Assembly: GCF_002994745.2 (NCBI RefSeq)
Contig: NC_037091.1
Location: forward strand, 6,906,001-6,970,000
DNA: 64,000 nucleotides
DNA from: Rosa chinensis
Lineage: Eukaryota; Streptophyta; Magnoliopsida; Rosales; Rosaceae
Reading direction: 5' to 3'
This document shows, piece by piece, positions 1 through 64,000 of the stretch. Numbering within the stretch: position 1 is the stretch's first letter; each line of letters opens with the position of its first letter. A program made the translations under genes and the position numbers. The notes below the pieces were generated by a model that saw only the letters and a program-made list of their open reading frames with translations, was not told the DNA's origin and did not search any database.

Positions 1-400
1 ACAATTCCATCACCACATGGAGCCGCGACGGAATCTTTCTCCGCCATCTTCTTCAGAAATCACCGGAGTCGCAAGGTGGTGGAGATCGAAAGACGATTCT
101 GAATCAGCAATGAAGTTCGAAACCTGCACCAATGTTTCGGATCTCGGCGAGCCTAGTTCCGGCATGCACGGCGTCTTTCTCAATGGACTCGGCATTTTTC
201 GCTGCCGCTCTTCCCTTTCTCAGTGATCAAAACCCAGATTGCATAAACACAATGAAAAGCAGAGAAATCGAAACCCACCTTTCCGGAACCGAGAAAACAG
301 GTGATAATGGTCGCCGGAACACTGGTATCGATACCCAAGGTCGGATTCTCATCGAGATTACAGAGACCATGCTATTCTTTTAGAATACCCAGATTGAGGG
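1..400 (-). other. Possible 5' exon of a gene running off the left edge
   Basis: This stretch is more GC-rich and codon-like than its surroundings. On the minus strand an open frame starts near 195 and runs 61 codons to a stop near 10. A second ATG (ATGGCGGAG context, near 50) opens another frame that reaches the window edge. I recognise no family in either frame. It could be the first exon of a divergently placed gene outside the window, or a gene remnant. Confidence 0.2.
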
Positions 401-881
401 TTTAGATCGGTTTACGGTTTTGGGTATTAGATAGTGGCAGTGTCGTAAATTGTGGTGAAACGAGAACATTTTGGTCATTTTTATTAAAACTGGGAATCAG
501 GCTTGTATCATTTGGTTTTTGGGCCTGGGCTCATGTCCTTATTTGTATAAATCTTTTAGTAAGTGGGTTTTCTGTATTTACATCTTTGGTCATGTGCTAC
601 TATGTAATTTTCTATTAAAAAACTTAATGGGGTAAGTGGGAAAAAAATCTCTCAAAATGGGATAAATGGACAAAAAAAAAAAAAAAAACAAAACAAAAAA
701 AAAGGCGGAATTGAAGTTATATGTATTTGACCTGACACTAGGCCTAGTGATGCAGAATATTAGCCAATCATTATCTCTAAAGAACGCAATTCAGAGTTCA
801 GGTGACATTTATCCCACTTCTCCCATGAACAGGCTTGTATAACTGCTAGACTGCTGAAGACCATAACAAAAACATACTCAC
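401..881. other. Non-coding stretch downstream of the RAD5-like copy 1
   Basis: AT-rich DNA with an A-run near 670-705. The final C-terminal exon expected for the RAD5-like copy 1 (seen in copy 2 at 16793-16920) is not visible here, so that copy also appears to have lost its 3' end. No other feature is recognised. Confidence 0.4.
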
Positions 882-1860
882 CTTGACAATAAATCTTCTA
901 ACGGTGACTGTTCGCTTTTGTCCAATGCGATGAATGCTCATTATTGCTTGCTCCTCAACCGCAGGATTCCACCATGGATCCTAAAAGAGGGTGAGCATAT
1001 CGTGCTTAATTGCGGGGTAAAAAGTATTCAAGTTCTCAACAGATGAAATAATTATAAACATAAAAGATTGAAAGTACCATTAAGAAGACGTTAGATGCTG
1101 CAGTTAAATTTAGACCAACACCGCCAGTTTTCAAAGACGTTAACAACACCTGAGACATAATACATGCAGGATATTAACAAGCAAGAAGATTATCACCAAA
1201 TTATAACTGCAAGGAACAAAATGCAATTTTTGCTGCTTACCCTTTTCACTCTGGTCCCATTGAACTCATTCAAAACCCTCTCCCTCTGTGGCTGCATCAG
1301 CTTCCCATCAAACTAAGAAACTGAATTCCTCTTGTCTTCATAGGAATCTCCAAGAGATCCAAAAATGCAGTCCACTGACTGAAAATAATGCTTTTTTCAC
1401 CAGAACCTGATTGAAGAATATGCTCGAAGAAATCCAAGAGCTTTGCAACCTTTGAAGATTCTTTCCAATCTTCAACAAAATCAACCTGAAAGCGGCTTTC
1501 AGTTGGGCAAGATATGGGGTCAGTTTGTTTTATCAATCTCCGACATAACGGGCATGGATGACGAGTTGGTCTTCCCCAGCTCGAGAGAAGACACTCCCTG
1601 CACATCTTATGAACGCATGGTGTAAGTATAGGATCAGATGCAAACTCCAAGCATATGGGACACTCTCTGTTTTCACCCTTACGGATACCCTCAACAACCT
1701 CTTCGACATATGCTCGGCTGGGGACAGTCTGCTTCGAAGTGGAAGCATCCTGGTTAGCTTCAAGAAATATTCGTGCAAGCTTGTCCAAGTCTGCATACTT
1801 TTGTGAATCACCCTGGCTGCTTTTCTTTTGTGAATCGCTCCGACTGCAGTACTCCAAACC
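882..1860 (-). pseudogene. Copy 1: RING and helicase-C exons
   Basis: The exon read from about 1857 to 1245 holds an intact C3HC4 RING finger (CPIC, then PCVHKMCREC, then PCPLC). The region leading to helicase motif IV follows (SIIFSQWTAFLDLLEI). Just after the residues QFL the frame breaks by one base. The alternate frame then continues the family sequence (FDGKL, RERVLNEFN). The next exons, 1078-1151 (motif V, GGVGLNLTAAS) and 882-980 ([12 protein letters not shown], motif VI HRIGQKR), are well preserved with good GT-AG borders. This C-terminal half is better kept than the same region of copy 2. Confidence 0.8.
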
Positions 1861-2339
1861 AACGAGTATTAGAAGCAGTTACAGCTAATGAAACAAGGAC
1901 AAAAACCTAGTGGTTGAGTCAAAATAAATGCAAATTCATTCCCACCTCATGACAAGAAATGGATGGTTGCAACACTGCCTCAATTGAAGTAGTAGTTCAA
2001 GGATATTTGCATAGTTGTGAAGAACCTTGCCTTCGGCTACAAACTGGTCAAAGTGGACCTGTACATTTTTGCATAAAAAATTATTAGCTATGAATAGCCA
2101 TGAAAACAAGACTGCTGAAAGTGCCAAGTGATTACAAATCTGTAAGCAAATAATACTGCATTTGCAAGTACATTCTCAATTCAGTTGAAAGTTGGCCACA
2201 ATTAGTGTTGACATAACTTACTTTTGATCTCCTAAAAAGGGCATTGTAAAAGTAGTGTTCAGCATCTGACTGTTCACACTCAATGGTTTGAATGTCAGTT
2301 GGAGGGAGAATAAGTATGCTGAGGTCGAGTATTATCTGG

Positions 2340-3330
2340 GTTGACTCCTTAGAGTTTTAGTTTAATGAGACAACCAGTACAGTTCACGGACAATTTACCG
2401 AAGCAGAGACTGGGCAAAAATTGGATGTGGCAAGCACAAGATAAACTCATTGCTGATAAACCAACTTGGTCATTTGCCTGCCAAGAAATGATTCTGAACC
2501 GAGTGTTGCGACATTAACTGGTAGAATTGCATTATGAGCAATTGTCACAGCTCTATGAATCGATGGAAGTATACTTTCCATGAAATCGGAAAGGGGCTCA
2601 TTTCTCGACACAAATAATGCAATGTGGCTGGCAGCATATGAGCGATGCATGGAAAGAGACCAAGAGGAGCTCCACTTTCACAAACCACAAGTAGACAGAG
2701 GTGCACAACTGGGCCAAAATAATTCAAGTAAGCGGACGTCCTTTTCAATTTTGTATGACGATGAGTTTCAGTGTAGGGATCGAGTGACGCAAGTCCCATC
2801 TATGCCCCAAAAATAGCTAGATATTTGTATAATATTTATAATTCTTCCGTGTTCATTTTTCCCAGCATTTCATTTATATTAATTATTGTATAGAGAGAAC
2901 CTTTGGCTTCCGAGCAAAGCGATCTTCAATAAGAAAATGAACCAAATAAGTTGTCTTCTTTCGGCCGAATTCATGGTGCCTTAATGTCTTTGCAATGTGA
3001 ATGCCAGGGACTTTGAAGTGTGAATTGGTTCTAGTCCCTTTCGAATTGAGGTGGTTTAGATCAAAACAATAGCCTGTCGACATTGATGTTTTGGCTATGA
3101 TCTTATCCCAGCCGCCGCAGTTCCGTGGTTCAGCGGAGAACTGCGTTGTTATGGCTGACCAAGAATGCAGTGAGGTGATTTCTGTGAAGAAAGGTATCCA
3201 CAGATTCAGTGCTTCTCAGCGGATTGACTAACTTTCATGGGTTTGAAAATCTTTTAACGTAAATAAAGACCAAGAGCGGAGGAAAGTCCAAAAGAGATAA
3301 CACCAAACATTAAAATCCTACGAAGAGTTC
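2340..3330. other. About 1 kb of unassigned sequence in a copy 1 intron
   Basis: The corresponding intron of copy 2 is only about 100 bp, so this stretch looks inserted or expanded. A minus-strand frame at 2883-3083 (66 codons, starting MSTGYCFDLN) and the more GC-rich piece around 3100-3200 hint at a former coding piece. I recognise no family, and I could not find terminal repeats or a target duplication. Confidence 0.4.
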
Positions 3331-4410
3331 AGTACCTCATAATGCATGTTGAGAGAGAGAAAGGGAGGGAGATTCAAAATAGCTCTCAAGAGTACTCACC
3401 TTCCCACTTTATCCTTTGTTTCTTTTGTTCTTCTTAACATCAGTGGTCTCAAAATGGCCTTTATCAATCTCAGTCCTCTTGGATCACCAATCTCATAAGG
3501 CTTTTGAATTAATTTGTATATCTAATTTTCTCTTAACAAAATTATATTAGTAACCTATAAATCTGCCATCCCCACTAGTCATAGTTGAACTAGCATTCAT
3601 CTTAAAATTAAACAATATTTGGCATACCATGCCCAGTTGCACCATGGTTCAACATGGAAGAAGCATAGGAGGCTGTAGAGATCTTCCAAATTATTCTGCA
3701 ACAATTGATGACCGAAGGATTTTATAAATAATGTCAGTACTAATATATTAACCACCTCTACTATGCTAGAGACAACTTATTAGAGTTCTCAAAAATGCAC
3801 AATGGGAAAAAACTACCGTCTAGAATGCACAGTATCACATATTCTTCACTAACCACACTCAATATTTATCAAGCATGACAACAGCAAGCAGACATGAATA
3901 GGAGTTCCAGTCAAACACCATCTGCAATGCGATGACAAGGTGATCGAAAACAGCCTGATCGAGCACCTTGGGTCCTTGAAGATTTAATGGTATGAGCTTC
4001 ATCAAGCACCACCCTATACCAGTCAACCTGGTGGAAAAGGCTGTCCTCTCCATCCTGTATCACATTGTAACAAACGAAAAGAGTGAAATGAGAAGACTAA
4101 TATATTAGATTTTCATTTAACAAATTACAAATAATAAGACTTGGCTTAAAAAGAAGGCAAGGTTCCTTACACTTTTTTAAGCTGCAGCCAAGACACCATA
4201 TGTTGTTTTGACCACATCATGTACTGAGATTGCCTTGGGGTTAGCAGTCCTGTGTCCACCATAGTGAACAAAAATGGAACTACTTTTGGGCTCTGAATGA
4301 GTTTCAAGCTCATCCTGACATTAATAAAAGAACTGATAAGATATGCTGGAAACTAAAGGAAAACAGCAATATATTCATCTTATTATTGAAGTATCTGTAT
4401 ATATATTGAG

Positions 4411-5779
4411 CAATGAATTAAAAAACGCGCCTTGAGGCGCGCCTGAGGCCTAAAAAGCAAAAATGAGCACCTAAATTGAGTCAGCTTCGATGAGAAGGCG
4501 ACGAGGCTCCTGAGGCGGCGATCAAGGCGCCAAAGGCGTAAAAAGCGACGCCTGAGGCGTCGTAGGTGTACGCGCAGCTTTTTTTTTTTTTGGGGTCGTT
4601 TCTGAAACGACATCGTTTTGGTTTCTAAGGTTTAAAGAGATAGGTCACGACATCGAGCAGCCTTAATCATTCGCCTCCCCTTCTCAACTTTCGCACTCTC
4701 CTTGGTTTCTGATGCAAATCTCATAGAAACCCATTATCTTTCTCAATGATTTGGCTGTAAAGGAGACCAAGGAGTTCGATTTGGCTGTAAAGGAGACCAA
4801 GGAGTTCGAGTTGCAGACTTGGAGTTCGATTATTAGAGTTTGATTTGCAGCCTTCGAGTTCGATTTGGATTTTGGAGTTCGATTGGCAGAGTTGGAGTTC
4901 GATTTGTAGACTTGGAGTTTGATTTGCAGGCTTGGAGTTCGATTTGTAGACTTGAAGAGGAACAATAAGAACAACAACAACACCCACATCAACTGTAGCA
5001 AATCAAATCGTCTAGGTAAATTCTTTTTCAAAACTCTGTTTGATTTTGAATTATGGGTCATTGAGATAAACACTGTTTTGTAGATGATCAATTCTGGGTT
5101 TTCATTTCATATTGTCTTTTCAGTTATTTTTGTGACGATTATCTTTTTGCATTTGTCCCAGTTTGTTTTATGTTGTTCTGGGAATTGTTTTGGGTGTTAG
5201 TTATCACCTGGGTGTGAATCAGAAGAAAATTTCCTTTCGTCTCTAAATTAAAGGCGATCAAGTTTTAGTTCACTTATCTGGGTTTTCATTTTCTTGCTTT
5301 TCATTCTGTTTGTTGATTTAGAGTCACTGATTTTTGATTGGTTAGGATTGTTCTAGGTTTGAATTCAAGGCTCTGTCCCTTCGATTTGCAGACTTGGAGT
5401 TTGAACTGCACACTTGAAGATGTGCTTGCAGAGACACTACTATCATTTTAAGGTAAGATATCTTGAATGAGAGTTAAAGATTGTTGATTGTTAGTTTGTT
5501 ACAACTATTAAGATTGTTGCTTTGTATCATTGACTTGTATCTGAAGTTCTGAACCATTAAGATTGTTGCTTTGTATCACTGACTGAATGCATATATGTTG
5601 GTGAATGACAATTAGTAATGTTCTTTTGGTTGAATCATAATGTGGTATGTATAAGAGTAGAAATTACATGAATATAGGTGATAATTACGTAAGGCTTACG
5701 CCTTATGCGCCTTATGCCTCAAGGCTGCAAGGCTCTCTCGAAAACGCCTCGGGTACGCCTTCAGCGTTTTAAAACATTG
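4411..5779. mobile_element. Non-autonomous hAT-like transposon
   Basis: It is flanked by a perfect 8-bp target duplication, ATATTGAG, at 4403-4410 and 5780-5787, the hallmark length for hAT. Ends match imperfectly as inverted repeats: CAATGAATTAAAAAACGC on the left against CAATGTTTTAAAACGC read inward on the right. Subterminal DNA is rich in GCCT/AGGC palindromic motifs (CTTGAGGCGCGCC and relatives). No transposase frame is present, so it must have moved by a transposase supplied in trans. It lies in an intron of RAD5-like copy 1. Confidence 0.8.
4755..4965. repeat. Short tandem repeats inside the hAT-like element
   Basis: A run of degenerate units around GGAGTTCGATTTGCAGACTT, preceded by a near-perfect duplicated 33-bp piece (ATTTGGCTGTAAAGGAGACC and following). 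One more unit occurs near 5380-5405. The repeat creates fake open frames rich in Asn and Ser; there is no sign of a real protein. Confidence 0.7.
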
Positions 5780-6831
5780 ATATTGAGGATATGAGAAAGT
5801 TCTTACTACATTATTCTGACATCGCATCATAACCAAATTTAAATATAATATGCAACTTCAATTATCGCAATTATTCAATACGAAACAAAACAAGGAAGCT
5901 ATTTACCTTCCACTGGCTTAACAAAGACAGGGGACAAACAACAAGAGTGCCTCCCTTTGGTTTCAATGGGGCAGTTGTACCTGAATCTATCTTCCTCTTC
6001 TTTGTAATTTCGATATCACTAGAGCCTCTTTTACATGGTCTTGCAAGTATTAGAGCAATTGTCATCACAGTCTTCCGAAGTCCCATTGCATCTGCTAGGA
6101 TCTAGAATTTATAAAGAAACTCTTGATGTTAGAGACAAGATTTACATGATAATAGTCACTCCAATTCCCAAAGCACTAAAAGGTTTCCTCACAATCTAAA
6201 TATGTTTTTAAATATGGATTAGAAGGAAGATTGAAATACTCACTCCTCCTCTTGCCATCAGCGTTGCAATTGAAATTTTGTGGTTGCCTCCCCTGTGAAA
6301 ATGTTTACATAGATTGAAGAAGCCCTCCTGACAAATCATATATTCAGTTAAGTTGCAGGCTTGAAGCTATTCGAATTGACAATATATGTGGATCGTAGTT
6401 TGTGTGCAAAAGACTAGAGGAAGAAAAAAATTAATAAAGTACTGTTTTCCTTCTTCCACCTAGATTTTTAGCAAATTTAAGACACCGAGGAGAGGAGGAA
6501 CTGTATAATTACTGAAAGAGGAAGCATGTAGCGTCCACAAAGACTTATCTCCATCCGTAAAAATAGAATGGTACGGTGGATAAAGAAACTGCAAAAGATA
6601 TAGCACATTTACTCGACTAAACGCAAAACCAGTTATTTTATCCAAGGAATGCAGGTGGTAACAAATGGTAGGAGTTTTTTTTTTTTTTTGCTGAAGTCAA
6701 AGGTTAAAAGAGGCAAGGAGCCACCTTAACCTTTGAGAATTTATTAAAGAAGAAAGAAAAAATACACAAAGGGAGGGGGAACAAACCAAAACCTCCCATA
6801 CCAAACAGAAAACAGCTATAGGAAAAAACAA

Positions 6832-9800
6832 CTAATAAAAACAGAAATTCGGCATTCCCAAACTGTCACTCTGACAATGTCTGTCAATGAAAGGAGGAGC
6901 TAGATCCCACCAAGTCAGATCACTAGAAGTCGCACCGTAATTTGCTAATGCATCTGCAACACGATTCCCTTCTCAAAAGATATGTGAAGATCGGAATTGC
7001 ATTTGAGAAATACGATATAAACAATTACCCCACTCAATACAAAGCTGCCAAGGCACTAAATCAGGGGACTGCAGAAAGTTTAGAACTAGGGAAGAGTCAA
7101 CTTCTAGCCATACATGTTTCCAGTCCCTTACCCAAGCTAGCTCAATAGCCTTAATGACAGCCATTACCTCTGCCGCTATCGAACTAGGAATGTTATGATT
7201 AGAAGCAAAGGCACCAATGAAATCTCCTCTGTAGTCACGAAAAACGGCTCCATAACCACAACGGCCTGAATCTTGCTTCCAAGCACCGTCAGTATTTATT
7301 TTCACCCACCCAAAAGAAGGAGGGAACCAATTAACCTCAATAACTGACGGAGTACGGCGCGGCTTGCATTGAACTCCTAAATGCTTCAACACTTGAAGAT
7401 CAAGAAGAGAGTTGGTCATATAGCCGGAAGCAATGCGACTTGCAGATTGAACATGCCCAACAATTAAACGGCAAATTATTGCCACATTGAAACCCTGACC
7501 TTCATGCTTCATTTTATTCCTTGCTTGCCATATAAACCATAGAACAGTGGTAAAACATGCCAACCACAACTCCTTCAACTGAGGACTACGATTAACCAAT
7601 CCCACTTGCCATACCTCAATTAATGAACTGGGGACAGGACCTAACTCAAATTTAGAAAACATGCAGCACCAAATCTGGTTGGAATAAGAACATTCTAGAA
7701 AAATATGAGCTAATGATTCATAGTTCCTACCACATAGACCACACCTCGATGCCAAAGCCACTCCTCTTCTCTGTAAAAAATCGTCTGATAGTATCCTACC
7801 CCGTAGCACCTTCCAAGTCAGTAAAGACATTCTAGGAGTGATAAATTTAGACCATATACACTTACCAGAACTCATTGATGGAAAAGGTTGGAGTAGAAAC
7901 TGAAAAGCATTCTTTGCCGTGAGCTCCCCTGATGTAGCAGAAGACCAAATTACCTTATCCTCCGCTCAAGGATCCATAGCTAAGGGGACTTTTTCTATCA
8001 ACTCACACAATGCCGGGTAATGCAAATGAAGGAGATCAGGAATGACCCAAGAGCCATTACTAATATAATCAACCACATACCCTTGCAGATTGTCCACGAT
8101 AGTATGAGGTCCAAAGAAATCAATAATAGGCTTCCCCATAAAATTATCCCTCCAAAAAGAGATATTTGTACCCTGACCAATCAACCATTGTGCATTCTCC
8201 ATAACCACTGACCAAAACTTCTTCACCCAAGGCCATATGGATGAAGGAACATAAGAACGCCTCATCAAACCGCCACGCCAAAATCTATTTCAAATGAACA
8301 AACAACTCATGGCAGAAGAAGAATATATTTCCCAACACCTTTTTAGAAGTAGAGATTGATTAAGCAGAACTAGTTACCTGAGCCCCAACCCTCCTTCATC
8401 TACTGAAGCACAACAAGACTTCCATGAAACTAAAGGAACTCCACGTTTGTCAATTGAACCTAACCATAAGAAATTCCGGCACCAAACCTCTATCCGACGC
8501 AGCAAGGAAATCGGCCACTCATACACCTGGAAGCTATAAACAAGCATACTATAAATAACAGCCTTGATCAATTGAAGTCTTCCTGCCATTGATAAGAGAG
8601 AGCCCATCCAACTAGAAAATCACAATCGAATTTTGTCAACAATGGGCTGAAAGTACAAGGCTCTTGGCTTACCGCGAAAGATGGGAACACCCAAATAGGT
8701 AAAAGAGTCGGATCCAAGAGAAATTCCCAAAGTTGAAGCAATAGAATGACGTCGATGGTGTAGATGCTTGCTAATAAATACTTGAGATTTGGATTTATTA
8801 ATGAACTGCCCTGAAGCACGACTGCACGACCATACTTATCAAAGAAATGCATTACCCGATCAAGATTACGCTTGTCACCACGGCAGAACACTATAACATC
8901 ATCTGCGAATAAGACATGTGACGGTGCCCTAGTATTGCGGGGAGAAGAAATAAGCTTTAACTTTGTAGAGTTCACCATCTCTGTAAGGCCACGACTAAGG
9001 ACCTCCTCCGCCAAACAAAATAGTAAAGGAGATAAAGGGTCGCCCTGCCGCACATCTCTTCCACAAGAAAAATAACCCACTGGCCTTCCATGAATTAAGA
9101 GAGAAAGCTTTGCAGACTGAAGAAGGCTTTTTACCCATAAAACAAACTTTGGATGAAAACCAAAGGCTTCGAGGACTTTAAGAAGAAAACCCAAAGAGAT
9201 AGTATCAAAAGCTTTAGTTATGTCTATCTTGATAGCCACATTACCACCATAACACCTTGAATTCAAAAGATTAAAACATTCTGAAGTCATTACAATAGCA
9301 TCAGAAATATTTCGCCCCGGAACAAAAGCATGTTGTTGAGGAGAAATAATTCGAGAAGCCACTGAAGCAAGCCTAAGCGCCAAAATCTTCAGGATTATCT
9401 TGAAAACAAAGTTCGTAAGAGCAATAGGGCGGAATTGCTTAATAGAGTCGGCATGATCGACCTTCGGAATCAAGATAATAAGACCGGAATTGAAAGAATT
9501 CGTCAACTCACCCTGTGTAAAGAAATAACGAATTGCATTCACCACATCTACACCGACTATGTCCCAGCAAGAAATAAAGAAATGCCCATTAAAGCCATCA
9601 GGGCCAGGAGTGCTGTCCATATCCAAGGACTTCAATGCACCAAAAATTTCTTCGGCAGACGGAATTGAAGTGAGTGTCGTATTGTCATCATTAGTAACCA
9701 TTGAAGGAATCACCTTATCTACAAGCCCATTATCAGTAAAATCTGCATGACTAGCAAAAAGGTCCATATAATAGTCAATAATATGATTCTGGATAGATAT

Positions 9801-10987
9801 AGGATCCTCATAAACCTGATTATCATCTCGAAGAAAAGATATTGAAGACCTCATCCTGCGGGCACGACACTGAGCATGGAAAAAAGAAGTATTACGATCT
9901 CCTTCTGATAACCATCGCACCCTCGACTTCTCATGCCAGAATAGTTCTTGCAGTCTTAAAGACTCATTTAAATTGGCTTGAAGTTTGTTCTCTTTTGTAA
10001 AGTCATCATCAGTACCACCTGAAGAAATTGCATGTTGAAGAGCTTCTAAGGCATTTAGATCATAATTGACACGCTGATGTAGATCACCATAAACCTCCCA
10101 ATTCCATGTACGGAGAGCTTTAAGCAAGACCCTTAACTTATGCCAAAGGACCAATAGAGGGCAACCATGGGAAGAAATAGAAGACCAGCAATTCATGACA
10201 AAACCTTTAAAATCTCTATGCTCCAACCACATCTTACGAAACCGGAAGAGACTTTGACGAGCCCCTGTGGCCTTAGAGAAGGACATTAAGAGAGGATTAT
10301 GATCTAAGCAATGCCGAGGCAACGTACAACAATCATATTTGTCCCACACATCTAACCATGCTAAATTGGCTAGGCTTCTATCCAACTGCTGCTCAACCTT
10401 ACCTTGAACACCTCTTCTTTGGTACCCAAGTAAACTCAGCCCCTTTCGTGTCCACATGAACCAATTCACAGATGTCTACACATGATCGTTGACAAACAGG
10501 CGCTCCCCCTTTCTTTTCATGAGCCCCCAACACTGCATTGAAATCACCAAAAACTAACCATGGTCCAGTAACAAACCTGCCCTTAACATCAGCAATATCA
10601 GTCCACATCTACATCGTTCAGCTGCGTGGTGCGGGCATAGACTGAAGTGATAACACAATTTACAGTATCAAACACAACTTGTATAGAGACTTGCTGATCC
10701 GTCCTAGATAACACACGAACCCAGGGTACCATTGAAGATTTACATAAGATCCACAAGTTCGGCAAAGAAGAAGAACGATCATTAGTGCACACAGGCACCA
10801 TGCCCATGGAACGCCAAAAAGCAGCATGGATAGAACTTAGAGAAACAAAGGGCTCAACTATACATAACACTTCCGGATTATGAGTCCGAATAAATTCCTG
10901 TAAGACATTCTGCGTGGGGTCATTCGCAATGCCCCGAAGATTCCAATATAATATCTTCATCGGGAACTTCTTTAGAACGACGAACAT
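6832..10987 (-). pseudogene. LINE ORF2: endonuclease, reverse transcriptase, RNase H; broken
   Basis: The endonuclease begins at 10987 (MKILYWNLRGIANDP), with GPWLVFGDFNAVLG around 10550. The reverse transcriptase occupies most of 10469-8568, with the catalytic FADD box (VLFADDVIVFCRG) near 8915. A zf-RVT zinc region follows (CGLCG, HIFLEC near 7740), then RNase H with INTDGAW near 7300 and AAEVMAVIKAIELAW. Breaks: frame changes near 10600, 10400, 8600, 8370 and 7900, and a TGA at 6973-6975 where the family reads Arg (HIF-R-EGNRVADALA). After that TGA the frame stays open for 46 codons to a TAG at 6832-6834. Confidence 0.85.
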
Positions 10988-11029
10988 AAGCCTCCCTGCT
11001 TGCAGTCTGCGTTGCCCTTCTCATTGATT

Positions 11030-12433
11030 TACATTGACTCTTAGACAACACTTTAATAAAACCTTCCTCATTATCTGCACGCTCTGTTTCCTCGTACTAA
11101 TTTTCCATGGATATTGTGGTCACTTCAACCCGAGGCTGAGGAACACCCTCTTAAGCAGAACCCTCATTGACATTTCTGTCACAGCCACCATCATCATCGT
11201 TGCCACTGTGAATCCCATCTTCTTCCAATTGTTCAACCCCATTTGTTTGCTCAACATCTTCGTTTGCTTCCTGAGGTACAATAATAATTTGTTGATCACT
11301 GTCATGCACACTCCTCCCCACAATTTGTTGCACCACATTGTTCACCTGACCCGGTTGGTGGTCAGCCCCAATAATCACTCCATTTTCCTCAATGATTCCA
11401 TGATCAACAGGACCAAAAACTCCTTCAGTGCCATTCCCCAATACCACTTGGGGAACTTTAGAGAAAGAAGGAACCTCTCCTGGATCATTTGCCAATGGGG
11501 GAGTATTGTTTATGAATACTTGCTTCCCCGTCTCCTTCCTGGGTTGCTTAGAAACATAAACCTGCTTAAGTTTTGGACGACGTCGGGGCTTATGCTTGCG
11601 TGAGCGCCCCCTAACCCTCTCTATTGTCTCTGTTTACGGAGGACCAACAGGCTTCGTCACTAGCTTGCACGCTAAAACCACATGTCCCACATTACCACAA
11701 TGAAAACAATAATCCGGAAGGCGCTCGTACTCAATCTCCACCACCACAACCTCACCACTTTTCCTCTGAACAGTCAAGTCACAGGGAGGATCCTTGGAGA
11801 GGTCAATATCCACCAACACCCTAGCATAAAGCCCTAGCTTCCTCTCCATCATGTTCTGATCAATTTTCACTGGAACACCAATTCCATTAGCTATCTCAAA
11901 TAGTGTTAAAGGCTCCCAAAATTCCAGGCCTAAATTCCACAGTCGCACCCACACCTGAGCATTGGTGTTTCTTTGTTTGGCAGGAGAGAAGTTGGGTGTC
12001 CATCGCATGAATCTAAGAAGACCAGGCTTCAACACTATCGCCCCTTTCCCCCAAACCATCGACATCATCTCATCAGACTGAAATTTGAAGGTAAAATAGC
12101 CCTTCCCCATCGGAATGATGCTCCACTGACCAATCTCACCCCAAACCATACTCGTTTCTTGCGCAAATCAACTAGAGAATAGGGTTTTTCTTTAGTATCT
12201 AAATGGAGGCGAGCCAAAAGCATATGTCTGCACTTCTCTAAGCCCGATTGATAACCTTCCTCCGAGATCGTGACTGTTACTTTTCCATCCTGAATTTCAG
12301 GCACAGGCAGATGCACCACAGAAACCACAGGTTTCTCCACCGCCGCGGCAAACAAACGAGGCAGTTTTGGCGTCTCTACATCTAGAAATGACCAAGAACA
12401 GATCGTATCCTTTCCAGACATGGCGGATTCCAA
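11030..12433 (-). pseudogene. LINE ORF1 (DUF4283-type, CCHC zinc knuckle), frameshifted
   Basis: Nucleic-acid-binding ORF1 of the LINE. The reading frame starts at 12433 (MESAMSGKDTICSW, with a second Met at 12421). It shifts in the overlap near 12065-12149 into the frame that holds the DUF4283-like core and the knuckle CFHCGNVGHVVLAC (C-x2-C-x4-H-x4-C). That frame stops at 11634. An acidic tail continues in a third frame (11495-11151). In plant L1 elements ORF1 coats the RNA. At least two breaks make it non-functional as read. Confidence 0.8.
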
Positions 12434-12540
12434 GAAGCGAAGAAATTACAGCAGGAGTTTTAGCTGGCAGGAGTTGACTGTGCTGGTAACCCACACTTTT
12501 GGGTGAATGAGGATAGGACAACAAATGGTAGGAGTTATAC

Positions 12541-12674
12541 CTTACAGACAATATGATATCTTGCATCATAGATAAGAACTTTGGCGCACCCATAAACCGC
12601 CCAAGAATTTTAATCTTACCAGAATTCACAAGAAGAACAACACATTTTGCCCATTCCATTGGAAACCGACCAAT
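12541..12674 (-). pseudogene. Copy 1: HIRAN exon 2
   Basis: Matches exon 2 of copy 2 almost residue for residue: PMEWAKCVVLLVNSGKIKIL, then APKFLSMMQDIILSV. The acceptor (TGTAG before ATTGG, top end 12674) and donor (GT at 12539-12540) are intact. The LINE target duplication begins only two bases beyond the donor dinucleotide. Exon 1, which should lie just upstream on the minus strand, is instead inverted at 14312-14822. Confidence 0.85.
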
Positions 12675-12763
12675 CTACAAATCCAACCATTACAAACACC
12701 ACATCATTCTTTGGCATCCTAAAATAAACTAAATCGAAAAGAAAAAAATGTAAAAGGGATAAC

Positions 12764-13422
12764 TGTTGGAGAGGAAAGATCCCACATTGGAAAAGTGACA
12801 AATAAAATATAACTTATAAGTGGGTGGATCTCACCCAATTGTACCGAGGCCTTTTGTGATTAAAACCCAACACCTATCGGGTGGTTAAGTTGGGACAGTA
12901 TCGGTACAATGGTGGGCCACAGGCCACACTTGTCGCTGTTTAACATGGTATCAGAGCGGGTCTCTCTCCAATTGCTTCATCATCATGGACCTGGATATGG
13001 GTTCATTCATTAATTGATTCACCAATCTCCTCTCCAATCATGGACCTAGTTTGGGTTTATTAAATTGGCCATCGGAAGTTTCCGATTGGATTATTGCCAA
13101 GTGTCCGATGTGGGCCTTGGATTGTTATGTGATTGGTCAAGTCTCTAATGTGGGACTTGTGACCCGATTTCCAAAGTGGAATCGGGTTTGTCAATTAATT
13201 CCACGTGCATACCTAGAGCTAGGTTGCACGTGAGGGGGCGTGTTGGAGAGGAAAGATCCCACATTGGAAAAGTGACAAATAAAATATATCTTATAAGTGG
13301 GTGGATCTCACCCAATTGTACCGAGGCCTATTGTGATTAAAACCCAATACCTATCGGGTGGTTAAGTTGGGACAGTATCGGTACAATGGTGGGCCACAGG
13401 CCACACTTGTCGCTGTTTGACA
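12764..13422 (+). mobile_element. TRIM retroelement with two type-A LTRs
   Basis: Complete miniature LTR element. The 182-bp LTRs are at 12764-12945 and 13241-13422, both TGTTGGAGAGG...CA. A primer-binding site TGGTATCAGAGC, complementary to initiator Met tRNA, lies at 12946-12957. The 295-bp interior is non-coding, with a purine tract (GTGAGGGGGCG) just before the 3' LTR. The left flank is ATAAC (12759-12763). The matching ATAAC is not at its right end but, inverted, beside the other cluster at 14865-14869. The right LTR abuts a type-B LTR in inverse orientation with no base between. Confidence 0.9.
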
Positions 13423-13836
13423 TGATAAAGTAATCTGGAGTTCACATCCAAAACCAATTGGCAATGGATGGAGTGGCCCAAACCCTTATAAACCCATAGG
13501 CAATGTCCCATTTTTCCCATGTAGGATGTATATATTCTCAACACGCCCCCACACGTGTGGCGAATTTTCAAGCCATTCACGTGGACAACTTTGGGTGACG
13601 TGGAACCCGTGTGGCCATGAGGCATGCATACATGGGTAACCCGCTCTGATACCATGTTAAACAGCGACAAGTGTGGCCTGTGGCCCACCATTGTACAGAT
13701 ACTGTCCCAACTTCACCACCCGATAGGTGTTGGGTTTTAATCACAAAAGGCCTCGGTACAATTGGGTGAGATCCACCCACTTATAAGTTATATTTTATTT
13801 GTCACTTTTCCAATGTGGGATCTTTCCTCTCCAACA
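13423..13836 (-). mobile_element. Hybrid TRIM: 5' type-A LTR, 3' type-B LTR
   Basis: On the minus strand: type-A LTR (13836-13655, 182 bp), primer-binding site (13654-13643), a short interior of about 100 bp unlike that of the neighbour, a G-rich tract (TGTGGGGGCG), then a different 121-bp LTR called B here (13543-13423, TGTTGAGAATATATACATCC...TTATCA). A normal element has identical LTRs, so this is a recombinant. Its right flank CTTTT (13837-13841) is the reverse complement of AAAAG found beside the other hybrid at 15468-15472. Confidence 0.85.
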
Positions 13837-13841
13837 CTTTT

Positions 13842-14311
13842 TTGGTTAATTAATTAAGATACCCTAAGATATTAACTTTTTTTTTTTCGGCGACGGCTAA
13901 GGAGGTGAAGAAGTGCAAGTTTGCTAGTGCAAAACGTGCTTTGGACATGGTTGAGGATCAAGTTGGTGGTGCTTCGGCGGCGGAGGACACAACAATGGTT
14001 CTAGCAAGTATTGACCTCGAGAAATCTCCCTCGGGGTAGGGCTGTTTTAGAACTTCGGTCTCAAATTCCTAACATTGTCTTCTTAATTACTTGTGATTAA
14101 TGCTAGGTAATTTACTCGCGATAATCTGGGAAATTTTACATCTAAGTTGCTTTACGGTGGCGTTACATTGTTTCGCGCCAAAATTAGTCGCCAAAACCTT
14201 GACCCATTTCGCTGTTTGTTCACTTCCCCAAAATCTCCATCCACACGAATACCTCCTCTGTTTCACATTCATCTTCTTCGTACTTACTCTGCATCTGATC
14301 CATCATCATCC
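13842..14311. other. Displaced 5' flank of RAD5-like copy 1
   Basis: Lies in the inverted block. The part just before 14312 resembles the 5' flank of copy 2 (shared CTTCCCCAAA-TCTCC stretch). At 13886-14038 a plus-strand open stretch (KEVKKCKFASAKRALDMVED...) looks codon-like, but I recognise no family and it ends in TAG at 14037-14039; it may be a fragment of another gene. An E2F-type site is listed separately. Confidence 0.45.
14171..14180 (+). promoter_or_regulatory. E2F-like site upstream of RAD5-like exon 1 (copy 1)
   Basis: TTTCGCGCCA matches the plant E2F consensus TTTSSCGC on the plus strand, and GCGCCAAA at 14174-14181 matches it on the minus strand. It lies about 140 bp before the exon 1 ATG. 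The same place upstream of copy 2 (near 22300-22312) reads GCGCGCCAGA, one mismatch from the consensus. E2F control would fit an S-phase repair gene. This is inference from sequence only. Confidence 0.4.
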
Positions 14312-14822
14312 ATGTCTACGATCAACCAAGAAGAGTCGAATGAACCTGAAGCGTAAGAGCTTACAAAACAGTTAGGGTTCGATCAAAAGGGCCAAACCCA
14401 TTTCGACCCATCATATCAAGCAGCAAGTTCCCGACGCCCAACAAGGTTTGATCCAACTACAAGAGAATGTGATCAAAATCTGATCAGTAGTCGGGTCCGA
14501 AATACTCAAAAATCAGGCGAATAGAATCACAGGGGCTCGGATTTCCAGGTCTGAGGAGTCAGCTGCTAAGAGGGTGAAGAAGGAAGTTGCTGACTGTGAA
14601 TTGATTTCGGTCCGACATGTAAGACCTCAGAATTTGGAGGATGGCGATTTCAAGATTGAGCCGGATTGGTTCTTGGTGGGAAGCACATTCGTCACTGCGG
14701 TTTCGACTAGTAAAGGCATGAAATTATTGGACAATGAGATTGTTCATCTCTCTTTTCCTTCCTCAAATTCCAGCTACAAAACCTAATGGATTTTTCGTTT
14801 CTCGACGAAAAGATCAGGAGAG
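14312..14822 (+). pseudogene. Copy 1: exon 1, inverted
   Basis: The N-terminal exon of the RAD5-like protein, in opposite orientation to the rest of copy 1. It matches copy 2 from KRVKKEVADCE through RPQNLEDGDFKIEPDWFLVG to LDNEIVHLSFPSSNSSYKT. It then has TAA where copy 2 has CAA (Gln). After that stop the HIRAN sequence runs on without the stop of copy 2 (WIFRFSTKRSGE), to a donor GT at 14823. The first roughly 80 codons are diverged and carry further stops. Intron sequence continues to 14864 and then meets the TRIM cluster. Confidence 0.85.
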
Positions 14823-14869
14823 GTTTAATCTGTGTTTTCTGTTAGAACTTTTGTGTTAAACAAAGTTAT

Positions 14870-15467
14870 TGTTAAACAGCGACAAGTGTGGCTTGTGACC
14901 CACCATTATACCGATACTGTCCCAACTTAACCACCCGATAGGTGTTGGGTTTTAATCACAAAAGGCCTCGGTACAATTGGGTGAGATCCACCCACTTATA
15001 AGTTGTATTTTATTTGTCACTTTTCCAATGTGGGATCTTTCCTCTCCAACACGCCCCATCACGTGCAACCTAGCTCTAGGTATGCACGTGGAATTAATTG
15101 ACAAACCCGATTCCACATTGGAAATCGGGTCACAAGTCCCACATTAGAGACTTGACTAATCACATAACAATCCAAGGCCCACATCGGACACTTGGCAATA
15201 ATCCAATCGGAAACTTCCGATGACCAATTTAATGAACCTAAACAAGGTCCATGATTGGAGAGGAGATTGGTGAATCAATTAATGAATGAACCCATATCCA
15301 GGTCCATGATGACGAAGCAATTGGAGAGAGACCCGCTCCGATACCATGATAAAGTAATTTAGAGTTCACATCCAAAACCAATTGGCAATGGATGGAGTGG
15401 CCCAAACCCTTATAAACCCATAGGCAAGGTCCCATTTTTCCCATGTGGGATGTATATATTCTCAACA
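14870..15467 (-). mobile_element. Hybrid TRIM: 5' type-B LTR, 3' type-A LTR
   Basis: On the minus strand: type-B LTR (15467-15347, 121 bp), primer-binding site with one change (15346-15335, TGGTATCGGAGC), an interior matching that of the complete element at 12946-13240, then a type-A LTR (15051-14870, 182 bp). It is the reciprocal of the hybrid at 13423-13836. Left flank GTTAT (14865-14869) is the reverse complement of ATAAC at 12759-12763. Right flank is AAAAG (15468-15472). Confidence 0.85.
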
Positions 15468-15472
15468 AAAAG

Positions 15473-16792
15473 TACTTTGTTAAACTTTTCAACAAATTAT
15501 TAGATGAACTCGTCCAAATAATACACGTGCATACTTTTTTCATGTTATGCGCGTTACGTATTTTACTAATAATACAGTTTTATTAAATTATGATTGGGGT
15601 ACTGACAAAACAAAAGGATTTCTCAACTAAATGACCTTTATTGTTTTTTTTTTTTTTTGGTCAATGAAATCATTCATTAAAAACCAAAGGGGAAGAACCC
15701 AATGGAAAGAGCCCAAACAAGGCCCAATTACAAGTAAACCTAACAAGGAAAATTACTACTCAACCCAAATCCACATAGGTAGGGCAAAAGAGTGTAACCC
15801 TAAAAATTAAGAAAAACATCATCTCCTACAATACAACAGCCGCCACCCAAGCCATCGTGCCGCCGCTGCCCGGAGTAAAAAGGTAGGGAAAAGTGGCATA
15901 TCGAGGAGATAAAATCCGAATAACCGTTGCCAAAACAATCCCAAAATACAAATCCAATCGGAACCAAGGTAATGAGATGATAAATTGGAGCCAAACCCAC
16001 ACACTAACACTCTCTTCTCCACCAGAGAAACTCAAACCGGGAAGAAACCGACGCCACCAAAATGGGACAGAAGCCAATAGCAAAGAAAAAATCCAATGGT
16101 GAATGGGGGGTGAAACACCCATGCGTGAGCACTCATACACCTCTAGGTAAGTGTTTCTCACTTTTAAGAGGTAGCCATAAGAATCTTCAAGGAACAAGTC
16201 TTTGGTAGTTGGAGGGGAGTTTATGTGAGGAAATGGGTGAGGGGAATCATGGAGGTTTGTGGATTTGAAAATTTTCTAGGATGTTTGACAAAGAAGGAAG
16301 GAACAAAGTCCTCTAAATCTGAACATAAGTCAGGAAATCACCACAAAGGGGGTATAAAGCCACCACAGAGGATGTAAAGCCACCATAGAGGGTGTGAGAG
16401 AATCAACAGAGATGAAGTGAGTGCAAGACAGAGCCCCCCCCCCAAAAAAAAACTCTCAAGCCACTGATCAAGATCCAGAGGGATCACAATCTGGGGAAGA
16501 GAGAAGGGGGAGAGAGCTATAGTTCTAGATCTGGTTTCTTTCTCTAAGTTTAGAGAGAGAGGCTCTCGAATTAGAAAAGTACTAAACTTTCACGAGTGAT
16601 CAATAACATACCCAAACATATTAAAACACACCGTCAGACCCCTTACAAATCAAATTCTGTCACGAATCCGTTAAATAAAGAAAATTGGTATTGCTGAGCG
16701 CAAGATTTACAAAACTGGGGGATCTAAAGTTGCATAAAGAGCCCATAGTGTGACTAGTTGTTTCCAACTTATGTCCTATATATATGGATAAT
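15473..16792 (-). mobile_element. Likely retroposon remnant ending in a T-run, plus spacer
   Basis: A T-run at about 15643-15659 followed by GGTCAATGAAATCATTCATT resembles the 3' end of a poly(A)-tailed retroposon on the minus strand, similar in style to the LINE end at 6677. A weak minus-strand frame (15826-16197) matches nothing I know. Imperfect repeats of GTAAAGCCACCA(C/T)AGAG occur near 16350-16400 and a C-run near 16434. I found neither a target duplication nor a defined 5' end. Confidence 0.35.
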
Positions 16793-18690
16793 TCATCTGA
16801 AAATCATTTTGAGGTCCTCAATTCTGGCCGATCGATCTTTCTCAACAGGGACAACTTCCACACTCATTTGCTGCTTTCTAGACTGAAGCTGTTGCATGCG
16901 TTCCTCCAATGTGTCCTGTCCAATTTTAATGTCATTAACATGTCCTAATCAATCCCTTAATACAAAACTTACTGGACTTAAGGAGATGAGATTACCAAAA
17001 ATAGAATTCATTTTGCATTGATTAACCAAAGTTCCTTAATAAGCAAAAGCTACAAGAGTTGCAAGACTATTAGCTCACCTTGACAATAAATCTTCTAACA
17101 ACAGTTCCATGTTTTCTACTGCGTATAATTCTCATTAGTATTTTCTCCTCAGCGGGTGGATTCCACCATGGATCCTATAGAAGGATGCACATAACAGATT
17201 CAATATCAGAAAAATCATAGTGAAGCATATATATGCAAATAATAGACATAAAGATAGTACGATTAGTACCATTAAAAAGATATTAGACGCTGCACTAAAA
17301 TCGTAACCAGCTTCAGTTCTTAAACATATCAACAAGACCTGAAATGCAATTCAGGAAATTAACTAGCAAAAAGATTACTGCAAACTGCAACAACCAAGAA
17401 TGAGAAAATGAAACTATTGCTGCTTACCTGTTTATCTTTGGTGCGGTAAAGGCTGAAGTCCTTCAAAACCCTATCCCTCTTATCCTCCGACAGATTGTCA
17501 TCAATCCTCTGAAACACGATATTTCTTCTCTTCATAGAGATCTCCAAGAGATCCAAAAATGACGGCCCACTGACTGAAAATGATGCACTTTTCATCAGAA
17601 CCTGACTGAAGAATTTGTTCCAAGATTTTCAAGAGCTTTGAAACCTTAGAAGACTCCTTCCAGTTTTCCTCAACTCCAACCTGGAAACAGTTTTCTAATG
17701 TGCAAGTTTTGAGCTCAGTTTTATCCATCCATTCCCAACATACCTGGCATTGATTAATGCCAAAACGACCAAGGGGGTGCCATCATTTTTGTCTCTCCCA
17801 CCTCAAGAACAGACACTTCCTGCACATCTTATGTCCACATGGTGTAAGTACAGGATCATATGTGCAATCAAAGCATATGGGACACACAGTATTTTCAACC
17901 GATGGATACCCTCAACAACCTCTCCTACATGTGATTGGGTGGGGAGAATCTGATCTGAACTTGGAGAATCATGATGGGTTTCAAGGAATCTTCTAGCAGG
18001 CTTGTCCAAGTCTGCAGAGTTTTGTGAATCATGCGGACTGCATATTTCAATCCAAAGGTTCTTAGAAACAGAATCATATATTGAAAAGGAAAAACGCAGT
18101 AATATTCAATTATCTAGACACAACTGAAAAACCATTTCCACCTCGAAACAAAAAATGGGTGGTTGCAACACTGCCTTAAACGAAGCAATAGCCCAAGGGC
18201 ATGTGCATAGTTGTGAAGAACCTTGCCTTGTGCCACAAACTGGTCAAACTGAACCTGTAAATTTTGCAAGAACCATGGATGAAAGATGGCCAGTACCGAG
18301 GAAGCAATGAAAATTACCAATTCATCAATTGCAGTTTTGTTAAAACACAACTTACTTTTGATCTCTTAAAAAGGGCATCATAGAACTCTTGTTCAGCTTC
18401 AGACTGATGACATTCAATAGTTTCAACGTCAGGAGGAAGTATGAATATGGGGCTGAAAATTATATGCACCAAGTTAAAAGTCAACACGAAGATTAATGTC
18501 ACATACATGTTTGTGGAGAAAGAATTGTTCAAAAGAACCAAGTATGCTACCTTCCATCTTTCTCCTTTGCCTCCTTTGTTCTTCTTAACATCAATGGCCT
18601 CAAAATGTCCTTTATCAATCTCAATCCTCTTGGATCACCATTTTCATAAGGCGTCTGAATTAATTTCTTCCAGCTATATATAGGTAAAAG
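16793..18690 (-). pseudogene. Copy 2: RING and helicase-C exons, disrupted
   Basis: GDPRGLRLIKDILRPLMLRR (about 18552-18672), then an exon with ILPPDVETIECHQSEAEQEF (about 18362-18455), then VQFDQFVAQGKVLHNYAHAL (about 18142-18255). In the next exon the frame moves by one before the RING. The RING half in the other frame reads CPICFDCTYDPVLTPCGHKM and ends at a TGA near 17783, so the last zinc pair is lost. Frame changes again between IIFSQWA and SFLDLLEI (near 17560). Motif V is degraded (RTEAGYDFSAASN, about 17270-17340). DPWWNPPAEEKILMRIIR (about 17080-17175) replaces the conserved motif VI. The final exon is 16793 to about 16920. Confidence 0.75.
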
Positions 18691-18839
18691 TACATTAGAT
18701 ATCTCATAAGTACAGGTTCCCTAATTGAAGTAACAGTTCCTATAGATACAATAGAAAGAAAAAATTAAAAACAACAACAACAATTTATAAATCATAAAGT
18801 TTAATAGTTCGTCATACCATGCCCAGTTGCTCCATGGCT

Positions 18840-20160
18840 CAACATGCAAGAAACATAAGAGGCTGTAGATGTCTTCCAAATCAATCTGCAGCAATTGATC
18901 ACCGCTGGATGTTGTCAGTAATCTCACATTGAATGAATAGCCCCTCTCCTAATTCTAAGCAAGAAATTAAATTTCTCCAAGAAGTGACCAAGCAAATGAT
19001 GAAATATACTGTTAAAACTCATATATGCTTCACTTATCCTCTGTCCTTGCATCTTTATCGAGTACAGGAACAAAAGGCAGACCTTAAGAGGGGTTCCTGT
19101 CAACCACCATCGGCAATGAGAGGACAACATAGAAGCAGCCTTAGCAGCTTCTTTTGCCCCTGACGATCCAAGAGTATCAGCATCATCGAGCACCACCCTA
19201 TACCAGTCAACCTGGTGTAAGACACTGTTCTCGCGATACTGCATCATAAGTGAAGTCCAGTGCAACAAAGATATAAGTGTCCAACCAAAATAAATAGTGG
19301 TTTGGTGGTTCTTACCAAACTAAAGTTCTTAAGATTGGCTTAACCAGATGGTTGTAAATGATTCTTAGTTTCTTACCAAATAATAATCGTAAGTCAGAAA
19401 ATCATAGTCAGTCAAGACCACATCTTGTTCTGAAATCACCACGGGGCTGATGGTTCTCCCCCAAACATGGACCAAAGTAGAAATACTTTTCGACTCTGAA
19501 TGGGGGGTTTCAAGCGCATCCTGGAATTATTAAAAGAGTTGATAAGAACTTGCAAAGTAGAGGATATTATACCATATGTGAAATTACAACTCAAGCTATC
19601 AGTACATCAACATGACCTACAGATATGAAACAGTTCTTCAGCTTTTGCTGGCACAATAAAAAAAATAAAAGAAAAAAGAAAACCAAATTGTTGTCTAAAT
19701 ATAAAATAAATGATCAAAACAATACAAGAAAAGGACTCACCTTCCACTTGAGTACGCTAGGACAGACAACAAGAGTGCCTCCCTTTGGCTTTAATGTTGT
19801 CATTGTATCTTGATCTATCTTTCTCTTCTTTGTAATTTCAATACTATCAGAGTTTCCTCTCCTTGGTCTTGCAAGTATTAGAGCAATTGTCATCACAGTC
19901 TTCCCCAGTCCCATTGCATCTGCTAGAATCTGTACAGATACTTGAGAGATTAGAGAAAAAATGTGGATGATAATAACCCTCCCAACCCAAAAAGAACAAT
20001 AAGGTAAGCTAACAATGCACGACAACAAACTAAAGGGAATCAGAAATAGAAGGGTGATAAAGAGATGCACTCCTCCTCTTGGCGTTTGTGTTGCAGTTGG
20101 TAAGTGTGTTGTTGCCTCCCCTGAGAACATGTTCACATAGATGAAAGAAGCCCTCCTGAC
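18840..20160 (-). pseudogene. Copy 2: ATPase exons with altered Walker B
   Basis: YVNMFSGEATTHLPTATQ (about 20070-20155) is followed by ILADAMGLGKTVMTIALIL (about 19742-19930), whose Walker A is intact. Next comes a partly diverged exon (about 19390-19520). Then DWYRVVLDDADTLGSS replaces the usual DEAH box, with DDAD at 19176-19187, and SSHCRWWLTGTPLK follows. The last part is LEDIYSLLCFLHVEPWSNWA (about 18825-18895). Changing the Walker B Glu to Asp is expected to cripple ATP hydrolysis in this superfamily. Confidence 0.75.
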
Positions 20161-20439
20161 AAGTAGTATGTTTAGAATGGTTAGACACTTGAGTCCATTT
20201 GATTTGATCATATGGGCTTGTGGTATGTGTTGCCACAGATTAGAAGAGAAATAGGAAAAAGCGTTATTTTAAACTGCATACTCATCACATATACGATAGG
20301 CCTTCCAGCAAGGATGAAGAGTTGGTGCTGACTTCTCGACATCAATCCCCTTCTCAAATTCTGACATCCAATGGAGAGCTTGTTTCTGGTATGGCCTCAG
20401 ATTACAATAGAGAGTACTTGGGGTTTCCATCTCCTAAAG

Positions 20440-20442
<3 letters not shown>

Positions 20443-20489
<47 letters not shown>
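20443..20489. repeat. (AG)n microsatellite
   Basis: An uninterrupted AG dinucleotide run just upstream of exon 5 of RAD5-like copy 2, in the intron. Confidence 0.9.
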
Positions 20490-20493
<4 letters not shown>

Positions 20494-20751
20494 GAGACAG
20501 AGACAAGGTCAGACAACAGGATATTTATGACTTGCAAAACAATATTTGCATATCTGAATTCTCAGATGATAAGTAAAAGCATTGAAGTGCCTACCTTCAA
20601 GTTACAAGCATCTGCAGCACTAGCAATGTTATTCAGAGAAGACTCTGAAATGGCTTCTTCATCTCTGTTTTCTAATGTATACTGTTGGCTACCCCTTCTT
20701 TGTTTGACAGCTTCATCCAGATCACACTGTTTTGATCACATACATTTTTGT

Positions 20752-20892
20752 TTTAGTAACTCATGCAAGTCTATGTCATTCTCAGGTTGATATATTGTTA
20801 TGGTAGTTTATGTGTTACTAAAAGAAAAGTTTTAGTAACTCATGCAAGTCTATGTCATTCTCAGGTTGATATATTGTTATGGTAGTTTATGA
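20752..20892. repeat. Tandem duplication, two units of about 79 bp
   Basis: The stretch from TTTTAGTAACTCATGCAAGT to ATTGTTATGGTAGTTTATG occurs twice in direct order with only a one-base difference at the end. It lies in an intron of copy 2. Its near-identity shows it is recent. Confidence 0.85.
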
Positions 20893-21767
20893 GTATGCAG
20901 ATTCAAACATGCACACAGCTATAAAACAGAGAAACACACAAGGTCAAACTCAGTCATGTTTGAATTTGACATGTAGTTTACAAACATATAATCAAGCCTA
21001 GTCAAACTACTCATTTGGTAGAAGAATTTATACTGGTAATTAAAACACAAGAAAAAGATGTGTGCGATGAAGTTATAATTCGGCTTGGCAACCATCTGAG
21101 AGAATCAGCAGAAACTATCCTTTTTTAGCAACTTAGACAAATGCAATTGAACAATACAGGTATAGCAACACAAAGTAGAAGCAAAAGCACAATATTAATA
21201 CAACAAAGGCCAACCATAAGTAGAGTTTGTCGGCCAGTTTTATATATTATCTAGAGTGCTGATATCAACACAACAGAATTAGATAATACCTTCTGATATG
21301 GTTGGAGTTTCAGTAATTTGAACAAGGTGAGAAAAGGATACGAATCCTCTCGCTTACATGAAGACACCTCAACAGCAGCGGAAATTGAATGATGAACATA
21401 AAAACTGAAATAAATCACAATTGGGTTTCAGTTAGTACCAAACACAGTTGATCTGTCCAAGAAATGCATGACCACAAATGGGTTGAAAGTTGAAACTATA
21501 CCTCAAAGACAATATGACCTCTTGCATCATAGATAGGAATTTCGGCGCACCATTAAACCGCCCAAGAACTTTAACCTTAACCGAATTCACAAGAGGAACA
21601 ACACATTTTGCCCATTCCATTGGAAACTGACCAATCTACAAAATCCAACCATTGCACACACCACATCATTCTTTGACATCCTAACTTAAACTAAATCGAA
21701 AAAATGTAACTTTGTTTGACTCAACAGCTCAAAAAGAAACTTAGGCAAACAGAAAACACAGATATAC

Positions 21768-22235
21768 CTCTCCTGATCTTTTCGTCTAGAAAGGAACAAT
21801 CCATTGGGTTTTGTAGCTGGAATTTGAGGAAGGAAAAGAGAGATGAACAATCTCATTGTCCAACAATTTCATGCCTTTACTAGTCGAAACCGCAGTAACC
21901 AATGTGCTTCCCACCAAGAACCAATCCGGCTCAATCTTGAAATCGCCATCCTCCAAATTTTGAGGTCTCACCTGTTGCACCGACACCACTTCACAATCAG
22001 GAACTTCCTCCTTTACCCTCTTGGCCTTCGGCTCCGGAATCAATGTCCTTCGACTTTCCGCAACTTCATCAAATTCCTCAATGCACTGTTGCTTGATAAG
22101 AGTCGAAATGCGAGCCCTGGAGCTCGTGTTTGTCCGCTTAACCGTCACGGCCGTCGGAATTTCATGATCGGAATTGATGGCCTCACCGATAACTGACGGG
22201 ACCTTGTACCGATCAGCCACGTGTTCTGTATCCAT
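21768..22235 (-). pseudogene. Copy 2: exon 1 (N-terminus, start of HIRAN)
   Basis: Opens with MDTEHVADRYKVPSVIGEA and runs through RPQNLEDGDFKIEPDWFLVG. At codon 150 the TCG seen in copy 1 is TAG (21786-21788). After it the expected TKRSGE precedes a donor at 21766-21767. The Helitron-like end at 22332 is only 97 bp upstream of the ATG, so promoter space is short. Minus-strand GCGCGCCA near 22300 is a near-E2F site. Confidence 0.8.
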
Positions 22236-22331
22236 GTGGGTTTTGGAAATACAGCGGAGATTTTTGGAGATTTGGGGAAGCGGGCAAAAACATAAGAAGG
22301 AAATCTGGCGCGCTTTTGCTTTTATATTAAA

Positions 22332-25300
22332 CTAGAAAAAGGTGCCCGCGCGCTACTGCAGGTTTTATTGTCAATCGATCCAATTATAATAATGCATTCT
22401 TGTTAGGTTATTTTTGATAAAAATAAAAAATAAAAATAAAGACTAAAATGTGTAATATAGTTGTGAAAATATTGATCTACATTACAATTTTGATATACTC
22501 TTATATTTTAATAACAATTGGAATTGTTTGAAATGAAGAAGTTTTGAACATGAAGAAATATATAATTAAGGAAGTAACCCAAGGATAGGATCCTTAATCT
22601 TACACAATCAAATAACCCTGCATGGCACTCTCTTAACATTACAAAAGATCTAATACAAATTCATAGACATCTCTAGTATGACCTGTACCTCCAATATGCT
22701 CTTGATCCTCTCCTACCGCCCATTCCATAACCCCACTGCAGATTAAGATTACACAATGTAATATGTTAATAACTGATCTGAATTACAAATAAAAAATTCC
22801 ATCCTTTAGCTTAAAGAGATTAACCAAAAACAAACCATAATGCTAAACTTAGCAATGAAAAAATCACATACAGCAGACACGAACCTACTCTTTTCGTGAA
22901 ACTTTTTGTGGTCACTATCTCTCACAAACATGATAGAGCATTAATATTATAAACTACACTGCAATCAACCACTCTGTGGAAACCCTTATTCGATAAATTA
23001 TCTTATATTCATGAAGAAAGATCTTCCAAACTTATGAAAGCCATCAGGTGAAGTGGTGAACATACTATAGAATTCATATATTCAAAATCCAGACTTCCAT
23101 ACATCCTGCCATATGGGTGCATAGCACCACCATACTACATTTAATTCTCCACCAAAAAAAATAATAATAATAAACAAATAATTTTTTTTGTGACAGAACA
23201 GCTTCTTTCCAGTTTTGGCCAATGTTCCTTTCCGCAGAAAGCAAAATATGCAATGGTAAATTACATTTGATCAATGATCATACATATATCTCTAAGAATT
23301 AACAACAGAATTGGGTCCACAACCAAGCTATTATGTGTGTGTACTATGTGCACAAAAAAATGCAATTTGAAACAGATACAGATAAACAATAAAAAAATAA
23401 TGTCCAAACACTCAAAAGCTACTTTTGTAGTTTTTCAGATTACCATAACACTCTTAAACATATAATGAGGATATAATGACCGCATATATAAGTATCACAA
23501 TGGAGTTTCAATAAAGGGCAACAGCTTTGAAAAGCATATGATCATCCACGTTATGGATCAAATTCCATAAGAGAAAAGAATTCTATCAAAAACATTAGGC
23601 ATACAAAATATCCATACTCAACTGCTATAAGCACCCTACCCATCGCTGTTACCACATTCAGTTCTCAACTGGTAGTGTTAAAATCCCAAGCCCCCTACCC
23701 CCAAATATATTAAACTTATATGTGCTCTCCCTTAAGAAGGACATACGTACTGCTATATTCAAACAACAAAGAAAACAATATGCTACTTGTTTCGCGATGA
23801 TCATGAACTAATAACCACATCAAACATACAAAAATATTTGATCCATTTAATCAAATCTCATCAAAATTGATAAAAATTGATTCTTCAAAGTTAGCCAAAC
23901 AGTAGATAAAGCATAAGCTAAATTAGTCCCAGATACAAAAACAAACCATTTAAATTTGTAATAAGTCCAATTTCTCTATTGGTTATGAATTAAGATTAAC
24001 TGTCAAATAGATTCAAAGACAGCAAATTGATTTCTAAATCAGTAATAAAACATGGATATGTTGGACCTCCAAATGTTGAATAATCACCAAATTCATACAC
24101 TGCAGGTCTTTCTCTATTTCAATTCTTCTACATTGCCAAAGATTAGCAGAACTCAGAAAATCAAATCAAGAATGAGTATCAGTATACACTTCTTAAGCAC
24201 ATGGTCGCGGTTGTGAAGATCTATACATTGCAGCACAGAATTTAGACAAACAAACACAGATGGAGTCATCAAGTTACAGATTCATTTGTAGTCAATGTAT
24301 TTTCAAAGAAATGGAAACTGAACAAAACAAAGGTGCAGTAAGCTTCAAAAGCTTCTATGAATTGGATTAGTAAGTGCTTATGATTCTTTTCTGAATAGAT
24401 ACAAAATCCCATACAGATAACTCTAGAAAATCCAGACTTAATTTAATTAAAATACTTCAAAGGTAAAGATTGATTTGTGAGATCGTCAAACCCATAGAGC
24501 AATAACCCTGTTTCATATACCATCTTTAAGCATAAGAAGAGTTCCTCAACATCATATAATCTCACACCAGCAGACCAACTCATTTCAGTTTTCTACTCTA
24601 CTGTGGCCATGGCTTTAAAATTGTACTAAAAAGTTGAAAACTTACAACTTCAAAGAAATTAATCCTCTAGAGTTCTAAGAAAAAGAAACCTTATCAAAAA
24701 ATTTCTAAAGATTTAAACTTGAGCATGATTTCTCTAACAATTCTCATGTTAAATTCAACAAAAGTCTAGACAGCAAGAACACTTACCAAATGAGGTCTTC
24801 TTTGCCGAATCTATTCCTGCACAAAAAAATAACATGCATCAAGTAAAAACCCAGAACCCGCCCACCTAATTACCCTAATCAAAAGCAACTGGAGAAAAGG
24901 AACAAAAGCAAAGCATCGATGATTTGACCACAATTACCTTGATCAAAATCCAAATTCGCAAATCGCAAGCAGCAAAGCTCATTCTGATGCCAAAAAAAAA
25001 AAAATCAAAAAATTATAAAAACCCCAAAAAAGAAATTGGTGAGAAAGAGCTTGCAATAATACCTGGGTTGCACCATCAAAAACTCCTCCAAACGACGACT
25101 CTATCTCTCGATCATGGAGGAAAACATTGATGTAACAATCGGTTGTAGCTGGGTTGCACCGATACGTACCCTCTCTCTCTCTTTTTCTCTCGACTGCTTT
25201 CTTTCTGCTTCTCATTGTCGGTCAGGGAATAAGATCAGAGAGAATGAGAAATTGTGGAGGGACAATCCACTGAACAAGCCAAAACAAACCCGGAGATGAG

Positions 25301-25755
25301 TTCGCTTGTTCAGAACTAATAGTATAGGGCCACAATGAGTGAATTCCTAAAGAAATTGTATTGGGTACCTGAAATTAGAGGAGATTATGAGCAGAAAGAA
25401 AGAAAGCAAATCCAAATTCACATATGAAAAGCAATGAACCTAACTCTCTCAATGTCGTTTATATGGCTGTAGAAAACACGGAGGAATCAGTAGTGGCACG
25501 ATTAGGATCAACGATTTGGGTATTTGGGTGTAACAGTAGAGGTCGGTGTAAACAGATGCTTCCCTAACAAAGAGATACAGTAGAAGGTTGAGGTCGGTGT
25601 AAGTAGAGGCTTCCCGAACAACTGAAAACATATATTTGTAGGACGATGGCAACACCGTAAGTTGAGGGAAAACAGAGGACAAAAGCGTCATTTCTCACCC
25701 CCCCCCCTCCCCCCTATGAACAGTAAAATAAATAGTGCATGACCTTTAGTATATG
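22332..25755 (-). mobile_element. Helitron-like element H0
   Basis: Its 3' end on the minus strand has the Helitron layout: stem half CCTGC, 8-nt loop, GCGGG, 9 nt, CTAG at 22332-22335, followed by T. The 5' end is placed near 25755, where ATATACTAAAG is shared with the other copies. No Rep/helicase frame is visible, so it is non-autonomous. Its last 400 bp are closely similar to H1. Exon-like pieces on the minus strand, such as 22690-22740 (WGYGMGGRRGSRAYWRY then stop) and about 25063-25150 (ESSFGGVFDGATQ then GT), may be captured host exons of unknown origin. Confidence 0.6.
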
Positions 25756-26917
25756 CTAGTAACATTTGCCCGCGCTTTGCTGCGGGAATTACTATTATAT
25801 GTTACTGGGATAAAATTACATAGCAGAATGTTTCTATTGTACACCTTCATTTAATCATCCTTTAAACATGTTACACGAATTTCTCAGTGGAATCAATAAC
25901 TTCAAATCAAACTTGGTATGTATTGTCTAATAAAGCAATAGATGAAAGACAATAATGAGAACCGTTTGATGATGGATGTTGGCTTGAAAATTAGCAGTTT
26001 GCCTTGTTGTTATACAAAGACATGAGCGCTACTCACTACCTCTACACGAAGTAGAATGGTCTGCTTAGAGATAACCAAGGCATTTGTTGACTGTGCCAAA
26101 GACAGTAGAAACCATGGTCATCAAATGCTGAGTAGTCAACAAACTTGTAAAATAGTGTCAACATTAATAAAAAAACACATGCTACTGAATCAATTCAGTG
26201 CTAATATTTACAGTTGGATCAAATTTTCAGTCGCTAAAGTTAGATAAAGAAAAAAAGAAATAGTAAGGAGAAACAAAGAAAAGAAAAACTTGTCTTTGAA
26301 AATGATTGAATGTTAGAAAGGAAATTCATTTGATGTGAGAAAGAAGATCACAAATTCAACTAAAACATAGATTTAGTTACTTGACTAACCTAGAGAGCAA
26401 CCTCTGTAAGTAGAGATCCTCAAATAATCTCAGACTTGAAGCTGTTCTATTGTGCTGCACTGAATCAGTAATCGAAGAGAGAAGAGTGAACCCCATCAGT
26501 GTAATGTGGGCTTTCCTTCGTCATTTCTTTTTTCAAAACGCATAATATTCTGATGCAGAATCAATAATCTTATGGGTTGGAGAAACTACAGTAGTATCTT
26601 GCTTATTTGTCTTTAATACATAAGTTTGAATTGGGAGAAGCATTTCCATGCCAAGGCTTAAAACTAAAACAGAGTTCCATGTCTTGGCAACTCATACCTT
26701 CTAAGTAACACAGTCCGATGTCCATATACAAATGCTTTGCAAGGTCCTTTTCAATATCATCTCATATTCCCTTTATGTTTTTCCTATATCATGCACAAAA
26801 AATCTAGCAAAACTTAGATAGCAATAACATAACTCACCAAAGTTAGTGAGCAAACTTAGCTATTGTATGCAACTTACCACAAAACACAAATATAGTTGCA
26901 GAAACTGACCACTCTGG

Positions 26918-27027
26918 CTTGTTTTAGGCTTCCAAATAACCTCAATGCAAGCTTTTTCAGGATTTTCATTCTTCTTTGTCCCTGCTTTGGGTCGATAAAC
27001 TGCGGCAAGAAATTTGGTACCCCCTAT
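26918..27027 (-). other. Exon-like fragment, origin unknown
   Basis: Open frame GTKFLAAVYRPKAGTKK... followed by ACIEVIWKPKTSQSGQ, preceded on the minus strand by a TATAG acceptor. Its composition is codon-like against AT-rich surroundings. No family recognised. It sits inside H1, so gene capture is the simplest reading. Confidence 0.35.
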
Positions 27028-29061
27028 AAAAATCAAAGACCCAATTAGAAAACAAACTCAAATTTAGAGCACAAAGCCCAGAAAGAAAGAGAAAATACTG
27101 AACAGAGAGAGAGAAAGAGAGAGGGACAATTTCTGGTGTAAGTTTGCAATGTTATCAAAAGTATAATAACAGATACCAATAGCTGCAGTGATTAATCATT
27201 TTATCAATCAAGGGAGAAACCTTACATAAATTTTATTGATTTCATATTTGGTGGCAAACTGTAACAGAACATATATCTGGAATATTAACTTTCATAGTTG
27301 TATCTCTTGATCTTCTGCTTGCTTTTCGTCACCTTTGGTGACCTGCTGAAGGGATTTAGATAGGGTTTAGGCGTGCACGTAATTTTTCTCTTCTTATGAC
27401 ACAGTCTAAGTAAGTGAAGAATTATGAATCAATATAAAAAATTACATGTTGAAGTCCTTCATTGTTCAAAATAAATTGTGGTCATAGCCAATCACTATGA
27501 CATGCAATTGGTTTCCGTACTGGTGGTACAATAAGATATCCGACTTTGGGATATGGCAGAGGAAGCTGTAGAAAAGGTAATAACAAAAAAATAGTTGAGA
27601 AATAAAACATATAACAAAAAATATCGAAATCAGCTAACAAAAAATCAAAATTCAAAATGAATTAGGGACAAAAAAAAGGAAAAAGGATGAAAATAGAGAA
27701 ATTAGTATGTCTTTACCTTAGTAGCATCTTCACTAAAAATCAGAACTTAAAACCTGCATATACGGCAGAGAACCCCAAAAGCATTGTCAAAGTCATAGTC
27801 CTCAGTTGATAATCTAATGAAGAACTTATTATAAAGAGAAAGACAAAGAAAAGTTCAACTTAAAAATGAATTAAAGTTATAACCTGTGGCACTGTATTTC
27901 CACTATTTAATACAAACAATGCTTTGTTAACTATATGCTATATAACAAATATTGTGGTCTTCCTTTGTTCTCTTGATTTCACAGTGCGAAAAAGCTTTGG
28001 CTTCTGTAGATATTCAAAAGCTACAACAGATACTTTAATTAACAAAACAAAGAAAGAAAAAAGCTTTTTGTTTTGATAAATTGGAAAATTTTGGTAATCA
28101 ATCATTTTGAAGATAGCTTAACTTAATTCTTTCCAATCAATCTCAAAAACCAAAATATCAGTATCTACATTTCGATACATATTTTCTATACTTAAGGTTC
28201 AAATTTCAGAAGGAAAGAGTTTTGGATGTATTTGAGTATCAGTAATAGTACATAGGGCAGTATTACATATTTGAGTATAAATAGACAGAGGCTCACTCTC
28301 AAATTGAAACCCTGGAACTTTGACTGCAGCTGCTGTCTTTGCCTTATACATGCACAAAAGGGTTCATCAAAATTAAAATCCTTTAGGAGTTGACAAAGCA
28401 CAAAGAAAAAGTGAATGTGGTGCTAGTGTCGCAGATTGAAGGAAACTTAATTATTAACATGTGCTTGGTATTAAAGTGTGGCCAACAAAAAATAATAATA
28501 ATAAAGTTAAAAGCTGTGAAGAGGTGGCGACATAGAAAGATCAAAGAAAAAGTGTTGACGGTGGCTGAGAACCCAATTGACCTCGTACTCAAATGATGAG
28601 CTGAAAACCCATGCTCATTAAATCGCACACAAAACCCTTAATCGAATAAAATCCCAAAAGCCCATACCGAACAAAATTGACCGAAAAATTTACATAAAGA
28701 AGTTACCTTTTATCAATTGAATCAGTTATCTATGAATCAATTCAAAACAAAACCAATCGCATGAAAAAATCAGAGCAATTGAAGCATGAACAAATCAAAC
28801 CTACCGACGGAAAAAAAACAATCCACTGAATAAGCCGATGAACAATCCAAAACAAAACCCAGACATGAATTCGCTTGTTCAAAACTGATAATATAGGACC
28901 ACAAAGAGTGAATTCCTAAACAAATTGTATTGGGTACCTGAGATTAGAGGAGATAATGAGCAGAAACAAAGAAAGCAATTCCAAATCCACATATCAAAAA
29001 GCAACAAACCGAACTCTCTCAATCTCGCTTATACAGCTGTAGAAGACGGTGGCACAATTGG

Positions 29062-30163
29062 TAGGGCTGGGATTTAGAACCGTAAAACCGACAAAACCGC
29101 ACCGAACCGGACCGAAAAACTCAGTTCGGTTCGGTTCTCCAATATATTTACTTAAGTTTTTTTCGGTTTGGTTCTGGAAGAAGCAAGTTCGGTTCGGTTC
29201 CGGTTCTTTTTTTTTTTTTGGTTGGGAACCGAAGGACATATGTCCTTGTATCATTGGAGGTTTGACCAAGCTTATTTCCCTAAAATAAACTCTGCTATAG
29301 GAGATCTCAACCCTATTTTATATACAAAAATGCAAACTTTCTCTTCTTTTCAGCTTTTCTCATCCCTTTCTCTCCGATCAAGATTCAGAACCCAAAAACT
29401 CCTCTCAAAACTTCTCTCTCTCTCTCTCTCTCCAAATTAAAAATTTGTTTGGCTTTGTACCAGTTTCAAATAACCAAAACTTATTTGAAATTTCACTGTT
29501 CTTCATCTTCACTTCTTCCCCAAACTCAAAGCTGAAAACCCACCACAGCTAGTGTCACCTACCAATACCATTCTCTATCTGGAGTAGAGAATCCGTCCAA
29601 ACAAAAAAAACTATTTCCTCCCTTGCTTTCTCCGATGGAGAATGAACCTTTTCTCTCCTCCCCACCCCCACTTGAACCCATCATTGAGGACCCTTATGAT
29701 TTCTATTTCAATCTCCCTCCTCCCCTCACCGACCCAATTGTGCTTCTCTTACAAGAACCCCCACACCAACATGATGAAATACACCAAGACCCATATCCCT
29801 CTTCATCGTCTTCCTCATCTTCCGGACCCCGGAATTCCCCGACCCGCAAACCCACCATTCTCCAGCGATGTAAGACCGCCCCGGCCATGGCTGTCATGCG
29901 TGACCTGAAGCCAAAGATGGCCCAGGTCCCCATTCAATCTAGCACCAAGAAGGCTGCTGCAAAGAGATGGAACTGGAAAATTGCCTGTTTCTAGGTTTTT
30001 TTTCTTCAACTTCATCAAGGAACCGTTGAAACAGGAAAACCGATCCGAAGGTTCTCGGTTCCGGTTCCCGTCGGTTCCGACACTGTCAACTACAACAACT
30101 GAACCGAAGTTCCCTTTCCGGTTCCAGCAAATTTTTGCATTTTCAGAACCGAATCCAGCCCTA
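29062..30163. mobile_element. hAT element carrying a protein-coding ORF
   Basis: Terminal inverted repeats TAGGGCTGGGATT (left) and TAGGGCTGGATT (right, read inward). The 8-bp target duplication has one mismatch: ACAATTGG at 29054-29061 and ACGATTGG at 30164-30171. Subterminal zones are packed with CGGTTCGGTT-type repeats. H0 carries the unfilled version of the site (near 25492-25517), which confirms the ends independently. There is no transposase; the interior holds a 119-codon ORF with a 5' leader, so it looks like a gene-carrying non-autonomous hAT. Confidence 0.88.
29635..29994 (+). CDS. Intact 119-aa ORF inside a hAT element
   Basis: Starts MENEPFLSSPPPLEPIIEDP and ends KRWNWKIACF with a stop at 29992-29994. 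Acidic and proline-rich N-terminus, a serine run (residues about 55-62), then a basic conserved-looking block (SPTRKPTILQRCKTAPAMAV) and a lysine-rich end. A CT-rich leader like a plant 5' UTR precedes it (29395-29634). A further in-frame ATG lies 4 codons upstream. I do not recognise the family; the RCKTAPAM block may be a useful search handle. Probably a host gene copy carried by the element; whether it is expressed is unknown. Confidence 0.5.
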   Translation: MENEPFLSSPPPLEPIIEDPYDFYFNLPPPLTDPIVLLLQEPPHQHDEIHQDPYPSSSSSSSSGPRNSPTRKPTILQRCKTAPAMAVMRDLKPKMAQVPIQSSTKKAAAKRWNWKIACF

Positions 30164-31439
30164 ACGATTGGGATCAACGATTTGGGTATTTGGGTGTAAC
30201 AGTAGAAGTCGCTGTAAATAGATGATTCCCGAAGAAAGAGATACGGACTAAGGCTGTAACTTCCCGAACAACTGAAAATAAATATTTGATATTTGTACAA
30301 CGATGGCAGCGCCGTAAGTTGAGGGAAAACATAGGGCAAAAGCGTCATTTCTTACCCCCCAAGAAGAACAGTAAAATGAATAGTGCAGGTGCTTTAGTAT
30401 ATAGTAAACTAGTAATAGTTGCCCGCGCTTTGCTGCGAGAGTTAACATTGTTAATCGATCCAGTTAGAATAATGCATTCTTGCTAGATTGTTTTTGATAA
30501 AAAAAAATGAAAAATAAAAATAAAAACTAAAATGTGTTCTATAGTTGTGAAAATATTGATTTACATTATTAGGTGCAATGTGTAATGTGCTCGTATAAGA
30601 TAAATAACAATTTTGATAAACTCACTCTTATATTTTAATAACAAATTTTAATAACAATTGGAATTGTTTGAAATGAAGAAGTTTAGAAGATGAAGAAAAA
30701 ATATAATCAAGGAAGTACCCCAGGATAGAATCCTTAATCTTACACAATTCAATTAACCATGCATGGCACTCTATTGACATTAGCCAAGGATAGTTTTCAT
30801 TTCCTTTTATTTTGTTCAGTTGATATATACTAATATATATGGCAGAACTTTAAAAAAAATAAATTAATTAAAAAAAAAAAAGACAGAACTGTAATTTCAG
30901 TTAAAATTCAAGGGCAAAATCCGTGCGATGCTGCGGAAATAAGTTTTTATATTTAGTATTTCAATTAAAAGATGTTATTATTTTACATATTACTTTTTAT
31001 AGAATTGTGAAAAAGAGTTTTATTCATGAAAACTCAAACCACCATATTTCATTCGTCCATAAACAATCTCCACTTTTAAAGTTTTGAGTAGGGGCGGGTG
31101 CTTTGACCAAGTTTATCTTTTTTTAAAATTTTTTTTTTTACAATTTAAAAAAAAAATGTTGGTGAGCTGTGAAAGTGTGAATTATTGGTAAGTTATAATC
31201 CAACATTGTAAAAATTATTGGTAAGTTATAATCCAATATTGTAAAAATTATAGGGAAATGATGCAAAAGGTCATATTAGAGTATGAAATGATAAAAAAAT
31301 CACCTAGTTTCCCACTTGATAAAAAGGTCCATAACAAATTGTTAGTAATATTAATATAGTCCTTATAAATAATGAGGTGATGTTAAAAAATGTCAATTTT
31401 TATTTTTTTTGATTCCAAGTATGTCCTTAAAGGCAATAC

Positions 31440-31834
31440 CCCCGTTTATAACTTTTCATTCAAAATAGATATTCTCTCTCTTTTGATCAGAAAGCTGATT
31501 CGATTTGATCGGAGATTCTCTGTTCAAGTTTCTCTCTCCGCCGCCAGCTTCCAATTGATCTTGGTCTCTCTACGACGATCTGAAATCTCAGTTTTGGATC
31601 TTCAATCCAAAGCTTTGTTCTCTTTTTCTCGATCTCTGGCACCATCGCTCTTCGCCTTGATCACGTCACTTTTTCTTCTTCTTCGTCTTCCGCCGTGATC
31701 AAGCCGAAACACGTCGCCCTTAGTGAGAATGGAAGGATTGAAATTGCAGGGATCAGATTATGAACAAGGCGAGGTCCTACTGGTTCAGCCAGAAGGCCAC
31801 CAAGGAGATCTCCTCCGTCGACGATGACATCAAG
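31440..31834 (+). pseudogene. First exon of a DUF538-family gene with its leader
   Basis: ATG at 31760 opens 25 codons, MNKARSYWFSQKATKEISSV then DDDIK, ending at a perfect donor (AAG|GTAAGC at 31834/31835). This matches the N-terminus of plant DUF538 proteins of the At5g01610 type (SFWISKKAKEEISN-like start). A CT-rich leader of about 300 bp precedes it, as in a real 5' UTR. I found no following DUF538 exons downstream, so it looks like a captured 5' piece. Function of the family is poorly known. Confidence 0.6.
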
Positions 31835-33420
31835 GTAAGCTCACTTCTCTCTCCATTTTGATTCAACTTGTTTGATCTGGTTTCGCGATCTTGAATTGTT
31901 GTGTTTTGGATCAGAAATTTGAATTCGTTAGCTACTTAATTGAGTCATTAGATTAATTCATTTAATTATTGTTTAATTGAATCTTAGGATGATTGATTTC
32001 CCTGTTATATGTGTTAAGATGATTAAATCTTAACTGTAACGCATGAACATTGTATGGTCTTGCTTCCCTTGTGGATGGGATTTTTGTTATAATTCATCAA
32101 CCAATTTCTTTGTATTGGCATGTTGTGCCTCATAATCTCCAAGCTAGTTACTTTCTGAGATTGTGGCTTCAAAACTGTGTAACCATAGAGGGAATGGAAA
32201 GGTCGTATTTGATGCTGCCAGCTATGTCATTTATTTAGCTCATTTTCAAACCTAACATGATTTTGTGGTGGTTCAAGTCTGGTGTGAGATGCTGATATAT
32301 TGTTCAACTTCTTTTCTTGATAATTATATGCAAGGGGGGTTATTAGTACGTTGCAGTATCTCTTTCCTTTATAGGCTTGTCAAAATTATGGATTGTTTCA
32401 CATCTTTAGCATATATTAGGCGTTGTCAAAACTAGGTACTAGAACATACATGCCAGGCCTAAAAGTGTTTTGAAGTGTGGCTCAATTGAAAATTATGTTT
32501 TTTGTTATGAGGGAAGTCTGTCTACATGAAGCTGTTGTTTTTTAGTGCTTGGAAGAATTATTGTTGATGCTTATCATTCTTTGAATTGGTTTAGTAGAAT
32601 TTTCAAACTAACGGGCATTGTTGGATCAATCATATTTAGGAACATAATCGGCTAACTTTGAGATAGCAGCTCTAGGGTTAACTGATTGATTTTGTTGTAT
32701 TCTTGCTTCCTTTTCTTGATTTCTTATTACCCGATGGTGGATTTAGAAGAGATATCAAGTGTGACTCAATTTAATCCTTGTCAATTGTCTCTGTTTGCAA
32801 GGAATTTATGATGATATGAACTTGGGATTTTACCTTGTTGCATATGATGACATTGGGGGCATTTCCTACCAAAAGGCTTGCGACTTGTCTAGTCACATTT
32901 GCAGTTTCACTCGGGTTATCAGTAAGCACCCAATCTTTTGGTCTACACGCCCTAATTTTTCCGAGTCTCTGTTTGTCCCAAAGGAAGAAAGTTTATATAA
33001 TAGTCGCATACATATTCGACAAAATGTCGTGGCAGATCACATTCACCAGCTCACAAGAATTGAAGTGGTCTCTCGGATTCTTTGAAGTTATCGGTTACTT
33101 AATACTTTTACACCTAATAGGCTTTTTAATTGGCCTTCCATGACGCAGTAATTTCCTTTGTTGAAGTTAAGACATTATATAATAGGTTTACTGTAATCAT
33201 ATAGCCTGAATTTTGTCTCCAGCAATTTAGTTAATGAGTTTCAGAAACTATGTCATGTATTTTCTTTGCAAATGTAATGTATTTCCATCTAATTGTTTTT
33301 CAAATAAAGTGGTTATATCTATTTTAAGACAAGGATAGAGTCAAGCAACACTTTTGTATCTCTAGTGCATTTTCATAGATGGAATAAAGAGAAATCACTA
33401 GAATTTTGTTGGTGATTGTA
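31835..33420. other. Intron-like DNA without recognised genes
   Basis: T-rich plus-strand sequence that would be the intron after the DUF538-like exon. Frames at 32795-33143 are open for about 100 codons in two registers. One is hydrophobic (EVIGYLILLHLIGFLIGLP at its end) and could be a degraded membrane-protein exon, but I cannot assign it. Confidence 0.35.
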
Positions 33421-33429
33421 CACTTTTTT

Positions 33430-35110
33430 GTAAAGTCACTGTTATATTCATGTCACTAGCAGGTTATATTGCATGTCACTGACCAAGTCACTATCAATCT
33501 CTGACCAAGTAACTGTTAACCTCAAGTCGCTGACAATGTCACTGTTATATCCATGTCACTGACCAAGTTACTGGCCAGGTCCCTAGTTAGTGAGGTCACT
33601 GGCCAGGTCACTGTTAACCTCAAGTCACTAGCTATTTCACTGTTAATCACATGTCACTAACCAAGTAACTGACCATGTCACTAACCAAGTAACTGTCAGT
33701 AGCCAAGTCACAAGTTAATAGCCAAGTCACTGTTAATCACATGTCACTAACTAAGTAACTGACCATGTCACTAACCAAGTAACTGTCAGTAGCCAAGTCA
33801 CAAGTTAATAGCCAAGTCACTATTAATCACATGTCACTAACCAAGTAACTGACCATGTCACTAACCAAGTAACTGTCAGTAGCCAAGTCACAAGTTAATA
33901 GCCAAGTCATTGTTAATCACATGTCACTAACCAAGTAACTGACCATGTCACTAACCAAGTAGTCACAAGTTAATAGCCAAGTCACTAGACCTGTAAATGG
34001 ACCGGATTTTGATCCGGACCCGCTTCAGATCCGTAGCTATTAAACGGGTTTGGATCGAACATTTTGATCCGTTGATCCGTTAATGATCCGAATCCGTTAA
34101 CCCGTTTAATAAACGGATCGGATTTGGATTTAGGTCCGTCGATTCGATCCGTTAATGATCCGACCCATTTTAGTAATAAAAAAATATTATTTTTTATTAA
34201 TATATTTTTTTTAAAAAAAATATAAAATATAAAATATAAAATATTAAAGATTTCTAATATTACTTTTTTGCAGAAATCTAAGAGGCAGTCTTCGTAATTT
34301 TATTTTTGATAATGTAATTTTATTTTTGGTGATACTCTTCATGTAGATCATGTTATTTTAATATTTTATTAATATCTTATGAGATATTATGATATAAATT
34401 TAATATTACTATTTAAAATTTAAAAATATTTGAAATTATAAACGGATCGGATTAGCGGATCGGGTATCCGTTAATCCGACGGATACGGATTTGGATCGAG
34501 GTATCAATGATCCGCCGGGTTAACGGAGCGGGTTTGGATCGAATTTTTTTTTTAGTAAACGGATTTGGATTTAGGTCGATCCGATCCGAACCCGGTCCAT
34601 TTACAGGCTTACAAGTCACTGTTAATCACATGTCACTAACCAAGTAACTGACCATGTCACTAACCAAGTAACTGTCAGTAGCCAAGTCACAAGTTAATAG
34701 CCATGTCACAATCATGAGCATGTCACTAACTAAGTAACTGACCATGTCACTAACCAAGTAACTGTCAGTAGCCAAGTCACAAGTTAATAGCCAACTCACC
34801 ATTAATCACATGTCACTAACTAAGTAACTGATCATGTCACTAATCAAGTAACTGTCAGTAGCCAATGACCTGGCCAGTGACTTAGTCAATGACATGAGTA
34901 TAAGTGTCTAATAGTGACATGGTCACTGACATACAATGTGACTTAGCCAGTAACTTGATCAGTGACATATTCATGACTGTGATATGACCAGTAACTTCAC
35001 CAGTGACATAGTCAATAACTTAAGGTTAACAATGACTTTGCCAGTGACCTCACTAACTAAGTACCTGGCCTGGCCAATGACTTAGTGACATGTGTATTAA
35101 GTGTGTAACA
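33430..35110. repeat. 90-bp-period minisatellite bounded by inverted repeats
   Basis: Central units start at TGTTAATCACATGTCACTAA at 33641, 33731, (33821), 33911, an exact 90-bp spacing. Each unit is built from shorter CAAGTCACT/CAAGTAACT words. Outer parts are inverted relative to each other: the stretch around 33545-33625 reappears reverse-complemented at about 35018-35095 (GTTAGTGAGGTCACTGGC versus GCCAGTGACCTCACTAAC). So it is a tandem array capped by inverted repeats, resembling a foldback-type element. A hAT element splits it at 33986-34611. Confidence 0.85.
33986..34611. mobile_element. hAT MITE inside the minisatellite
   Basis: Ends TAGACCTGTAAATGGACCGG and, read inward from the right, TAAGCCTGTAAATGGACCGG. 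Perfect 8-bp target duplication CAAGTCAC at 33978-33985 and 34612-34619. Subterminal zones repeat GATCCG/CGGATC words (GATCCGTTAATGATCCG). No coding capacity. Confidence 0.92.
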
Positions 35111-36855
35111 GGGGACCTAGCCTAGATATGATTTCATAACAAGAATACTAAACTTTACGAGCTATAGGAGCAGTAATTTAACAAAACACTCAATCCCACA
35201 AGTCATGATCGCCAACATAACGAGTATCAAGACCAACTTTTTTTTTTTTTTTTGGGATTAAAGAAGATCTAAAACTGTAAATAAAATAGTATAATCTTGA
35301 TTTTCCATTGCACATATACTATATCACAAAGTAACAAAATTGAAACAATATTACAGAATCAAAATATTGAAATCCGAATCAATCGATCAAGGGCAAATCA
35401 GGTGCAGGTGAATTGGAAGGGCAGGTGGCTTTTGCCTTTGGTCTGGAGGTAACTGTAAAGCTGCACGCATACAAAAATCCATACAAAAATTAGTAAGCAT
35501 ACTTAGTATAATTAGAAATACTAAGCAACTGTTCATGATATCTAACTCATAAATAAAATGAGAAACTACATAAGAAAGTCATGACAAAACCAATTGTATT
35601 GCATTTGAAGAACAAAGAACCCAAACTAAGAGAAATGAATGACACCTAGCTACCAACATCAGTAAAGCAGGGTCATTTAGGATGGAATGAAGCACACATA
35701 ACACAATGATTAACATCAGTAAAGCAGGGAATTTAGTCTCATAGGTCTGAGGCAACTGCATGAATGAAGTAATTTTTATCAGAGACAATATGGAGCAATA
35801 TCAACAGTCTACCAACAGCCGTGATGACATGCAAGCCCAACCAAAACAATTAAAAATACAACAATTAGAAAAGACAAACCTTGATCCACTGCCACTGCGA
35901 TCCAGTTTGTGCATAAGAATTGCTCGCGACCGGGCATTCAATGACTGTAATATTATTAGCAGATTAAGTCAGTTTCATTGCAGATCAATCAAAAAAATAT
36001 AATGCAGTGCAGAAACTTAGTTCACAGTTTTAGTACAGCCATATCTTTATACCACAACCCAGTACCCTTTGGAACTAAGATTCTGTTTAACAACCATCTC
36101 CTTTCACTCTAAACCAATGTCTTTTAACAGATAATGTACTCCTTACTAGTTAAATCAAAGAGGAAGGGGATGAGTGACAAGCCCAGTAAATAGGTTACAA
36201 GAATGCATGATGTGCTATATTCTGTATCACAACTTTCATTACTTACATGCAAACAAAATCAGAATTGATCAATCTTTACATCATGATTAAAAGTTGACAC
36301 CAATTTAAACTAAATTTTTCACCTTTTATATTTGGATGATAAACTCTAATCATTTATAAAAAGGAAACTCATCTTCTTCAGTAGATTAAAAAAATATGAC
36401 GACCCACATAAAGTACTAAGCAGATTGAACCAATGAAGTAACATAATATTGTTTCCTTATCAAAAATGAAGCAGAGGTACCATTAGCATCAAACATAATG
36501 ACATCTTAAAATAGCAGCACCGTTTGCTATTATGAAACCAAAAATCAATTTCTAACTCCATATACTCCTTGAGCCAGTAGCCAAGACTAACAATAATGGT
36601 AGTCCAGAAGACATATAAACGTCAAAGCAAATTGAAGATTTGTTCGCATATGATCAATACTACTAATTCAATCGATTATGGGAAACAAAATCTCCAAATT
36701 CTCAGGCAACAAAGCAAGTAATCTACCAAACAGAAGCACATAGATTATAGATACATTCTAGCATGCGAAAATTGATTAATAATATTGAAAAACTGAAAAA
36801 TCAGAACTCACAGTGACAAGGGAGATGGATCGCAGCGGCGACAAGGATTCTGAAG
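35111..36855. other. AT-rich region with one recognisable captured exon
   Basis: Mostly intron-like AT-rich DNA with a T-run near 35240-35256. Apart from the exon at 35880-35944 I recognise nothing. Near 35578-35760 two stretches sharing ACATCAGTAAAGCAGGG form a short direct repeat. Confidence 0.4.
35880..35944 (-). pseudogene. Isolated exon of an RBM39/CC1-like splicing factor
   Basis: On the minus strand an acceptor (ATTACAG) leads into SLNARSRAILMHKLDRSGSG and a donor follows (CAAG|GTTTGT). This resembles the conserved linker of plant RNA-binding protein 39/CC1-like splicing factors (LNAQSRALLMQKLDR-type). No neighbouring exons of that gene are recognisable, and its strand is opposite to the DUF538 and NECAP pieces. 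A captured exon is the simplest reading. Identification rests on about 20 residues from memory. Confidence 0.45.
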
Positions 36856-37149
36856 TTGCTGCTGGTGCGCGAGGTAGCAGTGTAAAAAACCCCGCCGAGG
36901 TCGACATCCGGCGGGTACAATTGCGGCGAGTGGCTCAAGTCCGACAAGAGTTGGATGAGTCGGCTCCGGGCAGTGTCGTGCAAGGACCAGTACAAGATCC
37001 GACTTGAGGATCCAAACTCCAACGATCTCCGTCGAGACCATGCTTGACTCGTCGCGCTACTTCGTCCTTAAGATGGAGGACGGCACCGGCAAGCACGCCT
37101 TCATCGGCCTCGAGTTCGTCAAGTGCAATGAGGCGTTCTATTTCAAGAA
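36856..37149 (+). pseudogene. NECAP-like (adaptin-ear-binding coat protein) fragment
   Basis: Reads LLLVREVAV, a TAA stop, KTPPRSTSGGYNCGEWLK, SDKSWMSRLRAVSCKDQYKI and RLEDPNSND. It then jumps frame to VETMLDSSRYFVLKMEDGTG, KHAFIGLEFVKCNEAFYF. This is the start of the PH-like NECAP domain, a clathrin-coat accessory family. Defects: the stop where the family has Tyr, and loss of about a dozen codons (the FAACFV..PGQRE part) with a frameshift. It ends in an AAG run (37146-37176). GC-rich against AT-rich flanks, consistent with a captured or retroposed piece. Confidence 0.75.
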
Positions 37150-37192
37150 GAAGAAGAAGAAGAAGAAGAAGAAGGAGAGAGAGAGAGAGAGG
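37146..37192. repeat. (AAG)n and (GA)n microsatellite
   Basis: An AAG run followed by a GA run, directly after the NECAP-like fragment. It produces poly-Lys and poly-Arg shadow frames. Confidence 0.85.
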
Positions 37193-38626
37193 TTCAGATG
37201 GGCTGAAGGGAGAGAGTGAGAGCTGTCGATGGCAGTTTTATAATTAAATGTAACTCTAATGGTAGGTTGTGAGGAAGTGACCTTAATTATCGTAGGGACA
37301 TTTGTGTATCCTGAATTATAATAAAGCACTTTAAAATGACCTCTTTTATCATTGTCCCAAAAATTATTGGTAAGTTATAATTCAATATTCTAAAAATCAT
37401 GAGCATGATTCTTATTGACATATGTAAGTATAGGCATGCTAAGAGTTTATTAAAAAAAAAAAAAATAGTTTTCAAAAATTTGCAATCAGGGATTAAATAG
37501 TCAAAGCAAAGAAATTCTGGAGGCAAATCGGGTATTTCACTATTTATTGGACAATGATCTTCCACATTTTCCTTTAGTATAGTTACCCTTCATTTGTTTT
37601 TGGATACAAACAACATAATATAAGGAGCAACGTATGAAATTGGGGCAGATCCGGAAAATCAGTTACTATTCATTAAATAGTACTCGCACTGAGAGTGGCA
37701 GCTGGTAATTGATGGAAAAATAAGGGCAAAACTATTTACAGTCTTTTTGTTATTGGTATGCATTATTGAAAAAAAAAAAAAAAAACAATGTTCATATGCA
37801 TAAAAATGTGTATTATAAACTCATTCATCTGCCCATAAAAGGCTTGAATATCTCAATCAAAAGTAATTCGAAAAAATAAGAATTTGATTCGCTCGGGATA
37901 AAAATTCCGTGCAACGAATATACCAATGGTAGGAATAGTGGCAATGATTTCCCCTAACTTAAGCTTATACCAAAAGGTGGTCTCACCAGTGGCATCAAAA
38001 TCCACAATAAGAATACGCATTTCTTTCTTAGCAAAATATCCACTGAAAATTTTGGTGAAAGACAGCCCCATCTTATATATGAAGCAATTCCTATAAACCA
38101 AATTATGTAAGAAAGATAGAAACCCATTCTTTTCCAATAAATGTCTCATAGATCACTAATCACAAACAAATATTGCATCCATGGAAGACAAATCTCAGTA
38201 GCATCAACGAATAAACAATTTTATTTATGTTATTTTTTTATACGAACTTATCTTTTATTGTCCAAAAAATGAAAACAAAACTTTTTATATGCCTTATACA
38301 GTTTTTCGATGATTATATGCATTATACAATTACTTTAGATTTTCATAAGCATATATCTAAAATAATAAATAATGTCCATGGCACTATTCATTCAATAGTA
38401 ACTCTCATTATAATTTCAATTTTTTTCCAAGACAAATTGACCCGCACAATGCTCGCGGGTTTTTTAATTTTTTTTAAATGTGTAATAGAGTAATAGATGA
38501 ATACTCGCAATATAAAAAAATATTAGCGTTAATAATAGATTAGCAAGAAATGAGATACAACCAAAAATAATTTTTTTCTATGATTTGTAGAAATTTACTA
38601 ATACAAAACAAAATTGTTCTCTCTTA

Positions 38627-38660
<34 letters not shown>

Positions 38661-38950
38661 TTAAATGATATAGCAGAATTGTAAAAAACAAAAAAATATT
38701 TAAAAAAAAAACTGAAATGATAGGATATGCCATGTAATTTCAGATTAAATTTGGGGGCAAAACCATCTTTCAAGATGAATAGTGGAATGGCAAACTATAA
38801 ATCACCAAAAACAGAGGGCAAAATGATCATTTCACACCCTTATTAACAGTTGTCAACAGTATGAACAATATAACAGTGGATTGAGCTTTAGTATATGTTA
38901 AATAGTAAATTTGGTTTTTGGCGCGAAATCAAGTTTTACATTTTTGGCGC
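37193..38950. other. AT-rich Helitron-derived and unassigned DNA
   Basis: No gene recognised. CCCGC...GCGGG hairpin at 38436-38454 and ATATACTAAAG-like words near 37575 and 38890 suggest one or more short degenerate Helitron-like pieces. A TA run lies at about 38630-38657. Confidence 0.35.
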
Positions 38951-41900
38951 TCCCATTTCGCGGGTTTTTAGATTAACCTTTTTACTAAGATTGTAGGGCG
39001 AATTCGTTATTTATTTATTTATTATTATTATTATTTTTTTTTTGGCAAATCTCAACGGAGCAAGGAACAATGAAAAGTACAAACATTGTGAAAACACTAA
39101 ACAGGCACAAAGGGTAGTAGACAACAACCTTATCCTTTGAAATATTGAAGAGACATGCCTATTCAAAAACAACTAAAAAACTACAAACTAGCTAAATCGA
39201 AAATTAAGAAGACCTAAACGGTTTTGAGCACAAAAAAAAAAACTTTGCAAACTGTGGTATCGAATCCCACCAAATTATATCAGGCAATTAGTGAATTATA
39301 ACGTTTGATTTTATGAAACACTCGGAAAAGTTTACAAAATATTGTAGGGATGGCCTCGGGGAAACCAACTAGTACACATTGTTTCGGGTTTGTTGTTTTT
39401 ACTTTAGAAATTGAGATGGAATCGAACTGACTATACTAGTGGATAAAAATTATGTTCAGTAAAAATTGCACACAGTGAGCGAAAATGTCACTAAACATAA
39501 TTTCACTCTTATTCATAAAAAAGAATAGAACTTTAATTATTTCGGGTTCGACCCATTCAAGACAGAATGTGTCTTTTAATTATAATCTCTATCATAGGGA
39601 AACACCATTTGCTTCCAATCATAAAGAAATCAATTGTAGGAATGTGTGCATTTGTTTGCTTTTGCAGCTGCACCCGGATATTTGAATGGGTTGTCTAAGT
39701 ATTCTTGGAGAGGGATCAAGCCAGTCGTAGTTCAAGAATTCCAATGACTGAATAACCCATTGGAGGGTATTGCTTTTTCGAATAGGAATAGTGTTTGGAC
39801 AAATTTAGTATGAATGAACTAGGGATTTGATTTATTTTGGATTTATGTCTAAGTCATTTTGATTTTTTTGGTGTTTGGATGATTTGATTGATGTGGTCAT
39901 GTATTCGGATTGGATGAATTCAACTGGTGGAGTCAGGGATTCTGTTTGAACTTGCAGTTGCATCTAGTGGGTCGTTAGATTGCCTATATATTTTTGAAAA
40001 GGGATCAAACTGATGTAGTTCACAGGGATTGGTACTTCTTGGTTTGTACTGATTTTTGGGTTTGATGGATGTGCATAAAATTTTGAATACGTCAAATGTA
40101 TTTCTTTTAGACAGCCAATTTGATAGAGTGTCTGCCGATTTGATTTGGGCACCCGTCGTGCCGAGCTTTGCGATTGGGCCATGAGACTTGAAATGAACTT
40201 TGTGCTGCTTTTGCCCTTATCGACGAACAAATTGATTGGGCCGAACGTCCGAGATGAACAAGCTCAAGAGAAAAGTGATCCGAAGACCCACATTTATTGT
40301 CGGGCTCTAGTTTCTGCAGGCCTGAGTATGAAACGTGATCTGTACACCCATGTTCTTTCTTCGGGCTTCAGTCTTCACTCTAAATCAGGCCCAGCCATCA
40401 CACCCAGTCTTATTTCCTGGAGATAGAGGTCGACTTCCTCAGTCCAATTCGGAGAAGGAAATACTTCCTTGTACTCTCCTTAAGGGAGGAATCCATCGTT
40501 GCTTTTGCATCAACACCGAGTTGGCACCTGTTCTTGATCTCCAGCGCAGAGTCAGGTACCCTCTAAACTCTTCATCCCTTCTTGACGGGAGCTTTTATCA
40601 GCTATGATCAATCAGAAGCTGACAGAGGCTTTTCAATTTTTGCTGCTGCAGGTTCAAACATTCGTCTGTAGCTTCGAACTTGCGTTGCGGCAACTCGTCA
40701 ATCAGTTAATCATGTATAGCACCGCTTCAATCAAATTTGATTTCAAGTAACGAATTATACTTGCCACCCCTTGTTTTTTTTTTTTTGTCTTCTTGTTCAT
40801 CACACACATCACTGATTCTAGAAACAAAACAATTGTTCAAGTTTAAATTGTTGTTAAACAATTAAGTTTGCCCCACTTTGTTGTTTTCCTGATATGCCAC
40901 CGCTTGAATCAATTAAATAAGCTTGCCTCCATTTTTATCTTCTTGTCGACCAAACCACAGTTTCAAAAAAAAACCAAAGCAAAGTTTAATCTTTCCTTTG
41001 CTTCTGAGCATCTGGACCTTGCCTTTTCATCCATTTATATTTTGACAATTGCTTTTAATTGATTCCAAAGCTTTTGTCCAGACCGTTTTGTATTGCTTTA
41101 CTTTAAACCCTTTCGCAGGCTTCGATCGTTTCACCACTGCCAAACTCCCCACGGTCAATTTTGGGTGAGGCTTCTATCATTTTGTTTGATATGGTTGGTA
41201 TTTTTCCTTTGAGTTTCGGGTTTTGTATGGCTTGTTTTGGAAGAGGTGGTGTAAGGCCATGGAAAGGGAGAAGGCTAGAATTATTTTGAGAGAAGGCAAA
41301 TGTGAATCAACAAAGGCTTTGACAGCGGCGCCTCCGTACAGATTTTGGCATTGAAACTCAGCCGTTCAAGAATGACCATTTGTCCCAATGCTTAGAAATT
41401 GCAGCAGATAAGATTGCATTAAGACTCTGGCCGTTCATGAACGACTGTATTTGTCTTAATGCCTCGGACAAAGAAACTTGCAGGAGGTTGTTCATGAACA
41501 GCCTCTCATTTGTTTGCAGCAAGCTAGATCAATGGACCGATGCGTTTCCCTGCTACTAGGATTCATATTGAGAGACCTCAGTAATGAAAGACAAGAACAT
41601 CATGTATACCTGAGCTTCTCTCTCGGAGTTTGGATTCAAGGCAGAGCTTTGGGTTTGATTGCTGCTTTTTCTTCCTTTTTTTTTTTTTTTTGACAACCAA
41701 GTTCATTTCACGACGCTTTGACAATCAAGTTCACTTCATTTTCATCTTCAGCATGATTTGCGAGTACCTTTACTTGATAGACCTCTTGCTTGTCACCTGA
41801 ACCTTTGAATTCACTCAAGAAGTAAAAGTGATCGAAGGTTCCGGTCAGGGTTGATGCCTAACCGAAGCCCTTGCAACAGAGGCACAGAGCCTAGTGGCCG

Positions 41901-42489
41901 AGACAGTTCCTTCCTCGGCCTACAATCATTTGATAAGAAGTCAGATACAAGCGCAAATCAAATCAGAACCTCGCTTGGCCATTCAGCCTCAAGTTAGCAT
42001 GCCCGCGTATCAAGAAGGACGATTCAACCACAAGTCCATTAGCCCTCATTTTCGGCCGAGACGATTTTGAAGCAAACACCTACTCATGTATTATATCGAT
42101 TTAAATTCGTAGATTTGCTTAGATTACCAAACCATAAATTGTGTTGTTAAGTTAAGTACTTGGGAATTTGAATGCTACGATCGTGCTAAGATATATATTA
42201 GTCGGATTGATTATTTTCAATTTGTGATCTTTGGTTTAAAGTCTTCTTATTCAGGTTTGTTATTTTAGGTTGTCCACTTATAGGGGAAGTACATGATGAA
42301 ATCCGGGGCGGATCTTGTCATATAACGTGCCTTAAAAGTATAAACTCTCTAATGATTCATTCTATAAATTTGTTCTAAGATTTTAAACATGTTCAATACA
42401 GACCGCAGTAGAGTCATCAAGTCCGAAAACAAGGAAAAGAAAATAGACACAAACATTTGGCTAGATTACTATGTTTCATTTGCAAATCT
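38951..42489. other. Gene-poor spacer downstream of the receptor kinase
   Basis: No coding gene recognised on either strand. T-runs with retroposon-like junctions occur at about 39038-39050 and 41677-41691. The stretch at about 40140-40620 and 41820-42060 is more GC-rich (repeated CGGCCGAG-type words) and may be remains of an LTR element, but I could not find paired LTRs, a primer-binding site or pol motifs. Confidence 0.35.
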
Positions 42490-44211
42490 CTAGGGGGTAC
42501 TCTCGGAAATGTGTTCTGTTTCATCTTCCCCTTTGATCAAATTGGATGATGTGGATGCTCTCGAGGTTGCTTCCATAGAAACAGAGGAATCAACTTGAGC
42601 AACGGGACTATCATTAAGCGCAGGGGGACAAATCTCCTCAATTTTTTTGTCGCCAACGAGAACACTCACTACTTCAGACATAGTAGGCCTCAGAGTCGGA
42701 GATATACTGGTGCACTTTACTGCTAAATTCAAGATGATTATGGCTTGTTTTGCATCATACTTGGTAGACAAGGTTTTGTCAACCAAGTCCACCAGCCTTC
42801 CTTTTCGATGTAAATCATAAGCCTGCATTTCCACACACAACATACACATCGTGTTAAATGAGATTATAGCATAATTGAATAAAAGAAAGCATAAAAGCAT
42901 GGCGATGCCATTTTGCTTACCGTGTCTAGAAGAAATTCACTTTCCTGGCTATCTCCCCTGTGTCCTGCATTTGTCCTTCCACTAACAGTTTCAAGTATAA
43001 CCACCCCAAAACTGTAGACATCAGCTTTAGATGTCACAATTCCTCGAACATACTCAGGTGCCATATATCCTCTGCAGAAAACAAGAGGTAACTTATCATT
43101 ATACTAAATCAAAGATTGCAACAAGTATATATAAAGCGGCAGCGAGTAAGTACTGTTTCAATATTTACTTACTGTGGCACTTCTACTTTGATGAACTTGA
43201 ATTGATCATCTTCGGTGTAAAGTCTTGCCAATCCAAAGTCTGATATTTTAGCCTTAAGGTTTCCATCAAGAAGAATATTAGTGGATTTAATGTCGCTGTG
43301 AACTATCTTCATCCTGGGATGCTCATGTAGATACTCCAATCCCCTAGCTATTCCCAGGCAAATGTTAAACCTAACTTCCCAGTCAAGTTTCAATTTGGAC
43401 TTTGAGTCTGCAACCCATACAGTCACCAAATCAATATATTTTCTTCTAAATAATTAGTGTTAGAACATGAAAACAGATAACCAAAAGAAAGGGGGCTGAT
43501 AGAATTAAAATTTACCAAATAAGGCATGTGCAAGGGAGTTGTTCTCCATATATTCATAGATGAGCAAATGCAGGCCTTTTGCGTTGTAAATGTCCAGCAA
43601 CTGAACAAGGTTCTCTTGACTCATTGCTTTTAAGGTATAAAATTCATTTATGAATTCATTGATCCTTTCCTCGCCATGAGAGCAAAGTTTCTTCACTGCT
43701 ACAATTTTCCCTTGTACTTCAGCCTACACGCAATTACAACCAAACAAATGAGATACATTATTAAGTCCGTTTCTCCTGAAGAACTGAATTTGCAAGCTAA
43801 AGATCAAAGTTTGTAGTTGAAACTCCACAATAAAAACAAGGACAGATAAACTTAGTTACCTTGTAAACTGTCCCAAAACCCCCTTGAGCAATCTCATTCC
43901 TCTTGCTAAAATTCCGAGTAGCATCTTTTAGTTGTTTGAGGGTGACAGGCTTTTCTATACCTATTTCTATTTCTGTTCCACAAATAAGTGATCAGAAATG
44001 TAAGCTAAAGTTCAGTAAGAATTCGTGAAAGAGTGAATACTTGTCAAATGTTTGTAGCCAGTATGCAATATGTTACCTTGTAAGTGATCTGTATTCCCCA
44101 GCCATCCCATCTTCCAGGCAAAAAGTAATAAAAGCAACAAGAAAACTATGATTGAAGCCACAGTAATGAGCGCTGTTTTCAAAGGAGACAGTTGTTTTTG
44201 TAGCTTGTACT
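42490..44211 (-). CDS. Receptor kinase transmembrane and kinase exons
   Basis: Exon 44077-44211 holds the membrane helix ([20 protein letters not shown]). Kinase motifs: P-loop [12 protein letters not shown], with Ala where the first Gly (GEGGFG) is expected; VAVKKL lysine; [11 protein letters not shown], with Ser for the Arg of [11 protein letters not shown]; then [16 protein letters not shown], lacking the usual TRVAGT stretch before [23 protein letters not shown]. Catalytic Asp, Lys and DFG are present, so weak or non-RD activity is possible. The Ser/Thr-rich tail ends [12 protein letters not shown] with the stop at 42490-42492. Confidence 0.88.
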
Positions 44212-46607
44212 CTGATTTCTCAATTCAATGATGAATGATCATCCCGACAAGAGAAACAAAATGTACTTTAATTGTGATTGTTCCTTAGATATGCATAGAA
44301 TTACTATTGTAATTACGATATCCAAATATATATATAGGCATGTAAAAGAACGAAAATTTTATTCAAAAAAAAAAAAAACGAAAATAATTATTCAAAAAAA
44401 AAAGGAAAAATAATAATTATTATCTATGGACCTGGAGTTACGGATATAGCAGATATGAGAGGTCCATCAAGTGTCCCTGCTCCAGCCGATCGAGAGTAGA
44501 AGTGGATCTCTAATGTACTATCGTCCACATAAACATCCGTGAAATTTTTTATACATTCTTTATTCGGACCTCCTGCATTGTCTATAATGTTGAAATCATT
44601 TAGTCGTCTCTTACCCTGCAGCAACCAATCACCATTCATACTTAGTTAATTGGTTCAAATGACAAATCATGCAACAATACTAATGCAAATGGGTGGTGAC
44701 AAAACTAAGAAAAACATTACCTGAATATATACATCAAATACGCGTTTATCCGTACTTCTAAAATCAACATCCTTATGAACATCTGTATCCTCATCAACAA
44801 TTTCAGCAAAGTGAAGTGTTACATTATAATTGCCTTTACGTAAACAGAACCCGTAATATTTTAGAGAGACAAGGGAACTGCGAGCTTTATAGTATAAAGA
44901 CGCTTCAGACGGAAGCACACATCTATCGCTTTTTAACAATTTGCTAGAATTGCCATTGGAATAGTCATAGATGTTTCCAACGCTACTCCGAGCCCAGTTT
45001 CCTTTTGGACTCAGGTAAAATAGTGACGTATCATTATCTTGATCATAAACATTTCCACCAACAGATGTATTCTCACCACCACAATTTATGAACAATGAAT
45101 GGTCTGAAGAAGTCAAACACATTTACAATTAATATGCATAAATTGTTAGATATAGATAGACCGGCAGAGTCCAATATTATAAACTTACAATTAGGTTTTC
45201 CCTTGGGACAATACTTCTCCTTGATTGTGTCTGTCCTGTAAGTATAATCACGACAAGTTATTCTAAGCAACTTAATCATCAAGTTTTTCTAGTAGTATAA
45301 CAGACAAGATATGATCATACGAATTTGGCAGACAGGTTGAGGAGTTGCAGCAGCAGGAAAACAAATTCCTAGAAAAATGACGAGAGATATCATGCAATAA
45401 ATATTTCAAATATATATATATTAAGAATCCTTAATAATAGAAAAGAAAGTGTATAGTTAATTCCTTACAGTTGTAGATTGGGTGACGGTTTAAAGGTTAG
45501 CTTTGAAAAATTATTGTACGAAAAATCCCTGGAATGAAAAGAAATATTGATGAGAATGTTGTACACCAGAGACACGGTACCTAAGCAAGCTCCTAACTAG
45601 AGAATGTTAGTGGAGGTATAAATGTTATCGGTATCTAAATACACAGTAGATGGGATGCAGAAGGATGTACATATATTGAAACATACATCTTACTCCATGC
45701 TGCATATTGAATCCAATCGGGAATTCTCCCAGACAGCGCATTGTTTGAAAAAGACCTGAAGATAACATGCATGAAGTAATAAACCTTCTTGCAATTTTCT
45801 AAATTTGTAGTTAAACATATTCATGAGAGTTTAGAAAGGTGGAGAGTAATATGTCACGTACATGTGAGTTACATTTAAGTTTTTCAAAGAATCTGGGATT
45901 CTACCCGTTAACCTGTTGAAGCTCAAGTCTCTGCAACACAAAATTAAAAAGGCATGAGACTTGTTTTTAGGGTGGGGTGGGGTGTGGGGAGCGAAAATGG
46001 GATCAGAATAGAGAAATTCTAGGGAGCGGGATCGGAGAAACAAAATATGACATGCATGGAAAAAAATGTTAATATATCTGATCGGAGCTACTTAATTAAT
46101 GTGGATATATTTGAAGGTTTAAAGAGGAAACTAAACTAAAGAACTTACATGTTCTCTAATGATGACATATCTCCAATGTAAGAAGGAATTTGACCAGTGA
46201 TTGAGCAATTTCTTAGTATCCTGCATATGCACGCCAACAAATAATTCTTTTGAAAATGAACACTGATCACGTATTCACATATGCTAGTACATGTTATTTT
46301 ATTAATGAGTTAATGAAATTTTGACTTTTACTATTAAACTCTAAAGAAGTGGGGGAGTACCCTTGAATTTCAAATAAATCGAGGCTTTAATTGAAAAACC
46401 CATTATTTTCACCTTTTATATATGATTTTGAATAGATAATTTGATCGAAATAATATATTGTGCGAAATAAACAATTTACTAACAATAATCTAAAACTTTT
46501 CGCCACATGTGTAGATGGTGGGAAATGGAAATTTGAGTCGACATCACTTATTGCCCTACAGCAGAAAGAAGCAATTTAGAAAAAGGCAAAATAATATATC
46601 AGTTGAA

Positions 46608-46653
<46 letters not shown>

Positions 46654-47264
46654 GGCCGGTCCTGACATTTTGAAGGCCTGAGGCAAATAATTAAAATGTG
46701 GCCTCACATAAAAAAATCATATAATCGAACAAAGTTTTATATATATATAAATTAAACCCCTACATTAATAGTAATGCAAAAAAAAAAAAAAAAAAAGGTG
46801 TTCAATTCCAAAATAATTTTTCTCTTAGAAGGTGAAAAATAAAAAAGAACAGAATATAATATATTCTTTACAGAAGAAACCAATGAAAAACAAAGGGCAA
46901 ATACATTAGTATTCAATTTCAAAATATTCTTTCCATAGAAGCTAGAAAAAGAAGGAAAAAAAAAAGTTTAATTGTAAAGAAACTAATTAAGAAAAAGAAA
47001 AAGACAAAAAAGTGCAATTAAACTAATTAAGAAAAAAAAAGACAATAAAGAGGCCACTATGCTTTGAACCTTGGTACTGCCAGCAACAGCAAATCTATGT
47101 TGCCGCTGCAGTAGCGTGGCTATATTGTAGAGTATACGCAAAAGACAATTATAATTATACAATGAATATATGTAAAAAAAAAAAAAAAAAAAAAACTTGG
47201 CGGAGGCCCGCAGGAGAGTGGTGGCCTGAGGCGCCTGCCTCAGGCAGCAGCCCTCAGGACCGGC

Positions 47265-47310
<46 letters not shown>

Positions 47311-50300
47311 GCATGAGATTTCGATTTCCGAAAAGCTAGACGAGTGAAAAGATAGCCAGCTAGTGCCGGTGGGGCTGGAATTGGCACACTTAATCGCTTA
47401 CAACATTTCTAGGTGTCGTAAATTAAAAATTCCGGCAGGTATCTTCCCATTGAAATTGTTTCCGTTGAGAAAACTGTACAAAATTTAATGAAAGTTAGAG
47501 CAATTAACAAATTCAAAGATCTATAGCTGCTTGCGTACGTTTGACAATCGTGCTGTACAAGCTACATATATAGAAAACCCAAGAACGTACAGATACGCGA
47601 TTGAAGTCCAGTTGGCTATGAAGTCAGGTAAAGGGCCAGAAAAATAGTTACCAGCTATGAAACTGCATGCAACCAGGTGAGCATCATATCATAAGTGATT
47701 GACGGTTTGGTTAAATAATCAATCAGATTACATATATATTAGGATAATACTTGGCTAACCACAACCAATAACAAAAGGACACGTGTCCAATAACCACCCA
47801 AAAATGTTTGACAAGTGAAAAAGATTTCCTCCACAATAAACCATGAGTATTATCCTTGTTAAAAAGATTCCCCCACAATAAACTATGAGTATTATCCTTG
47901 TTAGGTGGTTAGCCATGTATTATCCAATTATATGTTCTGAAAAGTTAAGATTGAATTGGGGGGGGGGAACTTAATTACGTACAATCCAAACAGACCCTTA
48001 AGGTTGGCAAGGCTTTTTGGTAATGTCCCAGTGATACTGTTAGATTCGACATCGCTGCAACAACAAATAGAAATATTTCATATATATTCTACACATAGCT
48101 AGCTAGATTAATAAGATATTCAAGCCTAAATCTAAATTGATCAGTTTTATAAACACGTCCGATGTGGTACATTTTTTTTTTTTCAAGAATAATTCTTTTT
48201 TACATATATAATGGAACTTACAAGAATTCAAGGAGTGTCAAATTTCCTAGTGTTTGGGGGAGAGTACCAGAGATTCTATTCCTATGCAAATACCTTCACA
48301 AAAGGATAGTTAAGGAGTGTGAGAATACACACACACACACACCCATACACACATATAAATTCAATTTGATCATTGGAATATAGGGGTATTAAACAAGTGT
48401 AGGTACGTAAAGTTTACTAACAGTTCACGCAGATAACTCAGTGCACCCAAAGATGCTGGTATAGAGCCGTTGAGATAGTTGTTCGCCAGAACACTATATA
48501 ATATGGATGGATCAATGGTGGGAAAAGAAAAAATGAGTTAACTGAGGTAAAAAAAATTACGTACTGCTAGCTAGTTTAATTTCTTCAACATAATTAATTA
48601 ATTGTTATGTAGTGAAACATGATACCATCAAAACCATGAACGCGAAGAAATCGACTTACATAAAACTGATGAAAGACAAGTTCCCTAAGCTCTCTGGTAT
48701 AGGCCCAGTCAATTGATTGTTTGAAAGATCCCTGATTGAATTAATTGATGTACAAAATAATTCGACTTAATAACAGATAATTTGATCAAGACATTAACCT
48801 GCCATAATTAATGGACTACTAACGTACATGTAGAAATCATCTGGGTTAACATTAGCCCTGTTGTATTGCTTAAGCTTGAAGAGTCGGTAGGCATCTGGAT
48901 CACTGCATGCATGTACATAGATATCCGGAAAGTAATATCAATTTCATTTTCCCATTCGTAAATTCCAACATGTGTAAATGGAACTAATTAAAAACTTTCC
49001 CTTATTCATCCCAAGTTTCAAGCACATGCCAATTTTTTTTTTTTTTACATCCATGTTAGGGGTTCCTAATCACTAAAAATATGTTGAGATTTAATTCCAA
49101 TCAGAATCGGTGAGATTCGAATCTGGATGTGGGAGTACCACACCTAGAGTCTCTTATTAACTTGACCACCCCTGTGGTGGTTTAAGCACATGCCACTTAA
49201 ACATATGTATCTGTATACGTACAGAGAGAAACTTACGATGCCACATCAGAGACATCCACATTCCTTAAAGTGGCTGGTATGGGTCCACTTAATTGATTGT
49301 TTGAAAGATCCCTGAACGTGTAAGTAAATTATTAACACCCCAATAAGATGGAAAGATGAAATTAATTAAGCCAAAATTATTAATGGACTCCACACATACA
49401 GTTCGAAGCTAACAGCCATGCTGCGGTGCGAAGTATGATCCATGCGGCTGTATTGAAGCAAAGAGAAAACTTGAAACATGTTGCTAAACCAAAACTTTTT
49501 TTGCTTCTTTGTTTTTAAGTCGACATGATATATGAGACTTACACTTGAAATTTCATATTTCCCAATCCCTCTGGAATGGGCCCGGTCAATTGATTGCTGT
49601 AAAGAATCCTGACAATTTGACATGTACACATGCAAACCAACTTATTATCAATATTAATTTTCTAAACAAGTAATTTCACTAATAATTAACCAAAAGATGA
49701 TTAAATCTTTGGTATGTTGGTCCGAGGTTTGATGAGCACATATATGGAGTTTGAGAAATAAAAGTTTCCGAACCAAATTCGTGCACAACTAGGGATATAA
49801 ATATTGCAAGCCCGCCGCGACAACCATAAATCCACAAGTACGGACTTACAGCTTGTACAACGAAGATAAATTCCCCAAGCTAGCAGGTATAGAACCAGTC
49901 AATTGATTCCTACTAAGATCCCTGAAAATTGAACCAGCTCATAAATTCACGTTAATCATTTAATTGTCTAGCTATTCTGGAATCAAACAAAAGATAACAA
50001 CAGACTTCTATCAAAAAACTTTCTTTTTCTGGCAAAGTTGTGCAACAGATGCTCAGGAAAATTCAAAGTAAAAAAAGTATTAGGAACTGACCGAAAGACT
50101 ATTCTAATATTATATATAGAATCAACAAAAAATTTCACTTGAGAAATTGGTGTCGGAATTGCAAGAGGTTGGAGGTAACAAATAAGACGATAAATATCTA
50201 TGGTACCTAGAACAGGTACAAAACACAAAATAGTAATGATCGATCGTGTTAAAAAAGACATTAGATATGTAATGTTGCAGAAAAGTGAGAGAAATTACAG

Positions 50301-51915
50301 TTGCCTTAGATGTGTGAGATTGCCTAGTTCTTCAGGTATAACTCCGGTCAAACTTCTAGCCTTCAGTGCACTGTCACTCAAAATGTGAAACCTGACTACT
50401 TAATTTTGACCACAAATACGAATTACATATATGTATAGTTAAGATCTAAATTTTCAAACTTACATTTCTGTGACATGGCAAATGGTGCCGTTTTGAAAAC
50501 TGCAGTTACATCTGATGCCATCACGACCGCTCTTTTTGCAAAATGATTTAGATGGCACTCGATTAATATCATTGCTGAACTCCAACTTATCTATTATTTG
50601 ATTAAGAGCTCTCACTGTCGACCAATGTTTTATTTTATATCAGCAAAAAACTTCTGTTATGTAGGAGAAAAATACCATTAGACTAATAGTTAATTGGTGT
50701 TAACAAGATTGAGTTTAATTTCTCTAATTTAATCTAATCCAGAAAGAACAAAAAAGGCAACCAAAAAAAAAAAGTGAACTATAGGTCTCAGCGTATATAA
50801 ATTGATTTACAATAGTACAATACCAATGCAACACGTACATGCTAAATACACAGACACAAATACTTATTATACAACTTGTTTACCTTAGCATTTACAATAA
50901 TGAAAATTTTATATACACCCCCCTCTTTCTACTCAGTACACCTCACTCTTTCTTGAATCTTTTAATTACCATCTTAATCTTTAACCCAAAAAAAAAATCC
51001 TCAGTGACTGTTGTTTATTTGAACCGCTAAAGAAAATCCTCCATGATTATGGTTAAGGTGGAGAAAACTTGGATGCCATTACTGTATGACTTGTCAATAT
51101 TAATTCCAGATTTCCATGCCAGTTGCATAAACTTTGGATATACTTTCATTGATTCATGAATCTTAATTGAGTTGGGTTTAATTAACGAAATTTCTAAACC
51201 ATATATCTTATTTCAATTTTATGATAAGTGACGAATAACTAAATGAATTGATCTAATAAAAAATATATACTTTAATTTTTGGGTTTTCTTTTGGAACTTC
51301 ACAAACAATAACCTATGAACCAGAGGAAACAAGTGGAAGGAGTAGAAAAGAAGAGACAGCCTTCGATAACTGCGAGGGTTGTTGTTGTATCATCATCTTT
51401 GACATACATATTCCTTTTTATAATTCAAACTTTGCTAGACTTGAAGGATGTAGAAAGTAGAAACCAGAGAGAGCAGCAAAAGGAAAAAAAAAAAAAAAAA
51501 AAAAATTCAGAATTGAACATGTGTTAGGGAAGGCAAAGGGATAGAGAGGGCAGAAGAGGAAGTTCAAGCCAAAAGTTTGCTAAATGTTATTTTTTTTTTT
51601 GAAAGGAGTTTGCTCATTTTTAAAGGGATGAAATTAATAGATTAGGGTGGTGTAAACTAAGCAAACTCGGGCCCTTTTGGTTGAATTAAACTGTATGAAT
51701 TGGATTAGAATTCTATTTTGTTGTACCATTTTTCTGGCATGCTGTTTGGTTTTAAGAAAAAGATACGAAATGGATGATAAAATACCTTCTTCATCGGGCA
51801 ACTTTTGAGCTATACTCTGACATTTGAATTCAGAACCAAGCTGAGAAAGAGTAGAGAAGAGGCATATACTTATAATAGTAAAGCTGACGAGTCTCGCTGA
51901 AGCTTCGGTCCCCAT
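42490..51915 (-). CDS. LRR-malectin receptor-like kinase (LRR-VIII-2 type)
   Basis: Plasma-membrane receptor kinase on the minus strand: signal peptide, LRRs, malectin domain, one membrane span, Ser/Thr kinase. The order and the many 72-bp LRR exons are those of the RFK1/At1g53430/At1g07650 subfamily. Exons I can support: 51786-51915, 50464-50614, 50299-50376, 49850-49921, 49543-49608, about 49401-49451, 49237-49311, 48828-48902, 48660-48731, 48422-48493, 48222-48293, 47983-48054, 47591-47662, 47402-47473, 46149-46220, 45862-45930, 45686-45755, 45469-45528, 45321-45368, 45189-45235, 44721-45103, 44432-44615, 44077-44211, 43860-43972, 43516-43723, 43173-43407, 42921-43071, 42490-42822. Phases join cleanly wherever I checked them, and I saw no stop. 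Ligand unknown. It may be functional, but the kinase has unusual residues (see the kinase entry). Confidence 0.88.
44432..45235 (-). CDS. Receptor kinase malectin domain exons
   Basis: Exon 45189-45235 joins to 44721-45103, giving [20 protein letters not shown], then [20 protein letters not shown] and RVFDVYIQ. Exon 44432-44615 follows with [20 protein letters not shown] and [14 protein letters not shown] and [12 protein letters not shown] are diagnostic of the plant malectin domain of LRR-VIII kinases. Its usual role is carbohydrate or partner binding outside the cell. Confidence 0.88.
45321..50614 (-). CDS. Receptor kinase LRR exons
   Basis: N-cap exon 50464-50614 ([11 protein letters not shown]) is followed by a series of LRR exons, most exactly 72 bp. 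Each encodes one repeat of the form [36 protein letters not shown] or [18 protein letters not shown]. Two exons (about 49401-49451 and 48828-48902, [19 protein letters not shown]) lack a clear LRR and link partial repeats, which is unusual. The last units ([29 protein letters not shown]) lead to a Cys-rich hinge ([12 protein letters not shown], 45321-45368). Extracellular ligand binding is expected. Confidence 0.8.
46609..47310. repeat. TA microsatellite split by a transposon
   Basis: TA runs at 46609-46650 and about 47269-47306 flank the hAT element. They were presumably one run before insertion. Confidence 0.85.
46651..47268. mobile_element. hAT MITE in a receptor kinase intron
   Basis: Ends CAGGGCCGGTCCTGA and, read inward from the right, CAGAGCCGGTCCTGA. 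The target duplication is TA-repeat sequence (TATATATA), so the length of 8 cannot be proven. Subterminal AGGCCTGAGGC-type palindromes. No coding capacity. It sits between LRR exons 47402-47473 and 46149-46220. Confidence 0.82.
51786..51915 (-). CDS. Receptor kinase exon 1: signal peptide
   Basis: Starts [20 protein letters not shown], a basic start followed by a hydrophobic core typical of a secretory signal. It ends LPDEEG at a GT donor (51784-51785). The next exon continues [13 protein letters not shown], which is the usual start of the LRR N-cap in this subfamily. Confidence 0.8.
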
Positions 51916-51956
51916 TTTGCCTTGAATGAGTTTTTTGCATTATTTAATTCTACTTC

Positions 51957-51975
51957 TTATAATATATATAAGGCA
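51957..51975 (-). promoter_or_regulatory. Candidate TATA box of the receptor kinase
   Basis: CTTATATATATTATAAG on the minus strand, 42-58 bp before the ATG at 51915. The position is a little close to the start codon, which would give a very short leader. No other core element is clear. Confidence 0.3.
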
Positions 51976-52162
51976 ACCTGGAATCTTTTCAGCATTATCA
52001 ACTTTACAACAAGAATCCCGATCACTTACCAATTTTCATACACCAACAATATATGGTAAGTAGATTAGGCCAAAACTGCTGATGCTATAACCCATCCAAG
52101 CCACACCTGACAAAACACAATTTCTGAAAACCAAAGCCTATCACCGTCACCATCACCATCAC

Positions 52163-53322
52163 TAGGCCTGGCATTTAAACCCGTAACCCGCAAACCCGCA
52201 CGCTAAAAATCCGCACAAACCCGCCCGTTTATTAATCCGGGCTAAAAAAAGCCCGCACACAAAAAACCCGCAAATTAACGGGTTTTGCGGGCTAAACCCG
52301 TTGGAACCCATTAACTCAAAATCCTTCCCAAAAACCAATTACCCATACGGGGTTCCCCATTTTTTTATTTTTTTTCAACCAGGGCATTTTTATAATTTTT
52401 CTTATTCCCCATGAGGATCCGACAGTTGAATCTTCGTATAATTGTGAAAAGACGATTCAAAAGAAGATCCGTGAGGATTCGACCGTTGGATTGTCGTATA
52501 ATTTTGTGAGAATGATTCCAAAGGCGATCTGGGACGATCCAACCGCTGGATCTTCGTATAATTTTGCAAAGATGATTCAAAAGGTGATCCGTGAGGATCT
52601 AACCATTGGATCGTCTTATAATTTTGTAAGGATGATTCTAAGGGCGATCCGGGACTATCCAACTGTTGGATCTTCGTATAATTTTGAGAGGATGAACCTA
52701 AGGGCGATCTGTTAGGATCTGACCGTTGGATCATTGTATAAATCGGTAAAGATCATCATCTAGGTGATCCATGAGGATTTGACTGTTGGATCGTCGTATA
52801 ATTTTGAGAGGATGAAACTAAGGGCGATCCAAGAGGATCTGACCATTGGATCATCATATAAATCAGTAAAAATGATCCTCTAGGTGATCTGACCGTTGGA
52901 TCATCGTATAAAACGGTAAAGATGATCCTCTAGGTGATCTGTGAGGGTCCGACCATTGGATCGTCGTATAATTGTGATTTGTGAATTATTTTTTGTCGAA
53001 AAAGGAAAGGAAAAAAAATCTAAAAAGATAGAAAATAAAAAATTTCAAAATAGAAAACCAAAAAAGTTCATATAGAGAAAATGGCAAATGAGGGGTTATA
53101 TACATAAGTCTTAATTGGTTTTAATTGCTTTGATAAAAAGTTAAAAAAAAAAAAAAAAGTTTACGGGTTTTAACGGGTTCCAACGGAAAACCCGCAAATC
53201 CGCCGGGTTTGGCCCGCGAAACCCGTTAAGCTAACGGGTTCTTACCGGGTCGACCCATTAAGAACCCGGCCAGTTAAAAACCCGCACCGTACCCGCACTA
53301 TACCCGCACGTTGCCAGGCCTA
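52163..53322. mobile_element. hAT element upstream of the receptor kinase
   Basis: Ends TAGGCCTGGCATTTAAACCC and, read inward from the right, TAGGCCTGGCAACGTGCGGG. The 8-bp duplication ACCATCAC lies at 52155-52162 and 53323-53330, within a CACCAT repeat, so it is compatible rather than proof. Subterminal zones are full of AACCCGC/GCGGGTT words. No transposase. It begins 248 bp upstream of the receptor kinase ATG and may affect its promoter. Confidence 0.85.
52405..52975. repeat. About 60-bp tandem repeat inside the hAT element
   Basis: Roughly nine degenerate units containing GATCCGTGAGGATCTGACCG then TTGGATCGTCGTATAATTTT, period about 60 bp. Units produce open frames on both strands (for example 52402-52734) that are not real genes. 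Confidence 0.85.
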
Positions 53323-53330
53323 ACCATCAC

Positions 53331-53840
53331 CATCACCATCAAAGCCTAAACCCCTACGTGGTGTGTGTATTAGGACCTCTTTACTTTAACAATTAGAGAA
53401 TTTTTACTATTTTACATCAATATATGACCTAATTCAATTATAAATTTAAGAATAGGAAAATTTTCAACATTAACCATTCGTGTACTCATGCCATCTATAT
53501 TTGAGGAATGACTGTATTGCCACTCATCTATCTTTCTTTAGATTTCTATGTAAAAATTGTGTATACAAAAAATCAACCAAATCTATAATCATTTAATCAT
53601 TCAAAATTGTATAAACAAATGTAGTCCATCATATAAAATTAAAACAAACATTATGCTAATCAAATAGTTAAGCCTTTTCCGATTTGGCTAATTTTTTGTA
53701 GGATTTATATGCGTGTATGTAACTAGAGAATGGATGGTCTAGATTATTAAACTACATGCTTAAAATAAAATAAAAACATTCTCACATTTCAAGTTTAAGG
53801 AGGTCATCTCTAAATTCTCCTTCTATATATGAATATATGT

Positions 53841-53887
<47 letters not shown>

Positions 53888-55250
53888 CGACTCCCTCCAA
53901 ATTTGATGTCAGTATTCATGTACCGAAGATCTACGACACTAAAATTCAATCATATAGTCTAAGTGGGACTTCAGAGTTGGGACCTCTAATTTGTTATTAA
54001 TAGGTTAGGGATATTACCCCCAAAACCAAAATATATTCCCTACCTTAGAAATTAAAATAATGAATAAGTAGACTAAAGAAAGAGACGACGTTGTCTGCCA
54101 AAATATATTCCCTACCAAAATATATTCCCAAAACCAAATAGTGACGTTGTCTGCCATTAGCAAAAGAAACTATTCGTTTGTCATGCATGGAAGTTTCCTA
54201 CTGAAGCGATTGTCTACCTTTATTTCTTATAATTTGGGAAAAAACTGTGACTTTGGTTTTTGAGTTTTAATTCATGAGGCTTGACGATAATTTACAGCAA
54301 ATGAGAACAAATCTCTTACATGTGGATAGCATAGCAGCTAGCCAGCTAGTTTACTTCATTTACAACCAAAAAGAGACTCTACATGGTTGAAAAGTCGTTT
54401 GTTGGTCTACGAACAAACTACATAGAGTCAACTACAGACTACAAACTACATAAAATCACATACTACACAGTGCTAAATGATTCATATAATTGCACCACAT
54501 TTTTTTATACTCTTGTGCAAATTATAACACAATAGTGTGTTCTCTTTGTCTGAAACTTTAACATAATTGAGGTCAATCCATATAATTGAGAAATATGAAG
54601 TGAAAACTCATTTTTGAAACATGGCTCCATCTTTGGGTTTTTTTTTTGGGCTAAAATTGCTTCATCATGAATTCTTCTCACCCAGATTTGTCTTCAGGGA
54701 ATTTCTCCTCATCTGGATTCCACTGCTCACTCGGGTTTCCCTCAAAGAGAACACTCCTCACCCAGCTTCGCTTTGAGGGGATTTCTCCTCACCCAGATTC
54801 ACCTTAAGGAGATCTTTCCCCACACATATTTGCTTCTAGAGAATTATTTCTCACTTAGAATCACCTTGAGATGATTTCTCCTCACCTAGATTCGCCTTGA
54901 GAGGATTTTGCTTCACTCAAATCTGCCTTCAAATGTTTCACTTCAAGGTATTTTTCTCAAACAGGTTAATTTCCTTATTTATTAGGCTATATCCTGAGTA
55001 GAAGCTGTTATTAAAATTTTACACTAATATAAATATTATATGTTTCTATGTGAATAATTGAGTTTTTTTTACTTCTATTTTTTTTTCATTAGATTTAAAG
55101 ATATTTCTTCGGGATATTTGGATATATCTAATATATCGAGGATATTTGACGATATCAGAGAAATTTTATAGAAACGGTGGAAGATAAGGTATTTTTCTCC
55201 TATGATATATCGATCTCTCCAAAAAGGAAAATTGTGGGATGTATCAAATC
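53331..55250. other. Intergenic spacer with microsatellite and minisatellite
   Basis: No gene recognised. A TA run lies at about 53848-53884. A duplicated CCAAAATATATTCCCTACC motif occurs near 54030 and 54098. A separate minisatellite is at 54680-54960. Confidence 0.5.
54680..54960. repeat. About 34-bp minisatellite
   Basis: Degenerate units of CTCACCCAGATTCGCCTTGA then GGGGATTTCTC, repeated about eight times. Non-coding. Confidence 0.75.
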
Positions 55251-55257
55251 CTATAAG

Positions 55258-56366
55258 GGCCCGTTTGGATTAGGAATTTTGATTTTGATTTGAATTTCAA
55301 ATCTGAAGATTTTAAATACGTAAATTTCAAATCTAAGAATTTAAAATTTGCTTGTTTGGAAATTTTAATTGATAGATAGATTTGAATCAAAGATTTCCTT
55401 GATCTAACTTTTATTCTTCTTGAATCATACTGACGAATAACTGATTCACTGTGCCTTCGTCAAGAAGCAGATCGAAGTCATTGTAGCCACCAAGACTCGC
55501 TGGCGAGGGTGTTATGAAAGTGAAAGTTCTCGTCCTAGCCACCTATATTGATCAGAAGAAGAGTAATTGTCATTTACTATTTTAAATTCTTATTTTACTG
55601 TACCATCATTTTATTATGAGTCATGGTCGTGTTGGATCAATCCTTGTAGAAGAATCTTAGCTGTATTAGTCACCTGTGTGGTTGTGACACGTGTCGTCCA
55701 TGACAATGACTAGCTATATAGGCTGTTAACCTGTAGTAAAAAGCATCGAAGATAATACAATTTCTTTCTTCTTTTTGCTAGCCTTTCATTTTCTCTCCAG
55801 CTGTCTTTGAGATTTCCAGTAAGTTGGGGCCAAGACCCTAACAGAGGGTGATGACGTAAGCGAACCGGACGACGAAGACGAGGACGGCAAAGGTGAGGAG
55901 GATCCATCTGGACACTAGAAGAGAACCAGAGAATTTGAAGCACGATGTTTTCGAGAGGGAAGAAGAAGAATAGAGATGGTAGACAACGATCATAAATCCA
56001 AATCCAATCTGAAGGAAGAGACTGAAAGCTTGAAGGAGATATGAGAGAGGAAGTCGTCAAGAAAGGAGAGAGAAAGTCGTTAGGAGGAGAGAGAGAGAGA
56101 GAGTCATCAGGAGAGGAGAGGAGATGAGAGAGAAAATTGGTGAGGAGGAGAGAGGAAAGTCAGAGAAGCACGTGAAAGATGGAGATGATTTCAAATAACT
56201 ACCTATCCATAGTTATTTCAAATTCTAAAGGAAATTATGGTGTGGATTTTAATGAGATGATTTGAAATCCAAATTCACCACAAAATAGAAAGCCAAACAG
56301 ACAGATTTGGATTTGGGGGTTCCAAATCCAAATCCACGCTCCCAAATCCTTATATCCAAACGGGCC
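55258..56366. mobile_element. TIR transposon with GGCCCGTTTGGAT ends
   Basis: Left end GGCCCGTTTGGATTAGGA and right end, read inward, GGCCCGTTTGGATATAAGGA, a terminal motif common in plant DNA transposons. No convincing target duplication was found, so the superfamily is open (hAT, Harbinger or Mutator). The interior has a minus-strand GC-rich stretch around 55850-55925, one frame of which is strongly hydrophobic (ILLTFAVLVFVVRFAYVITL). It could be a captured membrane-protein piece. Confidence 0.6.
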
Positions 56367-57179
56367 ACAACTGACAGGACCCGCCCCGGATTTCACCTTG
56401 AAATCCAAAGTGGCCCTGCGAGGCCCACCTTAGAAGAAATTCTACCAAAAATTTGGCAGAACTCCCTCTAAAAGTGGACTACCCAAAAACTTGTAGAAAG
56501 ACAATTACACTTCTAAAATAATCCACCCTTATTCTTCTAGAGCCACCCTGCTCCCCATATCACAACGTCTCCCATTTCACAAACAATTCTGAACTTAAGA
56601 ATATCAATATCCTGGGTTATCAGAGCAATCTAATGTACAGGCGTACAAGAGAATAGAATACAAGATAAAGGACCGATACTTTTATAATGCGGAAGCTATG
56701 ACAGCTATGCCACAACCTCATGTACGCTCGACCTCAAGCTAAACTGGCCTGCAAACTGGGCATTTAAAATCAAAGGGCCCAAGGGAAAACATTTAAAAAC
56801 CGTTAGAGTGAGTGGACGAAAAATAAGTAATTTCGAATGAATAAGTAAAACTTAATGTCTTCCCAAGTTATTCTCTAAAACCTCGCATGCAGTAACAATA
56901 TTGGAAATACTTTTAATCATCATCTTTACTGCAATCTTAATCACGTAAAATAGAACAAATTGCAATCTCTTAAAATCTCATCCTCAATCCTTATAAAAAC
57001 ATCCTTTTCCAGAGGCTCGTTTGATGACTAGAAAGACTGCTGTTTAGTAATCTCATGCCATTTAGGAGGGACTGCCACCCAGATGACTCATCGGAAGGGA
57101 CTTCCAACCGGAATCGGAGGCGGTGGGTAGAAGGGGCTGCCAACTAGCCACTGGTAGTTAGAAGAGACTGCCAACTAAC

Positions 57180-58216
57180 TAGGGCTGGGCACGGTCCCAG
57201 ACCGGCACTGCTTTTACAGGGACCGGGACCGGAACCGGCATAGCTCCTTCGGGCCGGACTTGCAGACGCAGAGAACATGGACCGGCCTAAACCCGGACCG
57301 ACAAGAACCGGGTCGGTTTATCCGGGCTTTCGGTTCCTGTCATTCTCTCTTTCAGGGCACAAAACGAACCAGTTGAAGCCGCCTTCTTCTTCTTCCTTTC
57401 TTCCTCCTGTGAAAAAACCCACCATTAACAGACTCAAGTCACTCAACCTTTAAAAGCAACCCACCATCACCAAAGACTCAACGGTAACATCACAATCAAC
57501 ACCCAAAGACTCAACCTTTTAATCACGATGCACCCATTCACCCAATCCCCGTCACCCTCATCCCCTCAGCCACAGGCGCCGCCACCGCCTTCTCCCTCCT
57601 CGTCTGCTTCCTCAAAATCACCTGCATATGCACCGCCCCCGAACCGCTTCTCCTATTCCCTCCTCCGATGCGCCACCGACTCCTTCTCCCCCTTCAACAT
57701 TCATTTGAATGGACAATTGTTATATCCATCCCCCTCCAGTAGAGAAGAAGCAAGAAGAAAGGTCAATCAAAAAAAAAAACAAGAAGAAAGAAGACGCAGA
57801 GAGAAGAAAGAAGAGAGAATAAAGACTTTAGTAGAGAAGAAGAAAGAAGAGAGAAGAAAGAAGAAAGGTTAATAAAAAAAAGGGTCGAAGAGAGAAGAGG
57901 GAATCTTCTTCTTTATTAAGTGATAGTGATAGGGGGACACCTGTATTGAGAAGAGTGAAGATAACACGTTTCTGACAAAAAAAAAGAGATGACAAGTACA
58001 AAACATAAAAAAAAAAATTATTAATTAGTAATATTCGGGCCTACGGGCTTTTGTGTTCTTTTAAAATTCAAAACCGGGACCGAACCCGGTCAAACTCGGT
58101 TTAGGACCGAACCGGACTTTTTCCTCAAAATTTTCCTTAGAACCCGGACCGAACCGGTCGGTTCGGATCGGTCCATGCCGGTTTTTCGGTTTGCTCGGTT
58201 TTTTTGCCCACCCCTA
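57180..58216. mobile_element. hAT element carrying a receptor-kinase fragment
   Basis: Ends TAGGGCTGGGC and, read inward from the right, TAGGGGTGGGC. Perfect 8-bp duplication CAACTAAC at 57172-57179 and 58217-58224. Subterminal zones repeat GGACCGG/CCGGTC words. The interior has a plus-strand ORF (57528-57872), whose first part looks host-derived. No transposase. Confidence 0.9.
57528..57872 (+). pseudogene. Truncated receptor-like kinase N-terminus in a hAT element
   Basis: A 114-codon ORF starting MHPFTQSPSPSSPQPQAPPP, Pro/Ser-rich, then PNRFSYSLLRCATDSFSPFN. The last block resembles the juxtamembrane start of plant receptor-like cytoplasmic kinases (RFSYSLLRRATNSFS-type, as in At4g25390 relatives). 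The glycine loop that should follow is absent, and the frame runs on into a Lys/Glu/Arg low-complexity tail from a purine-rich repeat. Likely a captured 5' piece of a kinase gene. Confidence 0.5.
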
Positions 58217-58345
58217 CAACTAACTAACTCATGTCATCTGGAAGGGACTGCCAACCAGGTGACGCATCGGAAGGGACTGCCAACCGGAATGTAGTATGGA
58301 AGGGACTGCAAACCAGACTATTACCTAAAAGGGACTGCCAACTAG

Positions 58346-59901
58346 GTAATATACGCATGCGCCGAACATAGCCTCCTCAATAAACTGAATAGCCTCCTCA
58401 ATAAACTGGAAACAACCTCTTTCAATTACTTGCTTTCGGAAAGAAACTCGCTATTACTTCAATAAAACATTAATAATTCAAACCTCAATATCTCAACAAA
58501 TCATCGAAAGCATAAATCAAATACTCTGAAAATCAATAAATGCTTTCGGAAGAAATCTCAATCTAACTTCAAGGCTAATAAGTGCAGAGCTCAAATATTT
58601 GCTAAATCCTTCATACTCGTAAATCATCATATAAACTGATATTTGAAATCAATCATTCTCATAATATTTTCTGAATCAGTCACTTCCCGAAAATCATTTC
58701 CCAACTCAATAACTCATAAATAAATAGCTTGAAAAATCTATTGAAAGCCCTCGGGAAGGAAATCCACTAAAAATCCCGTAACTCATAGAGCATAATAAAT
58801 CCCAAGAAATCAAGCTCATAAAATCATAATACTCAATAATTCAAATAATAAATTAAACCTCAATTGGAAAATAATATATTGCATGCACATTTAATTTAAA
58901 ATAAATGTCCACTCACAATACTGTTTAGGCGACTATGCATACGAGTTCCTTCATCGAGCAATAGCTCGGTACGTCGCCCTGTACACAATTATTTTCTGTG
59001 AATAATTATTCAACAATCAAATACGATTCTCAAAATCAAATCCTCATAAATCATCTCTCCACTTCTTCTCTGATTCAACCCAAATTTTACATCTAATACC
59101 AATTCGTTATCTTAAAGGTTCCAAGTCAGAACCAAGAGATATCCGACGGTTGGATTCTCGTAAATCGATAATCGTAATCCTAAATTCCCAGAAATTCATA
59201 ATCAATTAAAAACTTCTCCAATTCCAACCAAATTCACATATTCAACCTCTACAAAAATTATAGGATTTAACTAGCAAAAAAAAACATAGAATTTAAATTA
59301 CTGTTTAAAGGCCACTACTGTTCACACACCGCACTGTTCACGTATGATACTGTTCATGCGCGCAGCCAACTCCTCCTCCGACCACCAAATTTCAACCACA
59401 GAATCATCTCAACATTCTAAGCAATTTTCATAACTGTGACCAAGTGAGAAAATACCTTGAACTGCTCCAATTTTGCCGATGAACACAAATCCAGAAATTT
59501 CCAAACCCACCAATTTGGAAATCCTTTAAATTCTCCTACCAAACGTGGAAATTTCAGCTAGAAGCCTTCATAGAAAACGATCAGTGGCTCGAGGTTCTCC
59601 TAATAGGACCAATTTCACCTCCGGAAATGGCTGGAAAACGGAGAATTTTGCCAGAGAAGCAAACTGCTACAGTAACAATGATTTCAGGGATTCGAGGTTT
59701 TCCGGCCAAATTGCCGATACTCACTGGTACTACCGTGTAGAGGAGGAAGAGACGGTCCACGACCAATTGGAATCACGTCGATCGGACGCCGGACGGCAAA
59801 GAAATCGGAAAAAGAAGAACGGAGGGCGACGCAGGGGAAGAGGGAGAGGAGAGAGAGTCGGGGGGGGGGGGGGTAGGTTTCTGAAACCTACCACAGTAAC
59901 T

Positions 59902-59906
<5 letters not shown>
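58346..59906. other. Unassigned repeat-like DNA
   Basis: No gene recognised. Frames at 59545-60063 and its antisense run into the TA repeat and are shadows. A G-run is at 59861-59872. Confidence 0.45.
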
Positions 59907-59974
<68 letters not shown>

Positions 59975-60340
59975 TCCTATCCAGAGCGAGGTTAGGGTTT
60001 AGGGTCACTTTTCGGTCGCATATCCACATCTCAACCGTTCAGTTTTTAGGTACTAATGAATAGATCATCTCTGCAAAATTTCAGCCAAATTGATGGTCTT
60101 TAAGGTATCTAACTCACTTAAACCAATGGACAGACTGAATCTGTCCAACCTGAACCGTACTAGCTTTAAGGCAGTTATCAATGTCTTAACGACCATCAAT
60201 TTGGCTGAAATTTTGTAGAGATGATTTATACATTAGTACCTAGAAACTAAACTGTTGAGATGTGGATATGCGACCAAAAAGTGACCCTAAACTCTAACAT
60301 CGCTCTGAAATTTCAAAGCGATGCCTCGCTCTGGATAGGA

Positions 60341-60395
<55 letters not shown>
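59907..60395. repeat. TA microsatellite split by a MITE
   Basis: TA runs at 59907-59970 and about 60345-60394 flank the foldback element. Confidence 0.85.
59971..60344. mobile_element. Foldback MITE with long inverted repeats
   Basis: 374 bp. The outer 21 bp are perfect inverted repeats (CAGATCCTATCCAGAGCGAG and its complement). Homology extends with mismatches about 150 bp inward on each side (GGTCGCATATCCACATCTCA; ATTTCAGCCAAATTGATGGT), leaving a short loop of about 75 bp. A transcript would fold into a near-complete hairpin. Superfamily is uncertain; Mutator-like foldback MITEs look like this. The target duplication is hidden in TA repeats. Confidence 0.85.
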
Positions 60396-60397
<2 letters not shown>

Positions 60398-60655
60398 AGT
60401 ACCATGAACAATAATTTCACATTTTAAGCCATACTTTCGCATACGAACTCCGATTTTTACGTATCACATATGCACGCGCTCGGTTTAACGTTCTCTACAA
60501 CTTTCATGAAAAACATTTTCTCAAATTTTGATCCGAACAAAAAGTCAACTTTTAGGGCTCTCTAAAATGTCAAAATGGACCCAAAAATTAAATGTAATTG
60601 TCGTTTACCCATCGAAAGACTCGTAAACTGGTAAATTTAGGTTCGGGACGTTATA

Positions 60656-61531
60656 CTAACTGTATTCCTTGCAAGTCCCACTTAAGTGCATTTTTCTTTT
60701 GGACTGAGGGGCAAGGCATATATCTCGTGGAAAAAGAGTATAGTTCTCAGATGATAAAAGCATAAGAATCATTCCTGTAACGTTAAATGCAAAAGCATGC
60801 AAAAAGGAAAGAAGCTGATGCTGTCTCACGTTAAATGCAAAAGCAAAAAGGAAGAAGCTGATGCTGTCTCAATTATAGAATTAAAGAATTGTTCAATTCA
60901 ATCAAATAGAAAAGATAAGATTCCATATCATACAACATGATCCGATATGGACGAGGACGTATCTGAAAGCCCAACAAATTAATAAAGAAAACCTCTCTCA
61001 ATTTTCTGTGCTCTATTGCTGCAAATTCTCCATATAGATTCTCTTGGTATTTTGAGTTTTGAGTGCAGGTGAGTGGATATCAGCAAAGTACAGTTGAAAG
61101 GGTATTTCAAATCGGAAGAGATTGCAGCTTGTGTGAAAAAATAACACATATAGCGGTGAGTCAATTTCAACTCCAAACATCAATAAGGAATTCATCCGAT
61201 CAAAATGAAAATTGAATTAAAGAAGATTAGGATAAACTTGCATGATACTCAGGCGGACCATTTTTGTGTGCGCGCGCCTGTGAAATTCAAGAACCTGCTA
61301 AGCGTAGTAACTTCGACAATTTACTGGTTCTCTGTTTGGCTGATTGCAGTTTTATATGAATATCAGGGTTGAGGTCGGATCCTGTGAACAACTTCCAGGG
61401 AGAGAATAAGCCTCAGTTAAAGAGTTAGTAAGCTCTACGCCCTTGTTTCACTAAACAATGAATGCTTCTCCTATTTTTTATATGCATACATGCCGGAAAT
61501 TATTTCAGAGTAAACTGCATAATATTTTTTT
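60656..61531 (+). promoter_or_regulatory. Likely 5' region of the CNL gene
   Basis: Upstream of the Mutator-like insertion and the CNL start. TGCTCTATTGCTGCAAATTC...GAGTGCAG|GTGAGTGG (donor near 61069) could be a 5' UTR exon, with an intron that now holds the element. A direct repeat of ACGTTAAATGCAAAAGCA occurs near 60780 and 60829. Tentative. Confidence 0.25.
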
Positions 61532-62513
61532 GGATTAAATACTGCTTACTCCCTATACTTATAGGGTTTCGTCGTTTCAGTCCCTGACATTCGAATTTCA
61601 CCTAAAAACTCCTTGAACTCTCAATTTCCTCCCAATTAGTCCCTGCCGTCAACCTCCGTCCAAATTATCAGTTACATTGCTGATGTGGCATTCTTTTTAT
61701 GCAAAAATGTCTATTATACCCTCACCTACTATTTTTTTAATATTTATTTATTTTCTTTTCTCTTTTTTTTTCTTGTTCTATTTTTCTTCCATCTCTCTCC
61801 TCTATTTATCTTCATCTTCTTCTTCCAAAAACAAACCTAGCTCTCTCTCCATTTCCAGACCTTCGACAACACCAACGTCAGGTTAAAGATTTGAATTCAA
61901 CCCATTTGAATTCAATATCAGGCTAAAGATTTCAATCAACCCAAACAAACTAAAACTCAAAATTGACGAAACAAACAAGCAACATGGCTTCTCGGCAACA
62001 ACAGAAGCTAGATACAGAGCAATTGCAAGAGGCTACCATTTAATCACAAATTCAAAAGCTGAATTCAATCACAAATTTGAACATCAATACCATTTACCAT
62101 CCTAAACCCAAATTAGCGTCAAGGTTAGATTATCATAAAACTCAGATCGGACTGTAATTGGTATTTTTGCAGAAGCACTCGAAGATCCCAATCCAAAAGA
62201 ACCAGAATTGAAACCTTAAATCCCCAAATCAACCACAAAAGAATCAAACTTTGGGAATCAGCAATTATTTAGATCAAGAAATGCAACTCGAAAAAGAAGA
62301 AGAAAGACTTGCCAAGTTGTCGAGATTAGAGGAGTCTCCGGTTGGGGAAGTGAAGATGAAAGTGATGGAGAAGAAGAAGAAGAAGAAGATGGAAGTGAAC
62401 ATGACTGACCATCAATTCAACCTCCACACTATTACTGCCCAAAACCGAAAATTCATCATGTAAAGGAATCCAATTCAACCAACAGATATAGCAATGAGAG
62501 AAAGCAATAATAC

Positions 62514-62921
62514 CTTTCATATTGGGGCTACTACTAGCTCCAAACCCAGTTAACAAATCATCGAAAGCCGCCGGCACACCCTTGCGAGAGCTTTTCGACG
62601 ACGCCGTCTCAGCCTTGTCATCAAACCCACTTACCCGCCGCGGCGGCGACGCCACTGTCGAGAAGAAAATATCGTTTGCAGTGGAGCTCTTCAGCCCCGC
62701 TCCGCCAGGCCAGAATCGGCCACCTTGGAGGAGGAATCAGTGGGCCCACCACCACCGTACACGGAATCCAAGTTCAAAGCTTCGAAATTGATGGAGAACC
62801 TGGCCGAGCCGTCGAAGATCTTCTCAAAGTCTTGGGCTTTTAGGGCTTCAAAGATCTGGTCGTGATCGTCGGAGAAGGACTCGTCAAAGGAATTTGAGGT
62901 GCGAGTTGATCTGGAGGAGGG
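62514..62921 (-). pseudogene. Captured auxilin-like gene fragment
   Basis: Reads SNSFDESFSDDHDQIFEALK then INFEALNLDSVYGGGGP. It changes frame near LAERG, then VASPPRRVSGFDDKAETASS and KGVPAAFDDLLTGFGASSSP, ending at a donor (AAAG|GTATTATT, GT at 62512-62513). FDDL-GFG and SVYGG words are typical of the N-terminal region of plant auxilin-like J-domain proteins that act in clathrin uncoating. The J domain is absent. Same strand as the exonuclease piece, but out of frame with it. Confidence 0.6.
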
Positions 62922-63162
62922 TCCAATCGAGCAGGAAGACGACGACGACCCAGTCGCCGGTGAGTTCAGGGCTTAGTTGGCAGGCAAGTTGGAGGAGAGG
63001 GACGTTTGGGTAAGTGGGGTGGTGGGAGCGGAGGAGATTCCACTCGGCGTCGAGGGCAATGATGGCGGACCAAATCAAGGAGGTGGTTAGGTGAGTGAAC
63101 TCGGAAGAATCGATAGAGGAGACGAAGAGGGTTTTCAAGGGCATTGGGTCATGCGGATCCAT
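62922..63162 (-). pseudogene. Captured 3'-5' exonuclease N-terminal fragment
   Basis: ATG at 63162-63160 opens MDPHDPMPLKTLFVSSIDSS, then EFTHLTTSLIWSAIIALDAE and PNVPLLQLACQ, to VVFLLDW. It resembles plant DnaQ-like 3'-5' exonuclease domain proteins (At5g24340 type), in which DAEW is the Exo I motif with the metal-binding Asp and Glu. Only the N-terminal part is present. It then joins out of frame to the auxilin-like piece. Identification is from remembered family pattern. Confidence 0.6.
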
Positions 63163-63728
63163 GGAAGAAGAAGAGGTCAAAAGGAAAAAGAACAAAAAGA
63201 AAAGAGAGAAAGATATAAAAAAATTAAAAGAAAAAAATTAATTGAGGGTAAAATAGACATTTCAGCATAAACTAGATGCCACGTCAACAATTTAACGGTC
63301 AATTTGGACGGAGCTTGACGGCAGGGACGAAATGGGAGGAAATTGAGAGTTCAGGGACTTTTTAGGTTAAATTCAAAGGTCAGGGACTGAAACGATGAAA
63401 CCTTAAAAGTATAGGGAGTAAACGGTAATTAACTCTATTTTTTTTATATATAAAGCATTAGAATTAGTTGAGGTAGTGCTCTAGATGGCTAGCTTGATGC
63501 ATATACATATATGCATGGAAACTTAGACAACATCTGTCCATTTCATTATTGGTTCCGATTGTCTCTGAATTACTGTGTGTTTGGAAAATTATTATTTTTG
63601 AGGGAAGTTGTCAGCATCATCCGGTTGCCCTTTCATTGGACTGATTTTGATTTTGGCTGATAATTTGAAAAAACTTACTGCAATTTCAGAGAAGAAATAC
63701 ATACAAAGACTAGGCGCACATAATCGCG

Positions 63729-64000
63729 ATGTCGTTAGTAGTGGAGGCTATGGTCAAGACTCTAACGGAGCATGTGTTCACAGCTCTAATGAACCAGGCT
63801 GAATTTGCACTTGACTTCAGCGGCCAGTTTGAGCAGTTGAAGACAGGGCTTGATCTCACCAAGGCCTTACTTGCAGACACGGAGAGTCTCAACCACAAGA
63901 ACAACATTGTCAAGGCAGCATTATTTGAGCTGAGAGAAGTCATCTACAAAGCCGACGATGTACTCACTGATTGCTTGGTTAGAGACGAATACAGAAAGGA
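63729..64000 (+). CDS. CC-NBS-LRR resistance protein, N-terminal part (runs off right edge)
   Basis: ATG at 63729-63731 (MSLVVEAMVKTLTEHVFTAL) begins an Rx-type coiled-coil domain: LKTGLDLTKALLADTESLNH, then ALFELREVIYKADDVLTDCL, where YKADDVLTD is the EDVID-like motif that contacts the NB-ARC domain. Open to the window edge at residue 90, no stops. CNL proteins are intracellular immune receptors. The chosen ATG is the first that gives the standard CNL start, and no in-frame upstream extension is needed. NB-ARC and LRR parts lie outside the window. Confidence 0.88.
   Translation, partial: MSLVVEAMVKTLTEHVFTALMNQAEFALDFSGQFEQLKTGLDLTKALLADTESLNHKNNIVKAALFELREVIYKADDVLTDCLVRDEYRK

Follow-up and report, generated by a model that had tools for sequence, protein, structure and literature searches.

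Exon 1 of copy 1 and the clusters beside it

The window analysed here is a stretch of 64,000 nucleotides from chromosome C4 of Rosa chinensis (contig NC_037091.1, positions 6,906,001 to 6,970,000), and positions within it are counted from its first letter. It carries RAD5B-like gene copies, and in the one called copy 1 the first exon is inverted relative to its own second exon: a tblastn search with the R. chinensis protein P0008 places exon 1 at 14349-14825 on the plus strand and exon 2 at 12674-12525 on the minus strand. Exon 1 belongs to an inverted host segment of 1.0 kb, both breakpoints are TRIM clusters, and the whole structure measures 2.7 kb. Turning the segment back puts copy 1 and copy 2 on the same strand. 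The features are given below, where TSD stands for target-site duplication, LTR-A and LTR-B are the terminal repeats found in the clusters, int1 and int2 their internal regions, and D is a second block of the same genes treated in the next section.

12541-12674, minus: exon 2 of copy 1 in its original orientation (tblastn with P0008 residues 193-242 at 12674-12525; the limit 12541 is from the preliminary description)
12759-12763, plus: ATAAC, first half of split TSD 1, before TGTTGGAG; single copy in D
12764-12945, plus: LTR-A copy A1
12939-13422, plus: left arm of inverted repeat I1, 484 nt, 96% identity
12946-13240, plus: int1 of the left cluster, which starts TGGTATCAGAGC and ends GAGGGGGCG
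13241-13422, plus: LTR-A copy A2, which abuts B1 tail-to-tail, 3′ end against 3′ end
13422-13543, minus: LTR-B copy B1 (BLAST edges; one-base overlap with A2)
13544-13654, minus: int2, the internal region of B-int2-B TRIMs
13655-13836, minus: LTR-A copy A3
13837-13841, minus: CTTTT (reverse complement AAAAG), first half of split TSD 2, after CCAACA; target absent from D
13842-14864, no strand assigned: inverted host segment, reaching from some 470 bp before the ATG through exon 1 into the start of intron 1 (from its opposite-orientation alignment to D)
14312-14822, plus: inverted exon 1 of the RAD5B-like copy 1 (tblastn with P0008 and P0007; limits from the preliminary description, start read against P0007)
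14865-14869, minus: GTTAT (reverse complement ATAAC), second half of split TSD 1, before TGTTAAAC
14870-15051, minus: LTR-A copy A4
14870-15353, minus: right arm of inverted repeat I1, 484 nt, 96% identity
15052-15346, minus: int1 of the right cluster
15346-15467, minus: LTR-B copy B2
15468-15472, plus: AAAAG, second half of split TSD 2, after CTCAACA
21703-21747, minus: uninterrupted intron 1 stretch of copy 2, the reference for empty site 1

A preliminary description, made from the letters of the window, had placed TRIMs at both breakpoints, and this holds; they belong, however, to two families and not one. The left cluster reads A1-int1-A2 on the plus strand, followed by the reverse complements of B1, int2 and A3, and the right cluster consists of the reverse complements of A4, int1 and B2. 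LTR-A is 182 bp long and runs from TGTTGGAG to TTTAACA, within an A-int1-A unit of about 660 bp, while LTR-B, of about 122 bp, runs from TGTTGAGA to TTTATCA in a B unit of about 233 bp. Sequence of the TGGTATCAGAGC type stands after both LTR-A and LTR-B, and GAGGGGGCG just before an LTR; we take these to be the PBS and the polypurine tract, the PBS presumably of the methionine-tRNA type. The internal regions, at 295 and 111 bp, leave no space for gag-pol. TRIMs have a size limit, on which the A and B units were classed as such, and the cluster elements are TRIMs of two families.

Other readings of the elements were tried and set aside. The Cassandra TRIM was rejected on a 5S search of 12500-15700, which gave no match at E values up to 1, its sole hit, to a snoRNA family, being below threshold and lying outside the elements. 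The AACA/TGTT families of Rosaceae have different LTR ends and sizes. Simple nesting of a B element in an A element was rejected too, as the end of A2 and the start of B1 abut with no intervening base and no 5-bp duplication.

Both families were then sought in the 515-Mb assembly of 53 contigs. A-int-A copies are common (first search, best 40 of 923 candidates scored), and 20 A-family places were drawn from those 40. LTR-A with an internal region was found in 18 of the 20, including one array of three LTRs (L047), and a lone LTR in the other two (L035, L039). The A family generates TSDs of 5 bp: the match is perfect at the BLAST edges in 16 of the 20 places, becomes so with a one-base shift in one (L032) and matches at four of five bases in another (L038), and two places (L044, L046) have no match at those edges; LTR-B or int2 occurs in none of the 20. 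B-int2 is a second abundant family, and many of its places are tandem arrays that repeat every 233 bp or so (at least 83 matches in the 40 candidates scored of 1141). The tail-to-tail junction of A2 and B1 has one occurrence in the genome at up to 2 mismatches; the junction of B with int1 is exact in the window only, among 14 matches at up to 3 mismatches; and that of A with int2 is exact in 3 of 87 matches at up to 3 mismatches, many of the 87 being ordinary junctions of A with int1.

The sister block in the original order

Fetching 100 kb on either side of the window gave a stretch of 264 kb, which encodes the R. chinensis proteins P0008 and P0001 over 998 of 998 and 929 of 930 residues, counted by exon piece, and matches the R. 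sericea proteins P0002 and P0007 over 844 of 908 and 916 of 958 residues. These figures mark the plant as Rosa chinensis, and a protein conceptually translated from copy 2 has Rosa proteins as its first hits. About 100 kb from the inverted locus the stretch contains block D (C4 7,008,341-7,023,529), with another copy 1 and copy 2 of its own. Copy 1 of D keeps its first two exons collinear, and the block contains neither the TRIMs nor the L1-type LINE. The preliminary description had proposed a search of related species or accessions for the un-inverted order; D supplies that order within the same genome, with collinear exons, no TRIMs and one ATAAC.

The two breakpoints can be followed into D as two junctions. 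At the first, window 12587-12764 aligns directly to D 7012525-7012683 and window 14418-14869 aligns in the opposite orientation to D 7013130-7012678, the direct and the reversed stretch meeting at 7012678-7012683; window 14269-14422 is likewise reversed in D. At the second, window 13841-14031 aligns in reverse to D 7013798-7013610 and window 15481-15645 directly to D 7013795-7013965, and the two meet at 7013795-7013798.

At site 1 the joined window flanks align to D across GATAACTTTGTTTAACACAA, with a single ATAAC. This 20-mer occurs once on the plus strand in the 30 kb around D and was found on neither strand of the window. The match to the intron of copy 2 that had been reported earlier is also borne out: the joined flank, TAAC followed by TTTGTTT, is the same as copy 2 at 21707, and TAACTTTGTTT is kept continuous both there and in the P0008 gene at C4 6864661. 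The un-inverted order with a single target copy is therefore seen at site 1. At site 2 the flanks are likewise collinear in D, which is the ancestral order, but D is without 16 bp, CAAAAAAGTACTTTGT, which include AAAAG, and because of this we infer the AAAAG target there. The difference demands an extra step, D having lost the 16 bp or the window having gained them, and counts against the explanation favoured below. A third copy of the site 2 region was not found in the 264-kb stretch, the P0008 gene giving no match past 6865391 at an E value of 1e-3, and comparing the sequences upstream of copies 1 and 2 yielded nothing informative.

Block D also bears on whether exon 1 ever belonged to copy 1. 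The preliminary description had named a separate duplication of exon 1 as the case that would overturn it, and a fragment inserted beside exon 2 might be suspected in a gene copy that itself mixes exons of the P0008 type and the P0006 type. Exons 1, 2 and 3 are, however, all P0008-type and collinear in D, exons 1 and 2 being contiguous there, and intron 1 is continuous over the junction. Provided that D does not itself descend from the window, a separate exon 1 is contradicted by this arrangement, and we regard it as next to impossible.

Exchanged target-site duplications and a probable crossover

The four 5-bp flanks stand, base for base, where they had been reported, and both pairs match once the segment 13842-14864 is turned back, so that undoing the inversion yields the duplications ATAAC/ATAAC and AAAAG/AAAAG. 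When the flanks were compared in all pairings (six pairs in two orientations), only these two reverse-complement pairs matched at 5 of 5 bases, the other 10 comparisons giving 0 to 3 of 5. By the 5-mer frequencies of the window, two random 5-mers are equal by chance with a probability of 0.0015, and both pairs with 2.3e-6; against this, AAAAG is a common 5-mer, at 0.27% of all 5-mers. Homologous transposable-element copies in opposite orientation are present at both breakpoints, as are the exchanged TSDs. The earlier proposal that TRIM recombination inverted exon 1 is thus upheld by the exchanged TSDs, the un-inverted sister block and the inverted arms, and we consider the inversion of exon 1 of copy 1 through recombination between inverted TRIMs to be strongly supported.

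An inverted repeat common to the left and right clusters (I1, with arms of 484 nt and 96% identity) is the most likely place of the crossover. The same arms could mislead an assembler. Had the segment between them been misoriented, the plant being un-inverted, the same exchanged TSDs would result, and a flip inside arms of this length and identity is indistinguishable from the assembled sequence alone; the surrounding 264-kb stretch, on the other hand, contains no N, and a structure of 2.7 kb is shorter than typical long reads. We judge an error of this kind to be very unlikely. A different doubt concerns the manner of the rearrangement, which might have been break-and-copy repair (replication template switching between the inverted TRIMs) or end joining, with no reciprocal crossover. 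The 16-bp difference at site 2 could be a trace of such repair, but no host bases are lost or duplicated at the site 1 junction, the TSD halves are exact, and a crossover requires no added assumption; repair of this sort seems to us quite improbable.

The order of events follows from the comparison with D. Since D lacks both insertions, the TRIMs inserted after the blocks separated, and since the inversion requires both insertions, it came after them. Duplication, then insertions, then inversion is the sequence, and it is readable at base level. Divergence agrees by a narrow margin. Substitutions between the window and D amount to 3.5-5.4% in four of five stretches and to 8.0% in the exon-1 stretch. 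The LTR pairs differ by 2.2% (A1-A4, K 0.022), 3.3% (A2-A3, 0.034) and 3.3% (B1-B2, 0.0335) and so lie below the block divergence, the closest approach being that of the two LTR pairs at 3.3% to the one block stretch at 3.5%. Within 13 sampled A elements, one LTR differs from the other by 0-5.5%. At the rate of 1.3e-8 per site per year quoted in PMC5659011, the three LTR pairs would date to about 0.9 to 1.3 million years, a rough figure resting on 4-6 changes each.

The LTR copies themselves give a less orderly picture. A1 and A3 are the most alike, with 2 differences in 182 positions, compared with 4 for A1-A4, 4 for A1-A2 and 8 for A2-A4. This pairing is contrary to the prediction of one crossover and counts against the favoured explanation. 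Because the LTR-A copies pair otherwise than a one-crossover history predicts, the crossover point is unplaceable and chimeric LTRs are not demonstrable; private changes do not phase the copies.

Undoing the inversion within the 484-nt arms gives A1-int1-A4 at ATAAC, and at AAAAG it gives A3-int2-B1 tail-to-tail with the reverse complement of B2-int1-A2. From this we infer that what inserted upstream was a composite in which two TRIM families stood in inverted orientation, its exact form before the inversion being a reconstruction. Two opposite TRIMs within one TSD appear in the window only after the inversion is undone, and are directly visible on C3, where an inverted B-family dimer has the TSD AACAT (L050). 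A mixed array, B-int1-A-int2-B, lies on C1 with the TSD GAAAA, read from the flanks with a one-base overhang of the B query allowed for (L051), and three further places (L052-L054) also have A adjoining int2. Inverted and mixed-family TRIM composites thus occur in this rose genome, placing inverted repeats beside exons. It might further be supposed that such composites integrate as units, are inversion-prone and repeatedly reshuffle nearby host exons, the window being one such event, with a second flip inside the composite; we are doubtful of this wider reading.

The mixed array on C1 also suggests a two-step version of the same history, in which a solo LTR-A occupied site 1, while at site 2 an A-int1-A element stood tail-to-tail with B-int1-A-int2-B. 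Here an inversion between two LTR-A copies would come first, and the interior of the left cluster would then flip by way of the 201-bp arms of A1 and A3. Besides the array with TSD GAAAA, this version is favoured by the 98.5% identity of the A1/A3 arms over 201 nt and by the lone LTR-A with a perfect TSD at 2 of the 20 sampled places; it needs two inversions where one suffices, and the versions give no sequence signal that separates them. We hold it to be rather unlikely, its share being counted within that of the favoured explanation, and the inversion of exon 1 is identical under both.

State of the gene copy and comparison with known inversions

Taken as a whole, the evidence is in our view very probably best explained by a block duplication, two TRIM insertions and a crossover that inverted the exon 1 segment. 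A block with two tandem RAD5B-like copies was duplicated on chromosome C4 of R. chinensis, its products being the window block and D. An A-family TRIM would then have entered intron 1 of copy 1 in the window block, with the TSD ATAAC, at the site seen empty in D, and a composite of A- and B-family TRIMs with inverted parts would have integrated some 470 bp before the start codon, with AAAAG as the TSD and the probable target, the order there being visible in D. LTR-A/int1 homology in opposite orientation would have allowed a crossover that inverted the 1.0-kb exon 1 segment, and the same crossover would have exchanged the TSD halves; the order, the breakpoints and the exchanged TSDs are all observed. 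The effect was probably neutral, as copy 1 was probably non-functional beforehand.

This last point concerns what copy 1 is. Its exons lie as the preliminary description claimed, but the RAD5-like gene copy described there is a hybrid with stops: its first three exons are of the P0008 type, exon 3 closing with NYTVPPLLGVLNLLKI like its P0008 counterpart, and from 6326 on the copy is P0006-type, with no match to P0008 residues 266-386, among the matches listed, between the two parts. D carries the same P0008/P0006 fusion, in a single continuous alignment of 5780-6612 to 7011633-7012457, and an altered Walker A motif, GLRKT for GLGKT, is common to copy 1 and D. Aligned with P0008, exon 1 in the window shows three in-frame stops, and its ATG (14312) is in a different frame from the rest; exon 1 of D is open, and the downstream exons of D have stops of their own. 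The three stops could have arisen either before or after the inversion. Because the altered Walker A and the exon fusion are also found in D, copy 1 was probably crippled early, before the block duplication and hence before the TRIMs, though the changes common to both blocks may instead have come from later exchange between them. The earlier claim that the inversion disrupted a gene therefore falls: the killing of a working gene was rejected as a demonstrated effect on these shared changes, and loss of a working gene is not implied by the inversion.

Our literature search went by titles and the openings of abstracts, with partial coverage and most subscription journals outside it; it found no inversion made by TRIMs, which does not prove that none has been reported. 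The event is of the same known kind as the Galileo inversion 2z3 of Drosophila buzzatii, for which PMC2775673 describes opposite copies at the breakpoints, exchanged reverse-complement TSDs, single targets in the old order and chimeric copies. The likeness lies in the opposite-orientation copies, the exchanged TSDs, the single target (here at one of two sites) and ectopic recombination as the cause. The element class, the scale and the sister block differ: Galileo is a P-superfamily DNA transposon with both copies chimeric, whereas here the elements are TRIM retroelements whose LTR copies are not phased, the inverted host DNA amounts to 1.0 kb inside one gene copy, and the sister block lies in the same genome. 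Two groups of plant elements are also comparable. Zma-SMART of maize forms tandemly arrayed TRIMs, including two inverted TRIMs with one TSD (PMC4717578), and the upstream insertion, once the inversion is undone, is likewise an inverted TRIM composite with one TSD (AAAAG); here two families are mixed, while the examples in Fig. 2 of PMC4717578 all belong to the Zma-SMART subfamily. The AACA/TGTT LTR elements of Rosaceae resemble ours in being non-autonomous and TRIM-type, but as described in PMC5659011 they have TG..TT or AA..CA ends and TSDs of 4-6 bp, with internal regions of 1641-2042 bp in two pear TRIM families, unlike the TG..CA ends, internal regions of 111-295 bp and 5-bp TSDs found here. 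What the rose adds to these systems is one genome with both the inverted locus and its un-inverted, TRIM-free sister, an arrangement that gives base-level resolution of the breakpoints, of one exact target and of the succession of events.

The RAD5B-like gene cluster and its duplicated pair

The RAD5B-like cluster on chromosome C4 (6845942-7023406) comprises six or more copies or fragments, two of which correspond to the R. chinensis RAD5B-like proteins P0008 and P0001:

C4 6859635-6865290, P0008 gene, member of the RAD5B-like cluster
C4 7018036-7023406, P0001 gene, member of the RAD5B-like cluster

Comparison of C4 7,008,341-7,023,529 (block D) with window 692-22333 showed that a pair of RAD5B-like genes has been segmentally duplicated, the two blocks lying in identical orientation about 100 kb apart. 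Copy 1 is a hybrid, in which exons 1-3 of P0008 type are fused to downstream exons of the type of P0006, a further RAD5B-like reference protein, and this fusion is common to both blocks (window 6326-6612 and C4 7012094-7012457).

Insertions and local repeats in the window

Intron 2 of copy 1 holds an L1-type LINE (window 6677-12519) with RVT_1, zf-RVT, RVT_3, DUF4283 and CCHC domains, flanked at 6660-6676 and 12520-12536 by a perfect 17-bp TSD, AACAAATGGTAGGAGTT; in the comparison of the window with block D, this element is absent from the latter. Tandem and inverted local repeats, unrelated to the exon-1 inversion, occupy window 33432-35070, 52409-52990, 59921-60394 and 61535-63432.

TRIM composites and an inverted TRIM pair elsewhere in the genome

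Positions 87-756 of L050 (C3:30660900-30661750) form an inverted, head-to-head dimer of B-family TRIMs (LTR-B with int2), with truncated middle LTRs and the TSD AACAT. A mixed-family array, B-int1-A-int2-B, with the TSD GAAAA spans 43-870 of L051 (C1:7051200-7052200). At L005 (1-2166; C5 near 59.11 Mb), a gap of ~950 bp separates a pair of oppositely oriented A-family TRIMs (LTR-A with int1). The complete one still has its own TSD (ACAAC, read from L033); L005 is an inverted A-family pair whose TSD has not been exchanged.
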